NCBI RefSeq assembly: GCF_000761155.1
Contig: NZ_CP009533.1
Location: 2,542,001-2,606,000, forward strand
Source of the DNA: Pseudomonas rhizosphaerae
Lineage (GTDB): Bacteria > Pseudomonadota > Gammaproteobacteria > Pseudomonadales > Pseudomonadaceae
DNA: 64,000 nucleotides
Reading direction: 5' to 3'
The translations under genes and the position numbers were made by a program. Of the stretch, positions 1 to 64,000 are shown piece by piece; position 1 is the first letter of the stretch, and each line of letters starts with the position of its first letter. A model generated the notes under the pieces. The model did no database searches, had not been told where the DNA came from, and saw nothing but the letters and a program-made list of their open reading frames with translations.

Positions 1-520
1 CGATGAACAGCAAGGTACTGCCCTGGATATTCAGGGCATTGAGCGCCAGGTTGCCCAGGCTTTCGCCCAGCGCACCTCCAGCGGACGCCGGCAGGCTGCC
101 AGCGGAATGGAAATGGATGTGGGCCAGCGCTGCACCCGACAGAATCAGGAACACCAGGCCGATCAGGCGCCAGGAAAACAACCAGCCGCTCCACTGCCAG
201 GGCTCGTGGCGCTGACGGAAGATCTGCCAGGTCTTGACAGCCAGCAGCAGGGGGAAAATGTAGGCGAAATAGCCCAGCACCATGAACAGGATATCGGCAG
301 CGAATGCGCCCGCCCGGCCAGCGGCGTTCTGGACTTGGTCCATGTTGCTGCTGGTGTGGCTCCAACCAGGGTCGGCCTGGTCGTAGGTCAACAACGCCAT
401 CCACAGATACAGGCACAGTGCGCCCATGGCGATCAGGGCACCTTCCTTGAGACGATAATGCATCTGCTGGCGCCAGACGGGCACCGGTGCGGGAGCGGAC
501 GAGGCAGTGGATTTCTTCAA
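1..520 (-). CDS. ftsK: DNA translocase FtsK, N-terminal membrane domain (partial)
   Basis: FtsK is the septal ring ATPase that pumps DNA through the closing division septum and activates XerCD at dif. Only about 173 N-terminal residues are visible; the linker, motor and gamma domains lie beyond the left edge. What is seen is the membrane anchor: a short basic start, hydrophobic segments at about residues 27-46, 73-98 and 112-135, and the beginning of a fourth near 168. I place the start at a TTG whose codon lies at 518-520, because AGGAA sits about ten bases upstream and no in-frame ATG is near; the first residues (KKSTASS) fit remembered Pseudomonas FtsK starts. It is transcribed away from aat. 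Confidence 0.93.
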   Translation of the reverse strand, partial: MKKSTASSAPAPVPVWRQQMHYRLKEGALIAMGALCLYLWMALLTYDQADPGWSHTSSNMDQVQNAAGRAGAFAADILFMVLGYFAYIFPLLLAVKTWQIFRQRHEPWQWSGWLFSWRLIGLVFLILSGAALAHIHFHSAGSLPASAGGALGESLGNLALNALNIQGSTLLFI

Positions 521-956
521 AACGCTTGATTTCCTGCGCCTGCTAAAGCGCGCAACTGATGAATGACAAAAAATACAGCAAATGGCCAGTGTCGGTTGGG
601 AACGGGCCCTGCAAAGATCGCATTGTACGGGTTTGTCTGCAATTCGCGAATCCGCAATATAAGCGCTTGTCACCTGGCAACGATCCAGGCTGTGCTTACC
701 CACGATCACAGACGATCCGATCGCGCATTGTGTTTGCAGACAAGCGCTTACGAGTGGTTCTTGAAGAACAGTCACCTCCGACTGCAAACACCGGGAAAAG
801 TTACATGAAAGCCTGGCCATCTGCACGGCATCGGTTCGTACCCCCTGCGGATATCCCTGGCACATGGCACCTGCCACGCATTGGCGGGCCGATCAGATCA
901 TGGCAGGATGAACCATTGCCCACCCGTACCGCCCTCCCCTGCCGTAGCGAACACTC
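521..956. other. intergenic region between divergent ftsK and aat
   Basis: No convincing gene lies in these 436 bases; the short open frames here have no recognisable product. The region must hold the outward promoters for ftsK and the aat-bpt-infA side. It contains a pair of identical, inverted 12-base arms (660-671 and 739-750) and a weaker CTGTG/CACAG dyad (690-711). I could not identify -35/-10 boxes with confidence. Confidence 0.5.
660..750. repeat. perfect 12-bp inverted repeat, TAAGCGCTTGTC / GACAAGCGCTTA
   Basis: The left arm is at 660-671 and the right arm at 739-750, separated by 67 bases. Each arm contains the self-complementary core AAGCGCTT, so each could bind a dimer alone. Lying between two divergent genes, the pair could be a double operator. 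The binding protein is unknown; the arms do not match the LexA consensus. Confidence 0.55.
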
Positions 957-1637
957 ATGCTGACTTGGCTCAAACGAAACGAACTGGTTTTCCCACCGCT
1001 GAGCAAGGCCATGCGCGAACCCAATGGCCTGCTCGCCGCTGGCGGCGACCTCAGCCCCGAGCGCCTGGTCCAGGCCTACCGGCATGGCTGCTTTCCCTGG
1101 TTCGAGCAAGGCCAGCCGATTCTGTGGTGGTCGCCTGACCCACGTACCGTGCTGCTGCCCTGCGAGCTGCATGTTTCGCGCAGTCTGCGCAAGGTCCTGC
1201 GCCAAGGCCGCTTCACCGTGACGTTCGACCATGACTTCGCTGCCGTCATCGCCGCGTGCGCCGGGCCGCGCGACTACACTGACGGTACTTGGATCACGGA
1301 CGACATGCAGCGCGCCTACCTTGCACTGCATGAACAAGGGCACGCGCACTCGGTCGAGGTCTGGGACGCCGACACGCTGGTGGGCGGCCTCTACGGCTTG
1401 GCCATGGGCCGGCTGTTTTTCGGCGAATCGATGTTCAGCCGCGCCGACAATGCCTCCAAGGTCGGCTTCGTGACGCTGGTCGAGCACCTGCAGCAGGCCG
1501 GATTCGTGCTGATCGACTGCCAGATGCCCACCGAGCACCTGCACAACCTGGGCGCCCGCAGCATCGCCCGAGAGGAATTCGCCGGCTATCTGAGCCAATA
1601 CCTGGATCAGCCCAACAGCGCGACGTGGCGGCGCTAG
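957..1637 (+). CDS. aat: leucyl/phenylalanyl-tRNA--protein transferase
   Basis: Aat moves Leu or Phe from aminoacyl-tRNA onto proteins with N-terminal Lys or Arg, turning them into N-degron substrates for ClpS-ClpAP in the cytoplasm. The 226 residues match the usual family length. Family hallmarks are visible: GGDLSPERL at 29-37, FPWFEQGQP at 46-54, TWIT at 111-114 and GESMFS at 156-161. It heads a plus-strand row aat-bpt-infA, with bpt starting 58 bases downstream. The ATG start gives the normal N-terminus ([14 protein letters not shown]). The neighbours bpt, clpA and clpS act in the same pathway. Confidence 0.96.
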
Positions 1638-1695
1638 GCGAGTTATCCGGCGCTGGCATACACTTGATGCAATGGTTTCATTCCGAGGGTTCATC

Positions 1696-2403
1696 ATGAC
1701 TGAGTTGGCGCGCTTGAAGTTCTATGCCACTCAACCCCATTCGTGCAGCTATTTGCCCGACGAGCAAGCCACGACCTTGTTTCTCGATCCGAGCCAGCCG
1801 ATGGACGTGAATGTCTATGCCGACCTCTCGGAAATGGGTTTCCGCCGCAGCGGCGACCACCTCTACCGCCCACATTGCCAGCGCTGCAGTGCCTGCGTGC
1901 CCGCGCGCATCCCGACAGCCGGCTTCACGCCCTCACGCCAGCAGAAACGCATCCTCAAGCGCAACCAAGACGTACAGGTGACCTCTACCACCCCGCGCTT
2001 CACTGAAGAGTATTTCGATCTGTACCAGCGTTACATCGAGCAGCGGCATGCCGATGGCGACATGTTCCCGCCCAGTCGCGATCAGTTTTCGACCTTCCTG
2101 GTCCGCGATCTTCCATTCTCGCGCTTCTACGAATTCCGCCTGGACGGGCAACTGCTTGCAGTGGCGGTGACCGACCTGCTGCCCAATGGCCTTTCTGCGG
2201 TCTATACCTTCTACGAACTGAGCCAGGAACGCCGCAGCCTGGGCCGCCTGGCTATCCTGTGGCAGATCGAGGAAGCACGGCGATTGAATCTGGATGCGGT
2301 GTACTTGGGGTACTGGATCAAGAACTGCCAAAAGATGAGCTACAAGACCCAATATCGCCCAATCGAGCTGCTTATCAACCAGAGATGGGTGACTCTTAAC
2401 TGA
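1696..2403 (+). CDS. bpt: aspartate/glutamate leucyltransferase Bpt (Ate)
   Basis: Bpt attaches Leu from Leu-tRNA to proteins starting with Asp or Glu, feeding the same ClpS-ClpAP degradation route as Aat. The product is 235 residues. The N-terminal cysteine cluster is present (C17, C61, C64, C67, in HSCSYLP and [13 protein letters not shown]), as is the conserved C-terminal stretch around YLGYWIKNC and YRPIELL. An in-frame ATG lies 24 bases further upstream, but the start at 1696 has GAGGG close before it and gives the family N-terminus [10 protein letters not shown]. Sits between aat and infA on the same strand. Confidence 0.95.
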
Positions 2404-2502
2404 ACCCCTTGGCTTGAGACCCCTTTTTCGGGCACAATGCACGCCGCTTTTGCCTGGCGCAGTTGCACCGGGCCATCAACTGGATACCGAGGGTTTTACT
2501 GC

Positions 2503-2721
2503 ATGTCGAAAGAAGACAGCTTCGAAATGGAAGGCACTGTCGTCGACACCCTGCCCAACACCATGTTTCGCGTGGAGTTGGAAAACGGGCACGTCGTAAC
2601 CGCGCATATCTCCGGCAAGATGCGCAAGAACTACATTCGTATTCTGACCGGTGACAAGGTGCGTGTTGAACTGACGCCCTATGATTTGAGCAAAGGGCGC
2701 ATCACCTACCGCGCTCGTTGA
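2503..2721 (+). CDS. infA: translation initiation factor IF-1
   Basis: IF-1 binds the A site of the 30S subunit during initiation and helps IF-2 and IF-3 select the start codon. The product is 72 residues, exactly family length, a single S1/OB-fold domain starting [13 protein letters not shown] and ending GRITYRAR. The start at 2503 is chosen because an upstream in-frame ATG (2437) would add 22 residues that no IF-1 has. The conserved order aat-bpt-infA facing clpA-clpS also occurs in other gammaproteobacteria. A strong hairpin terminator follows 14 bases after the stop codon. Confidence 0.97.
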
Positions 2722-2734
2722 ACCGAGACACATG

Positions 2735-2765
2735 AAAACGCCCGGCATTGCCGGGCGTTTTTGTT
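2735..2765. terminator. bidirectional rho-independent terminator between infA and clpA
   Basis: The stem AACGCCCGGC / GCCGGGCGTT with an ATT loop is flanked by AAAA on the left and a T run on the right, so it can end transcription on both strands: infA from the left and clpA from the right. The two genes are convergent, which fits. Confidence 0.9.
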
Positions 2766-2787
2766 TGTGTTGGATTTGGAGCCCTTG

Positions 2788-2809
2788 TAGCAGCGGCGCA
2801 AGCCGCGTC
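2788..2809. repeat. solo REP-like hairpin in the clpA 3' region
   Basis: GTAGCAGCGGCGCAAGCCGCG resembles the Pseudomonas REP core (GTAGGAGC...GCCGCG) and folds as GCGGC-GCAA-GCCGC (2793-2806). It is a single copy, not a paired REPIN, and diverges from the copies elsewhere in the window. Confidence 0.45.
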
Positions 2810-2815
2810 AGGCCG

Positions 2816-5086
2816 TTATGCCATCTCCGCCGTGGTCTCGAAATCGAAGGTCAGCTCGCCGTCCTTGATGTCGATGTGCACCACACCGCCGTGCTCGGCC
2901 AACTCGCCGAACAGGATCTCTTCAGCCAACGGCCGCTTGATCTTGTCCTGGATCAAACGCGCCATCGGCCTTGCACCCATCTGCACGTCGTAGCCGCTCG
3001 CTGCCAGCCAGCCACGCGCCGCATCGGTGACTTCGAGCTGGACACGCTTGTCTTCCAGCTGCGCCTGAAGTTCGGTGAGGAACTTGTCGACCACGCTCTT
3101 GATGACTTCGTGGCTCAGACGACCGAACTGGATGATGGTGTCCAGGCGGTTGCGGAATTCCGGTGTGAAGCTCTTCTTGATCACTTCCATGGCGTCCGAA
3201 GAGTGGTCCTGATGGGTAAACCCGATCGAGGCCCGCGCAGCGGTTTCGGCACCGGCGTTGGTGGTCATGATGAGAATCACGTTGCGGAAATCTGCCTTGC
3301 GCCCGTTGTTGTCGGTCAGCGTCCCGTGGTCCATGACCTGCAGCAGCAGGTTGAAGACCTCGGGGTGAGCCTTCTCGATTTCATCGAGCAACAGCACGCA
3401 GTGCGGTTGCTTGGTGATCGCTTCGGTCAGCAAACCGCCCTGGTCGAAACCGACGTAGCCGGGCGGCGCACCGATCAGACGCGAAACGGTGTGACGCTCC
3501 ATGTACTCGGACATGTCGAAACGCACCAGTTCCACACCCAGCGCCTTGGCCAATTGCCGCGCAGCCTCGGTCTTGCCCACACCGGTGGGACCGGCGAACA
3601 AGAACGAGCCGACTGGCTTGTCCGGTGCCTTGAGGCCAGCACGGGACAGCTTGATGGCCGTGGCCAGCGAATCGATGGCAGCGTCCTGGCCGAACACCGT
3701 GAGCTTGAGGTCGCGCTCCAGGTTACGCAGCAGCTCCTTGTCCGAGCTGGTCACGTGCTTTGGCGGAATCCGCGCGATCTTGGCCACGATGTCCTCGACC
3801 TGAGGCACCTCGATGCGCTTGACGCGGTTGGCCTCCGGCTGCAGACGCTGGTAGGCACCGGCTTCGTCGATGACGTCGATGGCCTTGTCGGGCATGTGCC
3901 GGTCATTGATATAGCGCGACGCTAACTCGGCCGCCGCTCGCAGGGCCTCGTCGCTGTACTCGATATTGTGGTGCTGCTCGAACCGCCCCTTGAGGCCGCG
4001 CAGGATACCGATGGTGTCTTCCACCGAGGGCTCGGACACATCCACTTTCTGGAAGCGCCGTGCCAGGGCACGGTCCTTCTCGAAGATGCCGCGGAATTCC
4101 TGGAACGTGGTCGAACCGATGCAACGGATGTCCCCGGAGGACAGCAGCGGCTTGAGCAGGTTGGACGCGTCCATCACCCCACCCGACGCAGCACCGGCAC
4201 CGATGATGGTGTGGATCTCGTCGATGAACAGAATGGCTTGCGGACGCTTCTTCAGCTCGCCGAGCAACGCCTTGAAGCGCTTCTCGAAATCGCCGCGGTA
4301 CTTGGTGCCGGCCAGCAGTGCGCCCAGGTCGAGGGAATACACGACGCTGTTGGCGAGCAGATCGGGCACCTGACTGTCGACGATGCGCTTGGCCAGACCT
4401 TCGGCGATGGCCGTCTTGCCCACGCCCGCCTCACCGACCAGCAACGGGTTGTTCTTGCGCCGACGGGCGAGAATCTGCGCAACGCGCTCGACTTCGCTCT
4501 CGCGACCTACCAGCGGATCGATACGGCCCTGTCGAGCCAGCTCGTTGAGGTTGCTGGCATAGGCGTCCAGCGGGTTGCTCGACGAGGACGTGTCACCACC
4601 TTCCTCATCCTGCATCTCCTGCTCGCCTTCGGAACTGTCGCCGTGTCCCGGAACCTTGGAAATGCCATGGGCGATGTAGTTGACCACATCGATTCGCGCC
4701 ACGCTCTGCTGCTTGAGCAGAAACACGGCCTGGCTTTCCTGTTCGCTGAAGATGGCCACCAGCACATTGGCTCCGGTGACTTCTCACTTGCCCGAGCTTT
4801 GTACATGGAACACGGCACGCTGCAGCACACGCTGGAAGCCCAGGGTCGGCTGGGTCTCGCGATCCTCGTCATGCACGGGAATCAACGGCGTGGTGGAGTC
4901 GATGAACTCCTGCAGGTCGTGTTTTAACTTGTCGAGATTGGCGCCGCACGCCCGCAATACGGTGGCGGCTGCCTCGTTGTCCAATAGCGCCAGCAGAAGG
5001 TGTTCCACGGTCATGAATTCATGACGCTTGGAGCGCGCTTCCTTGAAGGCAAGATTGAGCGTGACTTCGAGCTCGCGGTTTAACAT
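2816..5086 (-). pseudogene. clpA: clpA, Clp protease ATP-binding subunit, interrupted by an in-frame TGA
   Basis: ClpA is the hexameric AAA+ unfoldase that feeds substrates, including ClpS-delivered N-degron proteins, into ClpP. The full reading frame would encode 756 residues, the normal length, and is collinear with intact ClpA, but codon 101 is TGA (bases 4784-4786). The frame is the same on both sides, so this is a nonsense change (an Arg codon such as CGA would need one C-to-T step), not a frameshift. The 100-residue upstream piece is most of the N-domain that binds ClpS. The downstream piece keeps both ATPase modules (Walker A GEAGVGKT and GPTGVGKT, Walker B LFIDEI and LLLDEI) and the C-terminus. 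A GTG at 4765 with GGAG five bases before it could restart translation. A base-call error in the source sequence is the main alternative. Confidence 0.88.
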
Positions 5087-5115
5087 AGCTTCACCTCATA
5101 CCCAAGTGGTCGGCG

Positions 5116-5478
5116 TTAACCGTCCTTCTCGATTTCACAGAGTAGCGGATGCTGGCTTTCCCTGGCGTACTGGTTGACCTGCATGGCCTTGGTTTCGGCG
5201 ATGTCTCGGGTAAACAATCCGCATACTGCCCGCCCTTCGGTGTGGACGGCCAGCATGACCTTGGTCGCCAGCTCACGATTCAGATTGAAAAAAACCTCGA
5301 GGATTTCGACGACGAAATCCATCGGGGTGTAGTCGTCGTTGAATAGAACCACCTTATACATCGGTGGGGCCTGCAATGCAGGCTTGGATTCCTGGACGGC
5401 AATGCCTGCCGAATCGTCCTCGTGCGACTGCGGGCGGTCTTGATTGAAGGTTAGTCGAATCTGACTGAATGCATGCAT
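5116..5478 (-). CDS. clpS: ATP-dependent Clp protease adaptor ClpS
   Basis: ClpS is the N-recognin: it binds N-terminal Leu, Phe, Trp or Tyr and hands the protein to the N-domain of ClpA. The 120-residue form starting [13 protein letters not shown] is chosen as the usual Pseudomonas product; an in-frame ATG five codons upstream (5493) is also possible and neither has a strong ribosome site. The binding pocket motifs are intact: [12 protein letters not shown] and [11 protein letters not shown]. It lies 29 bases upstream of clpA on the same strand and is probably cotranscribed with it. Because its docking partner is interrupted, its function in this strain is doubtful. Confidence 0.94.
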
Positions 5479-5706
5479 GGAAAGAAGATTCATCGTTGAG
5501 CGAATAGAAGTGGTGGGTTGACCTTGTGACCGAATTTTGACTCGGCCGCCGCATGACCTTGACTATCGGCAAAACGGTGTTACAAACAGTAGAACCCACA
5601 TTGGGGAAGAAAGGTCCGCGCAGTCAACCAAATTTTTTCAATCGTTTGATTGCGCATGAAGTGGATGATACTCCAGAGCTGGAGTCCTTTGCAGAGGGAT
5701 ATGGGT

Positions 5707-5976
5707 ATGCGCAGTGGTAAAGTCAAGTGGTTCAACAACGCCAAGGGCTACGGCTTCATCATCGAAGACGGTCAGACCGAAGATCTATTCGCCCATTTCT
5801 CCGCCATCACCATGGGTGGCTACAAGACCCTGAAGGCGGGTCAGGCGGTAGTCTTCGATATTGTCCAGGGCCCTAAAGGCCTGCATGCGGTAAGTATCGA
5901 GCCAGCGTCGGTCGAAGCACCCGAAACCAGTGTCACACCGGTCGACAATGCAGCCAAGGAATCTGCGGACGCGTGA
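5707..5976 (+). CDS. cspD: cold-shock-domain protein CspD
   Basis: CspD is a small nucleic-acid-binding protein of the cold-shock fold, known in E. coli as a stationary-phase inhibitor of replication. The 89 residues have the cold-shock domain at about 1-65, with the RNP motifs GYGFI and DLFAHFS, followed by an acidic, Ala/Pro-rich tail. I choose the ATG at 5707 because AGAGGG ends eight bases before it; the ATG at 5701 is too close. It is divergent from clpS, a neighbour order also found in E. coli. A stable hairpin follows about 100 bases later. Confidence 0.9.
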   Translation: MRSGKVKWFNNAKGYGFIIEDGQTEDLFAHFSAITMGGYKTLKAGQAVVFDIVQGPKGLHAVSIEPASVEAPETSVTPVDNAAKESADA

Positions 5977-6074
5977 TCGCGGCGCCAGTACAGTGATCGC
6001 AGGCAAGCGTTCCTCGGGTGCATCCGGTGTCACATGAGCGCTTGCTCGCCGTCATTGCTTCACGGTCGTACCTG

Positions 6075-6108
6075 GACAGGCCATCCGAACGGATGGCCTG
6101 TCTCGTTT
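6075..6108 (+). terminator. probable cspD terminator hairpin
   Basis: A perfect 12-base stem, GACAGGCCATCC / GGATGGCCTGTC, closes a GAAC loop at 6075-6102. Only a short T run (TCGTTT) follows, so termination strength is uncertain. Confidence 0.65.
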
Positions 6109-6330
6109 CCGGCATGCCCCCAGCGGTGCAGCTTTGTAGGCCCTACACAGTATTCATCGCCACGACCAGTGGTATACTGCCGCAGTGACCACAGGGTCAC
6201 GCTGGTCGGATCGGTCCGCCCGTACGAGTGGTCTCCAGGCTACTTGCGGGGCGATTGTCGTCGGTCGACCGCTTGACGCTCTACTGATGCATCCCACATC
6301 ACCGCGACGAATGCTCGACGTTTCGCCTCA

Positions 6331-8641
<2,311 letters not shown>

Positions 8642-8711
8642 GGCTTGCAACGGCAACACCCCCAGCCCTGGCCTCGTGCCGGGGCTGACTTTTTCTGGCA
8701 CCTGAGATCTC

Positions 8712-8802
8712 TCGTAGGAGCGGTCATCGGCCGCGAAAAGGACAACGCGAATTGGCTGATGCACCGCGGTGCCTGGTTCGCGGCCACGGACCGCTCCTAC
8801 GA
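8712..8802. repeat. REPIN, GTAGGAGC...GCCGCGAA class
   Basis: Two REP copies face each other: the forward copy at about 8712-8737 and the inverted copy at 8777-8802, with 39 bases between them. Each REP has its own short hairpin (GGTCATCGGCC-type), and the pair can fold into one long cruciform. It fills the gap between idh and the Nudix gene. The spacer shares TGATGCACCGCGG with the copy near 14.3 kb. Confidence 0.85.
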
Positions 8803-8828
8803 GGGGTTCATCAATAGGAGATTCCATC

Positions 8829-9269
8829 ATGACCTGGCAACCTCATATCACCGTCGCCACCGTTATCGAAGACAACGGGCGCTTCCTGTTCGTCGAGGAA
8901 ATGAAAGGCGGACGCCTGGTACTCAACCAGCCCGCCGGCCATCTGGAACCCGACGAAACTCTGCTGCAGGCAGCGCTGCGTGAAACGCTGGAGGAAACCG
9001 CCTGGGAAGTGGAGCTGACCGGTGTGGTCGGCATCTACCTCTATACCGCGCCGAGCAACGGCGTGACCTACCAGCGCGTCTGCTTCAGCGCGCGGCCCGT
9101 GCACTTGAACCCGGAGCTTGAGCTGGATCCGGACATCAGCGGTACGACCTGGCTGACGCGTGACGAACTGGCGTCCCAAGGCCATCGACTGCGCAGCGAG
9201 CTGGTCATGCAATGCCTGGACGACTACCTGAGCGGACCGTTGCACAGCCTCGAGCTGATTCGCACCTGA
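8829..9269 (+). CDS. Nudix hydrolase, NudJ-like
   Basis: Nudix enzymes cleave nucleoside diphosphates linked to another group; NudJ of E. coli hydrolyses thiamine and nucleotide pyrophosphates. The 146-residue protein has a Nudix box at about residues 38-60 (GHLEPDE ... RETLEET), with Ala where the box usually has Gly after EET. AGGAG lies well placed before the ATG at 8829. It is 59 bases upstream of mnmA on the same strand, the same order as in other Pseudomonas. The real substrate cannot be told from sequence. Confidence 0.88.
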
Positions 9270-9328
9270 GCGTTTTGCAGCGCACCCTGTTAGAATCGCG
9301 TCCTTTTCAGAGACCCCATCGAATCCCT

Positions 9329-10450
9329 ATGCGTGAGCCAGCTCCCCGCCACTGTGCAAAGCAGCGCGTCATCGTCGGCATGTCCGGCGGCGTCGACTCG
9401 TCCGTGTCCGCCCTTCTGCTGATGGAGCAGGGTTACCACGTGGAAGGCCTGTTCATGAAGAACTGGGAAGAAGACGACGGAACCGAATACTGCACGGCGC
9501 GCGAGGACCTGGCGGACGCCCAGGCCGTCTGCGACAAGCTGGGCATCAAGCTGCACACCGCCAACTTCGCGGCCGAATACTGGGACAACGTCTTCGAGCA
9601 CTTTCTCGAGGAGTACAAAGCCGGACGCACGCCGAACCCGGATATCCTGTGCAACCGCGAGATCAAGTTCAAGGCGTTCCTGGATTACGCACTGATGCTG
9701 GGCGCCGACCTTATCGCCACCGGCCACTACGTGCGTCGCCGCGACATCGACGGGCAGACCCAACTGCTCAAGGGTCTGGATCCAAACAAGGACCAGAGCT
9801 ACTTCCTGCACGCCGTGGGTGGCGAGCAGATCGCCCGTACGCTGTTTCCCGTGGGCGAGCTGGAAAAGCCCGAAGTGCGCGCGATCGCCGAGATGCATGG
9901 CCTGGCGACCGCCAAGAAGAAGGACTCCACTGGCATCTGCTTTATCGGCGAGCGACGCTTCAGCGACTTTCTCAAGCAGTACCTGCCCGCCCAGCCAGGC
10001 GAGATCAAGACCACCGAGGGCGACGTCATCGGGCGCCATCACGGCTTGATGTACCACACCATCGGCCAGCGCCAGGGCCTGGGGATCGGCGGCCTGAAGG
10101 ACGCCGGTGACGACCCTTGGTATGTGCTGATCAAGGACCTGACCCACAACGAACTGATCGTCGGCCAGGGCAACGCGCACCCGCTGCTGTTTTCCCGCGC
10201 CCTGCTCGCCTCGGAAATCTACTGGGTCAACCCGGTGGACCTGGCCGAGCCGCGGCGCCTGACGGCCAAGGTCCGCTATCGCCAGGGCGACCAGGCGTGC
10301 ACGCTGGAACACACTGCCCAAGGCTATCGCGCCGTGTTCGACGAGCCACAACGGGCCGTCACGCCGGGTCAGTCGGTAGTGCTCTACGACGGCGAGATCT
10401 GCCTGGGCGGCGGGGTTATCGAAGTCGCCGAGCCCTGGAGTCAGTCATGA
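9329..10450 (+). CDS. mnmA: tRNA-specific 2-thiouridylase MnmA
   Basis: MnmA adds sulfur to U34 of Glu, Gln and Lys tRNAs, using ATP and sulfur relayed by IscS and the Tus proteins. The 373 residues show the PP-loop SGGVDS at 19-24, the nucleophile C108 in [12 protein letters not shown] and the persulfide C204 in [10 protein letters not shown]. An open frame continues upstream, but the ATG at 9329 gives the family N-terminus ([13 protein letters not shown] near residue 13). Its stop overlaps the hflD start by four bases (ATGA), so the two are translationally coupled. Confidence 0.96.
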
Positions 10451-11067
10451 ACAACCTGCAGGAGCAACTGGTAGCGCTGGGCGCGGTGTTCCAGGCTGCG
10501 GTGCTGGTCGACCGCATCGCCAAGACCGGTTCAGCAGCCGAGGCCGATGTCGCCTGCCTGCTGGGCAGCCTGCTGGTGGTCGACCCCAAGGATACCCTGC
10601 AGGTGTTCGGCGGCGACGACAGCCACCTGCACGAAGGCTATGGCGCCCTGTCCAGCGCCCTGGAGCGCGACCCTGGCAGCCTGCAGCGCGAGCCGTTGCG
10701 CTATGCGCTGTCGATGCTGGGCCTGGAGCGACAACTGGCCAAACGCGGCGAAATGCTCGAAATCATCGGCAAGCGCATCCCGCAGATCCAGAACCAGGTC
10801 GAGCATTTCGGCCAAGGCCATGAAAACGTCATCGCGGCCACCGGCGCGCTCTACCAGGACACGCTCAGCACCCTGCGCCAGCGCATTCAGGTACACGGCG
10901 ATACGCGCCACCTCCAGCAACCCAACAACGCCTCGAAGATCCGCGCCCTGCTGTTGGCCGGCATTCGCGCCGCGCGCCTGTGGCGACAGCTGGGCGGCCA
11001 TCGCTGGCAGCTGGTGATCAGCCGCCGCAAACTGTTGCGAGAGCTGTACCCCATGATGCGCGGATGA
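10447..11067 (+). CDS. hflD: high frequency lysogenization protein HflD homolog
   Basis: HflD (YcfC) is a peripheral inner-membrane protein; in E. coli it binds the lambda CII activator, but its general role is unclear. The 206-residue product begins [18 protein letters not shown] and is mostly helical, as expected. The ATG overlaps the mnmA stop by four bases. The order mnmA-hflD-purB is conserved in gammaproteobacteria, which supports the name more strongly than any motif. Confidence 0.93.
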
Positions 11068-11112
11068 GTGGCCGAACGGTCGGCCTGCGCCGCCCAACCG
11101 GCTTTTTTCATG

Positions 11113-12527
<1,415 letters not shown>

Positions 12528-12546
12528 CACCCGCCATCGACGCTTT

Positions 12547-12573
12547 GACGCCCGGCTTAGCCGGGCGTTTTTA
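12547..12573 (+). terminator. rho-independent terminator of purB
   Basis: The stem ACGCCCGGC / GCCGGGCGT with a TTA loop, followed by TTTTATT, lies 20 bases after the purB stop. Confidence 0.9.
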
Positions 12574-12611
12574 TTCCGGCTATAAAAGCAATATTATTCA
12601 GCAGGTTACAC

Positions 12612-13781
12612 ATGAAATCTAATACTCCACTTCAAATCCTGGGCGGCCTGACTGCCGCTGAATTCCTTCGCGATTACTGGCAGAAGAAGCCTCTGTTGGT
12701 GCGCCAGGCTTTCACCGATTTCGAAAACCCGTTGAGCGCCGACGAACTGGCCGGCCTGGCTCTGGAAGAAGAAGTTGAATCGCGGATCGTCATCGAGCAC
12801 GGCGCCCAGCCGTGGGAAATGCGTCGCGGACCGTTCGCCGAAGATGAATTCAGCAAATTGCCGGAAACCGAATGGACCCTGCTGGTCCAGGCCGTTGACC
12901 AGTTCGTGCCGGAAGTGGCCGAGCTGCTCGAGCACTTCCGCTTTCTGCCGAGCTGGCGTATCGACGATGTGATGATCAGCTTTGCTGCACCAGGCGGTGG
13001 AGTCGGCCCACACTTCGACAACTACGACGTATTCCTGCTGCAAGGCCTGGGCAAGCGCAACTGGAAGGTCGGGCAGATGTGCGACTCCCAGAGCCCGCTG
13101 CTCGATCATCCGGATCTGCGCATCCTGGCCGATTTCCAGCAAAGCGAAGAGTGGACCCTGGAACCGGGCGACATGCTCTACCTGCCGCCACGCCTGGCCC
13201 ACTGCGGTGTAGCCGTGGACGACTGCATGACCTACTCGGTTGGCTTCCGTGCACCGAGCGCGGCCGAGGTGCTGACCCACTTCACCGACTTCCTCAGCCA
13301 GTTCCTGCCGGACGAAGAGCGCTACAGCGATGCCGACGCGGTGCCGGCAGCCGACCCTCACCAGATTCAGCACGACGCGCTGGATCGCCTCAAGCGCCTG
13401 TTGGCCGAGCACATGAGCGATGAGCGCCTGCTGCTGACCTGGTTCGGCCAGTTCATGACCGAGCCGCGTTACCCGGAGCTGGTCGCCGGCGAAGACATGG
13501 CCGAGGCCGATCTGCTCGCCGAGCTTGAACAGGGCGCCTTGCTGGTCCGTAACCCTAGCGCGCGCCTGGCCTGGTCGGAAGTCGACGAAGACCTGCTGCT
13601 GTTCGCCAGCGGCCAGAGCCGCCTGTTGCCGGGCGAACTGCGCGACCTGCTGAAGCTGATCTGCGCGGCCGACGCCTTGCACATCGACAACCTGGGCCCC
13701 TGGATGAACGACGAGCAGGGTCGCGCGTTGCTGTGCGAGCTGGTGAAGCAAGGGAGCTTGGGGTTCGCCATCGATGAATAG
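12612..13781 (+). CDS. roxA: ribosomal protein uL16 arginine 3-hydroxylase (ribosomal oxygenase)
   Basis: RoxA (YcfD) is an Fe(II)/2-oxoglutarate JmjC-type oxygenase that hydroxylates an arginine of ribosomal protein L16. The 389-residue product carries the metal triad H134-x-D136 (in GPHFDNYDVF) and H197 (in PPRLAHCGV) within a cupin-like core, with a long helical C-terminal dimerisation and winged-helix part. The order purB-roxA-GNAT is common in Pseudomonas. Its last eight bases overlap the next gene, suggesting cotranslation. Confidence 0.93.
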   Translation: MKSNTPLQILGGLTAAEFLRDYWQKKPLLVRQAFTDFENPLSADELAGLALEEEVESRIVIEHGAQPWEMRRGPFAEDEFSKLPETEWTLLVQAVDQFVPEVAELLEHFRFLPSWRIDDVMISFAAPGGGVGPHFDNYDVFLLQGLGKRNWKVGQMCDSQSPLLDHPDLRILADFQQSEEWTLEPGDMLYLPPRLAHCGVAVDDCMTYSVGFRAPSAAEVLTHFTDFLSQFLPDEERYSDADAVPAADPHQIQHDALDRLKRLLAEHMSDERLLLTWFGQFMTEPRYPELVAGEDMAEADLLAELEQGALLVRNPSARLAWSEVDEDLLLFASGQSRLLPGELRDLLKLICAADALHIDNLGPWMNDEQGRALLCELVKQGSLGFAIDE

Positions 13782-14199
13782 CGTCGAAGTGCGCGTGGCC
13801 GATTGGCACAAGGACAACCGAGACATCCGGCGCATTCGCGAGGCGGTGTTCATCGCCGAGCAATCGATTCCTGCCGAGCTCGAGTGGGATGAAGAGGACC
13901 TGAGTGCGGTCCACTTCCTGGCCGTCGAAGGCGACTACGCGGTGGGCACGGCCCGCCTGCTCGCCGACGGTGAGATCGGCCGCGTGTCGGTGCTCAAGGA
14001 TTGGCGTGGGCTGCGGGTGGGCGACAAACTGCTGCAAGCGGTCATCGCCCATGCCAACGCTTTGGGTCTGCATCAGCAGAAGCTCAGTGCCCAGGTGCAC
14101 GCCACGGCGTTCTACGAACACCATGGATTTCGCATCGTCAGCGGCGAGTTCCTGGAAGCCGGCCTGCCCCATGTAGACATGGTCCGCACACAGGATTGA
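13774..14199 (+). CDS. GNAT family N-acetyltransferase
   Basis: A 141-residue GCN5-related acetyltransferase. The acetyl-CoA loop region is visible as VLKDWRGLRVGDKLLQAVI (about residues 73-91), close to the Q/RxxGxG/A pattern, and the C-terminal FYEHHGFRIVSGEF is typical of the ElaA/YjcF-like subgroup, as is the N-terminal IREAVFIAEQ. It overlaps the 3' end of roxA. The acceptor is unknown. Confidence 0.88.
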   Translation: MNSVEVRVADWHKDNRDIRRIREAVFIAEQSIPAELEWDEEDLSAVHFLAVEGDYAVGTARLLADGEIGRVSVLKDWRGLRVGDKLLQAVIAHANALGLHQQKLSAQVHATAFYEHHGFRIVSGEFLEAGLPHVDMVRTQD

Positions 14200-14236
14200 T
14201 CGCGCTGCGGTCTGCCCGACAGACCGTAGCGCACCG

Positions 14237-14303
14237 TTCGCGGCCACGGACCGCTCCCACAAAAGACGGTGGTGACTTCGTGGGAGCGGTCATCGGCCGC
14301 GAA
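14237..14303. repeat. REP pair in the opposite arrangement
   Basis: An inverted REP (TTCGCGGCCACGGACCGCTC..., 14237-14261) is followed by a forward REP (TGGGAGCGGTCATCGGCCGCGAA, 14281-14303) with about 19 bases between. Compared with the copy at 8.7 kb the two arms are swapped. The flank at about 14322 again reads TGATGCACCGCGG, so the repeat unit probably extends beyond the REP itself. Confidence 0.8.
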
Positions 14304-14389
14304 CAGGCGCTGCGGGTTGTCTGATGCACCGCGGCCACCCGCTCCAGCGTGCCATACTTGTCCGCACACTCAATGCGGAGATCATGGAT

Positions 14390-15145
14390 ATGCCGCTGCA
14401 CCTTCTGTTCGTCAGCCTGCTGTTGTGCCTCGCTACCGGGGCCAACGCCGCTACACAAGTCATGCCCCTTCACTATCGCACCAGCGCCGATATCCTGCCC
14501 ATCGCCCAACAACTCGTGGGCCGTGAAGGCACCGTCGCGGCCTATGGAAACCAATTGGTGGTCAACGCCGAGCCGGACAAGCTGGACGAGCTTACCGCCC
14601 TGCTCGAGCAACTGGATAAACCGGCACGGCGCCTGCTCATCAGCGTCGATACCAGCGACAGCAACACGGCCAACCAGCGTGGTTATCGGGTCAACGGTGG
14701 CGGCACCACGCGCATCATCCAGTACGGTACCGACAACCGCAGCGGCGGCGTGCAGCAGGTGCAGGCCAGCGAAGGCAGCCCTGCACTCATCCAGATCGGC
14801 CAAAGCGTTCCGCTGACCACGGCCGGCACCGACGCCTACGGTCGCCTGCAGGCCCAGACCGACTACCGCGATGTCACTCAAGGCTTCTACGTCACGGCCA
14901 GCCTGACGGGCGATGTAGTGCATCTCAACATCGCTACAAACAACGACCGCCCGAGCCAGGAGCGAGCCGACGTCGTCAACCTGCAAAGCACCCAGTCGAC
15001 CCTCAGTGGCCGGCTGGGCGAATGGATCACGGTGGCCGGGACGAACCAGCATTCGAGTATCAATCAGCAAGGCATAGCCCGCCAATACAGCACTCAGGGC
15101 CGCAACGACACCACCGTGCGAGTGAAGGTCGATACCTTGGATTGA
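14390..15145 (+). CDS. exported protein with secretin-like domain
   Basis: The product is about 252 residues. A Sec signal peptide is clear (MPLHLLFVSLLLCLATGANA) and would be cut near residue 20. The mature part begins like the short N-domains of secretins (LHYRTSADILPIAQQLVGREGTVAAYGNQLVVNAEPDKL...), followed by a beta-rich region resembling the start of the secretin barrel. It is far shorter than true secretins of type II or IV systems, and no secretion genes are nearby. I choose the ATG at 14390, nine bases after CGGAG; 14384 is an alternative. Similar lone genes are, as I recall, found at this place in other Pseudomonas; the function is unknown. Confidence 0.8.
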   Translation: MPLHLLFVSLLLCLATGANAATQVMPLHYRTSADILPIAQQLVGREGTVAAYGNQLVVNAEPDKLDELTALLEQLDKPARRLLISVDTSDSNTANQRGYRVNGGGTTRIIQYGTDNRSGGVQQVQASEGSPALIQIGQSVPLTTAGTDAYGRLQAQTDYRDVTQGFYVTASLTGDVVHLNIATNNDRPSQERADVVNLQSTQSTLSGRLGEWITVAGTNQHSSINQQGIARQYSTQGRNDTTVRVKVDTLD

Positions 15146-15231
15146 GCCGATCTCAGCCCTCGCCGTCTCAACGAGTGCGCCGGAGACTGCAGCCTCGGAA
15201 ACTGACTCGCCGGTCGCCATTTTCATCGAAA

Positions 15232-15257
15232 TGTAGTGCTTTTAATTTTTCACTACA
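15232..15257. promoter_or_regulatory. inverted repeat upstream of aceA, probable RpiR-family (RccR/HexR-type) operator
   Basis: TGTAGTG (15232-15238) and CACTACA (15251-15257) form a perfect 7-base dyad around an AT-rich 12-base spacer, just before a candidate -35 box. In Pseudomonas, the KDPG-responsive RpiR-family regulators HexR and RccR bind dyads of this general form (TGTxGT / ACxACA), and RccR is reported to control glyoxylate-shunt genes. The exact regulator is inferred. Confidence 0.55.
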
Positions 15258-15263
15258 AAACGT

Positions 15264-15293
15264 TTGACGTGCTGAAAATCCATGGGGCATGAT
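15264..15293 (+). promoter_or_regulatory. candidate aceA promoter
   Basis: TTGACG (15264-15269) and CATGAT (15288-15293) are 18 bases apart, about 90 bases before the aceA ATG and immediately downstream of the TGTAGTG/CACTACA dyad. Confidence 0.35.
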
Positions 15294-15381
15294 GGCCTCG
15301 CCTTCACCGATCACGTGTTCGGCTCAAGCAGCGCCTGGCGCAGCAACCCCATCATCGAACCTATGCACGAGGTTTATCTCC

Positions 15382-16707
15382 ATGGCACTGACACGCGAAC
15401 AACAAGAAGCGGCCCTTGCAAAAGACTGGGCTGAAAACCCGCGCTGGAAAGGTGTGACGCGCAACTACTCGCCCGCCGACGTGGTTCGCCTGCGTGGCTC
15501 GGTACAACCGGAACACACGCTCGCTCGCCTGGGTGCGGAGAAGCTCTGGAACCTGGTGACCCAGGGCGCCAAACCTTCATTCCGCCCCGACAAGGACTTC
15601 GTCAACTGCATGGGCGCGCTTACCGGCGGCCAAGCGGTTCAGCAGGTCAAGGCCGGCATCCAGGCCATCTACCTGTCAGGCTGGCAGGTCGCGGCGGACA
15701 ACAACTCCGCCGAATCGATGTACCCCGACCAGTCGCTGTACCCGGTCGACTCGGTGCCCACCGTGGTCAAGCGCATCAACAACTCGTTCCGACGCGCCGA
15801 CCAGATCCAGTGGAAAGCCGGCAAGAATCCAGGCGACCAGGGCTACATCGACTACTTCGCACCGATCGTGGCCGACGCCGAGGCCGGGTTCGGTGGCGTA
15901 CTCAACGCCTATGAGCTGATGAAGAACATGATCGAAGCGGGCGCTGCAGGCGTGCACTTCGAAGACCAGCTGGCGTCCGTGAAAAAGTGCGGGCACATGG
16001 GCGGCAAGGTGCTGGTGCCGACCCAGGAAGCCGTACAGAAACTGACTGCCGCACGCCTGGCTGCGGACGTCGCCGGTGTACCGACAATCATCCTTGCGCG
16101 CACCGATGCGAACGCTGCCGACCTGCTGACCTCGGACTGCGACCCCTACGACCAGCCGTTCGTAACGGGCACCCGTACGCCCGAGGGCTTCTACAAAGTG
16201 CGCGCAGGTCTGGACCAGGCGATCGCCCGTGGCCTGGCGTACGCGCCCTATGCCGATCTCATCTGGTGCGAAACCGCCAAGCCGGATCTGGACGAGGCAC
16301 GTCGCTTCGCCGAGGCCATCAAGCGCGAGTACCCGGACCAGCTGCTTTCTTACAACTGCTCGCCGTCCTTCAACTGGAAGAAGAACCTGGACGACGCGAC
16401 CATCGCCAAATTCCAGCGCGAGCTGTCGGCAATGGGCTACAAGCATCAGTTCATCACCCTGGCCGGGATCCACAACATGTGGCACGGCATGTTCAGCCTG
16501 GCCCACGACTACGCGCGCAACGATATGACGGCCTATGTGAAACTGCAGGAGCAGGAATTTGCCGATGCCGAAAAAGGCTACACCTTCGTGGCGCACCAGC
16601 AGGAAGTGGGCACTGGCTACTTCGACGACATGACCACGGTGATTCAAGGTGGCGCTTCATCGGTCACCGCACTCACCGGCTCCACCGAGGAAGAGCAGTT
16701 CCACTGA
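15382..16707 (+). CDS. aceA: isocitrate lyase
   Basis: AceA splits isocitrate into glyoxylate and succinate, the first step of the glyoxylate shunt used for growth on acetate and fatty acids. The 441-residue product has the catalytic loop KKCGHMGGK with C203 and the metal-binding region VHFEDQLAS just before it. The ATG at 15382 follows ACGAGG and gives the usual start [16 protein letters not shown]; the open frame extends upstream but without family similarity. It is monocistronic: an operator-like dyad lies before it and a REPIN plus terminator follow. Confidence 0.96.
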
Positions 16708-16746
16708 TCTCCCAGCCAGACTGCTTCCCTCTGGGGCAGATATCTC

Positions 16747-16835
16747 TGTGGGAGCGGGCTCTGCCCGCGAAGCGTTCGGCGCGGTGTAACTGCCAGACCG
16801 TAGCGTGGCCTTCGCGGGTAGAACCCGCTCCCACA
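16747..16835. repeat. REPIN, GTGGGAGCGGG...CCCGCGAA class
   Basis: The forward REP is at 16747-16772 (TGTGGGAGCGGGCTCTGCC...) and the inverted REP at 16810-16835. Its hairpin stem (GCGGG/CCCGC) differs from the GCGGTC/GGCCGC copies at 8.7 and 14.2 kb, so at least two REP sequence classes exist here. It lies in the aceA 3' untranslated region. Confidence 0.85.
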
Positions 16836-16856
16836 AGAGAGGGTTATCTGGTTTGG

Positions 16857-16890
16857 AGCCGCCGCGGCGATAGCCCGGCGGTTTTTTTTG
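16857..16890 (+). terminator. terminator downstream of aceA
   Basis: A GC-rich hairpin with stem CCGCCG / CGGCGG is followed by eight T residues (16881-16888 area). It lies about 150 bases after the aceA stop, beyond the REPIN. Confidence 0.75.
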
Positions 16891-17252
16891 CAATCGATTG
16901 ATCTGGCGCAATGCCGGCAATCGAATAACCCAGTAAAACACTCTGCGGACTTAGTTATCCGAACTTGGACCATAGAACTCAGCCGTAAATGATATTAATT
17001 ATCATTAAGGTGTGAGTATGGCAGTGGTAAAAGTCTGTCACCATTGATAATTCTTCATTAATCCACCCAAAACCCCAGCATGAGCTACATTGACTAAGCC
17101 TATGTGCGTAATGATACGAATTAATTTGCGATCCGAAATTTACTTGCCCGGCTTTTACCCATAAAATCAGCGCGATCGATTCTGCTGCGACATATCGTCA
17201 CTGCGACACTTCATTCAATTCAGCGGCCCAGGCCCCTGCCAAGGAAACCAGC
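16891..17252 (+). promoter_or_regulatory. AT-rich regulatory region upstream of the nuo operon
   Basis: This 362-base stretch has no gene and is much richer in A+T than its surroundings. It holds a near-perfect dyad ATGATA-TTAAT-TATCAT (16989-17005), Fur-like in composition but not in layout, and a candidate promoter TTGACT (17090-17095) with TGATAC (17112-17117), 16 bases apart, about 135 bases before nuoA. All 13 nuo genes probably depend on promoters here. Confidence 0.5.
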
Positions 17253-17666
17253 ATGCCCGATTCGACAGGACTCATCGCCCACAACTGGGGCTTTGCCATC
17301 TTCCTTCTCGGTGTTGCCGGTCTGTGCGCGTTCATGCTCGGGCTCTCCAGCCTGCTGGGCAGCAAAGCCTTCGGACGCAGCAAGAACGAACCTTTCGAAT
17401 CCGGCATGCTGCCGGTCGGCAGCGCCCGCCTGCGCCTTTCCGCCAAATTCTATCTGGTCGCGATGCTGTTCGTGATCTTCGATATCGAAGCCCTTTTTCT
17501 CTTTGCCTGGTCTGTGTCCGTCCGCGAAAGCGGCTGGACCGGATTCGTCGAAGCTCTCGTTTTCATAGCAATTCTGTTGGCAGGTCTTGTCTACCTGTTC
17601 CGAGTGGGCGCCCTTGACTGGGCTCCGGAAGCTCGTCGCAAGCGGCAGGCGAAGCTGAAACAATGA
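17253..17666 (+). CDS. nuoA: NADH-quinone oxidoreductase subunit A
   Basis: NuoA is a small inner-membrane subunit at the junction of the peripheral and membrane arms of complex I. The 137 residues show three membrane helices at about 13-33, 68-88 and 96-118, and the conserved loop [20 protein letters not shown] between the first two; this loop shifts during coupling of quinone reduction to proton pumping. Purine-rich AAGGAAA precedes the ATG. It is the first gene of the nuo operon and nuoB starts 10 bases later. Confidence 0.96.
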
Positions 17667-17676
17667 GGCTTTGGCA

Positions 17677-18351
17677 ATGCAATACAATCTCACCCGGATC
17701 GACCCCGATGCTCCCAACGAGCAGTATCCCATCGGCACCAGGGAAACTGTTTCCGACCCCCTAGAAGATCAGGTTCACAAGAACATCTTCATGGGCAAAC
17801 TCGAAGACGTCCTCAGCGGCGCGGTCAACTGGGGTCGCAAGAACTCCCTGTGGCCGTACAACTTCGGTCTCTCGTGCTGCTACGTGGAAATGACCACGGC
17901 CTTCACGGCGCCCCACGACATCGCCCGCTTCGGCGCCGAAGTCATCCGGGCATCGCCGCGTCAGGCCGACTTCATGGTCATCGCCGGCACCTGCTTCATC
18001 AAGATGGCGCCGATCATCCAGCGCCTCTACGAGCAGATGCTCGAACCCAAGTGGGTCATCTCCATGGGTTCGTGCGCCAACTCCGGCGGCATGTACGACA
18101 TCTACTCGGTGGTCCAGGGGGTCGACAAATTCCTCCCCGTGGACGTCTATGTGCCGGGCTGCCCGCCGCGCCCTGAAGCTTTCCTGCAAGGCCTGATGCT
18201 GTTGCAGGAGTCGATTGGCCAAGAGCGTCGCCCGCTGTCCTGGGTCGTCGGTGATCAGGGCGTGTACCGCGCCGAGATGCCGTCGCAGAAGGAACAGCGC
18301 CGCGAACAGCGTATTGCGGTAACCAACCTGCGCAGCCCCGACGAAGTCTGA
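17677..18351 (+). CDS. nuoB: NADH-quinone oxidoreductase subunit B
   Basis: NuoB carries cluster N2, the last iron-sulfur centre before quinone. The 224-residue product has the unusual tandem cysteines C67-C68 (GLSCCYVEM) with C133 (SMGSCAN) and C162 (VPGCPPRPE) as N2 ligands. I choose the ATG at 17677, eight bases after GAGG, over a TTG two codons upstream. The charged C-terminal tail ([20 protein letters not shown]) is typical of Pseudomonas NuoB. A 78-base gap separates it from nuoCD. Confidence 0.96.
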
Positions 18352-18411
18352 TCCAGCGCTTGTCACGCCTGCAGCGACAGGCCGAGAACCCTGGCTTCAT
18401 ACCGTAGTTGA

Positions 18412-20217
<1,806 letters not shown>

Positions 20218-20219
20218 GC

Positions 20220-20717
20220 ATGAACAGCACGCTCATCCAGACAGACCGTTTCGCCTTGAGCGAAACCGAGCGCTCGGCCATCGAGCACGAGCTGCACCAC
20301 TACGAAGACCCGCGCGCGGCGTCCATCGAAGCCTTGAAGATCGTTCAGAAGGAACGCGGCTGGGTCCCGGACGGCGCGCTCTACGCGATCGGCGAGATGC
20401 TCGGCATTCCGGCCAGCGACGTCGAAGGCGTGGCCACCTTCTATAGCCAGATCTTCCGCCAGCCGGTGGGCCGTCACATCATTCGCGTGTGCGACTCGAT
20501 GGTCTGCTACATCGGTGGCCACGAGTCGGTGGTCAGCGAAATCCAGAGCAAGCTGGGCATCGGCCTGGGCCAGACCACCGCCGACGGCCGCTTCACCCTG
20601 CTGCCGGTGTGCTGCCTGGGCAACTGCGACAAGGCCCCGGCGCTGATGATCGACGACGATACCTTTGGCGATGTCCAGCCCGCTGGCGTGGCCCAACTGC
20701 TGGAGGGCTACGTATGA
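20220..20717 (+). CDS. nuoE: NADH-quinone oxidoreductase subunit E
   Basis: NuoE holds the off-pathway 2Fe-2S cluster N1a next to the FMN of NuoF. The 165-residue protein shows the ligands C91-x4-C96 ([11 protein letters not shown]) and C132-x3-C136 ([10 protein letters not shown]) of the thioredoxin-like ferredoxin fold. The stop codon overlaps the nuoF ATG by four bases, so NuoE and NuoF are likely made in equal amounts. Confidence 0.96.
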
Positions 20718-22072
20718 AGCTCACCTCGTTCGGCCCGGCCAACACCATTGCCCGCGCCGCAGAAACCCATCCGCTGACCTGGCGCCTGCGCGACGACGGC
20801 GAGCCGATCTGGCTCGACGAGTACCAGGCCAAGGACGGCTACGCCGCCGCGCGCAAGGCGTTCGCCGACATGTCGCAGGACGACATCGTGCAGACGGTGA
20901 AGGACTCGGGCCTCAAGGGTCGTGGCGGTGCGGGCTTCCCCACCGGCGTCAAATGGGGCCTGATGCCCAAAGACGAATCCATGAACATCCGCTACCTGCT
21001 GTGCAATGCGGATGAAATGGAACCCAACACCTGGAAAGACCGCATGCTCATGGAGCAGCAGCCTCATCTGCTGATCGAAGGCATGCTGATTTCCGCCCGC
21101 GCGCTGAAAGCCTATCGTGGCTACATCTTCCTGCGGGGCGAGTACACCACGGCTGCCAAGCACCTGAACCGCGCGGTGCAGGAAGCCAAGGCCGCCGGCC
21201 TGCTGGGCAAGAACATCCTGGGGTCGGGCTTCGACTTCGAGCTGTTCGTGCACACCGGCGCCGGGCGCTACATCTGCGGTGAAGAAACCGCACTGATCAA
21301 CTCCCTGGAAGGCCGTCGCGCCAACCCGCGCTCCAAGCCGCCCTTTCCTGCCGCCGTCGGCGTGTGGGGCAAGCCGACCTGCGTGAACAACGTGGAAACC
21401 CTGTGCAACGTGCCGGCCATCGTCGGCAACGGCATCGACTGGTACAAGTCGCTGGCCCGTGAAGGCAGCGAAGACCACGGCACCAAGCTGATGGGCTTCT
21501 CCGGCAAGGTCAAGAACCCTGGCCTGTGGGAGCTGCCGTTCGGCATCACCGCGCGTGAGCTGTTCGAGGACTACGCCGGTGGCATGCGCGACGGCTTCAC
21601 CCTCAAGTGCTGGCAGCCAGGCGGCGCCGGTACCGGTTTTCTGTTGCCCGAGCATCTCGACGCGCAAATGTACGCCGGCGGCATCGGCAAGGTCGGCACC
21701 CGGATGGGCACCGGCCTGGCCATGGCCGTGGACGACAGCGTCAACATGGTTTCGCTGCTGCGCAACATGGAAGAATTCTTCGCCCGCGAGTCCTGTGGCT
21801 TCTGCACCCCGTGCCGCGACGGCTTGCCATGGAGCGTCAAGCTGCTGCGCGCCATCGAGACCGGCAACGGCCAGCCAGGGGACATCGAAACCCTGCTGGG
21901 CCTGGTCGGTTTCCTCGGCCCTGGCAAGACTTTCTGTGCCCACGCCCCCGGCGCCGTGGAGCCCTTGGGCAGCGCGATCAAATATTTCCGTGCCGAGTTC
22001 GAGGCGGGCATCAAGCCGGTCACGCCGGGCAGCCTGACCCAGGTGGCCACCGCCACCATGGCCGGCGCCTGA
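20714..22072 (+). CDS. nuoF: NADH-quinone oxidoreductase subunit F (NADH- and FMN-binding)
   Basis: NuoF oxidises NADH through FMN and passes electrons to cluster N3. The 452-residue product has the nucleotide/FMN loop [10 protein letters not shown] at 69-78, the [14 protein letters not shown] stretch, and the N3 ligands in [11 protein letters not shown] plus a later Cys ([10 protein letters not shown]). The ATG overlaps the nuoE stop; longer versions of the open frame overlap nuoE in another frame and are not credible. A 130-base structured gap follows before nuoG. Confidence 0.96.
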
Positions 22073-22084
22073 CTCGATGCACGC

Positions 22085-22144
22085 CCGGCGGCCCGTGCCG
22101 CCGGTATCGCCCGTTGACGCGCCATCGCTGGCTGCGCCGGGCGA
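22085..22144 (+). other. two hairpins in the nuoF-nuoG gap
   Basis: The gap contains CCGGCGG / CCGCCGG (22085-22091 and 22098-22104, six-base loop) and TCGCCCG / CGGGCGA (22107-22113 and 22138-22144), both perfect 7-base stems. No T run follows either, so they are not simple terminators. They may affect RNA processing or expression of the distal genes. Confidence 0.5.
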
Positions 22145-22202
22145 ATAACAAGATTTCCATTAGCCACGCCCGCTGACAACGGGCCAACGAAGAACTTGAA
22201 CC

Positions 22203-24920
22203 ATGGCCACTATCCACGTAGACGGCAAAGCGCTCGAGGTCGATGGCGCAGACAACCTGTTACAGGCCTGTCTGTCGCTGGGCCTCGACATCCCGTATTT
22301 CTGCTGGCACCCGGCGCTGGGCAGCGTCGGCGCCTGCCGCCAATGCGCAGTCAAGCAATACACCGACGAGAACGACACCCGTGGTCGCATCGTCATGTCG
22401 TGCATGACCCCTGCCACCGACAACACCTGGATCTCCATCGAAGACGAAGAATCCAAGGCGTTCCGCGCCAGTGTCGTCGAATGGCTGATGACCAACCACC
22501 CGCACGACTGCCCGGTGTGCGAGGAAGGTGGTCACTGCCACCTGCAGGACATGACCGTGATGACCGGTCACAACGAGCGTCGCTATCGTTTCAGCAAGCG
22601 CACCCACCAGAATCAGGAACTCGGCCCGTTCATCGCACACGAGATGAACCGCTGCATCGCCTGCTATCGCTGCGTGCGCTTCTATAAAGACTATGCCGGC
22701 GGCACCGACCTGGGCGTGTTCGGCGCCCACGACAACGTCTATTTCGGACGGGTCGAAGACGGCACCCTGGAAAGCGAGTTTTCCGGCAACCTCACCGAGG
22801 TCTGCCCGACCGGTGTGTTCACCGACAAGACTCACTCCGAGCGCTACAACCGCAAGTGGGACATGCAGTTCGCCCCAAGCATCTGCCACGGCTGCTCCAG
22901 TGGCTGCAACATCAGCCCGGGCGAGCGCTACGGTGAGCTGCGCCGTATCGAGAACCGCTACAACGGTTCGGTGAACCACTATTTCCTGTGCGACCGCGGC
23001 CGCTTCGGTTATGGCTACGTCAACCGCAGCGATCGTCCACGCCAGCCGCTGCTGGCCGAAGGCAGCCGCAAGCTGAGCCTCGATGAAGCGCTGGACAAGG
23101 CGGCTGACCTGCTGCGCGGCCGCAACATCGTCGGCATCGGCTCGCCCCGCGCTAGCCTGGAAAGCAACTACGCCCTGCTCGAGCTGGTCGGTGCCAAGCA
23201 CTTCTACAGCGGTATCGAAGCCGGCGAACTGTCGCGCATTCGTCTGGCGCTGCAAGTGCTGCAGAACAGCCCACTGCCGATCCCCAGCCTGCGCGAGGTC
23301 GAAGACCATGACGCGGTGTTCGTGCTGGGTGAAGACCTGACCCAGACTGCAGCGCGCATGGCACTGGCGCTGCGTCAGTCGGTGAAAGGCAAGGCCGAGG
23401 CGATGGCCGAGGCCATGCGCGTGCAGCCTTGGCTCGACGCCGCCGTGAAGAACATCGGCCAGCACGAGCTGAACCCGCTGTTCATCGCCAGCCTGACCGA
23501 GACCAAGCTCGACGACGTCGCCGAGGAATGCGTCCACGCCGCGCCGGAAGATCTGGCACGTATCGGCTTCGCCGTGGCCCACGCGATCGATGCCAGCGCA
23601 CCGGTCGTGGTCGGTCTGGACAGCGAAGCCCTGGAGCTGGCGCAGCGTATCGCCGATGCCCTGGTGGCCGCCAAGCGTCCGCTGATCGTCAGCGGCACTT
23701 CGCTGGGTTGCAACGCCCTGATCGAAGCCGCAGGCAACATCGCCAAGGCCTTGAAGGGTCGCGACAAGGCCGGCTCGCTCAGCCTGATCGTGCCGGAAGC
23801 CAACAGCATGGGCCTGGCGATGCTCGGCGGCGACTCGGTCGACGACGCGCTGCAAGCCGTGATCGATGGCCACGCCGACGCACTGGTGATCCTGGAAAAC
23901 GACCTGTATACCCGTGTCGATGCTGCCAAGGTTGACGCTGCACTGAAGGCCGCCAAGATGGTCATCGTTGCCGATCACCAGCACACCCGCACCGTGGAGC
24001 GTGCCCACTTGGTATTGCCAGCCGCCAGTTTCGCCGAAGGCGACGGTACGTTGGTCAGCCAGGAAGGCCGCGCTCAGCGTTTCTTCCAGGTGTTCGATCC
24101 GGTCTACCTGGATTCCAGCATCCTGATCCATGAAGGCTGGCGCTGGCTGCACGCGCTGCGCAGCACCCTGCTGAACAAGCCGGTGGACTGGACTCAGCTC
24201 GACCACGTGACCGCCGCGGTGGCCAACAGCGCACCGCAACTGGCGCGCATCGTCGATGCCGCGCCGTCGGCCTCGTTCCGTATCAAGGGCCTGAAGCTGG
24301 CGCGCGAGCCACTGCGTTACAGCGGTCGTACCGCCATGCGCGCCAACATCAGCGTGCATGAGCCGCGGACACCGCAAGATACCGACACGGCGTTCTCGTT
24401 TTCCATGGAAGGCTACTCGGGTTCCGCCGAGCCGCGTCAGCAGGTGCCGTTCGCCTGGTCGCCGGGCTGGAACTCGCCACAGGCCTGGAACAAGTTCCAG
24501 GACGAAGTGGGGGGCCATCTGCGTGCCGGTGACCCGGGCACACGCCTGATCGAAAGCACCGGCGACGGCCTGGGCTGGTTCGCCAGCGTACCCGCTGCGT
24601 TCTCCCCGGCACGTGGTACCTGGCAGGCCGTGCCCTTCTATCACCTGTTCGGCAGCGAGGAAACCTCTTCGCGCGCGGCACCGGTGCAGGAGCGCATCCC
24701 CCAGGCCTACGTGGCCCTGGCCAAATCCGAGGCCGACCGCCTTGGCGTCAATGACGGTGCCCTGCTCAACCTGACCGTGGCTGGCCAGGCCCTGCGTCTG
24801 CCGCTGCGCATCAGCGAGGAACTGGGCGCAGGCCTGGTGGGCTTGCCCGCTGGCCTGGCAGGCATTCCACCGGCGTTCGCCGGCGCGTCCGTCGAAGGCC
24901 TGCAGGAGGCAGCACAATGA
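22203..24920 (+). CDS. nuoG: NADH-quinone oxidoreductase subunit G
   Basis: NuoG is the largest subunit of the peripheral arm. The 905-residue protein begins with a ferredoxin domain holding N1b (C34, C45, C48, C67), then N5 with its histidine ligand (H99, C103, C106, C112), then N4 ([10 protein letters not shown] ... CPTGVF) and the extra N7 site found in E. coli-type enzymes ([13 protein letters not shown]). The remainder is a molybdopterin-oxidoreductase-like domain without the cofactor. Its stop overlaps the nuoH start by four bases. Confidence 0.96.
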
Positions 24921-25924
24921 CCTGGTTCACCCCTGAAGTGATCGACATCATCATCGGTGTGGTCAAGGCGTTGGTCATCATGCTGGCCGTGGTCATCTGC
25001 GGCGCGCTGCTCAGCTTCGTCGAGCGTCGTCTGCTGGGCTGGTGGCAGGACCGCTACGGTCCGAACCGGGTCGGTCCGTTCGGCATGTTCCAGATCGCCG
25101 CCGACATGCTGAAGATGTTCTTCAAGGAAGACTGGAACCCGCCCTTCGTCGACAAGGTGATCTTCACCCTGGCGCCGGTGGTGGCCATGAGTGCCTTGCT
25201 GATCGCCTTCGCCATCATCCCGATCACCCCCACCTGGGGCGTGGCCGACCTGAACATCGGCTTGCTGTTCTTCTTTGCCATGGCCGGCCTGTCGGTGTAT
25301 GCCGTGCTGTTCGCCGGTTGGGCGAGCAACAACAAGTACGCCCTGCTGGGCAGCTTGCGGGCTTCGGCGCAGACCGTGTCGTACGAGGTGTTCATGGGCC
25401 TGTCGCTGATGGGCATCGTGATCCAGGCCGGTTCCTTCAACATGCGCGACATCGTCGAGTACCAGGCGCAGAACCTGTGGTTCATCATTCCGCAGTTCTT
25501 CGGCTTCTGTACCTTCTTCGTCGCAGGCGTGGCGGTCACTCACCGCCACCCGTTCGACCAACCCGAGGCCGAGCAGGAACTGGCCGACGGCTACCACATC
25601 GAATACGCCGGCATGAAATGGGGCATGTTCTTCGTCGGTGAATACATCGGCATCATCCTGATCTCGGCCCTGCTGGTGACGCTGTTCTTCGGCGGCTGGC
25701 ACGGTCCGTTCGGCATTCTGCCGCAACTGTCGTTCGTCTGGTTCGCACTGAAAACCGCGTTCTTCATCATGCTGTTCGTCCTGCTGCGCGCTTCCATCCC
25801 GCGCCCTCGGTACGACCAGGTAATGGATTTCAGCTGGAAGTTCTGCCTGCCACTGACCCTGATCAACATGCTGGTGACCGCCGCGATCGTGTTGTTGAAC
25901 ACGCCCGCCGGCACGGTTCAGTGA
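24917..25924 (+). CDS. nuoH: NADH-quinone oxidoreductase subunit H
   Basis: NuoH is the membrane subunit that joins the two arms and helps form the quinone tunnel. The 335 residues contain about eight membrane helices and the conserved cytoplasmic loops [21 protein letters not shown] (near residues 35-55) and the acidic loop [16 protein letters not shown]. The ATG overlaps nuoG by four bases; nuoI follows after 11 bases. Confidence 0.96.
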
Positions 25925-25935
25925 GGAATTGACCC

Positions 25936-26484
25936 ATGTTCAAATATATCGGTGACATCGTAAAAGGAACGGGCACGCAGCTGCGCAGCCTGATCATGGT
26001 GTTCGGCCACGGTTTCCGTAAGCGCGACACCCTGCAATACCCCGAGCAGGCCGTGTACCTGCCGCCGCGCTATCGCGGCCGCATCGTCCTGACCCGCGAT
26101 CCCGACGGTGAAGAGCGCTGCGTGGCTTGCAACCTGTGCGCGGTGGCCTGCCCGGTGGGCTGCATCTCGTTGCAGAAGGCTGAAACCGAAGACGGTCGCT
26201 GGTACCCGGACTTCTTCCGCATCAACTTCTCGCGCTGCATCTTCTGTGGCCTGTGCGAAGAAGCCTGCCCGACCACGGCGATCCAGCTCACGCCGGATTT
26301 CGAGATGGCTGAGTTCAAGCGTCAGGATCTGGTCTATGAAAAGGAAGATCTGCTGATCTCCGGACCTGGCAAGAACCCTGACTACAACTTCTACCGCGTC
26401 GCCGGCATGGCCGTCGCTGGCAAGCCCAAGGGCGCCGCGCAGAACGAAGCCCAGCCGATCAACGTGAAGAGCTTGCTCCCTTAA
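25936..26484 (+). CDS. nuoI: NADH-quinone oxidoreductase subunit I
   Basis: NuoI carries clusters N6a and N6b, which relay electrons to N2. The 182-residue product has two ferredoxin motifs: C62-x2-C65-x2-C68-x3-C72 and C101-x2-C104-x2-C107-x3-C111. The N-terminal helix anchors it to the membrane arm. It sits 11 bases after nuoH and 9 before nuoJ. Confidence 0.96.
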
Positions 26485-26493
26485 GGAAGAAAG

Positions 26494-26991
26494 ATGGAAT
26501 TCGCTTTCTATTTCGCGTCGGGTATCGCGGTGGTGTCCACCCTCAGGGTGATCACCAATACCAACCCCATACACGCCCTGCTCTATCTGATCATCTCGTT
26601 GATCGCCGTGGCCATGACCTTCTTCGCCCTAGGCGCACCGTTCGCCGGCGTGCTCGAAGTGATCGCCTACGCGGGCGCCATCATGGTGCTGTTCGTCTTC
26701 GTGGTGATGATGCTCAACCTGGGCCCAGCCTCGGTGCAGCAAGAGCGGGTGTGGCTCAAGCCCGGTATCTGGGCAGGTCCGGTGTTCCTCGGCGCACTGC
26801 TGCTGCTCGAACTGCTGTACGTGCTGTTCGCCAACCCCAGCGCTGCAGGCATCGGCCAGACCACGGTCGACGCCAAGGCCGTCGGCATCAGCCTGTTCGG
26901 GCCTTATCTGCTGGTGGTTGAACTGGCGTCGATGCTGCTGCTGGCTGCAGCCGTGACGGCGTTCCACCTCGGCCGTACGGAAAAGGAGTAA
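26494..26991 (+). CDS. nuoJ: NADH-quinone oxidoreductase subunit J
   Basis: NuoJ is a membrane subunit near the arm junction that takes part in coupling quinone chemistry to proton movement. The 165 residues show five membrane helices; the conserved third helix region ([24 protein letters not shown]) is intact. GGAAGAAAG lies just before the ATG. Only four bases separate it from nuoK. Confidence 0.95.
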
Positions 26992-26995
26992 ACAG

Positions 26996-27300
26996 ATGCC
27001 CGCTATCCCTCTCGAGCATGGCCTGGCAGTTGCCGGCATCCTGTTCACCCTCGGTCTGGTCGGCCTGATGGTCCGCCGTAACATTCTTTTCGTGTTGATG
27101 AGTCTGGAAATCATGATGAACGCCTCTGCCCTGGCGTTCATCGTGGCCGGCGCGCGCTGGGGTCAGCCCGATGGACAGATCATGTTCATCCTGGTGATCA
27201 CCCTGGCGGCGGCCGAGGCCTCCATTGGCCTGGCGATCCTGATGCAGCTGTATCGCCGCTTCCACACGCTCGACATCGACGCTGCCAGTGAGATGCGCGG

Positions 27301-27304
<4 letters not shown>
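26996..27304 (+). CDS. nuoK: NADH-quinone oxidoreductase subunit K
   Basis: NuoK is a 102-residue membrane subunit of the proton path with three helices. The buried glutamates of the family are present in SLEIMMNAS (second helix) and [10 protein letters not shown] (third helix). The stop overlaps the nuoL start by four bases. Confidence 0.95.
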
Positions 27305-29154
<1,850 letters not shown>

Positions 29155-29193
29155 TATGAATCCTGTGACTTTGCGAAAGGAAACGAGCCCGTC

Positions 29194-30726
29194 ATGATTT
29201 TGCCCTGGCTGATCCTGATCCCCTTCATCGGCGGCCTTCTGTGCTGGGTAGCGGAGCGCAGCAGCGCTACCCTGCCCCGCTGGATCGCGTTGCTGACCAT
29301 GTCCCTGGAACTCGCTCTCGGCCTCTGGCTATGGGCCCATGGCGACTACACCCTGGCACCGGCACCTGGCGCGGAGCCGGCCTGGGCCTATGAGTTCAAG
29401 CTCAACTGGATCCAGCGCTTCGGCATCAGCGTGCACTTGGCGCTGGATGGCCTGTCGCTGCTGATGATTCTGCTGACCGGCCTGCTGGGGATTCTCTCGG
29501 TGCTGTGTTCGTGGAAAGAGATCCAGCGCCACGTCGGCTTCTTCCACCTCAACCTGATGTGGATCCTGGGCGGTGTGGTCGGTGTGTTCCTGGCACTGGA
29601 CCTGTTCCTGTTTTTCTTCTTCTGGGAAATGATGCTGGTGCCGATGTATTTCCTCATCGCGCTCTGGGGTCACAGCTCCTCGGACGGCAAGAAGACCCGG
29701 ATCTACGCGGCCACCAAGTTCTTCATCTTCACCCAGGCCAGCGGCCTGATCATGCTGGTGGCGATCCTGGGCCTGGTGCTGTTCAACTACAGCAACACCG
29801 GTGTGATGACGTTCAACTACAGCGACCTGCTCAAGGCGAAGTTGCCCGAGCATGTCGAATACCTGTTGATGCTGGGTTTCTTCATCGCCTTCGCGGTGAA
29901 GCTGCCGGTGGTGCCGTTCCACTCCTGGTTGCCTGATGCCCATGCCCAGGCGCCAACCGCCGGTTCCGTGGACCTGGCGGGTATCCTGCTGAAAACCGCC
30001 GCCTACGGCATCCTGCGCTTTGCCTTGCCACTGTTCCCGAATGCCTCGGCGGAATTCGCGCCGATCGCCATGACCCTGGGTCTGGTGGGTATCTTCTACG
30101 GTGCCTTCCTGGCCTTCGCGCAGAGCGACATCAAGCGCCTGATCGCCTTCTCCAGCGTCTCGCACATGGGCTTCGTGCTGATCGGTATCTACTCCGGTAC
30201 CCAGCAGGCCCTGCAAGGCGCGGTGATCCAGATGCTCGCCCACGGCCTGTCGGCGGCTGCGCTGTTCATCCTCAGCGGCCAGTTGTACGAGCGTCTGCAC
30301 ACCCGTGACATGCGCGAAATGGGCGGCCTGTGGTCGCGCATCGCCTACCTGCCGGCGATCAGCCTGTTCTTTGCGGCCGCATCGCTGGGCCTGCCGGGTA
30401 CCGGCAACTTCGTCGGCGAGTTCCTGATCCTGTTGGGCAGCTTCACCGTCGCGCCGTGGATCACTGCCATCGCTACCTCCGGCCTGGTGTTCGGCTCGGT
30501 GTACTCGCTGATCATGATTCACCGTGCCTACTTCGGGCCTTCCAAGTCGGATGCGGTACTGGCCGGCATGGACAACCGCGAACTGATCATGGTGCTGGGC
30601 CTTGCGGGCCTGCTGATTCTGCTTGGCGTCTACCCGCAGCCCTTCCTCGACACTTCCGCGGCCACCATGACCGGTGTGCAGCAGTGGTTCGGCACCGCCT
30701 TCACTCAACTCGCTTCGGCCCGGTAA
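29194..30726 (+). CDS. nuoM: NADH-quinone oxidoreductase subunit M
   Basis: NuoM is the second antiporter-like pump. The 510-residue polytopic protein shows the conserved [20 protein letters not shown] stretch with the key Glu, and [24 protein letters not shown] with the key Lys. The ATG follows GGAAACGAG by a few bases. nuoN starts seven bases after its stop. Confidence 0.96.
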
Positions 30727-30733
30727 GAGCGCT

Positions 30734-32218
30734 ATGGACCTGACGATTCAACACTTTATTGCGCTTGCGCCGCTGCTGATCACCACCGTCACCGTCGTTG
30801 CGGTGATGCTGGCGATCGCCTGGCGGCGCAACCATTCGCAAACCTTCCTGCTCTCGTGCGCGGGGTTGAACCTGGCGCTGCTGTCGATCCTGCCGGTGCT
30901 CAAGCTCACGCCCATCACCGTCACACCGCTGCTGCAGGTAGACAATTTCGCCGCGCTGTACATGGCGCTGATCCTGGTGGCGACGCTGGCCTGCGTGACC
31001 CTGGCCCACGCCTACCTGGGCGATGGTTCCTCGGGCTACCCGGGCAACCGCGAAGAGCTTTACCTGCTGATCCTGATGGCGGCCCTGGGTGGTCTGGTGC
31101 TGGTCTGCGCGCAGCACCTCGCCGGCCTGTTCATCGGCCTTGAATTGCTATCGGTGCCCACCTACGGATTGATCGCCTACGCCTTCTTCAACAAGCGTTC
31201 GCTGGAAGGCGGCATCAAGTACATGGTGCTGTCGGCTGCCGGCTCGGCGTTCCTGCTGTTCGGCATGGCGCTGCTGTACGCCGATGCCGGCAGCCTGAGC
31301 TTCTCGGGCATCGGCCTGGCGCTGGCCGCCACAGGTGTACCAAGTGCGCTGGCGCAGTTGGGCCTGGCCATGATGTTGGTCGGCCTGGCGTTCAAACTGT
31401 CGCTGGTGCCCTTCCACCTGTGGACGCCGGACGTGTACGAAGGCGCGCCTGCGCCTGTCGCTGCCTTCCTGGCGACAGCCAGCAAGGTCGCGGTGTTCGC
31501 CGTGGTGGTGCGTCTGTTCCAGCTCTCGCCCGCTGCCAGCAGTGGCGTGCTGAGCGATGTGCTGGCGGTGATTGCGGTGGCGTCGATCCTGATCGGCAAC
31601 CTGCTCGCGGTGACCCAGAGCAACCTCAAGCGCCTGCTGGGTTATTCGTCCATCGCCCACTTCGGTTACCTGTTGATCGCGCTGGTCGCCAGCAAGGGCC
31701 TGGCTCTGGAAGCCATCGGCGTGTATCTGGTGACCTACGTGATCACCAGCCTGGGTGCGTTCGGCGTGATCACCCTGATGTCGTCGCCTTACAACGGCCG
31801 CGACGCCGACGCGCTGTACGAGTACCGCGGGCTGTTCTGGCGCCGTCCGTACCTCACGGCGGTGCTGACCGTGATGATGCTGTCGCTGGCGGGCATTCCG
31901 CTCACGGCCGGTTTCATCGGCAAGTTCTACATCATCGCAACCGGTGTCGAATCACAACTGTGGTGGCTGACCGGCGCGCTGGTGATCGGTAGCGCCATCG
32001 GCGTGTTCTATTACCTGCGGGTGATGGTGACCTTGTTCCTGATGGAGAAGAACCTGCGTCGCACCGATGCTCCGCTGAAGTGGGAACAGCGTACCGGCGG
32101 CGTGATGCTGCTGGCGATCGCTGCCCTGGCGTTCATTCTTGGCGTGTACCCGCAACCGTTGCTGGAGCTGGTGCAACACGCCGGCTTCCAGTTGGGTTCG
32201 GTGGTTGTGAAAGGCTGA
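30734..32218 (+). CDS. nuoN: NADH-quinone oxidoreductase subunit N
   Basis: NuoN is the third antiporter-like subunit and the last gene of the operon. The 494-residue product is polytopic, with the conserved [15 protein letters not shown] (key Glu) and [23 protein letters not shown] (key Lys) regions. I choose the ATG at 30734 because the longer open frame overlaps nuoM in another frame. A strong terminator follows 14 bases after the stop. Confidence 0.96.
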
Positions 32219-32230
32219 AAACTGGCTGCA

Positions 32231-32262
32231 TGAAAAAACCCGCTTCGGCGGGTTTTTTTGTG
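32231..32262. terminator. bidirectional terminator between nuoN and the helicase gene
   Basis: The stem ACCCGC / GCGGGT with a TTCG tetraloop is preceded by six A and followed by seven T. It ends the nuo operon on the plus strand and the convergent helicase transcript on the minus strand. Confidence 0.93.
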
Positions 32263-32275
32263 GGCTATGCCAGCC

Positions 32276-34525
32276 CTAAACGTGCCACCACCGCGGAAAC
32301 AAACTCTTGACCCTGGCCTCGGCAAAACGGTCATCGATGAGCACCACCACTCCCCGATCCTCCTGACCACGAATCACCCTTCCCGCCGCCTGCACCACCT
32401 TGCACAGCCCTGGATACAGATAGGTGTAGTCATAACCTGCACCGAACAGCGTGTTCATGCGGCCCTTGATCTGCTCGTTCACCGGATTGAACTGGGCCAA
32501 CCCCAGGGTAGCGATGAACGCTCCAATCAAACGGTCACCGGGCAAATCGATGCCTTCCCCGAACGCACCGCCCAGCACCGCAAAACCCACACCGCGACTG
32601 GTGGAGGTGAAACGGGCAAGAAAGTCCCGCCGCGCGCCTTCATCCATCTTGCGTGCCTGGGCCCACTGCTCGATGTCTGGGTAACGCTCAGCCAGCAAGG
32701 CCTCGACCTGCTGCAGATAGTCGAAGCTGCTGAAAAACGCCAGGTAGTTGCCTGGCCGAGCCTGGTACTGTTTGGCGATCAATTCCACGATGGGCCCCAG
32801 CGACGCTTGCCGATGGTTGAAGCGCGTGGAGATGTTGTCGACGATGCGCACTTCCAGTTGTTCGGCGCTGAACGGCGATTGCACATCGATCCAGGCGTGA
32901 TCCTTGGGCAGGCCGAGCAGGTCGGCATAATACCGGCGCGGGCTGAGCGTGGCCGAAAACAGGATGGCACTGCGCGCCGCCGCGATGCGCGGACCGAGCA
33001 AGGGCGCCGGAACGATATTGCGCAGGCACAGCTGCGACTGCGTACGCTTGCCTGGGCCGTCGCGGCGGCTGACATCGAACACATAGTGTTCGTCGAACAA
33101 CTCCGCCACGCGGGTGAACTGCAGCGCCTGGAAATAAAAGTCCAGCAGTAGCGGATCGATACCCTGTGGTTTTGCGTTCATCTCGTCGCCGATCAAGCTG
33201 ATGCAGCGCAGCAGGGCCAGGATCAATTTGTCCGGCAACCGTGCGTGCGCCTGATACGGTGCAAGCTGATCGGCATGCAGGGCGTTCCATTCCCGGTTCA
33301 GGCGCTGCAACGGGCTCTTGAGCTTGCTCGGCGGCGCAGCGCGCACTGCCTGCAAAGTGCGTTGGTCGAGGGTGGCGCTGTACATGCCGCGTGCCCGCTC
33401 GACCAGATTGTGTGATTCGTCGACCAGCACCGCGATGCGCCACTGTCGCTCCTGCGCCAGGCCGAACAGCAGGGCATTGAGGTCGAAATAGTAGTTGTAG
33501 TCGCCGATGACGATGTCGGCCCAGCGCGCCAGTTCCTGGCTCAGGTAATACGGGCAGACCTGGTGCGCCAGGGCCGTCTGGCGAACCTGGGCCTGATCGA
33601 GAATTTGCAGGCGCACGGCGTCTTCGCGCGCCGCAGGCAAGCGGTCGTAGAAGCCCTTTGCCAAAGGGCAGGATTCGCCGTGGCAGGCTTTGTCCGGATG
33701 TTCGCAGGCCTTGCTCCGCGCCACCATTTCCAGCGTACGCAGCGGCAAGCCGGGTTGGCGATGCAGCTGCGCCACGGCCTCCAGGGCCAGGGCGCGGCCG
33801 GGGCTCTTGGCGCTGAGGAAGAAGATCTTGTCCAGTTGCTGCGGGACCATCGCCTTGAGCAACGGAAACAGGGTCGCCAGGGTCTTGCCGATACCGGTGG
33901 TGGCCTGAGCCATGAGGCAGCGCCCGGTGCTGACAGCCTTGTACACGGTCTCCGCCAACTCGCGCTGGCCGACGCGAAAGTCGGCATGGGGGAAGGTCAA
34001 CGCGCGCAAGGCCGCGTCCCGCTCGGCGCTGCGAGCCAGTTCCTGACGCGCCCAGTTCAGGAAGCGCGAGCACAGCCGTTCGAAATGCGCTTCCAGGTCC
34101 TGCGCCTGACACTGCTGGCTGAACACCGTCTGCTTGTCGTAATCGACATCGAAATACACCAGGGCCACATCCATGCGCGTCAGCTGCAATTGCTGGCACA
34201 TCAGCCAGGCATAGACCTTGGCCTGGGCCCAATGCAGTTGACGATGGTTGTCAGGCTGCAGATCGAGGTCGCCGCGATGGGTCTTGATCTCTTCCAGGCG
34301 GTTGAGCACCGGGTCATAGCCGTCGGCACGGCCGCGCACCAGCAGTTCGTGGTACTGACCGCTGAGGGTGACTTCGCTCTGGTAGCCGGCATCGCGGCCC
34401 TGGGTGACCCGGCGGTGGCCAAGCATGCCTTCCTGGGCCGACGGCGATGGCGTGAAGCGCAGGTCCAGGTCGCCGACCTTGGCCGTGAACTCGCATAAGG
34501 CCCGGACGGCCACGGTATAGCTCAC
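32276..34525 (-). CDS. XPD/DinG-type iron-sulfur DNA helicase with RecB/Cas4-like nuclease domain
   Basis: A 749-residue superfamily 2 helicase. Residues 60-110 show a PD-(D/E)xK pattern of the RecB/Cas4 type: D68, E79-x-K81 (EIKTHRG) and the QxxxY motif Q101...Y105. The helicase part has Walker A ATTGIGKT near 208-214, four cysteines C274, C281, C286 and C324 spaced as in the XPD/DinG 4Fe-4S domain, a DESH box (VLVDESHNL) and a C-terminal motif VI (QAAGRVIRG). The start is a GTG that overlaps the stop of the upstream FAN1 gene by four bases (GTGA). The pairing suggests a joint DNA-repair role; the nuclease activity of the N-terminal domain is inferred from motifs only. Confidence 0.85.
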   Translation of the reverse strand: MSYTVAVRALCEFTAKVGDLDLRFTPSPSAQEGMLGHRRVTQGRDAGYQSEVTLSGQYHELLVRGRADGYDPVLNRLEEIKTHRGDLDLQPDNHRQLHWAQAKVYAWLMCQQLQLTRMDVALVYFDVDYDKQTVFSQQCQAQDLEAHFERLCSRFLNWARQELARSAERDAALRALTFPHADFRVGQRELAETVYKAVSTGRCLMAQATTGIGKTLATLFPLLKAMVPQQLDKIFFLSAKSPGRALALEAVAQLHRQPGLPLRTLEMVARSKACEHPDKACHGESCPLAKGFYDRLPAAREDAVRLQILDQAQVRQTALAHQVCPYYLSQELARWADIVIGDYNYYFDLNALLFGLAQERQWRIAVLVDESHNLVERARGMYSATLDQRTLQAVRAAPPSKLKSPLQRLNREWNALHADQLAPYQAHARLPDKLILALLRCISLIGDEMNAKPQGIDPLLLDFYFQALQFTRVAELFDEHYVFDVSRRDGPGKRTQSQLCLRNIVPAPLLGPRIAAARSAILFSATLSPRRYYADLLGLPKDHAWIDVQSPFSAEQLEVRIVDNISTRFNHRQASLGPIVELIAKQYQARPGNYLAFFSSFDYLQQVEALLAERYPDIEQWAQARKMDEGARRDFLARFTSTSRGVGFAVLGGAFGEGIDLPGDRLIGAFIATLGLAQFNPVNEQIKGRMNTLFGAGYDYTYLYPGLCKVVQAAGRVIRGQEDRGVVVLIDDRFAEARVKSLFPRWWHV

Positions 34526-36174
34526 GCGGGCTGTCCTGCCCACTCCACGTAGCAGACCTGCACCGGCAATCCATGGCGAGCGCAGAACTCCAGCCAGCGC
34601 AGTTGGTTGTCCTGCAAGCGGTCGCCGGGCCCTTTGACCTCGATCATCAGGTAGCGACCTTCGGCGGGCCAGAATTGGATGAGGTCGGGCATGCCGGTAC
34701 GGTTGGCCTTGACGTCTTCCAGCACGCGGTCGAAGCAGTGCTTGAGGTGCTGCGCCGGAATGCAGCCCAAGGCCAGCTCCAGCAGGGTTTCGTCGAGCAT
34801 GCCCCAATGCACGAAGGGCGACTGCAAGCCCCGCTTCTCTTGCCAGGTCTGGCGGATGGTGTGCTTGTAGCGGCCGTCGTCCAGCTCGCCCAGGCACGCG
34901 TCGAACAGCGCACTGCGGCGTTGGCGGAAGTCGGGCTGGTGCAGGTCGGCCGGACCGTTCTGGAACGGGTGAAAAAACGCCCCGGGCAACGGTGCGAAAA
35001 TCGCCTTCCAGCACAGCAGGCCGAACAAGGCATTGAACAAGGTGTTCTCGACGTAATGCACCGGAGCATCTTCGCTGTGCAGCGAGGCCGCCACGCGGCG
35101 CTCGACACTCAAGCGTTGTTCGCACAGCACCAGCGTCAGGTCCAAGCGTGCGACCTTGGCGGCGTGGCGCTTGGGTTGGGCCGGCAAACCCAGGTGCCGG
35201 CGCAAGCGCGGCAGCATGCGTGGCAGTTGCTGCGCCTCGGCCGGGTTCAGCGGCGCCAGGCTGGCCTGCTCGGCCAACGCCAGCGCCTGGGCGTATTCGC
35301 CACACAGCTCGAGCACGCGAATGATCCGCGCCCGTGCCTGGGCGAACTCGCAGCTGCGATACACCACAAGAGCCTGCTGCAGATCCTGCTGACGCTCGCA
35401 GGCGTACCCTAGCCGGAACAACAGCTTCTGCCGACGGCTCTGCAACCAGGACTTTTCAGTGGTCACGGCGAGCAGTTGGCGATGAATGTCTTCACAAGGC
35501 AGGCCGGCCTCCATCGCTTCGCTGCAGGCGTGCAGGGCCAGCCCGGCGGCGACATCGTCGCGGTGGGTCAGCCCGCGGGACTCGGGCGCCAATTGCACCG
35601 ACTCGTAGCGGTACACGCCCAGGTCGGCCAACACGAATTCGGTCCAGCCCTGATGCAGGTTGCCGAAAAACAGCAAGCGCAGCCGGTCGCAGAGCGCCTG
35701 CACGGTCAGGCAATAGAGCGTGTCGGCCAACGTAGGGCACCATGCCTGGAAGGGCTGCGCCGGCCATTGGTGTTCGGCGAGGGCCAGCAGCAACTGCGGC
35801 TTGGGCAATGACGACTTGGTGATGTGGGCCGAAAAGCAGGTGACGATTTCCGGCTTGAGCAACACCTCGCCCACCTGCTCCAACGTCAAGGGCGCCTGAT
35901 CCATCAGGTAACCGCTGGCCAACAGCGGACCCGCCGCCTCGTGCGGGCAGCCGATCTCTGCGTAGTCGAGGCGACTGGCGCGAAACATTTCACCCTTGCG
36001 CATGATCATGCGCACCAGCAGCGCCTGGGACGGCTGCGGCAGCGTCTCGAAACGCTGGATGAAACCCAGCTCCTCGGTATCCAGCACGTCCAGGTAGCGT
36101 TGTTCGAGCCACGCCAGCACGCGACGGAAATTGGCCAGGTAGTAGAAAGGGTCTTCAAGCGGTGCAAATGCCAC
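34522..36174 (-). CDS. FAN1-family VRR-NUC nuclease
   Basis: Bacterial homologue of the Fanconi-associated nuclease FAN1, a 5' flap nuclease; Pseudomonas FAN1 has been studied structurally and in interstrand crosslink repair. The 550-residue product has an N-terminal SAP-like/helical DNA-binding part, a TPR-like middle (about 230-330) and a C-terminal VRR-NUC domain with the catalytic D497 (GMPDLIQF), E512-x-K514 (IEVKGPGD) and Q521 or Q524. The start is taken as GTG at 36174, giving AFAPLEDPFYYLANF; the ribosome site is weak. It is coupled to the downstream helicase by a four-base overlap. Confidence 0.88.
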   Translation of the reverse strand: MAFAPLEDPFYYLANFRRVLAWLEQRYLDVLDTEELGFIQRFETLPQPSQALLVRMIMRKGEMFRASRLDYAEIGCPHEAAGPLLASGYLMDQAPLTLEQVGEVLLKPEIVTCFSAHITKSSLPKPQLLLALAEHQWPAQPFQAWCPTLADTLYCLTVQALCDRLRLLFFGNLHQGWTEFVLADLGVYRYESVQLAPESRGLTHRDDVAAGLALHACSEAMEAGLPCEDIHRQLLAVTTEKSWLQSRRQKLLFRLGYACERQQDLQQALVVYRSCEFAQARARIIRVLELCGEYAQALALAEQASLAPLNPAEAQQLPRMLPRLRRHLGLPAQPKRHAAKVARLDLTLVLCEQRLSVERRVAASLHSEDAPVHYVENTLFNALFGLLCWKAIFAPLPGAFFHPFQNGPADLHQPDFRQRRSALFDACLGELDDGRYKHTIRQTWQEKRGLQSPFVHWGMLDETLLELALGCIPAQHLKHCFDRVLEDVKANRTGMPDLIQFWPAEGRYLMIEVKGPGDRLQDNQLRWLEFCARHGLPVQVCYVEWAGQPA

Positions 36175-36258
36175 GTTGTCGCCAAACCAGAGTCGTGAAA
36201 GTCACTGGTTATACATACAGAAAAAAGCCAAGGCAATCGGAAATGGACCGATGGTGCC

Positions 36259-37662
36259 CTACACCCCGTGTGCCTCCAACGCTGCTGACAGCGCCGTGGC
36301 GCAGCGCTCCCACTGCTCGGTCGAATGCCCGCAACCATTGAGGCGCAGGTGTTGATGGCAATGGCCCTGCAGGCTGAAGATGCCTCCTGGAGCGATCAAC
36401 AGGCGCTGCCTGCGCAGGTCTTCGAAAACGCTGCGCATGTCGACCGGGACGCGTGACCGCGCCCACACGCAGGCTCCCCCTGCCGTGCTCGCCAGCTGCA
36501 ACCGCTCGTGCAGACGGGCGTGCAGCACGGTGATGAAAGCACTCACCTGGCGTTGCAGGGCTTCGCGTTGCAGGCCCAGACAGTCGTCGTAGCTGCCACC
36601 GCTGATGAACCGTGCCAGAACCTTGTGCCGCAAGGGTGGTGCTACGGTCGTGCGTTGCAGGCAGTACTGCTGCAGGCGGACCTGCCAATGCCGCGACAGC
36701 AGGTAGGCGAACGGTGCCTCGGCGCCCACGAGGTGGTGCAGGGATCCGAAGATCAACAAGCGTTGCGGCGCAACCAGATCGCGAAAACGCAGTGTCCCCT
36801 GGAAACACAAGTCGCCCTCGGTATCGTCTTCGGCCACCCATACGCCGTGTCGGTCCAGCAGGCTGGCAATGGTGCGCTTGTCCGCGTCATCGATGCAGGT
36901 CCCGTGGGGCGCGTGGAACGATGCGCCGAGCACCATGAGGCGGACTTGATGCCCAGCGAGCACCTCCTGCAAACGCTGCAGCGGCACCCTGCCCTGCGCA
37001 TCGAGGGCCAGCTCCACCACCCGCGCGCCGGCCTGCTGCAAGGTTCGCAGAATGCGCCAACCGCATGGCACCAGCACGACGACCACGGCGCCTTGCAGTT
37101 GCATCGCGTTCCAGGCCATGTGCAGCACGTTCAGCAGATCGCTGCCGATGTAAACGTCGTCGGCGCACCAGTGATCGTCCAGGCAACGGGTATAGCGCGT
37201 GGCCACTGCGTGACGCAGCTCCAGCTCCCCACAGGGCTGGACGACACCGCACAGCCCTGCCGGATACCGCCTGGCCAACTCGACCTCGAACCTGAGCAGC
37301 GCCTTCAAGGCATCGGCGCGGGGTACGGGTGCCGCACGACCGAACACGTCCATATCGGACTGGCAGGCACCGGCCAGCACACGCTGGAGCAGATCGGGGC
37401 TGGCCAGCGCGGGTCCGAATACCGTGGAGCCACGCGCGTAGTAGCCGGACTTGGCAATCGGCTCGATCCGACCTTCGGCTTCGAGCATCCCATAGGCAGC
37501 CTGTACGGTCGAAACCGAAACATCCAGGGTTCGGCCCAGCGCCCGTAAAGACGGCAACTTGGTGCGCGCCCCTGGCTCGATTCCGTCGATCAGACGCAGC
37601 AGGTAACGGTAGACCCCTTGGTAGGCAAATGCGCCGGCCTTGTCCTTGGCAGCGCCGTTCAT
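36259..37662 (-). CDS. MocR-like (GntR/aminotransferase-fold) regulator lacking the PLP lysine
   Basis: A 467-residue regulator. Residues 15-78 form a GntR winged helix (PSLRALGRTLDVSVSTVQAAYGML region). The rest has the fold type I aminotransferase layout of MocR regulators. At the place where MocR proteins have EDDYD this one has EDDTE (278-282), and where they have the PLP-binding lysine (GSFSK) it has GSLHH (306-310), so H310 replaces the lysine. A Schiff base with PLP is therefore unlikely. The ATG at 37662 overlaps the stop of the upstream unknown gene by four bases, so the two are probably one functional unit. Ligand and targets are unknown. Confidence 0.8.
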   Translation of the reverse strand: MNGAAKDKAGAFAYQGVYRYLLRLIDGIEPGARTKLPSLRALGRTLDVSVSTVQAAYGMLEAEGRIEPIAKSGYYARGSTVFGPALASPDLLQRVLAGACQSDMDVFGRAAPVPRADALKALLRFEVELARRYPAGLCGVVQPCGELELRHAVATRYTRCLDDHWCADDVYIGSDLLNVLHMAWNAMQLQGAVVVVLVPCGWRILRTLQQAGARVVELALDAQGRVPLQRLQEVLAGHQVRLMVLGASFHAPHGTCIDDADKRTIASLLDRHGVWVAEDDTEGDLCFQGTLRFRDLVAPQRLLIFGSLHHLVGAEAPFAYLLSRHWQVRLQQYCLQRTTVAPPLRHKVLARFISGGSYDDCLGLQREALQRQVSAFITVLHARLHERLQLASTAGGACVWARSRVPVDMRSVFEDLRRQRLLIAPGGIFSLQGHCHQHLRLNGCGHSTEQWERCATALSAALEAHGV

Positions 37663-38972
37663 GGCAACCTGGGCCGTTGATAGAGCCCTTGCAGCGTGGC
37701 CAGCGGCAGGCCACTGACCGACTCCAGCCACTGCACCACCTGCGCTGGAACCCTGGACCCGCGCAACACTCGGTGCAGATAGGGCATGGTTACCTGCATC
37801 CCGGGATGGCATGTCGACAGGAACGCCTCCAGGCATGCCCCGCGCTCGGTGAACGGGGCGTACACGGCGCAGCTCACCTGTGCCGGATCCATCCCGTACC
37901 ATGTGGACAGGCGATTCTGCATCTGGTCACCGGCGCTGCGTGTGACCGCGCCAGACCGATGGGTTATTGCCCCTGTCAGGTCAGGACCTGCGCGTGCGAC
38001 GTCGGCGCGGAACGCATCCAGCCCCTGTTCGAAGGTGCCCCCGTGCAGGCGCTGGCTGCGCAGGCCATACAGGTAAGCCACGCAGGCAAGTTGCGGGCAG
38101 CGGTTTTCCAGCGGCTCGAACAGCGATGGCACGGGCTCGCAGCCGAGAAATTGCCACAAGGCGGCGTCCGCCACCGACGGTTCGCCGAGCAGATCGTCCA
38201 CACCGAGCAATCGCACCCCAACGGGCAGACCGGAACGTTGACCACGCGGCACGACAGCGTCTCCTGCATTCACTGCCTGCAAGCAACCACTGCTCTGCCA
38301 ATGGTCGCGGGGCATGCGCGCCCCACCTGCGCGCCGCCGCTCGCGTAGGGCCCAGGCGACGAAGCGTCGGCGCTGCAACCGCGGTTGGTCGAGCAGGATG
38401 GCGTCCGCCGGGGCCTGGTAGCCCAGCAAGCGCTGATAAACCCGTGCCATGGCGCGATAACCCTGACTTTGTAACGCCGTGGGCGCGGACGTGTCGAGCC
38501 CATGAGCTGCGGTCAACAGTTCGGTGCGCAGGTTCATGCGCCGTTGATTGATGCTCGCGTGGCGGTACTCATAGGGTTGCAGGGCCTCGTCGTCGAAGGC
38601 CAGCAGCTCGACGCGCGGATCATCGTGCAGGAACAGCGCATTGCAGGCCCGCTGCACGTTGCCGTTGCGCACATCGTCGAGCAGCGCCTGGCTGCTGACG
38701 GCGGCGCGGATTGAGAACGTCGGTTGATGACGGGCGGCCAACGTCAATTGTGCCGCCCGCAGCAACGCCAGGCTCCCATGGCCTGCGGCGCTGCCGCAGA
38801 GCCTGTACACGATTCGATAGCTGCCCAGACGCTGCGCGCCCCCGGCGGCCGTCATCAGACGCTGGATCAGGGGCTGTACCGCCATCCGCCGCGCGGGCGA
38901 AAAGGAGCCGAGCAAACGCGACAGCACCTGCTGGTAAACATGGTTCATGGCTTGCTGGTGCATTGCGCTCAT
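37659..38972 (-). CDS. protein of unknown function coupled to MocR-like regulator
   Basis: I do not recognise this 437-residue protein. It has no signal peptide or membrane helix, is rich in Arg, Leu and Ala, and looks helical and cytoplasmic. No nucleotide-binding loop or metal motif stands out; scattered cysteines are not clustered. I choose the ATG at 38972 (MSAMHQQAMNHVYQQ); two other in-frame ATGs lie within nine codons. Its stop overlaps the regulator start (ATGA), so expression is coupled. Upstream lies a short palindrome (39132-39150) that could be the operator. Codon use is like that of core genes here, so it does not look freshly acquired. Confidence 0.7.
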   Translation of the reverse strand: MSAMHQQAMNHVYQQVLSRLLGSFSPARRMAVQPLIQRLMTAAGGAQRLGSYRIVYRLCGSAAGHGSLALLRAAQLTLAARHQPTFSIRAAVSSQALLDDVRNGNVQRACNALFLHDDPRVELLAFDDEALQPYEYRHASINQRRMNLRTELLTAAHGLDTSAPTALQSQGYRAMARVYQRLLGYQAPADAILLDQPRLQRRRFVAWALRERRRAGGARMPRDHWQSSGCLQAVNAGDAVVPRGQRSGLPVGVRLLGVDDLLGEPSVADAALWQFLGCEPVPSLFEPLENRCPQLACVAYLYGLRSQRLHGGTFEQGLDAFRADVARAGPDLTGAITHRSGAVTRSAGDQMQNRLSTWYGMDPAQVSCAVYAPFTERGACLEAFLSTCHPGMQVTMPYLHRVLRGSRVPAQVVQWLESVSGLPLATLQGLYQRPRLP

Positions 38973-39131
38973 TGCTGGTTTCCGAGTTCTGCCAGGAACC
39001 CGCCGGACGACTGCCACGCTTCGAAACGTGCTTGCCAAGCCCCGGAGACGGGCATAGAGCGCGCATTATGAAGAGCCGCCTACTGATTAAAAGATACAGA
39101 AAGTCGGCGAAAGGCAGTGCAGATCAGCGGG

Positions 39132-39150
39132 CGTACGGCAAGACCGTACG
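39132..39150. promoter_or_regulatory. palindrome CGTACGG-CAAGA-CCGTACG, possible operator
   Basis: Perfect 7-base arms around a 5-base spacer, about 160 bases upstream of the minus-strand unknown gene. No T run follows, so it is not a terminator. It could be the binding site of the coupled MocR-like regulator (autoregulation is common in that family); this is inference. Confidence 0.4.
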
Positions 39151-39255
39151 AGCACCATGAGGCGCCCATGCCCGCGCGGAGCGCAATCGGAGGGTTCTGA
39201 AAAATGAGCGGAAACGTCCTACAAATGAGGGCGAATCAGGCGGGAAGCAGCGTTG

Positions 39256-39286
39256 AAAACACGGCGTTCCAAGCAGGAACGCCGTG
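39256..39286 (-). terminator. terminator of the mexS-like gene
   Basis: Perfect 11-base stem CACGGCGTTCC / GGAACGCCGTG (39260-39270, 39276-39286) with a 5-base loop. Read on the minus strand it is followed by TTTTC and lies 18 bases past the stop codon. Confidence 0.85.
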
Positions 39287-39303
39287 CCAGCCAACCGGGT
39301 CGG

Positions 39304-40317
39304 TTACAGCTGCAGCGCGATGCGGCCGCCGCAGGGGCATTCGTCCATGGCCTTGTGTGCCTCGACGAACTGATCGAACGGATACACCTTGGCAATCTGC
39401 GGCACCAGGACGCGGTCTGCCGTCATCTGGTTGATATCACGCAAGGCGCGCTGCAGGGCCTCGGCATCCTGGATGATCCCCAGTTCCGGCTTGCCAAGGA
39501 AGTTGCCCAGGCAATGCACATGGAACTGGATGTTCTTCTGGAACGCGGCACAGGCCGGGAACGGCGTCTGGTTGCCGCCCTGCAAGCCATACAGGATCAG
39601 GCTGCCACGGGGCGCCAATACGTCACCCAGGACCGACATCTGTGGCCCACCCAGACCGTCCAGCACCATGTCCACGCCACGGTTGCCGGTGAACTTGTCG
39701 ATCTGCATGAGCAGGTCCTGTTCCTCGGTCACCACCACTTTCTCGGCGCCCAGCGACAACAGGTAGTCGCGCTCGGCGGGATTGCGCGTGGCGGCGATCA
39801 CCTTCAGGCCCAGGGCCTTGCCCAACTGCACGAACGAGGGTCCGGCGCAGTGGCTGGCATCGGTCACCAATGCGGTCTGCCCTGGTTTGGCACGGGCGAG
39901 TTCGGCGTACGCGAAATACGCGATCAGCAACGGCGTGTAATGCACCGCCGCCTCGATTGGCGAAAGGATGTCCGGGTAGCGGGTCAGGGCCGTGGCGGGC
40001 AGCAGCACCGCCTCGCCATAGACCGGGTATTCATTGGGGCTTTGCGCAGGAAAACTGGCAACCTTGTCGCCCACCGCAAAACCTTCGACACCCTCGCCCA
40101 GCGCGGTGACCACACCCGCCATCTCCTGACCGAGGCCCGCCGGCAAGCGTGCTTGCGACGGCGCCAGGTTCTGCCGCCAGAGCACGTCATACCAGCTGAT
40201 ACCGATCGCCTCGACACGTACCTGAACTTCGCCCGGAGCGGGCGATGCCACTGCGTGCTCTTCGCACGTCAAGACTTGCGCCGGGCCAAATTTATGAAAA
40301 CGGATCGTGCGGGACAT
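39304..40317 (-). CDS. MDR-superfamily oxidoreductase, MexS-like
   Basis: A 337-residue medium-chain dehydrogenase/reductase of the zinc-free quinone-reductase type: the usual catalytic Cys after GI is absent (GISWYDVLWRQ). The nucleotide-binding turn is altered (DASHCAGPSFVQLGKALG instead of AASGGVG). The ATG at 40317 follows GCGAGG and gives MSRTIRFHKFGPAQ. It is divergent from a MexT-like LysR gene 231 bases away. In P. aeruginosa the oxidoreductase MexS and the regulator MexT are arranged the same way, and loss of MexS activates MexT. The mexEF-oprN pump genes do not follow here. The natural substrate is unknown. Confidence 0.75.
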   Translation of the reverse strand: MSRTIRFHKFGPAQVLTCEEHAVASPAPGEVQVRVEAIGISWYDVLWRQNLAPSQARLPAGLGQEMAGVVTALGEGVEGFAVGDKVASFPAQSPNEYPVYGEAVLLPATALTRYPDILSPIEAAVHYTPLLIAYFAYAELARAKPGQTALVTDASHCAGPSFVQLGKALGLKVIAATRNPAERDYLLSLGAEKVVVTEEQDLLMQIDKFTGNRGVDMVLDGLGGPQMSVLGDVLAPRGSLILYGLQGGNQTPFPACAAFQKNIQFHVHCLGNFLGKPELGIIQDAEALQRALRDINQMTADRVLVPQIAKVYPFDQFVEAHKAMDECPCGGRIALQL

Positions 40318-40548
40318 CGCAAACCTCGCCTTGTAAACCTCTAATGCCCTGAACTTTATCTGGGCATTCGCGCATAAGCTATCAGCGCCTGTTAATAGTC
40401 GACATGCTCGCCATCGATTCGACCCGGCGACCGCTCTGCGGCGCGGGCACGAGGATGGCACAAACCGAAATTTTCCGGTGCAGGGTAGCAGCCTTTGCCC
40501 TTAAGATTCACGCCAGCACCTCTTCTTCATGTTCCAGCGGGCCTATAG

Positions 40549-41463
40549 ATGAACCGTAACGACCTGCGTCGCGTCGACCTGAACCTGTTGATCGTGTTCG
40601 AAACCCTGATGCATGAACGCAGTGTCACCCGCGCGGCCGAAAAGCTCTTTCTCGGCCAGCCGGCCATCAGCGCGGCACTGTCGCGCCTGCGCGGCTTGTT
40701 CGACGACCCTTTGTTCGTGCGCACCGGACGCAGCATGGAGCCTTCGGCGCGGGCCATGGAGATCTTCGCCCTGCTCTCGCCGGCGCTGGACTCCATCTCC
40801 ACGGCCGTCAGCCGCGCCGCCGAGTTCGACCCGGCCACCAGCACCGCGGTATTCCGCATCGGCCTGTCCGACGACGTCGAGTTCGCCCTGCTGCCCATGC
40901 TGCTCAAGCGCATCCGCGCCGAAGCGCCAGGCATCGTGCTGGTGATCCGCCGCGCCAACTACATCCTCATGCCGGCCCTGCTTGCCTCCGGGGAAATCTC
41001 CATCGGCGTCAGCTACACCGACGACCTGCCGGCCAACGCCAAACGCAAGGTGCTGCGACGCAACCGCCCCATGCTGCTGCGCGCCGACACCAAGCCGGGC
41101 AACCTGACCCTCGACGAGTTCTGCGCCCGCCCCCACGCGCTGGTGTCGTTCGCCGGCGACCTGAGCGGCTTCATCGACGAAGAACTGAAGAAACACGGCC
41201 GCACCCGTCACGTGGTGCTCGCCGTGCCGCAATTCAACGGCCTGAGCACCCTGCTCGCCGGCACCGACATCGTCGCCACCGTACCCGACTACACCGCCGA
41301 CTCCCTCACCGCCGCCGGCGGCGTGCGCGCAGAGCCGCTGCCGCTGGACACGCCTTCGTTCGAGCTGCATCTGGCTTGGCGGGGGTCGCAGGATAATGAT
41401 CCGGGGGAGCGGTGGTTGCGGTCGCGGATTCAGATGTTTTTTGGGGATCCTGAGAGTCTTTAG
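40549..41463 (+). CDS. LysR-family transcriptional regulator, MexT-like
   Basis: A 304-residue LysR regulator with the N-terminal winged helix (FETLMHERSVTRAAEKLFLGQPAISAALSRLR, residues 18-49) and a substrate-binding domain. The sequence from MNRNDLRRVDLNLL onwards is, from memory, very close to MexT, the activator of mexEF-oprN in P. aeruginosa, and the length (304) is the same. Its divergent neighbour is a MexS-like oxidoreductase. It marks the left edge of the accessory segment that follows. The identity as MexT rather than a paralogue needs alignment. Confidence 0.8.
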   Translation: MNRNDLRRVDLNLLIVFETLMHERSVTRAAEKLFLGQPAISAALSRLRGLFDDPLFVRTGRSMEPSARAMEIFALLSPALDSISTAVSRAAEFDPATSTAVFRIGLSDDVEFALLPMLLKRIRAEAPGIVLVIRRANYILMPALLASGEISIGVSYTDDLPANAKRKVLRRNRPMLLRADTKPGNLTLDEFCARPHALVSFAGDLSGFIDEELKKHGRTRHVVLAVPQFNGLSTLLAGTDIVATVPDYTADSLTAAGGVRAEPLPLDTPSFELHLAWRGSQDNDPGERWLRSRIQMFFGDPESL

Positions 41464-41679
41464 GCGTTGTCGGAGGTGCTTGTAGGCGTGGATAACGCAC
41501 TGCTTGCCCCAGGATTTTCAGAGTCAACTGCAGTCTAGTATCGCCCGCAGGTTGACATGCAGACCTGCTCTGAAAAGACGGTGGATGCTCCGTCCTCCTC
41601 CGACTCATGTGCGTCGGTCATGAGACGTAAAATGTCAAGCTATGGCTAAAGGCTCATTCCATCAGCAACCACTTGCCTC

Positions 41680-41697
41680 GTATCTCAATTGCGATAC
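41680..41697. promoter_or_regulatory. operator and promoter of the relB-yafQ module
   Basis: GTATCTCAATTGCGATAC is an 18-base palindrome with eight of nine pairs matching. It overlaps a candidate promoter, TTGCCT (41673-41678) and TACACT (41695-41700), 16 bases apart, and lies 28 bases before relB. This is the classic layout for autorepression by an antitoxin or toxin-antitoxin complex. Confidence 0.65.
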
Positions 41698-41725
41698 ACT
41701 GCTTGCCATCATTCAGGAGGTCGTT

Positions 41726-42007
41726 ATGGCTACCCAAACATCCATGCTGCATGTCCGTGTCGATGATGACATCAAGGCTCAGGCCAACGCTGCTCTCGGC
41801 CATATGGGTATGAGCATGTCTGAAGCTGTTCGGATCTTTTTGCACCGTATTGCGGTTGATCAGGCTTTTCCACTAGAGCTAAAAGTTCCCAATGCGAAGA
41901 CCCGCTTGGCTATGTCCGAAGCGGAAGAGATCGTGCGAGATAAAAAGGCACGCTTTGAATCACTAGACGAGTTGTTCGATGACTTCAAGAAAAACAGCGG
42001 CGAGTAA
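41726..42007 (+). CDS. RelB/DinJ-family antitoxin
   Basis: A 93-residue antitoxin of type II toxin-antitoxin systems. The N-terminal half is a ribbon-helix-helix DNA-binding domain (SMLHVRVDDDIKAQANAALGHMGMSMSEAVRIFL), the C-terminal half would wrap around the toxin. The ATG at 41726 has a strong CAGGAGG site. Its 3' end overlaps the toxin gene by 29 bases in another frame. It likely represses its own operon through the palindrome just upstream. Confidence 0.9.
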   Translation: MATQTSMLHVRVDDDIKAQANAALGHMGMSMSEAVRIFLHRIAVDQAFPLELKVPNAKTRLAMSEAEEIVRDKKARFESLDELFDDFKKNSGE

Positions 42008-42311
42008 ACGTGCGACGTTACCTCGCGTGTCTGACTACGCGAGGACCTTCCTGAAAGATTGGGAGCGACTTTCCCGCTCCGGTCGTTTTGATCTCAACCG
42101 ACTCAAGGAAGTCATGATGCTGTTGGTCTCCAATAAAGGAGCTTTGGCGCCTGAATGGTTAGATCATCCATTGAAAGGAGACTGGGCTGGCTTTCGGGAA
42201 TGTCATGTCGGCGGGGATTTCCTGTTGATTTACCGCTTGGCTGCAGAAAGCAAACAAGATCAAATCGTATTCGTTCGAGCAGGAACCCACGCTGACCTCT
42301 TTGAAGACTAA
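41979..42311 (+). CDS. YafQ-family mRNA interferase toxin
   Basis: A 110-residue RelE-superfamily toxin of the YafQ branch, which cuts mRNA on the ribosome. The active-site residues line up with E. coli YafQ: H63 (LDHPLKG), H76 (RECHVGGD), D80, H104 and F108 (GTHADLF). The Trp that follows the Asp in E. coli YafQ is Phe here (F81). The first codons overlap the antitoxin gene; a GTG 16 codons in is a shorter alternative start. With the antitoxin it probably stabilises the accessory segment that includes the Hxs operon. Confidence 0.9.
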   Translation: MTSRKTAASKRATLPRVSDYARTFLKDWERLSRSGRFDLNRLKEVMMLLVSNKGALAPEWLDHPLKGDWAGFRECHVGGDFLLIYRLAAESKQDQIVFVRAGTHADLFED

Positions 42312-42447
42312 TGAAAACACTGGCGTTTTAGCTTATATCTGCTATGCGCTGCGACACTCGTGAGCGATTGTAAAAAAGATGATGGCATAACGCCCTGGCA
42401 ACCGGCAGAATCCACATGTTCTCAACGGATTTGAAGGACCGGTTCCG

Positions 42448-42747
42448 ATGACATGGCCAGTCACGCTGAAACTTGACAGCGCAGCCTACCCGCTCAGCGT
42501 TGTGCAACGCACTGCTTATTCCCTGGCCGACGCCGTCGCGATCCAGGTCGGTATTGAAGCCACTCAGATTAGCATCACGGCCCGCCCCGCTGAAGCAAGG
42601 CTAACCCTTTCCCCAGAGCAGGCTCGCTCGCTGATCCTCCAGCATCTGAACGACTTCGCCCTACGCGACCATATCAACCACGAAACAGCAGGGTTGCGCG
42701 TAGTCCTGGCCCGAGCCGCGCTCGCCGGATGTGGGGTTTCGCAGTGA
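42448..42747 (+). CDS. hxsD: His-Xaa-Ser system protein HxsD
   Basis: HxsD is the small companion of the His-Xaa-Ser system, a family group defined by its constant association with two radical-SAM proteins. The 99-residue product has a beta-rich first half and ends with the family signature region (LILQHLNDFALRDHI, matching the LLNDYxLRE pattern by which the family was named). AAGGA precedes the ATG by ten bases. It is the first gene of the operon, 136 bases after yafQ, and its stop overlaps hxsB. Its role is unknown; a carrier or recognition function for the maturases is my inference. Confidence 0.85.
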   Translation: MTWPVTLKLDSAAYPLSVVQRTAYSLADAVAIQVGIEATQISITARPAEARLTLSPEQARSLILQHLNDFALRDHINHETAGLRVVLARAALAGCGVSQ

Positions 42748-44231
42748 CCCTGATTGCGACAGACGCCAAGCACTACCGCTTGCTGCCTTTTCGATTCATG
42801 CGCATGAACACGGGACGTGACCGTGACATTCTGCTCACCTCCGATACCGGTGAGTATATGCACGTGAGTGACGCGCAGTTACGAGCCCTCAGTTACTTCG
42901 ACGTGCAACCCAGTACGCCTTTTTACAAGGACCTGCTGGCCCGCCACTTCATTTACGAACCGGACCGCCACGACCCGTTTCCGGAAATGGCTGCGCAGTA
43001 TCGCAGCCGCAAGGACTTCCTCTTCCAAGGCCCTACACTGCACTTGTTCGTAGTTACATTGCGCTGCAACCACACCTGCCAGTATTGCCAAGTATCGCGG
43101 GCGCCTCTGGGAGGATCTGGGCATGATCTATCAGAAGCGGATGCGCAGGCGGCGGTCCATCGTCTGTTCGAGTCGAACGCTTCCGCCCTGACTGTGGAGT
43201 TTCAGGGTGGCGAGCCGCTTCTAGCCTTCGAACGCATCCGCCAGATTGTCGAATGGATCGTTGAACGGAATGTGGTCGAACAACGGGACATCCAGTTCGT
43301 TATCACCACCACACTGCACCACCTGACAGAAGAGATACTCGACTTCGCAGAGCAAAATCACATCCAGTTTTCGACCTCACTGGATGGGCCGGCGCCCTTG
43401 CATAATGCCAACCGCCCTACGCCGTCACGAGACTCCTACGAACGTACTGTAAAAGGCATCCAGTGGGTCCGTGAGCGCCTTGGACATGATGCAGTTTCCG
43501 CGCTAACCACGCTGACCTCAAGAAGCCTCGAACAACCTGAAGCGATCATCGATGAGTATGTAAGCCAGGGCTTCTCCAGCATTTCGCTTCGGCCTCTTAG
43601 CCCTTATGGGTTTGCCACCAAAAGTGCTCATCGACTTGATTACCCTATTGAGCGATACCTGGCTTTCTACAAGAAGGCACTGGCCTATTTGTTGGATATC
43701 AACCAACAGGGTGTATACCTCTCGGAGAGTTATGCGAGCCTGTTGCTGAAGAATATCCTGACACCCTTCTCCTCCGGCTATGTAGACCTGCGTTCCCCTG
43801 CTGGCGCAGGTACTGCGGCGCTGGTCTACAACTATGACGGTTACGTCTATCCCTCGGACGAAGCCCGAATGTTGCTGGAGATGGGTGAAGACGGATTGAG
43901 GCTCGGCACCGTCCAGCAACCCTTGTCCGAATTACTCGCATCGCCCGTTATGAATGCGTTGCTCGCCAGTGGCGTAGCAGAGGCGCTGCCGGGCTGCTCC
44001 GATTGCGCACTTGTCCCGTACTGCGGTGCTGACCCCATCGAACACTATGCACGTCAAGCTGACCCGATCGGGCACCGAGTGTTCAGCAGCTTCTGCAAGA
44101 AGAACATGGGGCTGCTGAAGCATCTCTTCGGCCTGCTTTGCGATGGCGACGACAACGTACAGAGAGTACTGCTGTCCTGGTTGAACAGGCGCTCCTACAA
44201 CGATGTCCAGTTCCCCGGTTACGGGGGCTGA
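42744..44231 (+). CDS. hxsB: His-Xaa-Ser system radical SAM maturase HxsB
   Basis: A 495-residue radical-SAM enzyme. The SAM-cleaving 4Fe-4S cluster ligands are C108-x3-C112-x2-C115 (RCNHTCQYC), followed by the GGEP motif near 154-158. The C-terminus has a SPASM-like auxiliary cluster region with C418, C421, C427 and C451, typical of peptide-modifying enzymes. I take the GTG at 42744 that overlaps the hxsD stop (GTGA) as start; an ATG at 42729 is possible. It ends with TGATG shared with hxsC. By family association it should modify a peptide of the system, probably HxsA. Confidence 0.9.
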   Translation: MTLIATDAKHYRLLPFRFMRMNTGRDRDILLTSDTGEYMHVSDAQLRALSYFDVQPSTPFYKDLLARHFIYEPDRHDPFPEMAAQYRSRKDFLFQGPTLHLFVVTLRCNHTCQYCQVSRAPLGGSGHDLSEADAQAAVHRLFESNASALTVEFQGGEPLLAFERIRQIVEWIVERNVVEQRDIQFVITTTLHHLTEEILDFAEQNHIQFSTSLDGPAPLHNANRPTPSRDSYERTVKGIQWVRERLGHDAVSALTTLTSRSLEQPEAIIDEYVSQGFSSISLRPLSPYGFATKSAHRLDYPIERYLAFYKKALAYLLDINQQGVYLSESYASLLLKNILTPFSSGYVDLRSPAGAGTAALVYNYDGYVYPSDEARMLLEMGEDGLRLGTVQQPLSELLASPVMNALLASGVAEALPGCSDCALVPYCGADPIEHYARQADPIGHRVFSSFCKKNMGLLKHLFGLLCDGDDNVQRVLLSWLNRRSYNDVQFPGYGG

Positions 44232-45466
44232 TGGCGATGCTGCGCAAAGAGACCCACTTCGAAATCCATCACCTGAATGAGCCGAAGCTGCTCAAGGTTA
44301 TTACTCTGGATGAGTTCATCGAACAAGGTCTGGCGGTTTGTGCGGGAAGCGCTGAGTTCGGTGACCTGCTGCTTTGGCTGCCAAACGAAGAGCGGCTACG
44401 GAGCCCGCATCTGCTCTCATTACCAGTAGGTGGTTTTCTGATCCCGGAGCCATTGATCGGCGACTTCGACAGCGCGCGGCCACACCTGCACACGCCCAAA
44501 GATGCGGATGTCGTGCAGCCCGGCGATGTCATTGCTATCACACCCGGTAACCCATTGGTGCGAGTGCTCTATCGACGAGGCTCGGACAGCAACCTGCTGT
44601 TCATGACCGATCGTTGCAACAGCCTCTGTTTGATGTGTTCGCAGCCGCCCAAAGATATCGATGACCGCTGGCATACCGAGGAGAACCTACGGCTGATCGA
44701 CCTGATGGACCGAGTCGAGGAAAATCTGGGAATCAGCGGCGGAGAACCAACGCTTTATCGCGACGGCCTGCTCGAAATTCTGGCGAAATGCAAAGCTGTT
44801 CTGCCGCAGAAATCCATTCACGTGCTCAGCAACGGGCGTCTGTTCCAAGATCCGAGCTGGATCGCGGCGCTCTCTGCCATAGGACACCCTCAGCTGAGCT
44901 GGGGTATCCCGCTGTATGCCGACAATGCTGAAGACCATGACCATGTGGTGCAGGCACCAGGCGCGTTCAGCGAAACCCTGCAAGGTCTTTACAATCTGGC
45001 GCGCGCCAACCAGATCATCGAGATACGCGTGGTGCTCAATCGCCTGACCACGCCACGCTTGCCAGAACTCGCCCACTACGTGTTCAGAAACCTGCCCTTC
45101 GTGCGACATGTTGCGCTGATGGGGATCGAGAGTACCGGCCTGGCCAGGAAGAACTACGGAGAATTGTGGATTGACCCGCTGGACTATCAAAAACCGTTGA
45201 GCGAGGCCGTGTATTTCCTGTTCAACCGAGGAGTACCGGTTTCAATCTACAACTTGCCCTTATGCGTGATCCCGGCCCATCTCTCGCGTTTCGCCCGCCA
45301 AAGTATCTCGGATTGGAAGAACTTGTTCATCGATACCTGCCAGCAATGCGCTGCCGTCAAACATTGCTCTGGTTTCTTCAAATCCCACACCGACCGTTGG
45401 CAAAGCCGCGGTGTACAACGACTATCGACCGAGGCCTTCAGCGCCCGTGCAAGGAGTGCACAGTGA
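44231..45466 (+). CDS. hxsC: His-Xaa-Ser system radical SAM maturase HxsC
   Basis: The second radical-SAM enzyme of the pair, 411 residues. After an unusual N-terminal domain of about 120 residues comes C129-x3-C133-x2-C136 (RCNSLCLMC) and GISGGEPT at 167-174. Further cysteines at 345, 370, 373 and 379 could bind an auxiliary cluster. The start overlaps the hxsB stop by one base; an ATG two codons later is possible. The stop overlaps hxsA by four bases. Two different maturases in one operon suggest two successive modifications or a heterodimer; neither is proven. Confidence 0.9.
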   Translation: MAMLRKETHFEIHHLNEPKLLKVITLDEFIEQGLAVCAGSAEFGDLLLWLPNEERLRSPHLLSLPVGGFLIPEPLIGDFDSARPHLHTPKDADVVQPGDVIAITPGNPLVRVLYRRGSDSNLLFMTDRCNSLCLMCSQPPKDIDDRWHTEENLRLIDLMDRVEENLGISGGEPTLYRDGLLEILAKCKAVLPQKSIHVLSNGRLFQDPSWIAALSAIGHPQLSWGIPLYADNAEDHDHVVQAPGAFSETLQGLYNLARANQIIEIRVVLNRLTTPRLPELAHYVFRNLPFVRHVALMGIESTGLARKNYGELWIDPLDYQKPLSEAVYFLFNRGVPVSIYNLPLCVIPAHLSRFARQSISDWKNLFIDTCQQCAAVKHCSGFFKSHTDRWQSRGVQRLSTEAFSARARSAQ

Positions 45467-46071
45467 AATTGCTCGACCGCTGGAAAGTCCTGATCAGTGG
45501 GATAAGCCTGCTGCCAATGGCGGGTACCACCCTTGCGCAGGCGGGCCATCTGTCGCTCGCCGATGCGAACTGGCAACCCAACGACAAGCTACAGCCCCCG
45601 GTATTCGCCGATACGCTCAATGCGCCAGACGCCGTCAACATCTATGCGGCACATCGCTCGCACAGTTCTCACCGGTCTCATAGTTCGCACAGCTCTCACT
45701 ACAGCGGCTCGGGTGGCTATAGCGCACCTCGCTATTACAGCCCGCCCGCTACCAGCACCCAAAGCTACAGCGCGCCGAGTGCTTCAAGCAGCACCCCAAG
45801 CCGCAATAACCTCTATCAATCGTCTGACACTACTAACGAGACAAGTTCGAGCACTTCGAAGAGCCGCGCGACCAATGAGCAGAAAAACGACCTGGTCACC
45901 CGGGTGCAAACCGCGCTCATGGTCCGCCAGTATTACCAAGGCCCCATTGATGGGGTGATGGGCAAAGCGACACGTGGTGCATTGATGGCCTTTCAGATGG
46001 ACAGTGGGCTGACCATAAACGGCCGGATGGATACACCATCGTTGAATGCGTTGGGTATCAAGATTCCATAA
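45463..46071 (+). CDS. hxsA: His-Xaa-Ser repeat protein HxsA, exported, peptidoglycan-binding
   Basis: The likely substrate of the system. The 202-residue product has a Sec signal peptide (residues 1-27, cut after LAQA), six consecutive His-Xaa-Ser triplets at 64-81 (middle residues Arg, Ser, Arg, Ser, Ser, Tyr), a Ser/Tyr/Pro-rich low-complexity linker to about 135, and a C-terminal peptidoglycan-binding domain (about 142-202, QTALMVRQYYQGPIDGVMGKATRGAL). The start is a GTG overlapping the hxsC stop, with AAGGAG upstream. The layout predicts a modified His/Ser tract held at the cell wall. What the modification is and does is unknown. Confidence 0.9.
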   Translation: MKLLDRWKVLISGISLLPMAGTTLAQAGHLSLADANWQPNDKLQPPVFADTLNAPDAVNIYAAHRSHSSHRSHSSHSSHYSGSGGYSAPRYYSPPATSTQSYSAPSASSSTPSRNNLYQSSDTTNETSSSTSKSRATNEQKNDLVTRVQTALMVRQYYQGPIDGVMGKATRGALMAFQMDSGLTINGRMDTPSLNALGIKIP

Positions 46072-46090
46072 GGCGCTTCAGGTACTAAGC

Positions 46091-46240
46091 ATGCAGCAGT
46101 ATCGGTTTTTTAACCCGGTGCGTGCCGACATTGTCGACATCCTCAGGTTCTCCCAGACGCCGTTCGGCGATCAAGCGCGCCTACGCTACCAGGCGCTGAT
46201 CCTCACGGCGCTGCAAGCGCTCACCGAACGAGTGATCACA
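46091..46240 (+). pseudogene. truncated ParE-like toxin remnant
   Basis: The first 48 codons from the ATG at 46091 (MQQYRFFNPVRADIVDILRF...) resemble the N-terminal helices of ParE/RelE toxins: the phenylalanine-rich strand, the ADxxDIxRF helix and the second helix with LILTALQALTE. The similarity then stops, and the frame runs on into the antisense of the nepI-like gene. The strand-rich C-terminal half needed for toxicity is missing and no antitoxin is beside it. It marks the right end of the accessory segment. Confidence 0.6.
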
Positions 46241-46241
46241 A

Positions 46242-47492
46242 TCACAGATGCAACGCAGGCTTCGGCTCGCCAACCCCACGACCTAAAGGAACGCGCACCC
46301 TCACCGCAATCAACAGCGCCGCCAGCAGCATCAGCACCGCCGCCGCAACGAACACACCCGCGCTGCCACCAAGGCTGAACATCGCTCCCCCGGCAGCGGC
46401 GCCGGTGGCAATGGCGGACTGCACCGATGCCACCACCATACCCCCAGCACTTTCCGCCTGGTCAGGCACCGCGTTGGCCACCCAGTTCGACCACGCCACC
46501 GGTACGCCACCAAAGGCCAGGCCCCAGATCGCCAGCAGTACCGCCTGCCCCGGCACCGAGGCCGGAAGCAGCACCAACGCCAGTGCTGCGACACCGACCA
46601 GCGCGGGCATCAATACGAGAGTGGCCAACGGATGACGCTCCAGCAGCTTCCCGGCCAATAGCGTGCCGGCGAAGTTCGCCACACCGAAACCCAGCAGCAT
46701 CAGCGACAGCCCTTGCGCGCCGATGCCGGTAGTCCCTTCAAGAAACGGCCGAACATAGGTGAACATGGCAAAGTGGCCGCTGTGCACCAGCACGCAACCG
46801 AACATTCCCATGGCGATGCCTGGCCGCTGCAGCACCTCGAGTACGGTACGCAGGCGTGCCGGCCGACGTGGCGCAAGCCGCGGCAGAGTGAACGACTGGA
46901 ACGCCAGGGTCACCATGCCAACCGCCGCCGCGGCAAAGAATGCGCTGCGCCAGCCATACAGACCGCCCAGATAGCTGCCCAGCGGCACGGCAACGACCGT
47001 ACCGATGGCAATGCCGCTGAAAATGATCGACAACGCCCGGGGCAACAGCGCGCTCGGCACCAGGCGCATCGCTACCGCCGCCGCCATGCTCCAGAATCCG
47101 CCAAGGGCGATACCCAGCAGGATGCGCATCAGCAGCAGCACGGTGAAGCTGGAGGACACGGCGACCAGCAGATTGGAGGCGACCATCAGCGTGGAGAAAC
47201 CCAACAACACCCAACGTCGGTCGATGCTGCGGGTCAAGCCAGGCACCAGTAAACCGGCGAACAGCGCCACTACGGCGGTCACGGTTACCGCCTGGCCAGC
47301 CAGCGCTTCGGAGACGCCCAGGTCAGTCGCCATCAGCGTGAGCAAACTGGCCGGAAGATACTCAGCAGTCAGTAATCCGAAGACGCCCATTGCCAGTGAG
47401 AAGACGGCCATCCACGCGGGTGTCGCGGGCGCCTCGTTCGCGCTGTCGCCAGCATGAGGGTCGGATGGGGCATTGCATACACAGTCAGTCAT
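46242..47492 (-). CDS. MFS efflux transporter, NepI-like
   Basis: A 416-residue major facilitator of the DHA1 type with 12 predicted helices. It follows the purine-ribonucleoside exporter NepI of E. coli in key places, as I recall it: EYLPASLLTLMATDLGVSE, GIALGGFWSMAAAVAMRLVP and VPVAWSNWVANAVPDQAESAG. The N-terminal 25 residues are an extra hydrophilic stretch. Only two bases or so separate its stop from the parE remnant region. A divergent AraC gene lies 102 bases from its start and may control it. The substrate is inferred from family only. Confidence 0.85.
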   Translation of the reverse strand: MTDCVCNAPSDPHAGDSANEAPATPAWMAVFSLAMGVFGLLTAEYLPASLLTLMATDLGVSEALAGQAVTVTAVVALFAGLLVPGLTRSIDRRWVLLGFSTLMVASNLLVAVSSSFTVLLLMRILLGIALGGFWSMAAAVAMRLVPSALLPRALSIIFSGIAIGTVVAVPLGSYLGGLYGWRSAFFAAAAVGMVTLAFQSFTLPRLAPRRPARLRTVLEVLQRPGIAMGMFGCVLVHSGHFAMFTYVRPFLEGTTGIGAQGLSLMLLGFGVANFAGTLLAGKLLERHPLATLVLMPALVGVAALALVLLPASVPGQAVLLAIWGLAFGGVPVAWSNWVANAVPDQAESAGGMVVASVQSAIATGAAAGGAMFSLGGSAGVFVAAAVLMLLAALLIAVRVRVPLGRGVGEPKPALHL

Positions 47493-47594
47493 TACTCGGA
47501 TCTCCCAATTTTCATTGCGAGCCGCAGTCTAGGCGCCGAAAGCTGGATGATCTATGATCGAAAAACCTTCATTTTTGACCAAAGCACCTGAACC

Positions 47595-48578
47595 ATGTCG
47601 GTAGAACAGTTCGCTCTGTCCTCGGATCTCATCAACGAGTTGTTGCAGGGCATGCGTCTGCGGGGCGTCGAGTACCGGCGTATCAACGCGGGTCCACGCT
47701 TCGGTCTGGGTTTCGCGGCAAAACCGGGGCACGCCTGGTTCCACTTCATGGCCGTTGGCAATGCGGTGCTGCACATGGAGGACGGCACCACCTATGAGCT
47801 GTCTGCCGGCAACGCTGTGTTCATCTCCCATGGTGCGGGTCATGAGCTGCTTTCCCACCCCGATGTGCCGGTTCAGGACATTAACCGTCTGGATGGAGCT
47901 ACCCTCGGGGATACCGTCAGCGCCGTGGATATCGGAACCGATGCCAGCCCCACGCCCAGCGCCCTTCTGTTCAGTGGTTGTATGGAATTCGAGCTGGGCA
48001 GTATCCATGGCCTCGGCCAGCTGATGCCGGGCCTGATGCTGATCGATGCCGGTGGCCAGCGCTATCCCGGGCTGATGCCTATCCTGAGCACCATGGAACG
48101 CGAGGTCAGTGCTGCACGTGTTGGCTTCGCCGGTATTCTTGCGCGGCTGGCCGATGTGGTGGCTGCCATGATCGTTCGCGGCTGGGTGGAGTGCGCCTGC
48201 GGGAACGCTTCTGGCCTCGTCGCCGCCTTGCGCGATCCACGCCTGGCTGGCGCACTGCTTGCGCTGCATCAACAACCCGGCCGCGACTGGACGGTTGCGC
48301 AACTGGCAGAGCACTGCCATACCTCACGTTCGGTGTTCGCAGATCGCTTTCAAGTGACGATCGGCATGTCCCCGCTGCGCTATGTCACCGAACTGCGGAT
48401 GCGGCTTGCGACCCAGTGGCTGACACTTGAGCGGCTGCCGATCGAAGAGGTGGCGCAGCGCCTGGGCTATACCTCGCAGGCCGCCTTCAGCCGTGCATTC
48501 AAGCGCATCACGGGCAAGACACCGGGTTTGAGCCGCAAGGCGAGGCAGCCTGCTGTTCCCCAGAATCCATACCCCTGA
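47595..48578 (+). CDS. AraC-family transcriptional regulator, cupin_6 type
   Basis: A 327-residue regulator. The N-terminal half is the cupin-like sensor domain (GHAWFHFMAVGNAVLHMEDGTTYELSAGNAVFI). The C-terminal 100 residues hold the two helix-turn-helix units (WTVAQLAEHCHTSRSVFADRFQ and IEEVAQRLGYTSQAAFSRAFKR). It is divergent from the NepI-like transporter and convergent, with one base between stops, with the SDR gene. It probably regulates the transporter. Confidence 0.9.
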   Translation: MSVEQFALSSDLINELLQGMRLRGVEYRRINAGPRFGLGFAAKPGHAWFHFMAVGNAVLHMEDGTTYELSAGNAVFISHGAGHELLSHPDVPVQDINRLDGATLGDTVSAVDIGTDASPTPSALLFSGCMEFELGSIHGLGQLMPGLMLIDAGGQRYPGLMPILSTMEREVSAARVGFAGILARLADVVAAMIVRGWVECACGNASGLVAALRDPRLAGALLALHQQPGRDWTVAQLAEHCHTSRSVFADRFQVTIGMSPLRYVTELRMRLATQWLTLERLPIEEVAQRLGYTSQAAFSRAFKRITGKTPGLSRKARQPAVPQNPYP

Positions 48579-48579
48579 C

Positions 48580-49341
48580 TCACTTGCCGCCCGTTACATC
48601 GAGGAATGTACCGGTAACGAACGATGCCTCCTCGCTGGCCAGCCACAGAATCGCGCGTGCCACTTCCTCCGGCTGACCGCCCCGCCCCATGGGGATCGAG
48701 TCCTTGACACGATCGACCCGTCCCGGCTCACCGCCACTGGCGTGCATTTCGGTGTAGATATGTCCGGGGCGAATACAGTTGACGCGTATACCTTCCCGAG
48801 CCACCTCCTTTGCAAAGCCGATGGTGAACGTCTCCAAGGCACCCTTCGACGCCGCGTAGTCGACGTACTCGTTCGGGCTGCCAAGGCGCGCCGAGGCCGA
48901 AGAGACGTTGATCACCACGCCACCCGGACCGTTGTGGCGGGTGGACATGCGCTTCACTGCCTGCTGGGCACAGAGTATTGGCCCAATGGCATTGACGGCA
49001 AAGATGCGCTGCATCCGCTCGTAACCCAGGTCCTCCAGGCGTGACTGAGGCGCCAGCACGCCCGCGTTATTGACCAGTACGTCGATGCGCCCGAATGTGC
49101 GATCGATGGCGGCGAACAACTCGGCCACCTCTTGGGGGTCCGCACTGTCGGCCCGCATTGCCAGCGCCTTGCGCCCCAATGCTTCCACATCCGCCGCCAC
49201 GGCCAGCGCTGCGGACTCGTTGGCCACGTAGCTGATAGCCACGTCATAACCTCTGGCCGCGGCCAGCCGGGCGGTTGCCGCGCCCACTCCACGACTGCCT
49301 CCCGTAATGAGAATCAGCGGTGCCTGCGAGACGTTGACCAT
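48580..49341 (-). CDS. short-chain dehydrogenase/reductase, YgfF-like
   Basis: A 253-residue SDR. The NAD(P)-binding motif TGGSRGVGAATA is at about 13-24, NNAG at 91-94, and the catalytic Ser-Tyr-Lys triad in INVSSASARLG and YVDYAASKGA. The N-terminus MVNVSQAPLILITGGSRG resembles the YgfF / glucose-1-dehydrogenase-like subgroup. The SDR family is broad and no neighbour points to a substrate. Confidence 0.88.
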   Translation of the reverse strand: MVNVSQAPLILITGGSRGVGAATARLAAARGYDVAISYVANESAALAVAADVEALGRKALAMRADSADPQEVAELFAAIDRTFGRIDVLVNNAGVLAPQSRLEDLGYERMQRIFAVNAIGPILCAQQAVKRMSTRHNGPGGVVINVSSASARLGSPNEYVDYAASKGALETFTIGFAKEVAREGIRVNCIRPGHIYTEMHASGGEPGRVDRVKDSIPMGRGGQPEEVARAILWLASEEASFVTGTFLDVTGGK

Positions 49342-49433
49342 TGGACATAGCTCCTGAGCCGTTGGCTGTATCAGTCGATAAAGAAAGTACCGCTGGCGAT
49401 CACGCAGGCGAGCACCCCCGCGACATCACGCTT

Positions 49434-49721
49434 TCAGGGATGCGTAGGACCACCCTGTAACCGACCCACGTTCTCATCGATGCGATGCTGAATCATCCGC
49501 AAAGTGTCTCGAGTGATAACGCCTGGATACAAATCCTCGGCAAGGGTTGCAAACCTACTAGCCACACCACAGATACGGTCGATCATTCTGCCTGCAATAT
49601 CCGGGAGGATTTCGGCTTCCTCGGCAAGTCGCAGCATCTGAGAATGGCGATCGACAGCGTTTAAACCCCAGTGATCAAACCACCCGTTCACAAAAGCTGT
49701 CTGCCCATCTGGCAGACTGAA
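49434..49721 (-). pseudogene. HipA-family toxin, C-terminal remnant
   Basis: About 95 codons survive in this frame (from a stop codon near 49722; first Met-like codon GTG at 49691). The stretch VDRHSQMLRLAEEAEILPDIAGRMIDRICGVASRF...DLYPGVITRDTLRMIQHRID resembles the helical C-terminus of HipA-type kinases, without the ATP-binding and catalytic core. It lies downstream of an intact hipB-like gene on the same strand, where hipA belongs. Only about 90 bases lie between them, so most of hipA has been deleted. The assignment rests on position and a remembered similarity. Confidence 0.55.
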
Positions 49722-49812
49722 TTACTCTGTGTCGGGTGTTTCCATACCACGTCGCGCAGACACGCGACGTAGACCATTCCGAATATCCATACCTCAGCAT
49801 GCTTTTCCTTGT

Positions 49813-50139
49813 TCAGGTTCTACGCGCCTTTCCTCTACAGCGAAGACGCTTCGCGCTGTTTTCATAGCGCCGGATATCATCGATGCTGTCAATCTTGGGC
49901 AGAAACAAGCTTTCAAGCTCCTGGGTTCGGCCAAGGACCATAGCTACCCTGATCACGTTCTCGAACCCGACGTTACGTCCGGCTTCAAGATTAGATACAG
50001 TATTGGTGCCGATACCGGCACGCCCGGCCAAGTCGGCTTGGGTCATGTTCAGCGCCAGACGTTCTGTACGCAATCGTTCACAAACGCGCTCAACGATCTC
50101 ACTCGGCTTGCTGAAATTCAGTTCCAAATTCGTATTCAC
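49813..50139 (-). CDS. HipB-like XRE-family antitoxin (orphan)
   Basis: A 108-residue helix-turn-helix protein. The Cro/C1-type domain is at about 17-70 (LALNMTQADLAGRAGIGTNTVSNLEAGRNVGFENVIRVAMVLG), followed by a short basic tail. This form is the usual partner of HipA-type toxin kinases, where the antitoxin binds DNA and the toxin. Here only a hipA fragment follows, so it is an orphan antitoxin or is now a plain repressor. An inverted repeat upstream (50151-50215) may be its operator. Confidence 0.8.
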   Translation of the reverse strand: MNTNLELNFSKPSEIVERVCERLRTERLALNMTQADLAGRAGIGTNTVSNLEAGRNVGFENVIRVAMVLGRTQELESLFLPKIDSIDDIRRYENSAKRLRCRGKARRT

Positions 50140-50150
50140 CTATCTTATTT

Positions 50151-50215
50151 TTAAATCCCTGATCTTGTGCCTTATCCTCAAAAAGACTCGTTAAACCACA
50201 GCCTCTTGGATTTAA
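50151..50215. repeat. TTAAATCC / GGATTTAA inverted repeat upstream of hipB
   Basis: Perfect 8-base arms at 50151-50158 and 50208-50215, 49 bases apart, in an AT-rich stretch between hipB and a LysR gene. E. coli HipB binds TATCC-N8-GGATA; the ATCC/GGAT core is shared but the spacing is longer, so binding by this HipB is only a guess. Confidence 0.4.
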
Positions 50216-50312
50216 GCATTATCCAATATCCAGCACATCAAACCAGATGAGCACGTCAATGGAAATGCCCTCGCCTGCCGCGTGAACACCTCATAACAAC
50301 CCAAGGCACCCC

Positions 50313-51176
50313 ATGATCCGAGAACTCAAGACATTCATCTGCGTTGCGCAACGCGGTACCTTCGCGGCGGCCGGGCAGCAGGTGGGGCTGACGCAGTCGG
50401 CGGTCAGTGCGCAGATCAAGAGTCTTGAGCAGACCCTGGGTGTCAGGCTGTTCGATCGGACCGGGCGTGCGGCGACCATCAATGCTGCCGGGCAGCGGGC
50501 CATTCCGCTGGCTGAAGAAATTCTGCGGCTTTTCGAGCGTATGGGCGCGGCGGACAGTGGCAATGATTTTCACGGTTCGCTGCGCATTGGCGCTATCGGC
50601 ACGGTGCAGACCGGGATTCTGCCGCAAGCGTTGGTGGCGTTGAGAAAGCAGGCGCCTTTTATCGAAACTCACCTGGTGCCGGGTGTGTCGTTGAACCTGC
50701 TCAGCCAGGTGGACGCAGGCGACTTGGACCTGGCCATCATGATCAAGCCGCCGTTTGCGCTGCCCAAGGACCTGCATGCCGAAGTCATCGCGCGCGAGGC
50801 CTTCGTCCTGATCGCGGCGAAGAACGTCCCAGGCGACGACCCGCTGGCGATCCTGTCGCAACAGCCTTTTGTCCGGTATGACCGCGGCTCGTTCGGGGGG
50901 CGCCTGGTCACCCAGTTTCTCAAGGAACAGAAGCTCCATGTGCGGCAGGCACTGGAGCTGGACGAGCTGGACGCCATTGTCAAAATGGTCCGCAGTGGGC
51001 TGGGTGTCTCGTTGGTGCCCAAGGCAGGTCTGTGGCTGGAGCATTCGGCGGACGTGAGGGTGCTGGAGCTGCACGAGCTGACGTTTTTCCGGGAGATCGT
51101 ATTGGTGTCGAAGTACCGGCAAAAGCACTCGGCGCTTTTCAACATCTTCAGAAGCTGCGTTCTGAAGGCCGTGTAA
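50313..51176 (+). CDS. LysR-family transcriptional regulator
   Basis: A 287-residue LysR regulator with the N-terminal helix-turn-helix (FAAAGQQVGLTQSAVSAQIKSLEQTLGVRLFDR at 17-49) and a periplasmic-binding-protein-like effector domain. It is divergent from hipB and is followed 197 bases later on the same strand by a VOC-family gene, a possible target. The effector is unknown. Confidence 0.88.
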   Translation: MIRELKTFICVAQRGTFAAAGQQVGLTQSAVSAQIKSLEQTLGVRLFDRTGRAATINAAGQRAIPLAEEILRLFERMGAADSGNDFHGSLRIGAIGTVQTGILPQALVALRKQAPFIETHLVPGVSLNLLSQVDAGDLDLAIMIKPPFALPKDLHAEVIAREAFVLIAAKNVPGDDPLAILSQQPFVRYDRGSFGGRLVTQFLKEQKLHVRQALELDELDAIVKMVRSGLGVSLVPKAGLWLEHSADVRVLELHELTFFREIVLVSKYRQKHSALFNIFRSCVLKAV

Positions 51177-51373
51177 TGAAAGCTGACGACAAATGGTTTA
51201 CGGCAGAGAAATGAACCATTGCGGGGCAGTATGAACAATCATGGTGCAAAATCCTGATCGAATGCAGAATCAATCGAAATTTTCCGTGCTCAGAACACAG
51301 GATTTACGCTTTTATCTCACGCATTCACGGACAAGAATGGCTTCAGATCAAAACAAAGCCATAGGAAACCACC

Positions 51374-51799
51374 GTGAGCCTTTCTCCTTTTCATCTCGCA
51401 ATACCTGTCTACGACCTGGCGGCCACACGTCATTTCTACGGTGAAGTGTTCGGGCTCTCCGAAGGCCGCTCGAGTGCGCAGTGGGTCGACTTCGATTTCT
51501 ACGGCCATCAACTGGTTATTCACGAGCACCCCAAGACGGCTTCCCAGGAAAGCGTGCACAGCAACCCCGTGGACGGTCACGATGTACCGGTCCCGCACTT
51601 CGGCATCATTCTGGAGTGGGCGCAGTGGGAGGCATTGGCCGAACGGCTGAAGGCGCGCGGTACCCAGTTCGTCATCGAACCCTATATTCGTTTCCAGGGC
51701 CAGGTGGGTGAACAGGCCACCATGTTCCTCTTCGACCCGTGCGGCAACGCACTGGAGTTCAAGGCGTTCAAGGACATGAGTCAGCTGTTCGCCAAGTAA
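51374..51799 (+). CDS. VOC-family (glyoxalase/dioxygenase fold) protein
   Basis: A 141-residue single-unit vicinal-oxygen-chelate protein. Two beta-alpha-beta-beta-beta modules are visible; likely metal ligands are H8 ([11 protein letters not shown]), H75 (VPHFGIIL region) and Glu in NALEFKAF near the C-terminus. The start is a GTG giving [23 protein letters not shown], which is the normal family N-terminus. It could be a glyoxalase-like lyase or a resistance protein; sequence alone does not decide. Confidence 0.82.
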
Positions 51800-52056
51800 T
51801 CCGTTACGCAGCGACCGTCGCCAGCAGAGCGACGGCGCACCCAGGCCTCCTCCTCTTCCCCGATTCAATTGCCAACCTCCCCTTGCAGCCGCCGCAGTGG
51901 CTTCGCAGTAAGGACGTTGCGCTTCGAACAAAGGCATCAGGGCATCCGCATGCAGTGCGCGGATGGACGGTGCACTGCCGGTTTTTTGTTACGCCTTTTC
52001 AGGCAGCATTTTCTGCCATCCAATTTCCTGGCCTCGAGCCAAAGCGGGAGGTATTC

Positions 52057-53403
52057 ATGTCCGGTGTTCTTTCTGAAAGTAGCCCAATGCGGCGCACTGA
52101 CGTCGAGGCAAGCGTCACCCAGGGCTCAGAGCATTCAGCCGTGGTTGCCAAGCGTGCAGCCATGGCTTCGGCGACTGGCACTGCGGTGGAATATTACGAG
52201 TTCAGCATCTACGGCTACATGGCGACCATCATCGCGCCCCTGTTCTTTCCCGGTGACAATCCGGCTGCGGCCCTGCTTGCCACCCTGGCGGTGTTCGGCA
52301 TCGCCTTCGTCATACGCCCGATCGGTGGCGTACTGCTGGGCCGTCTGGCCGACCGTATCGGACGACGTCGGGTGCTGCTCAGTACCGTGATCGGCATGGG
52401 CACCGCCACGGCGCTGATTGGGGTGCTGCCCACCACCGCGCAGATCGGCCTCGCCGCCCCTGTGTTGCTGGTGCTGTTGCGCTTGTCCCAAGGTTTCTTC
52501 GCCGGCGGCGAAGTGGTGGGGGCTGCGGCGTTCGTGGCGGAGTCTTCGCCCAATGGCCGCCGTGGTTTCTTCGGCGCGTTCACCCCGCTGGGGGTCGCCG
52601 TCGGCGGGGCGCTGGGGGCGATCGTCTGCGGTATCACCACCGGGCTACTCAGCGCCGAGCAGTTGCAGGCCTGGGGCTGGCGCATTCCGTTCTTTCTGTC
52701 CATCCCGCTGGTGATCTTCTCGTTCCATATGCGTCACAACGTCGAAGAAACGCCGGAGTTCAAGGCCTTCCTGGCCAAGGACAAGCCGCCGGTTGCGCCG
52801 GTTAGGGAAGTGTTCGGCAAGAATCTGCCGGCGCTGTTACGGGTCATCGTGTTCGCTTCTGCGCAGAATGCCGGCTATTTCATCGGAATGGTGTTCATGA
52901 ACATCTACCTGACCACCTACCTGCATTTCGACAAGTCCAAGGTCTACTGGGTGATTGCAGTGATCAGCCTGTGCATGGCGGCGATGATGCCGTTCTGGGG
53001 CGGCTTGTCGGATCGTATCGGTCGGCGCAAGGCCTTGGCCATCGGTTTCGTCGGCTACGCCGTGCTGGTGGTGCCGATGATGATGCTGATGGACAGCGGC
53101 AGCCTGTGGATCGCGGCGCTGGCGATGTTTGTCGCCACCCTGCCCATGCCGATCGTGCAATCGGTGGGGTACCCCACCTACGCCGAGCAATTCCCGACTC
53201 GCGTGCGCTACACGGCGATGGCGATCAGCATCAACCTGGGTGCGATCCTGGGAGGCGGGATCACACCCTATGTGGTGACCTCGATCATCACCCGGACCGG
53301 CAATCTGCTGGTACCGGGCTACTTCATGGCGGGCGCGGCAGTGTGTGCGCTGCTGGCCATCCTGACCTTGCGGGAAACGTCCAAGGGCAATCTGCTCAGA
53401 TAG
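52057..53403 (+). CDS. MFS transporter, metabolite:H+ symporter (MHS) family
   Basis: A 448-residue transporter with 12 predicted helices. The family signatures are GTAVEYYEFSIYGYMA in helix 1, the loop GRLADRIGRRRVLL between helices 2 and 3, and its echo GGLSDRIGRRKALA in the second half. Members carry dicarboxylates, betaine-like solutes or shikimate together with protons. The ATG at 52057 has GGGAGG seven bases upstream; an upstream open frame overlapping the VOC gene is not credible. No catabolic partner is adjacent. Confidence 0.88.
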   Translation: MSGVLSESSPMRRTDVEASVTQGSEHSAVVAKRAAMASATGTAVEYYEFSIYGYMATIIAPLFFPGDNPAAALLATLAVFGIAFVIRPIGGVLLGRLADRIGRRRVLLSTVIGMGTATALIGVLPTTAQIGLAAPVLLVLLRLSQGFFAGGEVVGAAAFVAESSPNGRRGFFGAFTPLGVAVGGALGAIVCGITTGLLSAEQLQAWGWRIPFFLSIPLVIFSFHMRHNVEETPEFKAFLAKDKPPVAPVREVFGKNLPALLRVIVFASAQNAGYFIGMVFMNIYLTTYLHFDKSKVYWVIAVISLCMAAMMPFWGGLSDRIGRRKALAIGFVGYAVLVVPMMMLMDSGSLWIAALAMFVATLPMPIVQSVGYPTYAEQFPTRVRYTAMAISINLGAILGGGITPYVVTSIITRTGNLLVPGYFMAGAAVCALLAILTLRETSKGNLLR

Positions 53404-53535
53404 CCGCGGCAGCGGGAAACATCTGGTGTGCCTTTATCGCCAGGGACGATAAGGGCGCCGTTGAACCTTCACAATCGCTTCCGAGTCGGACCATATGGGC
53501 CAAAGTGCCCCTGTCGTCCCCTCAGGAGCTTCAGA

Positions 53536-54318
53536 ATGACCACCCCCAATCCTCAGCCGTTACCCCAGGACGCTGTGGCGGTAACCTCCCTGCATATTCT
53601 GACGGTGAATACCCACAAGGGCTTCAGCCCGCTGAACCGGCGCTTCGTGCTGCCCGAGTTGCGCGAGGCCGTGCGGACGCTGGGCGCCGATGTCGTGTTC
53701 CTGCAGGAAGTGCTCGGGATGCATCGCTCCCATGGCCAGCGCTACGACAACTGGTCGGACGTTCCCCAATACGAGTTCCTGGCCGACAGCATGTGGCCGG
53801 TGTACGCCTACGGCCGCAATGCGGTGTACCCCGATGGCGATCACGGCAATGCGCTGCTGTCGAAATTCCCCATCGTGCGCCACGAGAACCTCGACGTCAG
53901 CGTCACCGGAACCGAGGAACGTGGTCTGCTGCATTCGGTTCTCGACGTGCCCGGGCACGGCGAAGTGCACACCATCTGCGTGCACCTGGGGCTGCGTGAG
54001 AGCCAGCGCCAGCAGCAGCTGACATTGCTGTGCCGCTTGCTCGACAGCCTCGACCCCGCCGCGGCCGTCATCGTTGCCGGCGATTTCAACGACTGGCGCG
54101 TGCGCGCCGACGAAGCCCTGGCCGGCTGCCACATGACCGAAGTGTTCGTCGAAGCCTTCGGCAGCGCGGCCAAGACGTTCCCGGCGCGGCTGCCGCTGCT
54201 CAGGCTCGACCGTATCTACATTCGCAACGCGACGGCCCACATGCCCAAGGTGCTGTCGCGCAAACCCTGGTCCCATCTTTCCGATCATGTGCCCCTCGCA
54301 GTGGAGGTTCGCCTATGA
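53536..54318 (+). CDS. ybhP: endonuclease/exonuclease/phosphatase family protein YbhP
   Basis: A 260-residue EEP-fold metal hydrolase. Motifs are visible in order: VNTHKG, FLQEVLG, the central H in CVHLGL, AGDFNDWR and the C-terminal SDHVPL, which together form the active site. In E. coli the homologue is encoded with clsB and ybhN in the same order as here, so a phospholipid-related substrate is likely. CAGGAG precedes the ATG. The stop overlaps the clsB start by four bases. Confidence 0.88.
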   Translation: MTTPNPQPLPQDAVAVTSLHILTVNTHKGFSPLNRRFVLPELREAVRTLGADVVFLQEVLGMHRSHGQRYDNWSDVPQYEFLADSMWPVYAYGRNAVYPDGDHGNALLSKFPIVRHENLDVSVTGTEERGLLHSVLDVPGHGEVHTICVHLGLRESQRQQQLTLLCRLLDSLDPAAAVIVAGDFNDWRVRADEALAGCHMTEVFVEAFGSAAKTFPARLPLLRLDRIYIRNATAHMPKVLSRKPWSHLSDHVPLAVEVRL

Positions 54319-55553
54319 GCGAGCAATGGCGTGACAACAACGAAATCCAGCTGCTGATCAATGGCGAGGAGTTCTTCCCGGCCGTTTTCGAGGCCATTGC
54401 CCAGGCCCGCGAAGAGGTGTTGATCGAAACCTTCATCCTCTACGAGGACGAAGTGGGCAAGAATCTTCAACAAGTACTGATCGAGGCAGCGCAACGCGGC
54501 GTGCGCGTGGAAGTGCTGGTAGACGGTTATGGCACGGCCGAGCTGAGCACACAGTTCCTGCGCGAACTGGCCGACGCCGGCGTGCAATTGCTGGCGTTCG
54601 ACCCGCAGCCGCGGGTGATGGGTGTGCGGACCAACCTGTTTCGCCGCCTGCATCGCAAGATCGCCGTCATCGACGGGGAAATCGGTTTCGTTGGCGGCAT
54701 CAACTACAGCTCCGATCACTTGGCCGACTCCGGCGAGCCGATGGCCAAGCAGGATTACGCGGTGCGCGTCCGTGGCCCCATCGTGGCGGATCTGCACCGG
54801 GCCACCTTGGCCCTGCTCGATCGCACCAGCAAGGTCGTGCGCAGCCGCGCGCCCTGGCGCTCGCGCAGTCCTTCGCCGGACGCCGACAGCGCCAGTGCGC
54901 GGATGATGCTGAGCATCCGCGACAACGACCAGCACACTACCGACATCGAGGAGCAGTACCTCAAGGCCATTCGTGGCGCACGCGAACGCATCATCATTGC
55001 CAACGCCTATTTCTTCCCCGGCTACCGCTTCCTGCGCGAACTGCGCAACGCGGCCCGCCGCGGCGTGGACGTGACGCTGATCCTGCAGGGCATGCCCGAC
55101 ATGCCGCTGGTACGCCTGTGCTCGCGGCTGCTCTATAACTACCTGCTGCGCGACGGCGTGGTCATCCGCGAATACTGCCAGCGGCCGCTGCATGGCAAGG
55201 TCGCGGTGATCGACCGGGAATGGTCGACGGTGGGTTCCAGCAACCTGGACCCGCTGAGCCTGTCGTTGAACCTGGAAGGCAACCTGATCATCAAGGACCG
55301 CCGCTTCAACGAACGTCTGCACGATCACCTGGAGGAACTGGCGAGCAGCACCTGCAAGTCGATCAGTCTGCAACGCGTACTGCGCGGCTACTGGTGGCGT
55401 GCGCCGATCATCTTTCTCACCTTCCACTTCCTGCGTCACTTTCCGGCGATGGTCGGGTTCATTCCGGCGCATTCGCCCAAGCTGGTGCCGTTGATCGATG
55501 TCGAGCCGCAGCATTGCCAGGCGCCGCTGCTGGATCGCAAGGAGACGGTATGA
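54315..55553 (+). CDS. clsB: cardiolipin synthase B
   Basis: ClsB makes cardiolipin or phosphatidylglycerol by phosphatidyl transfer at the inner membrane. The 412-residue product is a phospholipase-D-superfamily protein with two HKD motifs: HRKIAVIDGEIGFVGG and HGKVAVIDREWSTVGSSN. The start overlaps ybhP (ATGA) and the stop overlaps ybhN (ATGA), so all three proteins are coupled. The order ybhP-clsB-ybhN is the same as in E. coli. Confidence 0.93.
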   Translation: MSEQWRDNNEIQLLINGEEFFPAVFEAIAQAREEVLIETFILYEDEVGKNLQQVLIEAAQRGVRVEVLVDGYGTAELSTQFLRELADAGVQLLAFDPQPRVMGVRTNLFRRLHRKIAVIDGEIGFVGGINYSSDHLADSGEPMAKQDYAVRVRGPIVADLHRATLALLDRTSKVVRSRAPWRSRSPSPDADSASARMMLSIRDNDQHTTDIEEQYLKAIRGARERIIIANAYFFPGYRFLRELRNAARRGVDVTLILQGMPDMPLVRLCSRLLYNYLLRDGVVIREYCQRPLHGKVAVIDREWSTVGSSNLDPLSLSLNLEGNLIIKDRRFNERLHDHLEELASSTCKSISLQRVLRGYWWRAPIIFLTFHFLRHFPAMVGFIPAHSPKLVPLIDVEPQHCQAPLLDRKETV

Positions 55554-56578
55554 CGACTACCTCGCAGAGCGCACCGGAAGCTTCGCCAAACTCGAAGTCG
55601 AAGTCGAAGTCGAAATCGAAATCGAGCAAATGGGTGTGGGCCAAGCGCGGCATGACCGTGTTGTGCTTCATTCTGGTCCCGGTGCTGGTGTTCATGCTGG
55701 TGAAGAACCTCGACTGGCAGGAGGTGAAGCACGCGCTCGGTTCCTACAAGATGAGCACCTTGCTGATCGGGGCCGGTATCGTCGCGGCGAGTTACCTGAC
55801 CTTCGCCAGCTATGACGTGCTGGCCAAGCGTTACATCGGCCACGACGTGCCCAATCGGCAGGTGCTGCCACTGGCATTTGTCTGCTACGCGTTCAATCTC
55901 AACTTGGGTTCATGGGTGGGCGGGATCGCCTTGCGTTACCGGCTGTACTCCAAGCTGGGCCTGGATGCCACGGCGATTACCAAGATCGTAAGCCTGTGCC
56001 TGATCACCAACTGGCTGGGCTACCTGTTCGTTGCCGGTACGCTGTTCGCCATGGGCCTGCCGGCACTTCCCGAGGGCTTCAAGATCGGTAGCACCGGGCT
56101 GCAGATTATCGGCGTGGTGATCATCCTGCTGGGGCTGGCGTACCTGGCGGCCTGCCGCTTTTCGAAGAAGCGCACTTGGACCATTCGCAAGCAGGAGATC
56201 CTTCTACCCTCGTTCAAAATGGCGCTGACCCAGGCCTGCCTGGGTGCGTTGAACTGGAGTTTGATGGGTCTGCTGGTGTGGTCGTTGCTGCCGGATAAAG
56301 TGGGTTACCCGACCATTCTCGCAATCCTGCTGATCAGCAGCATCGCCGGAGTCATCACGCACATTCCAGCGGGCTTGGGTGTGCTCGAAACCATCTTCAT
56401 CACCTTGTTGCAGGGCCAGTACTCCAAGGGTGCGCTGCTGGCGGCATTGATCGCTTATCGCGCGCTGTACTTCCTCCTGCCGCTGGCGATTGCCTGCGTG
56501 GTGTACTTGATATTGGAAAAGAAGACACGGTCGATCGAAAAACACCGGGAAGCGGATGCGAGCAACGATACCCCGTAG
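55550..56578 (+). CDS. ybhN: YbhN-family (UPF0104) integral membrane protein
   Basis: A 342-residue polytopic protein of the lysylphosphatidylglycerol-synthase transmembrane (flippase-like) family. After a hydrophilic N-terminus with a Ser-Lys repeat (residues 15-26) there are about eight hydrophobic helices; the conserved GVITHIPAGLGVLET segment is present. With clsB and ybhP it probably acts in lipid handling; the exact role is unknown. It converges with the kinase gene, nine bases between stops. Confidence 0.88.
   Translation: MTTTSQSAPEASPNSKSKSKSKSKSSKWVWAKRGMTVLCFILVPVLVFMLVKNLDWQEVKHALGSYKMSTLLIGAGIVAASYLTFASYDVLAKRYIGHDVPNRQVLPLAFVCYAFNLNLGSWVGGIALRYRLYSKLGLDATAITKIVSLCLITNWLGYLFVAGTLFAMGLPALPEGFKIGSTGLQIIGVVIILLGLAYLAACRFSKKRTWTIRKQEILLPSFKMALTQACLGALNWSLMGLLVWSLLPDKVGYPTILAILLISSIAGVITHIPAGLGVLETIFITLLQGQYSKGALLAALIAYRALYFLLPLAIACVVYLILEKKTRSIEKHREADASNDTP
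55592..55627 (+). repeat. 6-bp tandem repeat (TCGAAR) in ybhN
   Basis: Six units of six bases, TCGAAG x3, TCGAAA x2 and a last variant TCGAGC, encode alternating Ser-Lys. Since the unit is a multiple of three, slippage would change tail length without breaking the frame. Confidence 0.85.
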
Positions 56579-56587
56579 CGAGCTTGG

Positions 56588-58624
56588 CTAACGCCTGGTC
56601 AACATCGAGCGGACGGTGTAGGACAGGTGCTCCAGGGTAAACGGCTTGGTCAGCACGTGGGACCCGGCGGTGGGCAGCGTATCGGTGTCCACCGCCTGAT
56701 CTGCATAGCCAGTGATGAACAACACCTTCAAGTTCGGCTCGATCGACCAGGCGGCATCCGCGACCTGGCGGCCGTCCAGCCCGCCCGGCAAGCCGATGTC
56801 GGTGATCAGCAGGTCGGCCTTCACCCCGCCCTGCACCAGCGACAAGCCTTCGACGCCATTCGCTGCCTCCAGCACTCGATAGCCTTTTTCCCGCAGCGCC
56901 TCGCCGACCATTTGCCGCAGCGTGCCTTCGTCGTCGATCAGCACGATGGTTTCACCTGTGGCTTCGGTATCCAGCACAGGTCCACTCACTACAGGCAACG
57001 CGGTGACCTGTTGGCCTTCGTGTCGTGGCAGGAACAGATGCATGGCCGTGCCCTGCCCAGGCGTGGAGTCGACGCGGATCTGCCCGCCGGACTGGCGCAC
57101 GAAGCCGTAGACCATCGACAAGCCCAGCCCCGTGCCCTGCCCCAATGGCTTGGTGGTGAAGAACGGATCGAACACCCGTGCCACGGTCTGCGGGTCCATA
57201 CCGGTGCCGCTGTCGGTCACGCTCAGGCACACGTACTGACCCGGTTGCAAATCGTTCTCGGTGCGCGCCCGAGCGAACTGATGGTGATTGCGCGCACGCA
57301 ACCATAGGCTGCCGCCCTCGGGCATGGCATCGCGAGCGTTGATGCACAGGTTGAGCAGTGCACTTTCCAGCTGGTTGGCGTCCACTCGGACCCACCACAC
57401 ATCGTCGTCGCTCTGGGCAGTGAATTCGATGCTCGGGCCCAGGGTCTGGCGGATCAGGTCTTCGAGGTCGGCGATCAGCACCCTGGGTTCGACGGCACGC
57501 GGCGCCAGCGTCTGCCGGCGCGAGAAGGCCAGCAGGCGATGGGTCAGGGTCGCAGCCCGGGCAGAGGCTCCCTGCGCGGCGTCGATGTAGCGCTTGAGCT
57601 CGCCGATACGGCCCTGTTCGACGCGTTGGCGGAGCAACTCCAGGCTGGCACTGATGCCGGTCAGCAGGTTGTTGAAGTCGTGGGCCAGGCCGCCGGTCAA
57701 CTGCCCGACCGCTTCCATCTTGAGGCTGTGGCGCAACTGCTCTTCGACCTGCTGCAACATCAGCGCGCGTTCGCGCTCCTCGGTGACGTCGCGTCCAACG
57801 GAGTGAAACGAATCATCGGTGGGCACCGCCGCCCAGGCAATCCAGCGATAACTGCCATCACGGTGGCGCAACCGGCAAGTCATGTCATGCAGGCGCTCGC
57901 CGTGAAACAGCGGCACCATCGCCAACGCTACCGAATCGTGGTCGTCGGGGTGGATCAGATCGACGGCGTGGCGGCCGAGCAGCTCTTCGGTGTTCCAGCC
58001 CAGTACTCTCGACCAGGCAGGGTTGATGGCAGTGACTTCCAGCCTGCGGCTGGTCACCAGCATGATGTCGGACGAGAGGTCCCAGAATCGGTTGCGTTCG
58101 GCCGTACGTGCCATGGCTTCACGTTCGAAATCTTCGGCGGCCTGTTCGGCTTTTTCCCTGGCTTGCACGGTGCCAGTGGTTTCGATGACGGTGTCGAGCA
58201 TACCGACGATGGTGCCGTGCTCGTCGCGCACCGGGCTGTAGCAGAACGTAAAATACGCCTGCTCGGCTTTGTCGTTGCGCTCGATGACCAGGGGGAAGTT
58301 CTCGATGTAGGTCGCTTCACCTTCGAAGGCTCGCGCCAGGATCGGTTCGATCTCGTCCCACACTTCGCTCCAGACGATGTGCAGCGCAACCCCCAGCGCC
58401 GGCGACTTGCCGGTCAGCAGGGGCGCGAACGCATCGTTGTACAGCATGATGCGCTCGGGTCCCCACGCCAGGCAGCCAGGAAAGCGCGAGGCCAGCAACA
58501 TGTCGACGGCGATGCGCAGGGCGGCGGGCCAGCTGGGGATCGGCCCCAGCGGTGTCGCAGCCCAGTCGTGGCAGCGCACTTGCTCGCTCATGCCACCGCG
58601 GGAAAAGGGAAACGGGTCGGTCAT
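56588..58624 (-). CDS. soluble hybrid histidine kinase / response regulator
   Basis: A 678-residue signalling protein without membrane helices. In order: a GAF/PAS-like N-terminal sensor (about 35-160), a PAS domain (about 175-285), the phosphoacceptor helix with H315 (GGLAHDFNNLL), an HATPase_c domain with the N box NARDAMPEGG and G boxes DSGTGMD and GTGLGLSMV, and a receiver domain (IVLIDDEGTLRQM ... LLITDIGLPGG). The start at 58624 is the ATG giving MTDPFPFSRGGMSEQV; longer starts are possible. Its orphan character and cytoplasmic sensing leave the signal unknown. Confidence 0.88.
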   Translation of the reverse strand: MTDPFPFSRGGMSEQVRCHDWAATPLGPIPSWPAALRIAVDMLLASRFPGCLAWGPERIMLYNDAFAPLLTGKSPALGVALHIVWSEVWDEIEPILARAFEGEATYIENFPLVIERNDKAEQAYFTFCYSPVRDEHGTIVGMLDTVIETTGTVQAREKAEQAAEDFEREAMARTAERNRFWDLSSDIMLVTSRRLEVTAINPAWSRVLGWNTEELLGRHAVDLIHPDDHDSVALAMVPLFHGERLHDMTCRLRHRDGSYRWIAWAAVPTDDSFHSVGRDVTEERERALMLQQVEEQLRHSLKMEAVGQLTGGLAHDFNNLLTGISASLELLRQRVEQGRIGELKRYIDAAQGASARAATLTHRLLAFSRRQTLAPRAVEPRVLIADLEDLIRQTLGPSIEFTAQSDDDVWWVRVDANQLESALLNLCINARDAMPEGGSLWLRARNHHQFARARTENDLQPGQYVCLSVTDSGTGMDPQTVARVFDPFFTTKPLGQGTGLGLSMVYGFVRQSGGQIRVDSTPGQGTAMHLFLPRHEGQQVTALPVVSGPVLDTEATGETIVLIDDEGTLRQMVGEALREKGYRVLEAANGVEGLSLVQGGVKADLLITDIGLPGGLDGRQVADAAWSIEPNLKVLFITGYADQAVDTDTLPTAGSHVLTKPFTLEHLSYTVRSMLTRR

Positions 58625-58702
58625 CTTCAACTCAGGCAGTGGATCGCGCAGCAACGATAGCATCCGCACGGGTCTGCGGCGACCCACCTGTGCCCTTGCC
58701 GT

Positions 58703-59698
58703 TCAGGAAAACCCGGTCACCGCATGGGGTACATAGGGCTGTTCCAGCCGCGCCGTTTCCTCTTCGCTCAACGACAGCTGCAACGCGGCCAGGGCATCGT
58801 CCAGCTGCGCAGCCTTGGAAGCACCGACGATCGGCGCCGATACGCCGCGCTTGTTCAACACCCAGGCCAGCGCAACCTGGGCCATGGGCACGCCACGCTC
58901 CTGGGCGATCTGCTCGACCATATCGATGACCTTGCCATCCTCGGCCTCGGTGGCGGCATAGAACGACTGGCCGGAAATGTCGGTACGGGTGCGTTCGGTT
59001 TGCACGCCGTGCGGACGGGTCAACCTGCCGCGTGCCATCGGGCTCCAGGGCATCAGGCCCACGCCCTGGTCCAGGCACAGCGGAATCATCTCGCGCTCTT
59101 CTTCGCGATAGATCAGGTTGAGGTAGTTCTGCATCGAGACGAAGCGGCTCCAGCCGTGGCTGGCCGCGACCTGCTGGGCCTTGGCGAACTGCCAGGCGTA
59201 CATCGACGAGGCACCGATGTAGCGCGCCTTGCCGGCTTTGACCACGTCGTGCAGTGCTTCCATGGTCTCTTCGATCGGCGTGTGGTAGTCCCAGCGGTGA
59301 ATCTGGTACAGGTCGACGTAGTCGGTGCCCAGGCGCTGCAGGCTGGCATCGATGCTGGCCATGATTGCCTTGCGCGACAGGCCCTGTTCGTTGGGCTTGT
59401 TCGAGCCCTCCCACATGTTGGCCGGGAAGAACACCTTGGTGGCGATCACGGTTTCTTCGCGGCGAGTGAACTCCTTGAGCAACTTGCCGACAATGACCTC
59501 GGACGTACCGGCCGAGTAACTGTTGGCCGTGTCGAAGAAGTTGATGCCCTGCTCCACCGCGTGCTTGATGATCGGCCGGCTGGCGTCTTCGCCCAGGGTC
59601 CAGGGGTGGGTACCGGCGTCGGGCTCGCCGAAGGTCATGCAGCCCAGGCACAAGCGGGAGATGTCCAGGCCGGTGTTGCCCAGCTTGACGTATTTCAT
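58703..59698 (-). CDS. aldo/keto reductase
   Basis: A 331-residue NADPH-dependent oxidoreductase of the (beta/alpha)8 AKR fold. The catalytic tetrad is visible: D in NFFDTANSY, Y in the same segment (Y at SYSAGTSE), K in VIATKVFF and H in DLYQIHRWD. GGAGCC lies before the ATG at 59698. The YajO/PdxI-like start (MKYVKLGNTGLDISRLCLGCMTFG) is typical. Divergent from nothing; a LysR gene lies upstream on the same strand. Confidence 0.9.
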   Translation of the reverse strand: MKYVKLGNTGLDISRLCLGCMTFGEPDAGTHPWTLGEDASRPIIKHAVEQGINFFDTANSYSAGTSEVIVGKLLKEFTRREETVIATKVFFPANMWEGSNKPNEQGLSRKAIMASIDASLQRLGTDYVDLYQIHRWDYHTPIEETMEALHDVVKAGKARYIGASSMYAWQFAKAQQVAASHGWSRFVSMQNYLNLIYREEEREMIPLCLDQGVGLMPWSPMARGRLTRPHGVQTERTRTDISGQSFYAATEAEDGKVIDMVEQIAQERGVPMAQVALAWVLNKRGVSAPIVGASKAAQLDDALAALQLSLSEEETARLEQPYVPHAVTGFS

Positions 59699-59809
59699 GG
59701 AGAGGCTCCTGCGGTGGACCGCGCGACATGCCGATCCGATGCCCGTTACCTTAGCCCTCACTGGAAAACGACATAACCCCCAGGCGTCGCACCTGAGCTA
59801 TGCAGAAAT

Positions 59810-60661
59810 TCACAAGCGCGGCAGCACGGCCATGCAGGTGCGCACGAATTCGCCGACCGCCTGGATGCGTGGCGTGGCGCGCACGTCTTCGTGGAACGCC
59901 ATCCAGACTTCGATGTTCAAGGTGTCCGCCTCAGGGTCGACCCGTTGCAGGCCATGTTCGGCGGCGATGAACGCCGGCAGGCAGACGATACCCGCCGCGC
60001 CGGCAGCAGCCAGCGCCTGCACGCGCAGGTCATTGCTGCACAGCACGAAGTCACCACCCTTGGCCTGCTCCACCAGCCAGCGATGCTGGATGGATTTGGC
60101 TTGCGAAGCGTCGTAGCCGATGAACCGCGGCTTCGCTGCCTGCGCCAAGTAGGCAGGGCTAGCGTACAGCGCATAATCCAGGTGCCCGAGCAGACTGGCC
60201 ACCAGCGTCGACTCCAGCGGCCGCGCCAGGCTGACCGCCACGTCCGCCTCCCGGCGCGCCAGCGAGGTCCGCGACTTGGTGCCCACCAAACGCAGCGACA
60301 GCGCCGGGTGCTGCACCAGCAAGGTACCGGCATGGGGCGCAATCAGGCTGCCCAGCAACACCGGCGGCGCCGACAGCACCACTTCGCCCTGCACGTCCGG
60401 TTGATCGGCGCCGGCGTAGTGCTCCAGGGCAAACGAAGAAGCGCTCATCTGCTCGGCGAACTCGGCAATCCGCAGGCCCTGGTGCGTCAGCACGTACGCG
60501 CGAGACCGACGATCGACCAGTTTGAGGTTGAGCGCGCTTTCCAGTGAAGCAATACGCCGGGCCACGGTGGCATGGTCCACCGCCAGCGCCTTGGCCGCCG
60601 ACGCCAGCGAGCCAGCTCGCACGAAGGCCGCAAAGTGCCTCAGATCTTCCCAGTCGAACAT
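59810..60661 (-). CDS. LysR-family transcriptional regulator
   Basis: A 283-residue LysR protein with the N-terminal helix-turn-helix at about 15-47 (GSLASAAKALAVDHATVARRIASLESALNLKLVDR), where H replaces the more usual Q/S in the recognition helix (DHATVARRI), a feature of one LysR subgroup. The start at 60661 gives MFDWEDLRHFAAFV. It precedes the aldo/keto reductase gene on the same strand (111-base gap) and may control it. Confidence 0.88.
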   Translation of the reverse strand: MFDWEDLRHFAAFVRAGSLASAAKALAVDHATVARRIASLESALNLKLVDRRSRAYVLTHQGLRIAEFAEQMSASSFALEHYAGADQPDVQGEVVLSAPPVLLGSLIAPHAGTLLVQHPALSLRLVGTKSRTSLARREADVAVSLARPLESTLVASLLGHLDYALYASPAYLAQAAKPRFIGYDASQAKSIQHRWLVEQAKGGDFVLCSNDLRVQALAAAGAAGIVCLPAFIAAEHGLQRVDPEADTLNIEVWMAFHEDVRATPRIQAVGEFVRTCMAVLPRL

Positions 60662-60754
60662 GGATACCCTCGTCAGTGAGAGGGCATGATACCCATGGAT
60701 CTGTGCAAACACCTGTACCGGCTGCACAAGCCGCGTGCGACCCCGTTGTTGTTG

Positions 60755-61624
60755 CTACCTGGATACGTCGTTGACTTTGAACAGCCACTCGAAGGCCTGC
60801 GGCAAGGTAGGGGAAGCGCTGTCGATCGGCTGCACGGCGATCTGGTCAGCGGTACGTTTGAACAACGCCTTCACGCCCGGCAACACAGCGACTGGCATGT
60901 CTGCGGCCAGCAGTTGCCGCTCCGCTTCCTCGACCTCCTTCAAACGCCGCGGTGCATGCAGTACGTGGGTGCGGATCAGGGCGCCGAGGAAATCACGCAG
61001 GCTTGCCTGGTCGATATCGCTCAATGCATCGTGCAGCTTCTCGCTGACACCCTGTTTCTCCGCCGCCATGAAACATTCGATGGTCAAGGCTTCCAAACCC
61101 TTGGTGAACACGCTTCTGAGGATCTTCAGCGCCGCAGCATCGCCGGCCGCGCCCTCCTCGACCGGTTTGAGCGGTGCGTCAATGCCTGAGAACAACGTCA
61201 GCGCCCGATCGATACCCGTACCCGCACCCAGCAGATTGGTCTTTGCGTGAGTCAGGGCGATGGCCCCAAGGATCGCCACATCAACGTAACCGATACCACG
61301 CTGCGCGGCAGAGTCGGCGGCGGTTCTGATCAGGGCGGGATCGGCGGTGGTCATATCCACGTAAAGCGTATCCCTGGCCATGTGTGCAAGGGCCTGCTCG
61401 GCCACGACCAGCGAGACGGTGCCGAACACACACGACACCACGACATCGCAGTCCGGCGCGAGCTCGGCCACCGATGCGCGGATGTCCTGGCCTGACTGTT
61501 CTGCAAACGCTGTCGCGGCAGTGGATGGCTTCAAGTCGCACAGGACCACTTCATGTCCGGCCGCAGCCCAGGGACGTGCATAGGTCAGCCCGACTTCGCC
61601 CGCACCGATTATTCCAATTCTCAT
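60755..61624 (-). CDS. 6-phosphogluconate-dehydrogenase-like NAD(P) oxidoreductase with DUF1932
   Basis: A 289-residue protein. Residues 1-160 form a Rossmann domain (GIIGAGEVGLTYA at 4-16) of the 6PGDH/3-hydroxyisobutyrate dehydrogenase type; the C-terminal part is the DUF1932 domain (KILRSVFTKGLEALTIE ...). It lies 17 bases after the RraA-like gene on the same strand, so the two form an operon. This pairing is seen in clusters that break down hydroxy acids; the substrate is unknown. Confidence 0.85.
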   Translation of the reverse strand: MRIGIIGAGEVGLTYARPWAAAGHEVVLCDLKPSTAATAFAEQSGQDIRASVAELAPDCDVVVSCVFGTVSLVVAEQALAHMARDTLYVDMTTADPALIRTAADSAAQRGIGYVDVAILGAIALTHAKTNLLGAGTGIDRALTLFSGIDAPLKPVEEGAAGDAAALKILRSVFTKGLEALTIECFMAAEKQGVSEKLHDALSDIDQASLRDFLGALIRTHVLHAPRRLKEVEEAERQLLAADMPVAVLPGVKALFKRTADQIAVQPIDSASPTLPQAFEWLFKVNDVSR

Positions 61625-61641
61625 TTCCTCATCATCCCGAT

Positions 61642-62268
61642 TCAGTGAGCGGCGTAGGCGCCCTTGTAGGTTCCTGCAGCGATCTGCGCCAGCATTTCAG
61701 CTTCTTTGCGTTCAGTCGCATGGCAGTCGCGCAACAGCGCTGCGGCGCGAGAAGGGGCGAAAGCGACGATACCGTCGTGGTCACCCACCACGAAGTCACC
61801 TGGCGATACGATCATCCCGTCGATGCTGACCGGAACGTTTATGTCACCCGGTCCGTTCTTGTACGGGCCCAAGTGGATACCGGCTCGCGCGAACATGGGA
61901 AATGAACCTTTGCCCAAGGTTGCCAGGTCACGGATCGCACCGTCGACCACCACCCCGGCAGCACCTCGTTTTTCGGCAATTGCGGCCATGATGTCGCCCA
62001 TCAAGGCACGGCTGATGTCGCCACCACCATCGACCACCAGCACGTGGCCCGGCTCGAGCAACTCCAGGGCCTGATGAATCGCACGGTTATCGCCTTGAGC
62101 GACTTTCACCGTCAGCGCAATGCCGGCCATGGTGCCTTCGATCCTGTGGAAAGGCCTCAAGGCTGCGCCGGGCAGGCGATCCAGGCAGTCACTGATGATC
62201 GAGGTCGAGGTTCGAGCAAACGCGGTGACCAGTTCGTCACGTTCGGATGTAACAAGTACTGCGGTCAT
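61642..62268 (-). CDS. RraA/HMG-aldolase-family protein
   Basis: A 208-residue protein of the RraA-like family, which includes the RNase E inhibitor RraA and the 4-carboxy-4-hydroxy-2-oxoadipate/HMG aldolases. The metal and substrate loop is visible in VDGGGDISRALMGDIMAAIAEKRGAAGVVVDGAIRD. The longer form is more like the catabolic aldolases than E. coli RraA (161 residues). The ATG at 62268 has GGAGGAAGG upstream. Being in operon with a dehydrogenase and divergent from a LysR gene fits a catabolic role. Confidence 0.85.
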   Translation of the reverse strand: MTAVLVTSERDELVTAFARTSTSIISDCLDRLPGAALRPFHRIEGTMAGIALTVKVAQGDNRAIHQALELLEPGHVLVVDGGGDISRALMGDIMAAIAEKRGAAGVVVDGAIRDLATLGKGSFPMFARAGIHLGPYKNGPGDINVPVSIDGMIVSPGDFVVGDHDGIVAFAPSRAAALLRDCHATERKEAEMLAQIAAGTYKGAYAAH

Positions 62269-62330
62269 AGACCTTCCTCCGATGGCAGATGGAATGAGCA
62301 TAAACCTGTCGACGAATAGAAAAAGCGATA

Positions 62331-62345
62331 TTATGCAATGCATAA
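62331..62345. promoter_or_regulatory. LysR-type operator TTATGC-AAT-GCATAA
   Basis: Perfect 6-base arms around AAT; it contains TATGCAATGCATA, which fits the T-N11-A rule for LysR-type binding sites. It lies between the divergent RraA-like and LysR genes, 63 bases from the first and 22 from the second. Confidence 0.65.
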
Positions 62346-62366
62346 ACATTCTATTTGGGAATGATC

Positions 62367-63266
62367 ATGATCACATTGCGTCAACTGCTTGCCTTGCACT
62401 GGATCGAGCGTCTGGGTACGTTCGAGCGCGCTGCTGACCATTTGAGCACGACTCAATCGGCCATCTCCAAACGTGTCCAGGAGCTCGAGGCTTCGACGGG
62501 TATGCAGCTGTTCGATCGCTCGCAACGCGGCGCCAGGTTGACCAGCGCTGGCGAGGAGCTGCTGGTGATAGCGCGAGAAATGCTCAACCTTGCCGAGCGT
62601 ATCGACTCGCTCAAGGAAGGCACGCAAGTGGTCAACCGACGGCTGAGGCTGGGTGTCACCGAACTCACGGCATGGACCTGGCTGCCGCGACTGATCACCC
62701 GATTGGTGGAGGATTTTCCCGGTCTCACCATCGAACCGGAAGTCGACATGAGCCGCAACCTCCATGAAAGACTCATGGACGACATGATCGACTTGATCAT
62801 CATCCCCGACACCTTCACGGCGCCGGAGGTAAGCTCAATCGCGCTGGGCAAGGTCGAGAATGCGTGGATGGCCGCGCCGGGTCTGATTGCCCACGAGGGG
62901 GTGCTTGACCTGGCCGAACTGGCCAAATACCCCATGCTGGTCCAAGGCAAGAAATCAGGATCGGGCTTGTTCGTGAACAAATGGCTTCGCACCTTAGGTA
63001 TCGATCTGCCCAAGACACTTTCGTCAGACAGCCTTACGGCCATGCTCGGCCTGACCGCAGCGGGGCTCGGGGTGACCTATCTGCCACTGGAATGCTTTCG
63101 ACCGCTGGTGGATGAAGGCAAATTGACCATCATCCGTACCAACCCTGAGCTGCCACCGGTGCCGTACATGGCCATGTATCGCAATGATCGTCCTTCTGCG
63201 TTCATGACCGAGGTGGCGGCACTGGCGGTGGAGCTGTGTGACTTCACTCGGCAATTGCAGCGCTGA
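62367..63266 (+). CDS. LysR-family transcriptional regulator
   Basis: A 299-residue LysR regulator, helix-turn-helix at about 17-50 (FERAADHLSTTQSAISKRVQELEASTGMQLFDR), then an effector-binding domain. The ATG at 62367 has GGGA seven bases before it; an ATG two codons upstream is also possible. It probably controls the divergent RraA-like/oxidoreductase operon through the T-N11-A site and perhaps the convergent MFS gene. The effector is unknown. Confidence 0.9.
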   Translation: MITLRQLLALHWIERLGTFERAADHLSTTQSAISKRVQELEASTGMQLFDRSQRGARLTSAGEELLVIAREMLNLAERIDSLKEGTQVVNRRLRLGVTELTAWTWLPRLITRLVEDFPGLTIEPEVDMSRNLHERLMDDMIDLIIIPDTFTAPEVSSIALGKVENAWMAAPGLIAHEGVLDLAELAKYPMLVQGKKSGSGLFVNKWLRTLGIDLPKTLSSDSLTAMLGLTAAGLGVTYLPLECFRPLVDEGKLTIIRTNPELPPVPYMAMYRNDRPSAFMTEVAALAVELCDFTRQLQR

Positions 63267-63293
63267 ACCAGCGGCGCAGCCCGCCCACCCGCT

Positions 63294-64000
63294 TCACCCC
63301 GCGGCAGGCTCGGCCGTATCGGCCGGCTCCGCGATGGTCAGCACGAATGCCAGCGCGGCAAGCGAACACACCCCAAGGAAAATGAACACGGCGGTCCAGC
63401 TGTAGCTGTCCAGCAGAAAACCGGTCACCAAGGGCGCTATCGCACCGCCCGCCTGCCCGGCGCTGTTGACCAGCGAAGCGGCCACCGGGTAAGTGCTGCG
63501 GCTGGTAAGGCCCATGGAGTACACCGAGAAAGACGAGTAGCCGATGTTCAACAGGAAACCGGTGCCGAACAAAAGCAAGCTCACCGCCAACAGGCCATTG
63601 GGGGCGTAGACCAGTGCCACCATCATCACGCACGTGGCGACCGCGCTGATCATCATGGTCGGTTTGCGACGACGGTCCAGAATCCGATCGGAGAACCAGC
63701 CGCCGACGATGTTGCCCAACACGCCACCTGCGAACGGCAGAGCGGCGATGAAACCGACCTGCATCAATTCGAAATGCTTCACTTCGCTCAGGTATTTGGG
63801 CAACCAGGCCAGCAGCACATTGACCACGCCGGTCATCAGCAGGTAGCCCAGGCCGCAGCCCCAGATGTTCCATGAGGCGAACACCGATTTCGAAGAAGCC
63901 AACGGTGCCACGCGCTGGTAGCGCAGCACCTTGTCCAACGCACCGAAGTCTCTCTGCCTGCGCTTGGGCCCACTTTCGGCCGGTGTCTGATCCTCGATGT
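63294..64000 (-). CDS. MFS transporter, probable anion:cation symporter family (C-terminal part)
   Basis: The C-terminal half of a major facilitator; the N-terminal half lies beyond the right edge. About 235 residues are visible: a cytoplasmic linker (KRRQRDFGALDKVLRYQRV) and six predicted helices, with the second-half loop GGWFSDRILDRRRKPTM. The pattern suggests the ACS family of organic-acid transporters, which would fit the neighbouring hydroxy-acid-type genes. It converges on the LysR gene with 27 bases between stops. Confidence 0.82.
   Translation of the reverse strand, partial: IEDQTPAESGPKRRQRDFGALDKVLRYQRVAPLASSKSVFASWNIWGCGLGYLLMTGVVNVLLAWLPKYLSEVKHFELMQVGFIAALPFAGGVLGNIVGGWFSDRILDRRRKPTMMISAVATCVMMVALVYAPNGLLAVSLLLFGTGFLLNIGYSSFSVYSMGLTSRSTYPVAASLVNSAGQAGGAIAPLVTGFLLDSYSWTAVFIFLGVCSLAALAFVLTIAEPADTAEPAAG

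Follow-up and report, generated by a model that had tools for sequence, protein, structure and literature searches.

An apparently mobile hxs cassette in Pseudomonas rhizosphaerae and the possible formation of His-Ser cyclophanes on its exported repeat protein

We identify a complete hxsD-hxsB-hxsC-hxsA operon in Pseudomonas rhizosphaerae (contig NZ_CP009533.1), at positions 42448-46071 of the 64,000-nucleotide stretch of DNA analysed here, the window (Table 1). The locus belongs to the catalogued Hxs system and is not a new one, and the mobile character of the cassette is the strongest new observation. We propose, at somewhat less than an even chance, that this mobile, self-contained cassette allows HxsB and HxsC, helped by HxsD, to form His-Ser cyclophanes on HxsA before the protein is exported and anchored.

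Table 1. Features of the hxs locus, in positions of the window
Feature	Position	Strand	Remarks
Inserted segment, 4757 bp	41484..46240		RelB/YafQ-type pair and hxs operon; GC 0.555, flanks 0.646 and 0.606
Upstream stretch conserved with the operon	42369..42447	+	promoter/ribosome-binding region; DNA homology unit in genomes G469 and G413 begins at 42369
hxsD	42448..42747	+	99 aa small partner protein; TIGR03976 67.2 bits, cut-off 50
hxsB	42744..44231	+	GTG start; 495 aa radical SAM/SPASM-like maturase; TIGR03978 570.3 bits, cut-off 370
HxsB residues 13-94	42780..43025	+	three strands followed by helices predicted, resembling a RiPP precursor recognition element (RRE); DSSP on model
HxsB CxxxCxxC radical SAM cluster motif (C108, C112, C115)	43065..43088	+	invariant in 54 aligned HxsB; regex in 103/104 loci
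HxsB auxiliary-cluster cysteines (C418, C421, C427, C451)	43995..44096	+	one cluster's worth; regex in 103/104 loci
hxsC	44231..45466	+	411 aa second radical SAM maturase; TIGR03977 381.3 bits, cut-off 267.9
hxsA	45463..46071	+	GTG start; 202 aa substrate protein; TIGR03979 250.5 bits, cut-off 121.65
HxsA export signal, residues 1-27	45463..45543	+	MKLLDRWK... to AQA; read from sequence
HxsA six tandem His-Xaa-Ser triplets, residues 64-81	45652..45705	+	predicted modified core; read from sequence
HxsA PG_binding_1 domain, residues 142-197	45886..46053	+	PF01471 41.8 bits, cut-off 23

Direct reading of the open reading frames bears out the first-pass annotation, which had claimed an intact four-gene operon with overlaps of GTGA, TGATG and GTGA in that order; an in-frame ATG at 42729 offers hxsB an alternative start. 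The HMM search that it had suggested places all four proteins above the NCBIfam curated cut-offs, with one HxsB and one HxsA above cut-off genome-wide. Its two radical SAM enzymes were also recovered (PF04055 in both HxsB and HxsC), as was its exported HxsA with six tandem triplets, which carries the array, an export signal and a peptidoglycan-binding domain. The suggestion of an undescribed system finds no support, as NCBIfam already has named models for all four parts and for HxsA2, HxsA3, HxsA4 and HxsC4. The known system (TIGR03976, TIGR03977, TIGR03978 and TIGR03979) has the same four proteins and the same repeat, with no essential difference at the present locus. What the present analysis contributes is the mobility, the variety of domains following the array, and a stretch of the HxsB model that looks like an RRE. 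The naming of the Hxs genes was computational; in the portion of PMC9062424 consulted, Haft and Basu receive credit for the His-Xaa-Ser motif together with HxsB and HxsC. The same annotation knew of no identified product or chemistry; in agreement, the portions consulted of the open-access literature searched contain no report of Hxs chemistry, function or modification of HxsA by HxsB or HxsC.

The hxs operon was apparently acquired horizontally, because it lies in a low-GC insertion, a congener (G446) has a near-empty site with 99 bp in place of the inserted segment, silent sites diverge less between species in the hxs genes than in neighbour genes, and relatives occur on plasmids and in a phage record. 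Across the hxs loci, no neighbours are widely common apart from hxsA, hxsB, hxsC and hxsD. Among the top 45 protein clusters listed, no other exceeds 14 members across the 104 loci; of these others, the two largest are flank genes common mainly to pseudomonads. A Pfam search for a functional partner assigned 131 neighbour proteins to 112 families, none of them in more than two. PADLOC matched the same proteins to 82 families, of which the 25 listed include single matches to AbiU, Tin/Old, ZorE, Rmr and AriA and two to HNH; because this comparison had no control set, we claim no defence role for these neighbours.

Within HxsA, the His-Xaa-Ser triplet is under selection, whereas the domain after it varies. 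An unbroken run of 3-10 units with Ser always third is present in 102 of 104 loci, and the domain that follows is, depending on lineage, peptidoglycan-binding, with or without TonB_C, or PEGA. The present array reads HRS HSS HRS HSS HSS HYS. Shuffled HxsA sequences never exceeded two tandem units (0/20,000), and a search of all six frames found no second run of at least two units anywhere in the window. DNA slippage as the origin of the array is ruled out because its Ser codons mix TCN and AGY. Export signals were called in 97 of 102 HxsA-like ORFs by a simple home-made heuristic. The cell-wall product expected by the first-pass annotation is reasonable for the present HxsA, but is too narrow as a general description, since the post-repeat domain differs by lineage and 21 of 102 relatives end after the repeat (fewer than 10 residues).

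In the cyclophane model, HxsA would be synthesized with a Sec signal, and the RRE-like N-terminal domain of HxsB would bind the stretch ahead of the repeat in the cytoplasm. HxsB and HxsC, aided by HxsD, would process the triplets along the array by radical SAM chemistry, and the most likely outcome in each triplet would be a single C-C bond joining an imidazole carbon of His(i) with the C-beta of Ser(i+2). Such closure would lower the mass by about 2.016 Da per triplet, or about 12.1 Da over all six, although conversion of Ser to formylglycine entails the same loss. The resulting row of three-residue cyclophanes would turn the array into a rigid rod of stapled imidazoles. Modified HxsA would then be exported by Sec and its C-terminal domain, peptidoglycan-binding here, would retain the rod in the envelope. 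We infer the triplet as the modified part, the ring chemistry and the order of steps; that the ordered imidazole array in the envelope would suit metal binding is conjecture.

Every array unit shows the H-x-S spacing of a cyclophane-type core, which is a match of spacing only. In the portion of PMC11002830 consulted, enzymes characterised as forming three-residue rings pair an aromatic residue at i with a C-beta donor at i+2, and precedents with His are described. The triceptide and related three-residue cyclophane enzymes (YhhB, HaaB, MscB, GrrM, FxsB, XyeB and ChlB) share with Hxs an aromatic residue, a C-beta donor two positions on and a radical SAM/SPASM-type enzyme. Unlike them, Hxs adds a second radical SAM enzyme and HxsD, and its substrate is an exported, mostly long-tailed protein. 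HxsB also scores far below the cyclophane-maturase cut-offs, falling short of every one among the 25 of 54 NCBIfam families listed (YhhB 72.4 bits against 445, GrrM/OscB 60.5 against 310, FxsB 48.4 against 370, AmcB 47 against 425 and XyeB 33.7 against 450). One-enzyme cyclophane formation leaves the near-universal second radical SAM enzyme unexplained, and the role of HxsD is unaccounted for.

The predicted structure of HxsB (AlphaFold, pLDDT 92.3) resembles CteB, anSME and the cyclophane synthase ChlB. The structure 5wgg, which we take to be CteB, matches the model over nearly its full length, N-terminus included. Two-cluster SPASM enzymes carry two auxiliary clusters; among 54 aligned HxsB, conservation beyond the core extends only to C418, C421 and C427, which are invariant, and to C451, present in 90% or more, which falls short of the full SPASM cysteine set. 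An RRE is a winged helix with three strands followed by three helices, and the N-terminus of the HxsB model is predicted to be RRE-like. Structural alignment reaches this N-terminus only with TigE, starting at model residue 5, and with 5wgg/5why, where 5wgg starts at residue 15; alignments to SuiB and SkfB begin only at residues 87-93. The isolated N-terminal piece of four HxsB gave no RRE-type Pfam match. HxsC has core cysteines C129, C133 and C136 and auxiliary cysteines C345, C370, C373 and C379, all invariant in 15 sequences, with the core set in 103/103 loci and the auxiliary set in 102/103. The HxsD model (pLDDT 93.5) has a predicted ferredoxin-like beta-alpha-beta-beta-long-alpha fold and no significant PDB fold match, and 10 of 104 loci show no candidate HxsD ORF in the region searched.

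Family resemblance does not fix the chemistry of HxsB, because the highest-scoring non-Hxs family among the NCBIfam families listed is that of the ranthipeptide maturase PapB (97.7 bits), and enzymes that do not make cyclophanes are among its best fold matches. These matches and the cut-off shortfalls speak against cyclophanes. It is possible, at a distinctly lower probability than cyclophane formation, that HxsB and HxsC mark the repeat otherwise: they may oxidise Ser side chains in the manner of anSME, form ether or C-N bonds with an imidazole nitrogen, epimerise residues, or each leave a different mark. Against the first, HxsB scores 59.5 bits with the anaerobic sulfatase-type maturase model (TIGR03942; cut-off 349.45); against such chemistries in general stands the i to i+2 spacing of aromatic residue and C-beta donor. 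Thioether chemistry requires Cys, and the HxS arrays compared contain none, which, with fewer auxiliary cysteines in HxsB, separates Hxs from the SCIFF-type and PapB-type maturases that it otherwise resembles. Of the repeat-modifying radical SAM systems TvgB and TigE, TvgB converts Val to cyclopropylglycine and its substrate has no His-Ser array.

HxsA could also be cut after modification to release a diffusible antibiotic or metallophore, as an ordinary RiPP. The C-terminal arrays noted above make a small product conceivable, and Ala is common at -2 before the first His (AA in 43 and AG in 25 of 102). We consider release unlikely, however, as at least 10 residues follow the array in 81 of 102 relatives, the present HxsA has a peptidoglycan-binding domain, and neither a protease nor a transporter is a widely common neighbour. 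It is very improbable that the repeat is an unmodified metal-binding stretch and the enzymes act on another substrate: His-rich repeats can bind metals unmodified, and a mercury-resistance operon adjoins the hxs copy on one Klebsiella plasmid, but the hxs genes are one another's only widely common partners and His-only metal binding would not demand the conserved Ser.

If cyclophane formation holds, Hxs would be a case of His-Ser rings installed in tandem on a protein that stays anchored, and this would help explain why the cassette recurs on plasmids, in a phage record and across many unrelated bacteria. A broader reading, which we rate as rather doubtful, is that Hxs is a mobile cassette making a new kind of envelope component, a modified protein rather than a released natural product. 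This would be a covalently stapled rod of tandem His-Ser cyclophanes, fixed by the different anchor domains named above. Its ordered imidazoles, lying beyond the cytoplasmic membrane, would serve to capture metals or protect the envelope, and plasmids and phages would carry the cassette as a fitness gene. The present locus is a good test object: it is compact (~3.6 kb) and single-substrate, its array is clear and the mass change predicted for it is sharply defined.

Upstream of hxsD, a candidate RNA element was rejected: the fold of positions 42369-42500 does not surpass that of shuffled sequences (z 0.75), the 22 aligned relatives do not, by eye, preserve the outer stem, and Rfam gave no match up to E 1. 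The conserved upstream stretch itself is matched in 22 of the 33 pseudomonad-type loci searched.

The hxs operon of this window is a member of a known family and a well-defined mobile example of it. Direct reading of the window bears out the positions that the first-pass annotation assigned to hxsD, hxsB, hxsC and hxsA, and in an HMM search with the NCBIfam Hxs models all four proteins score above their own curated cut-offs. HxsA, the putative substrate, begins with an export signal and a 36-residue spacer ending in NIYAA; six His-Xaa-Ser (HxS) triplets come next, then a linker rich in Ser, Gly and Pro, and lastly a PG_binding_1 domain. A chance origin of this array is excluded, because 20,000 shuffles of HxsA gave at most two HxS units in tandem and nowhere else in the window do even two units stand side by side. 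The P. rhizosphaerae genome encodes one HxsB and one HxsA over the cut-off.

Features of the hxs insertion (window coordinates)
Feature	Position	Strand	Remarks
hxs operon with RelB/YafQ-type pair	41484-46240		GC 0.555, versus 0.646 and 0.606 in the 5 kb outside
RelB antitoxin and YafQ/RelE-type toxin pair	41717-42311		GC about 0.50; inside the hxs insertion
DNA homology unit in congeners G469 and G413	42369 to about 46080		92-93%
hxsD	42448-42747	+	small partner protein
hxsB	42744-44231	+	radical SAM maturase
hxsC	44231-45466	+	radical SAM maturase
hxsA	45463-46071	+	putative substrate

Arrays hold 3 to 10 units, most commonly six (62 of 102 arrays). His and Ser are invariant by construction, as the search pattern fixes both; in the 526 units of 87 non-redundant arrays, Xaa is S in 246, R in 157, Y in 68, A in 42 and another residue in 13, and codons are mixed (Ser TCN 415, AGY 111; His CAC 294, CAT 232). 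Unbroken runs adjoining maturases, together with this mixture, show that selection acts on the triplet at the protein level. The first Xaa is mostly R (76/102) and the last mostly Y (69/102), and Ala mostly occupies the second residue ahead of the first His in the 102 HxsA-like ORFs. Their gene lies downstream with a long tail behind the array in 72, upstream with a short tail in 20, upstream with a long tail in nine and downstream with a short tail in one. A Pfam scan of seven unusual HxsA proteins and the window's own found PG_binding_1 in Brevundimonas and Dyadobacter, PG_binding_1 with an extra TonB_C in Caulobacter (L117), PEGA replacing PG_binding_1 in Sorangium (L141; 23.5 bits, cut-off 20.8), and no Pfam match in Geminisphaera, Nannocystis or the longer HxsA of an Eremiobacterota member. 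PG_binding_1, TonB_C and PEGA are envelope-type domains. We read HxsA as one modifiable array presented on differing anchors. The Eremiobacterota locus (L137) carries two neighboring HxsA genes, long and short (7659-8474 and 8497-8784), ahead of a single maturase set.

HxsB exceeds its cut-off in 14 of 398 genomes drawn from the phylum and 9 of 79 from the genus, P. rhizosphaerae included in both, and its distribution is therefore patchy. Gene linkage was followed in 104 loci: the best 80 of 561 encoding a relative in a named-genome scan, a choice that biases the set to close kin, and 24 more including the window's own, with at least four loci present in both sets. hxsC directly follows hxsB in 103 of them, and 102 have a same-strand ORF with tandem HxS, about 3 kb off in L145. 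The two others are L124, the sole Planctomycetota row of the HxsB tree below, with no array on its short contig (4.4 kb), and L112, which has neither an intact hxsC nor an HxS repeat; in L078, hxsB was found as a shortened reading frame only. Candidate hxsD ORFs precede hxsB in 94 of 104 loci, some plainly chance frames, and 68 passed a loose C-terminal motif filter from which two loci were exempted; some alphaproteobacterial loci among the 104 have no candidate. A quick tree of 57 HxsB sequences less than 90% identical, midpoint-rooted for drawing, contains 41 from Pseudomonadota, 6 from Myxococcota, 3 from Bacteroidota, 2 from Acidobacteriota, one from each of three further phyla and two unassigned; the array was observed in six of these seven phyla. 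Its two main clades correspond to the hxsA-downstream and hxsA-upstream forms, with two exceptions (L142, L147) in the upstream clade. One congener, G455, holds both forms, upstream-short and downstream-long, about 50 kb apart (loci L060 and L067).

At the insertion site of G446, a congener lacking hxs, just 99 unaligned bases stand between the left-hand LysR gene and the right-hand MFS gene; in a second such congener, G416, these flanks enclose about 2.5 kb dissimilar to the window. G469 shares the LysR side with the window and G413 the MFS side. The toxin-antitoxin pair has no match in the hxs loci of these two congeners, and apparently arrived separately from hxs. Fourfold-site identity over the four hxs genes is 0.76-0.87 in G469, G413, G286 and G444, and 0.52-0.66 over their shared flanking genes, leaving aside one non-orthologous SDR match in G444 (30% identical). 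The simplest reading of these identities is that hxs has been exchanged recently between species. Stronger codon constraint on hxs could conceivably also raise its fourfold-site identity, and the presence of one LysR neighbor beside hxs in several species suits both old residence with recombination and repeated insertion. A fifth genome, G441, has lower hxs identity (0.54-0.66) and no flank in common. The cassette can also be lost, since the near relative G439 (LysR protein 99% identical) has nothing left of hxs at this site but short pieces of hxsB and hxsC (L198, G439:C1:286000-299000). Among the best 80 loci, a record titled Pantoea sp. Cy-639 (L072) encodes an HxsB 95% identical to the window's, reflecting either recent transfer or a mislabelled pseudomonad.

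HxsC matches (E 1e-5 or better) occur in 435 of 72,556 plasmid records, 12 covering at least 80% of the query; 349 of the 435 are typed conjugative and 333 are from Klebsiella, the latter because of sampling. An Aeromonas salmonicida plasmid has the full hxsDBCA annotated, and a conjugative K. pneumoniae ST307 plasmid (L169, NZ_CP103688.1) carries it complete, with a mercury-resistance operon on one side and IncFII repA on the other. HxsB matches 8 of 50,697 phage records, three over most of its length, among them Leptospira phage LE1 (L166, KF114877.1; order hxsA-hxsD-hxsB-hxsC). In LE1, a gene annotated 'mobilome CxxCx(11)CxxC protein' follows hxsC. IMG/VR yields 18 loci with an HxsC match. 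Among PHROG families there are strong matches to HxsC (347 bits) and to HxsB (152 and 131 bits), and a weak match of one family to the HxsA repeat (23 bits).

Hxs names are in use in genome surveys (excerpts of PMC8446631, PMC6537148), and an excerpt of PMC9062424 names HxsB as an enzyme that had already been annotated. Excerpts from the open-access literature on His-Xaa-Ser and HxsA-D gave no account of Hxs chemistry, and a subscription-journal report could be missed. In an excerpted review, HaaB, ScaB and YhhB form His C2 to C-beta bonds and MscB a Phe C4 to Ser C-beta bond (PMC11002830); H-x-S would cross the His linkage of the former with the Ser linkage of the latter. Given this cross, and a reference title in PMC12636437 naming ChlB a multiple cyclophane synthase, we favor a three-residue ring on each triplet, joining a His imidazole carbon to Ser C-beta, as the best single guess for the product. 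We give it an even chance at most, because HxsB falls below every cut-off of the NCBIfam cyclophane-family models shown and some of its nearest enzymes have non-cyclophane chemistry. Each ring would cost two hydrogens (about -2.016 Da; six rings, about -12.1 Da), and since formylglycine loses the same mass, mass alone would not be decisive. The mass and NMR predictions of such rings make Hxs chemistry and role testable.

In three short-HxsA loci (L121, L129, L144), a small same-strand gene, weakly methyltransferase-like in L121, lies directly 3' of hxsC and possibly provides an extra tailoring step; a fourth relative, in L140, lies on the opposite side and strand.
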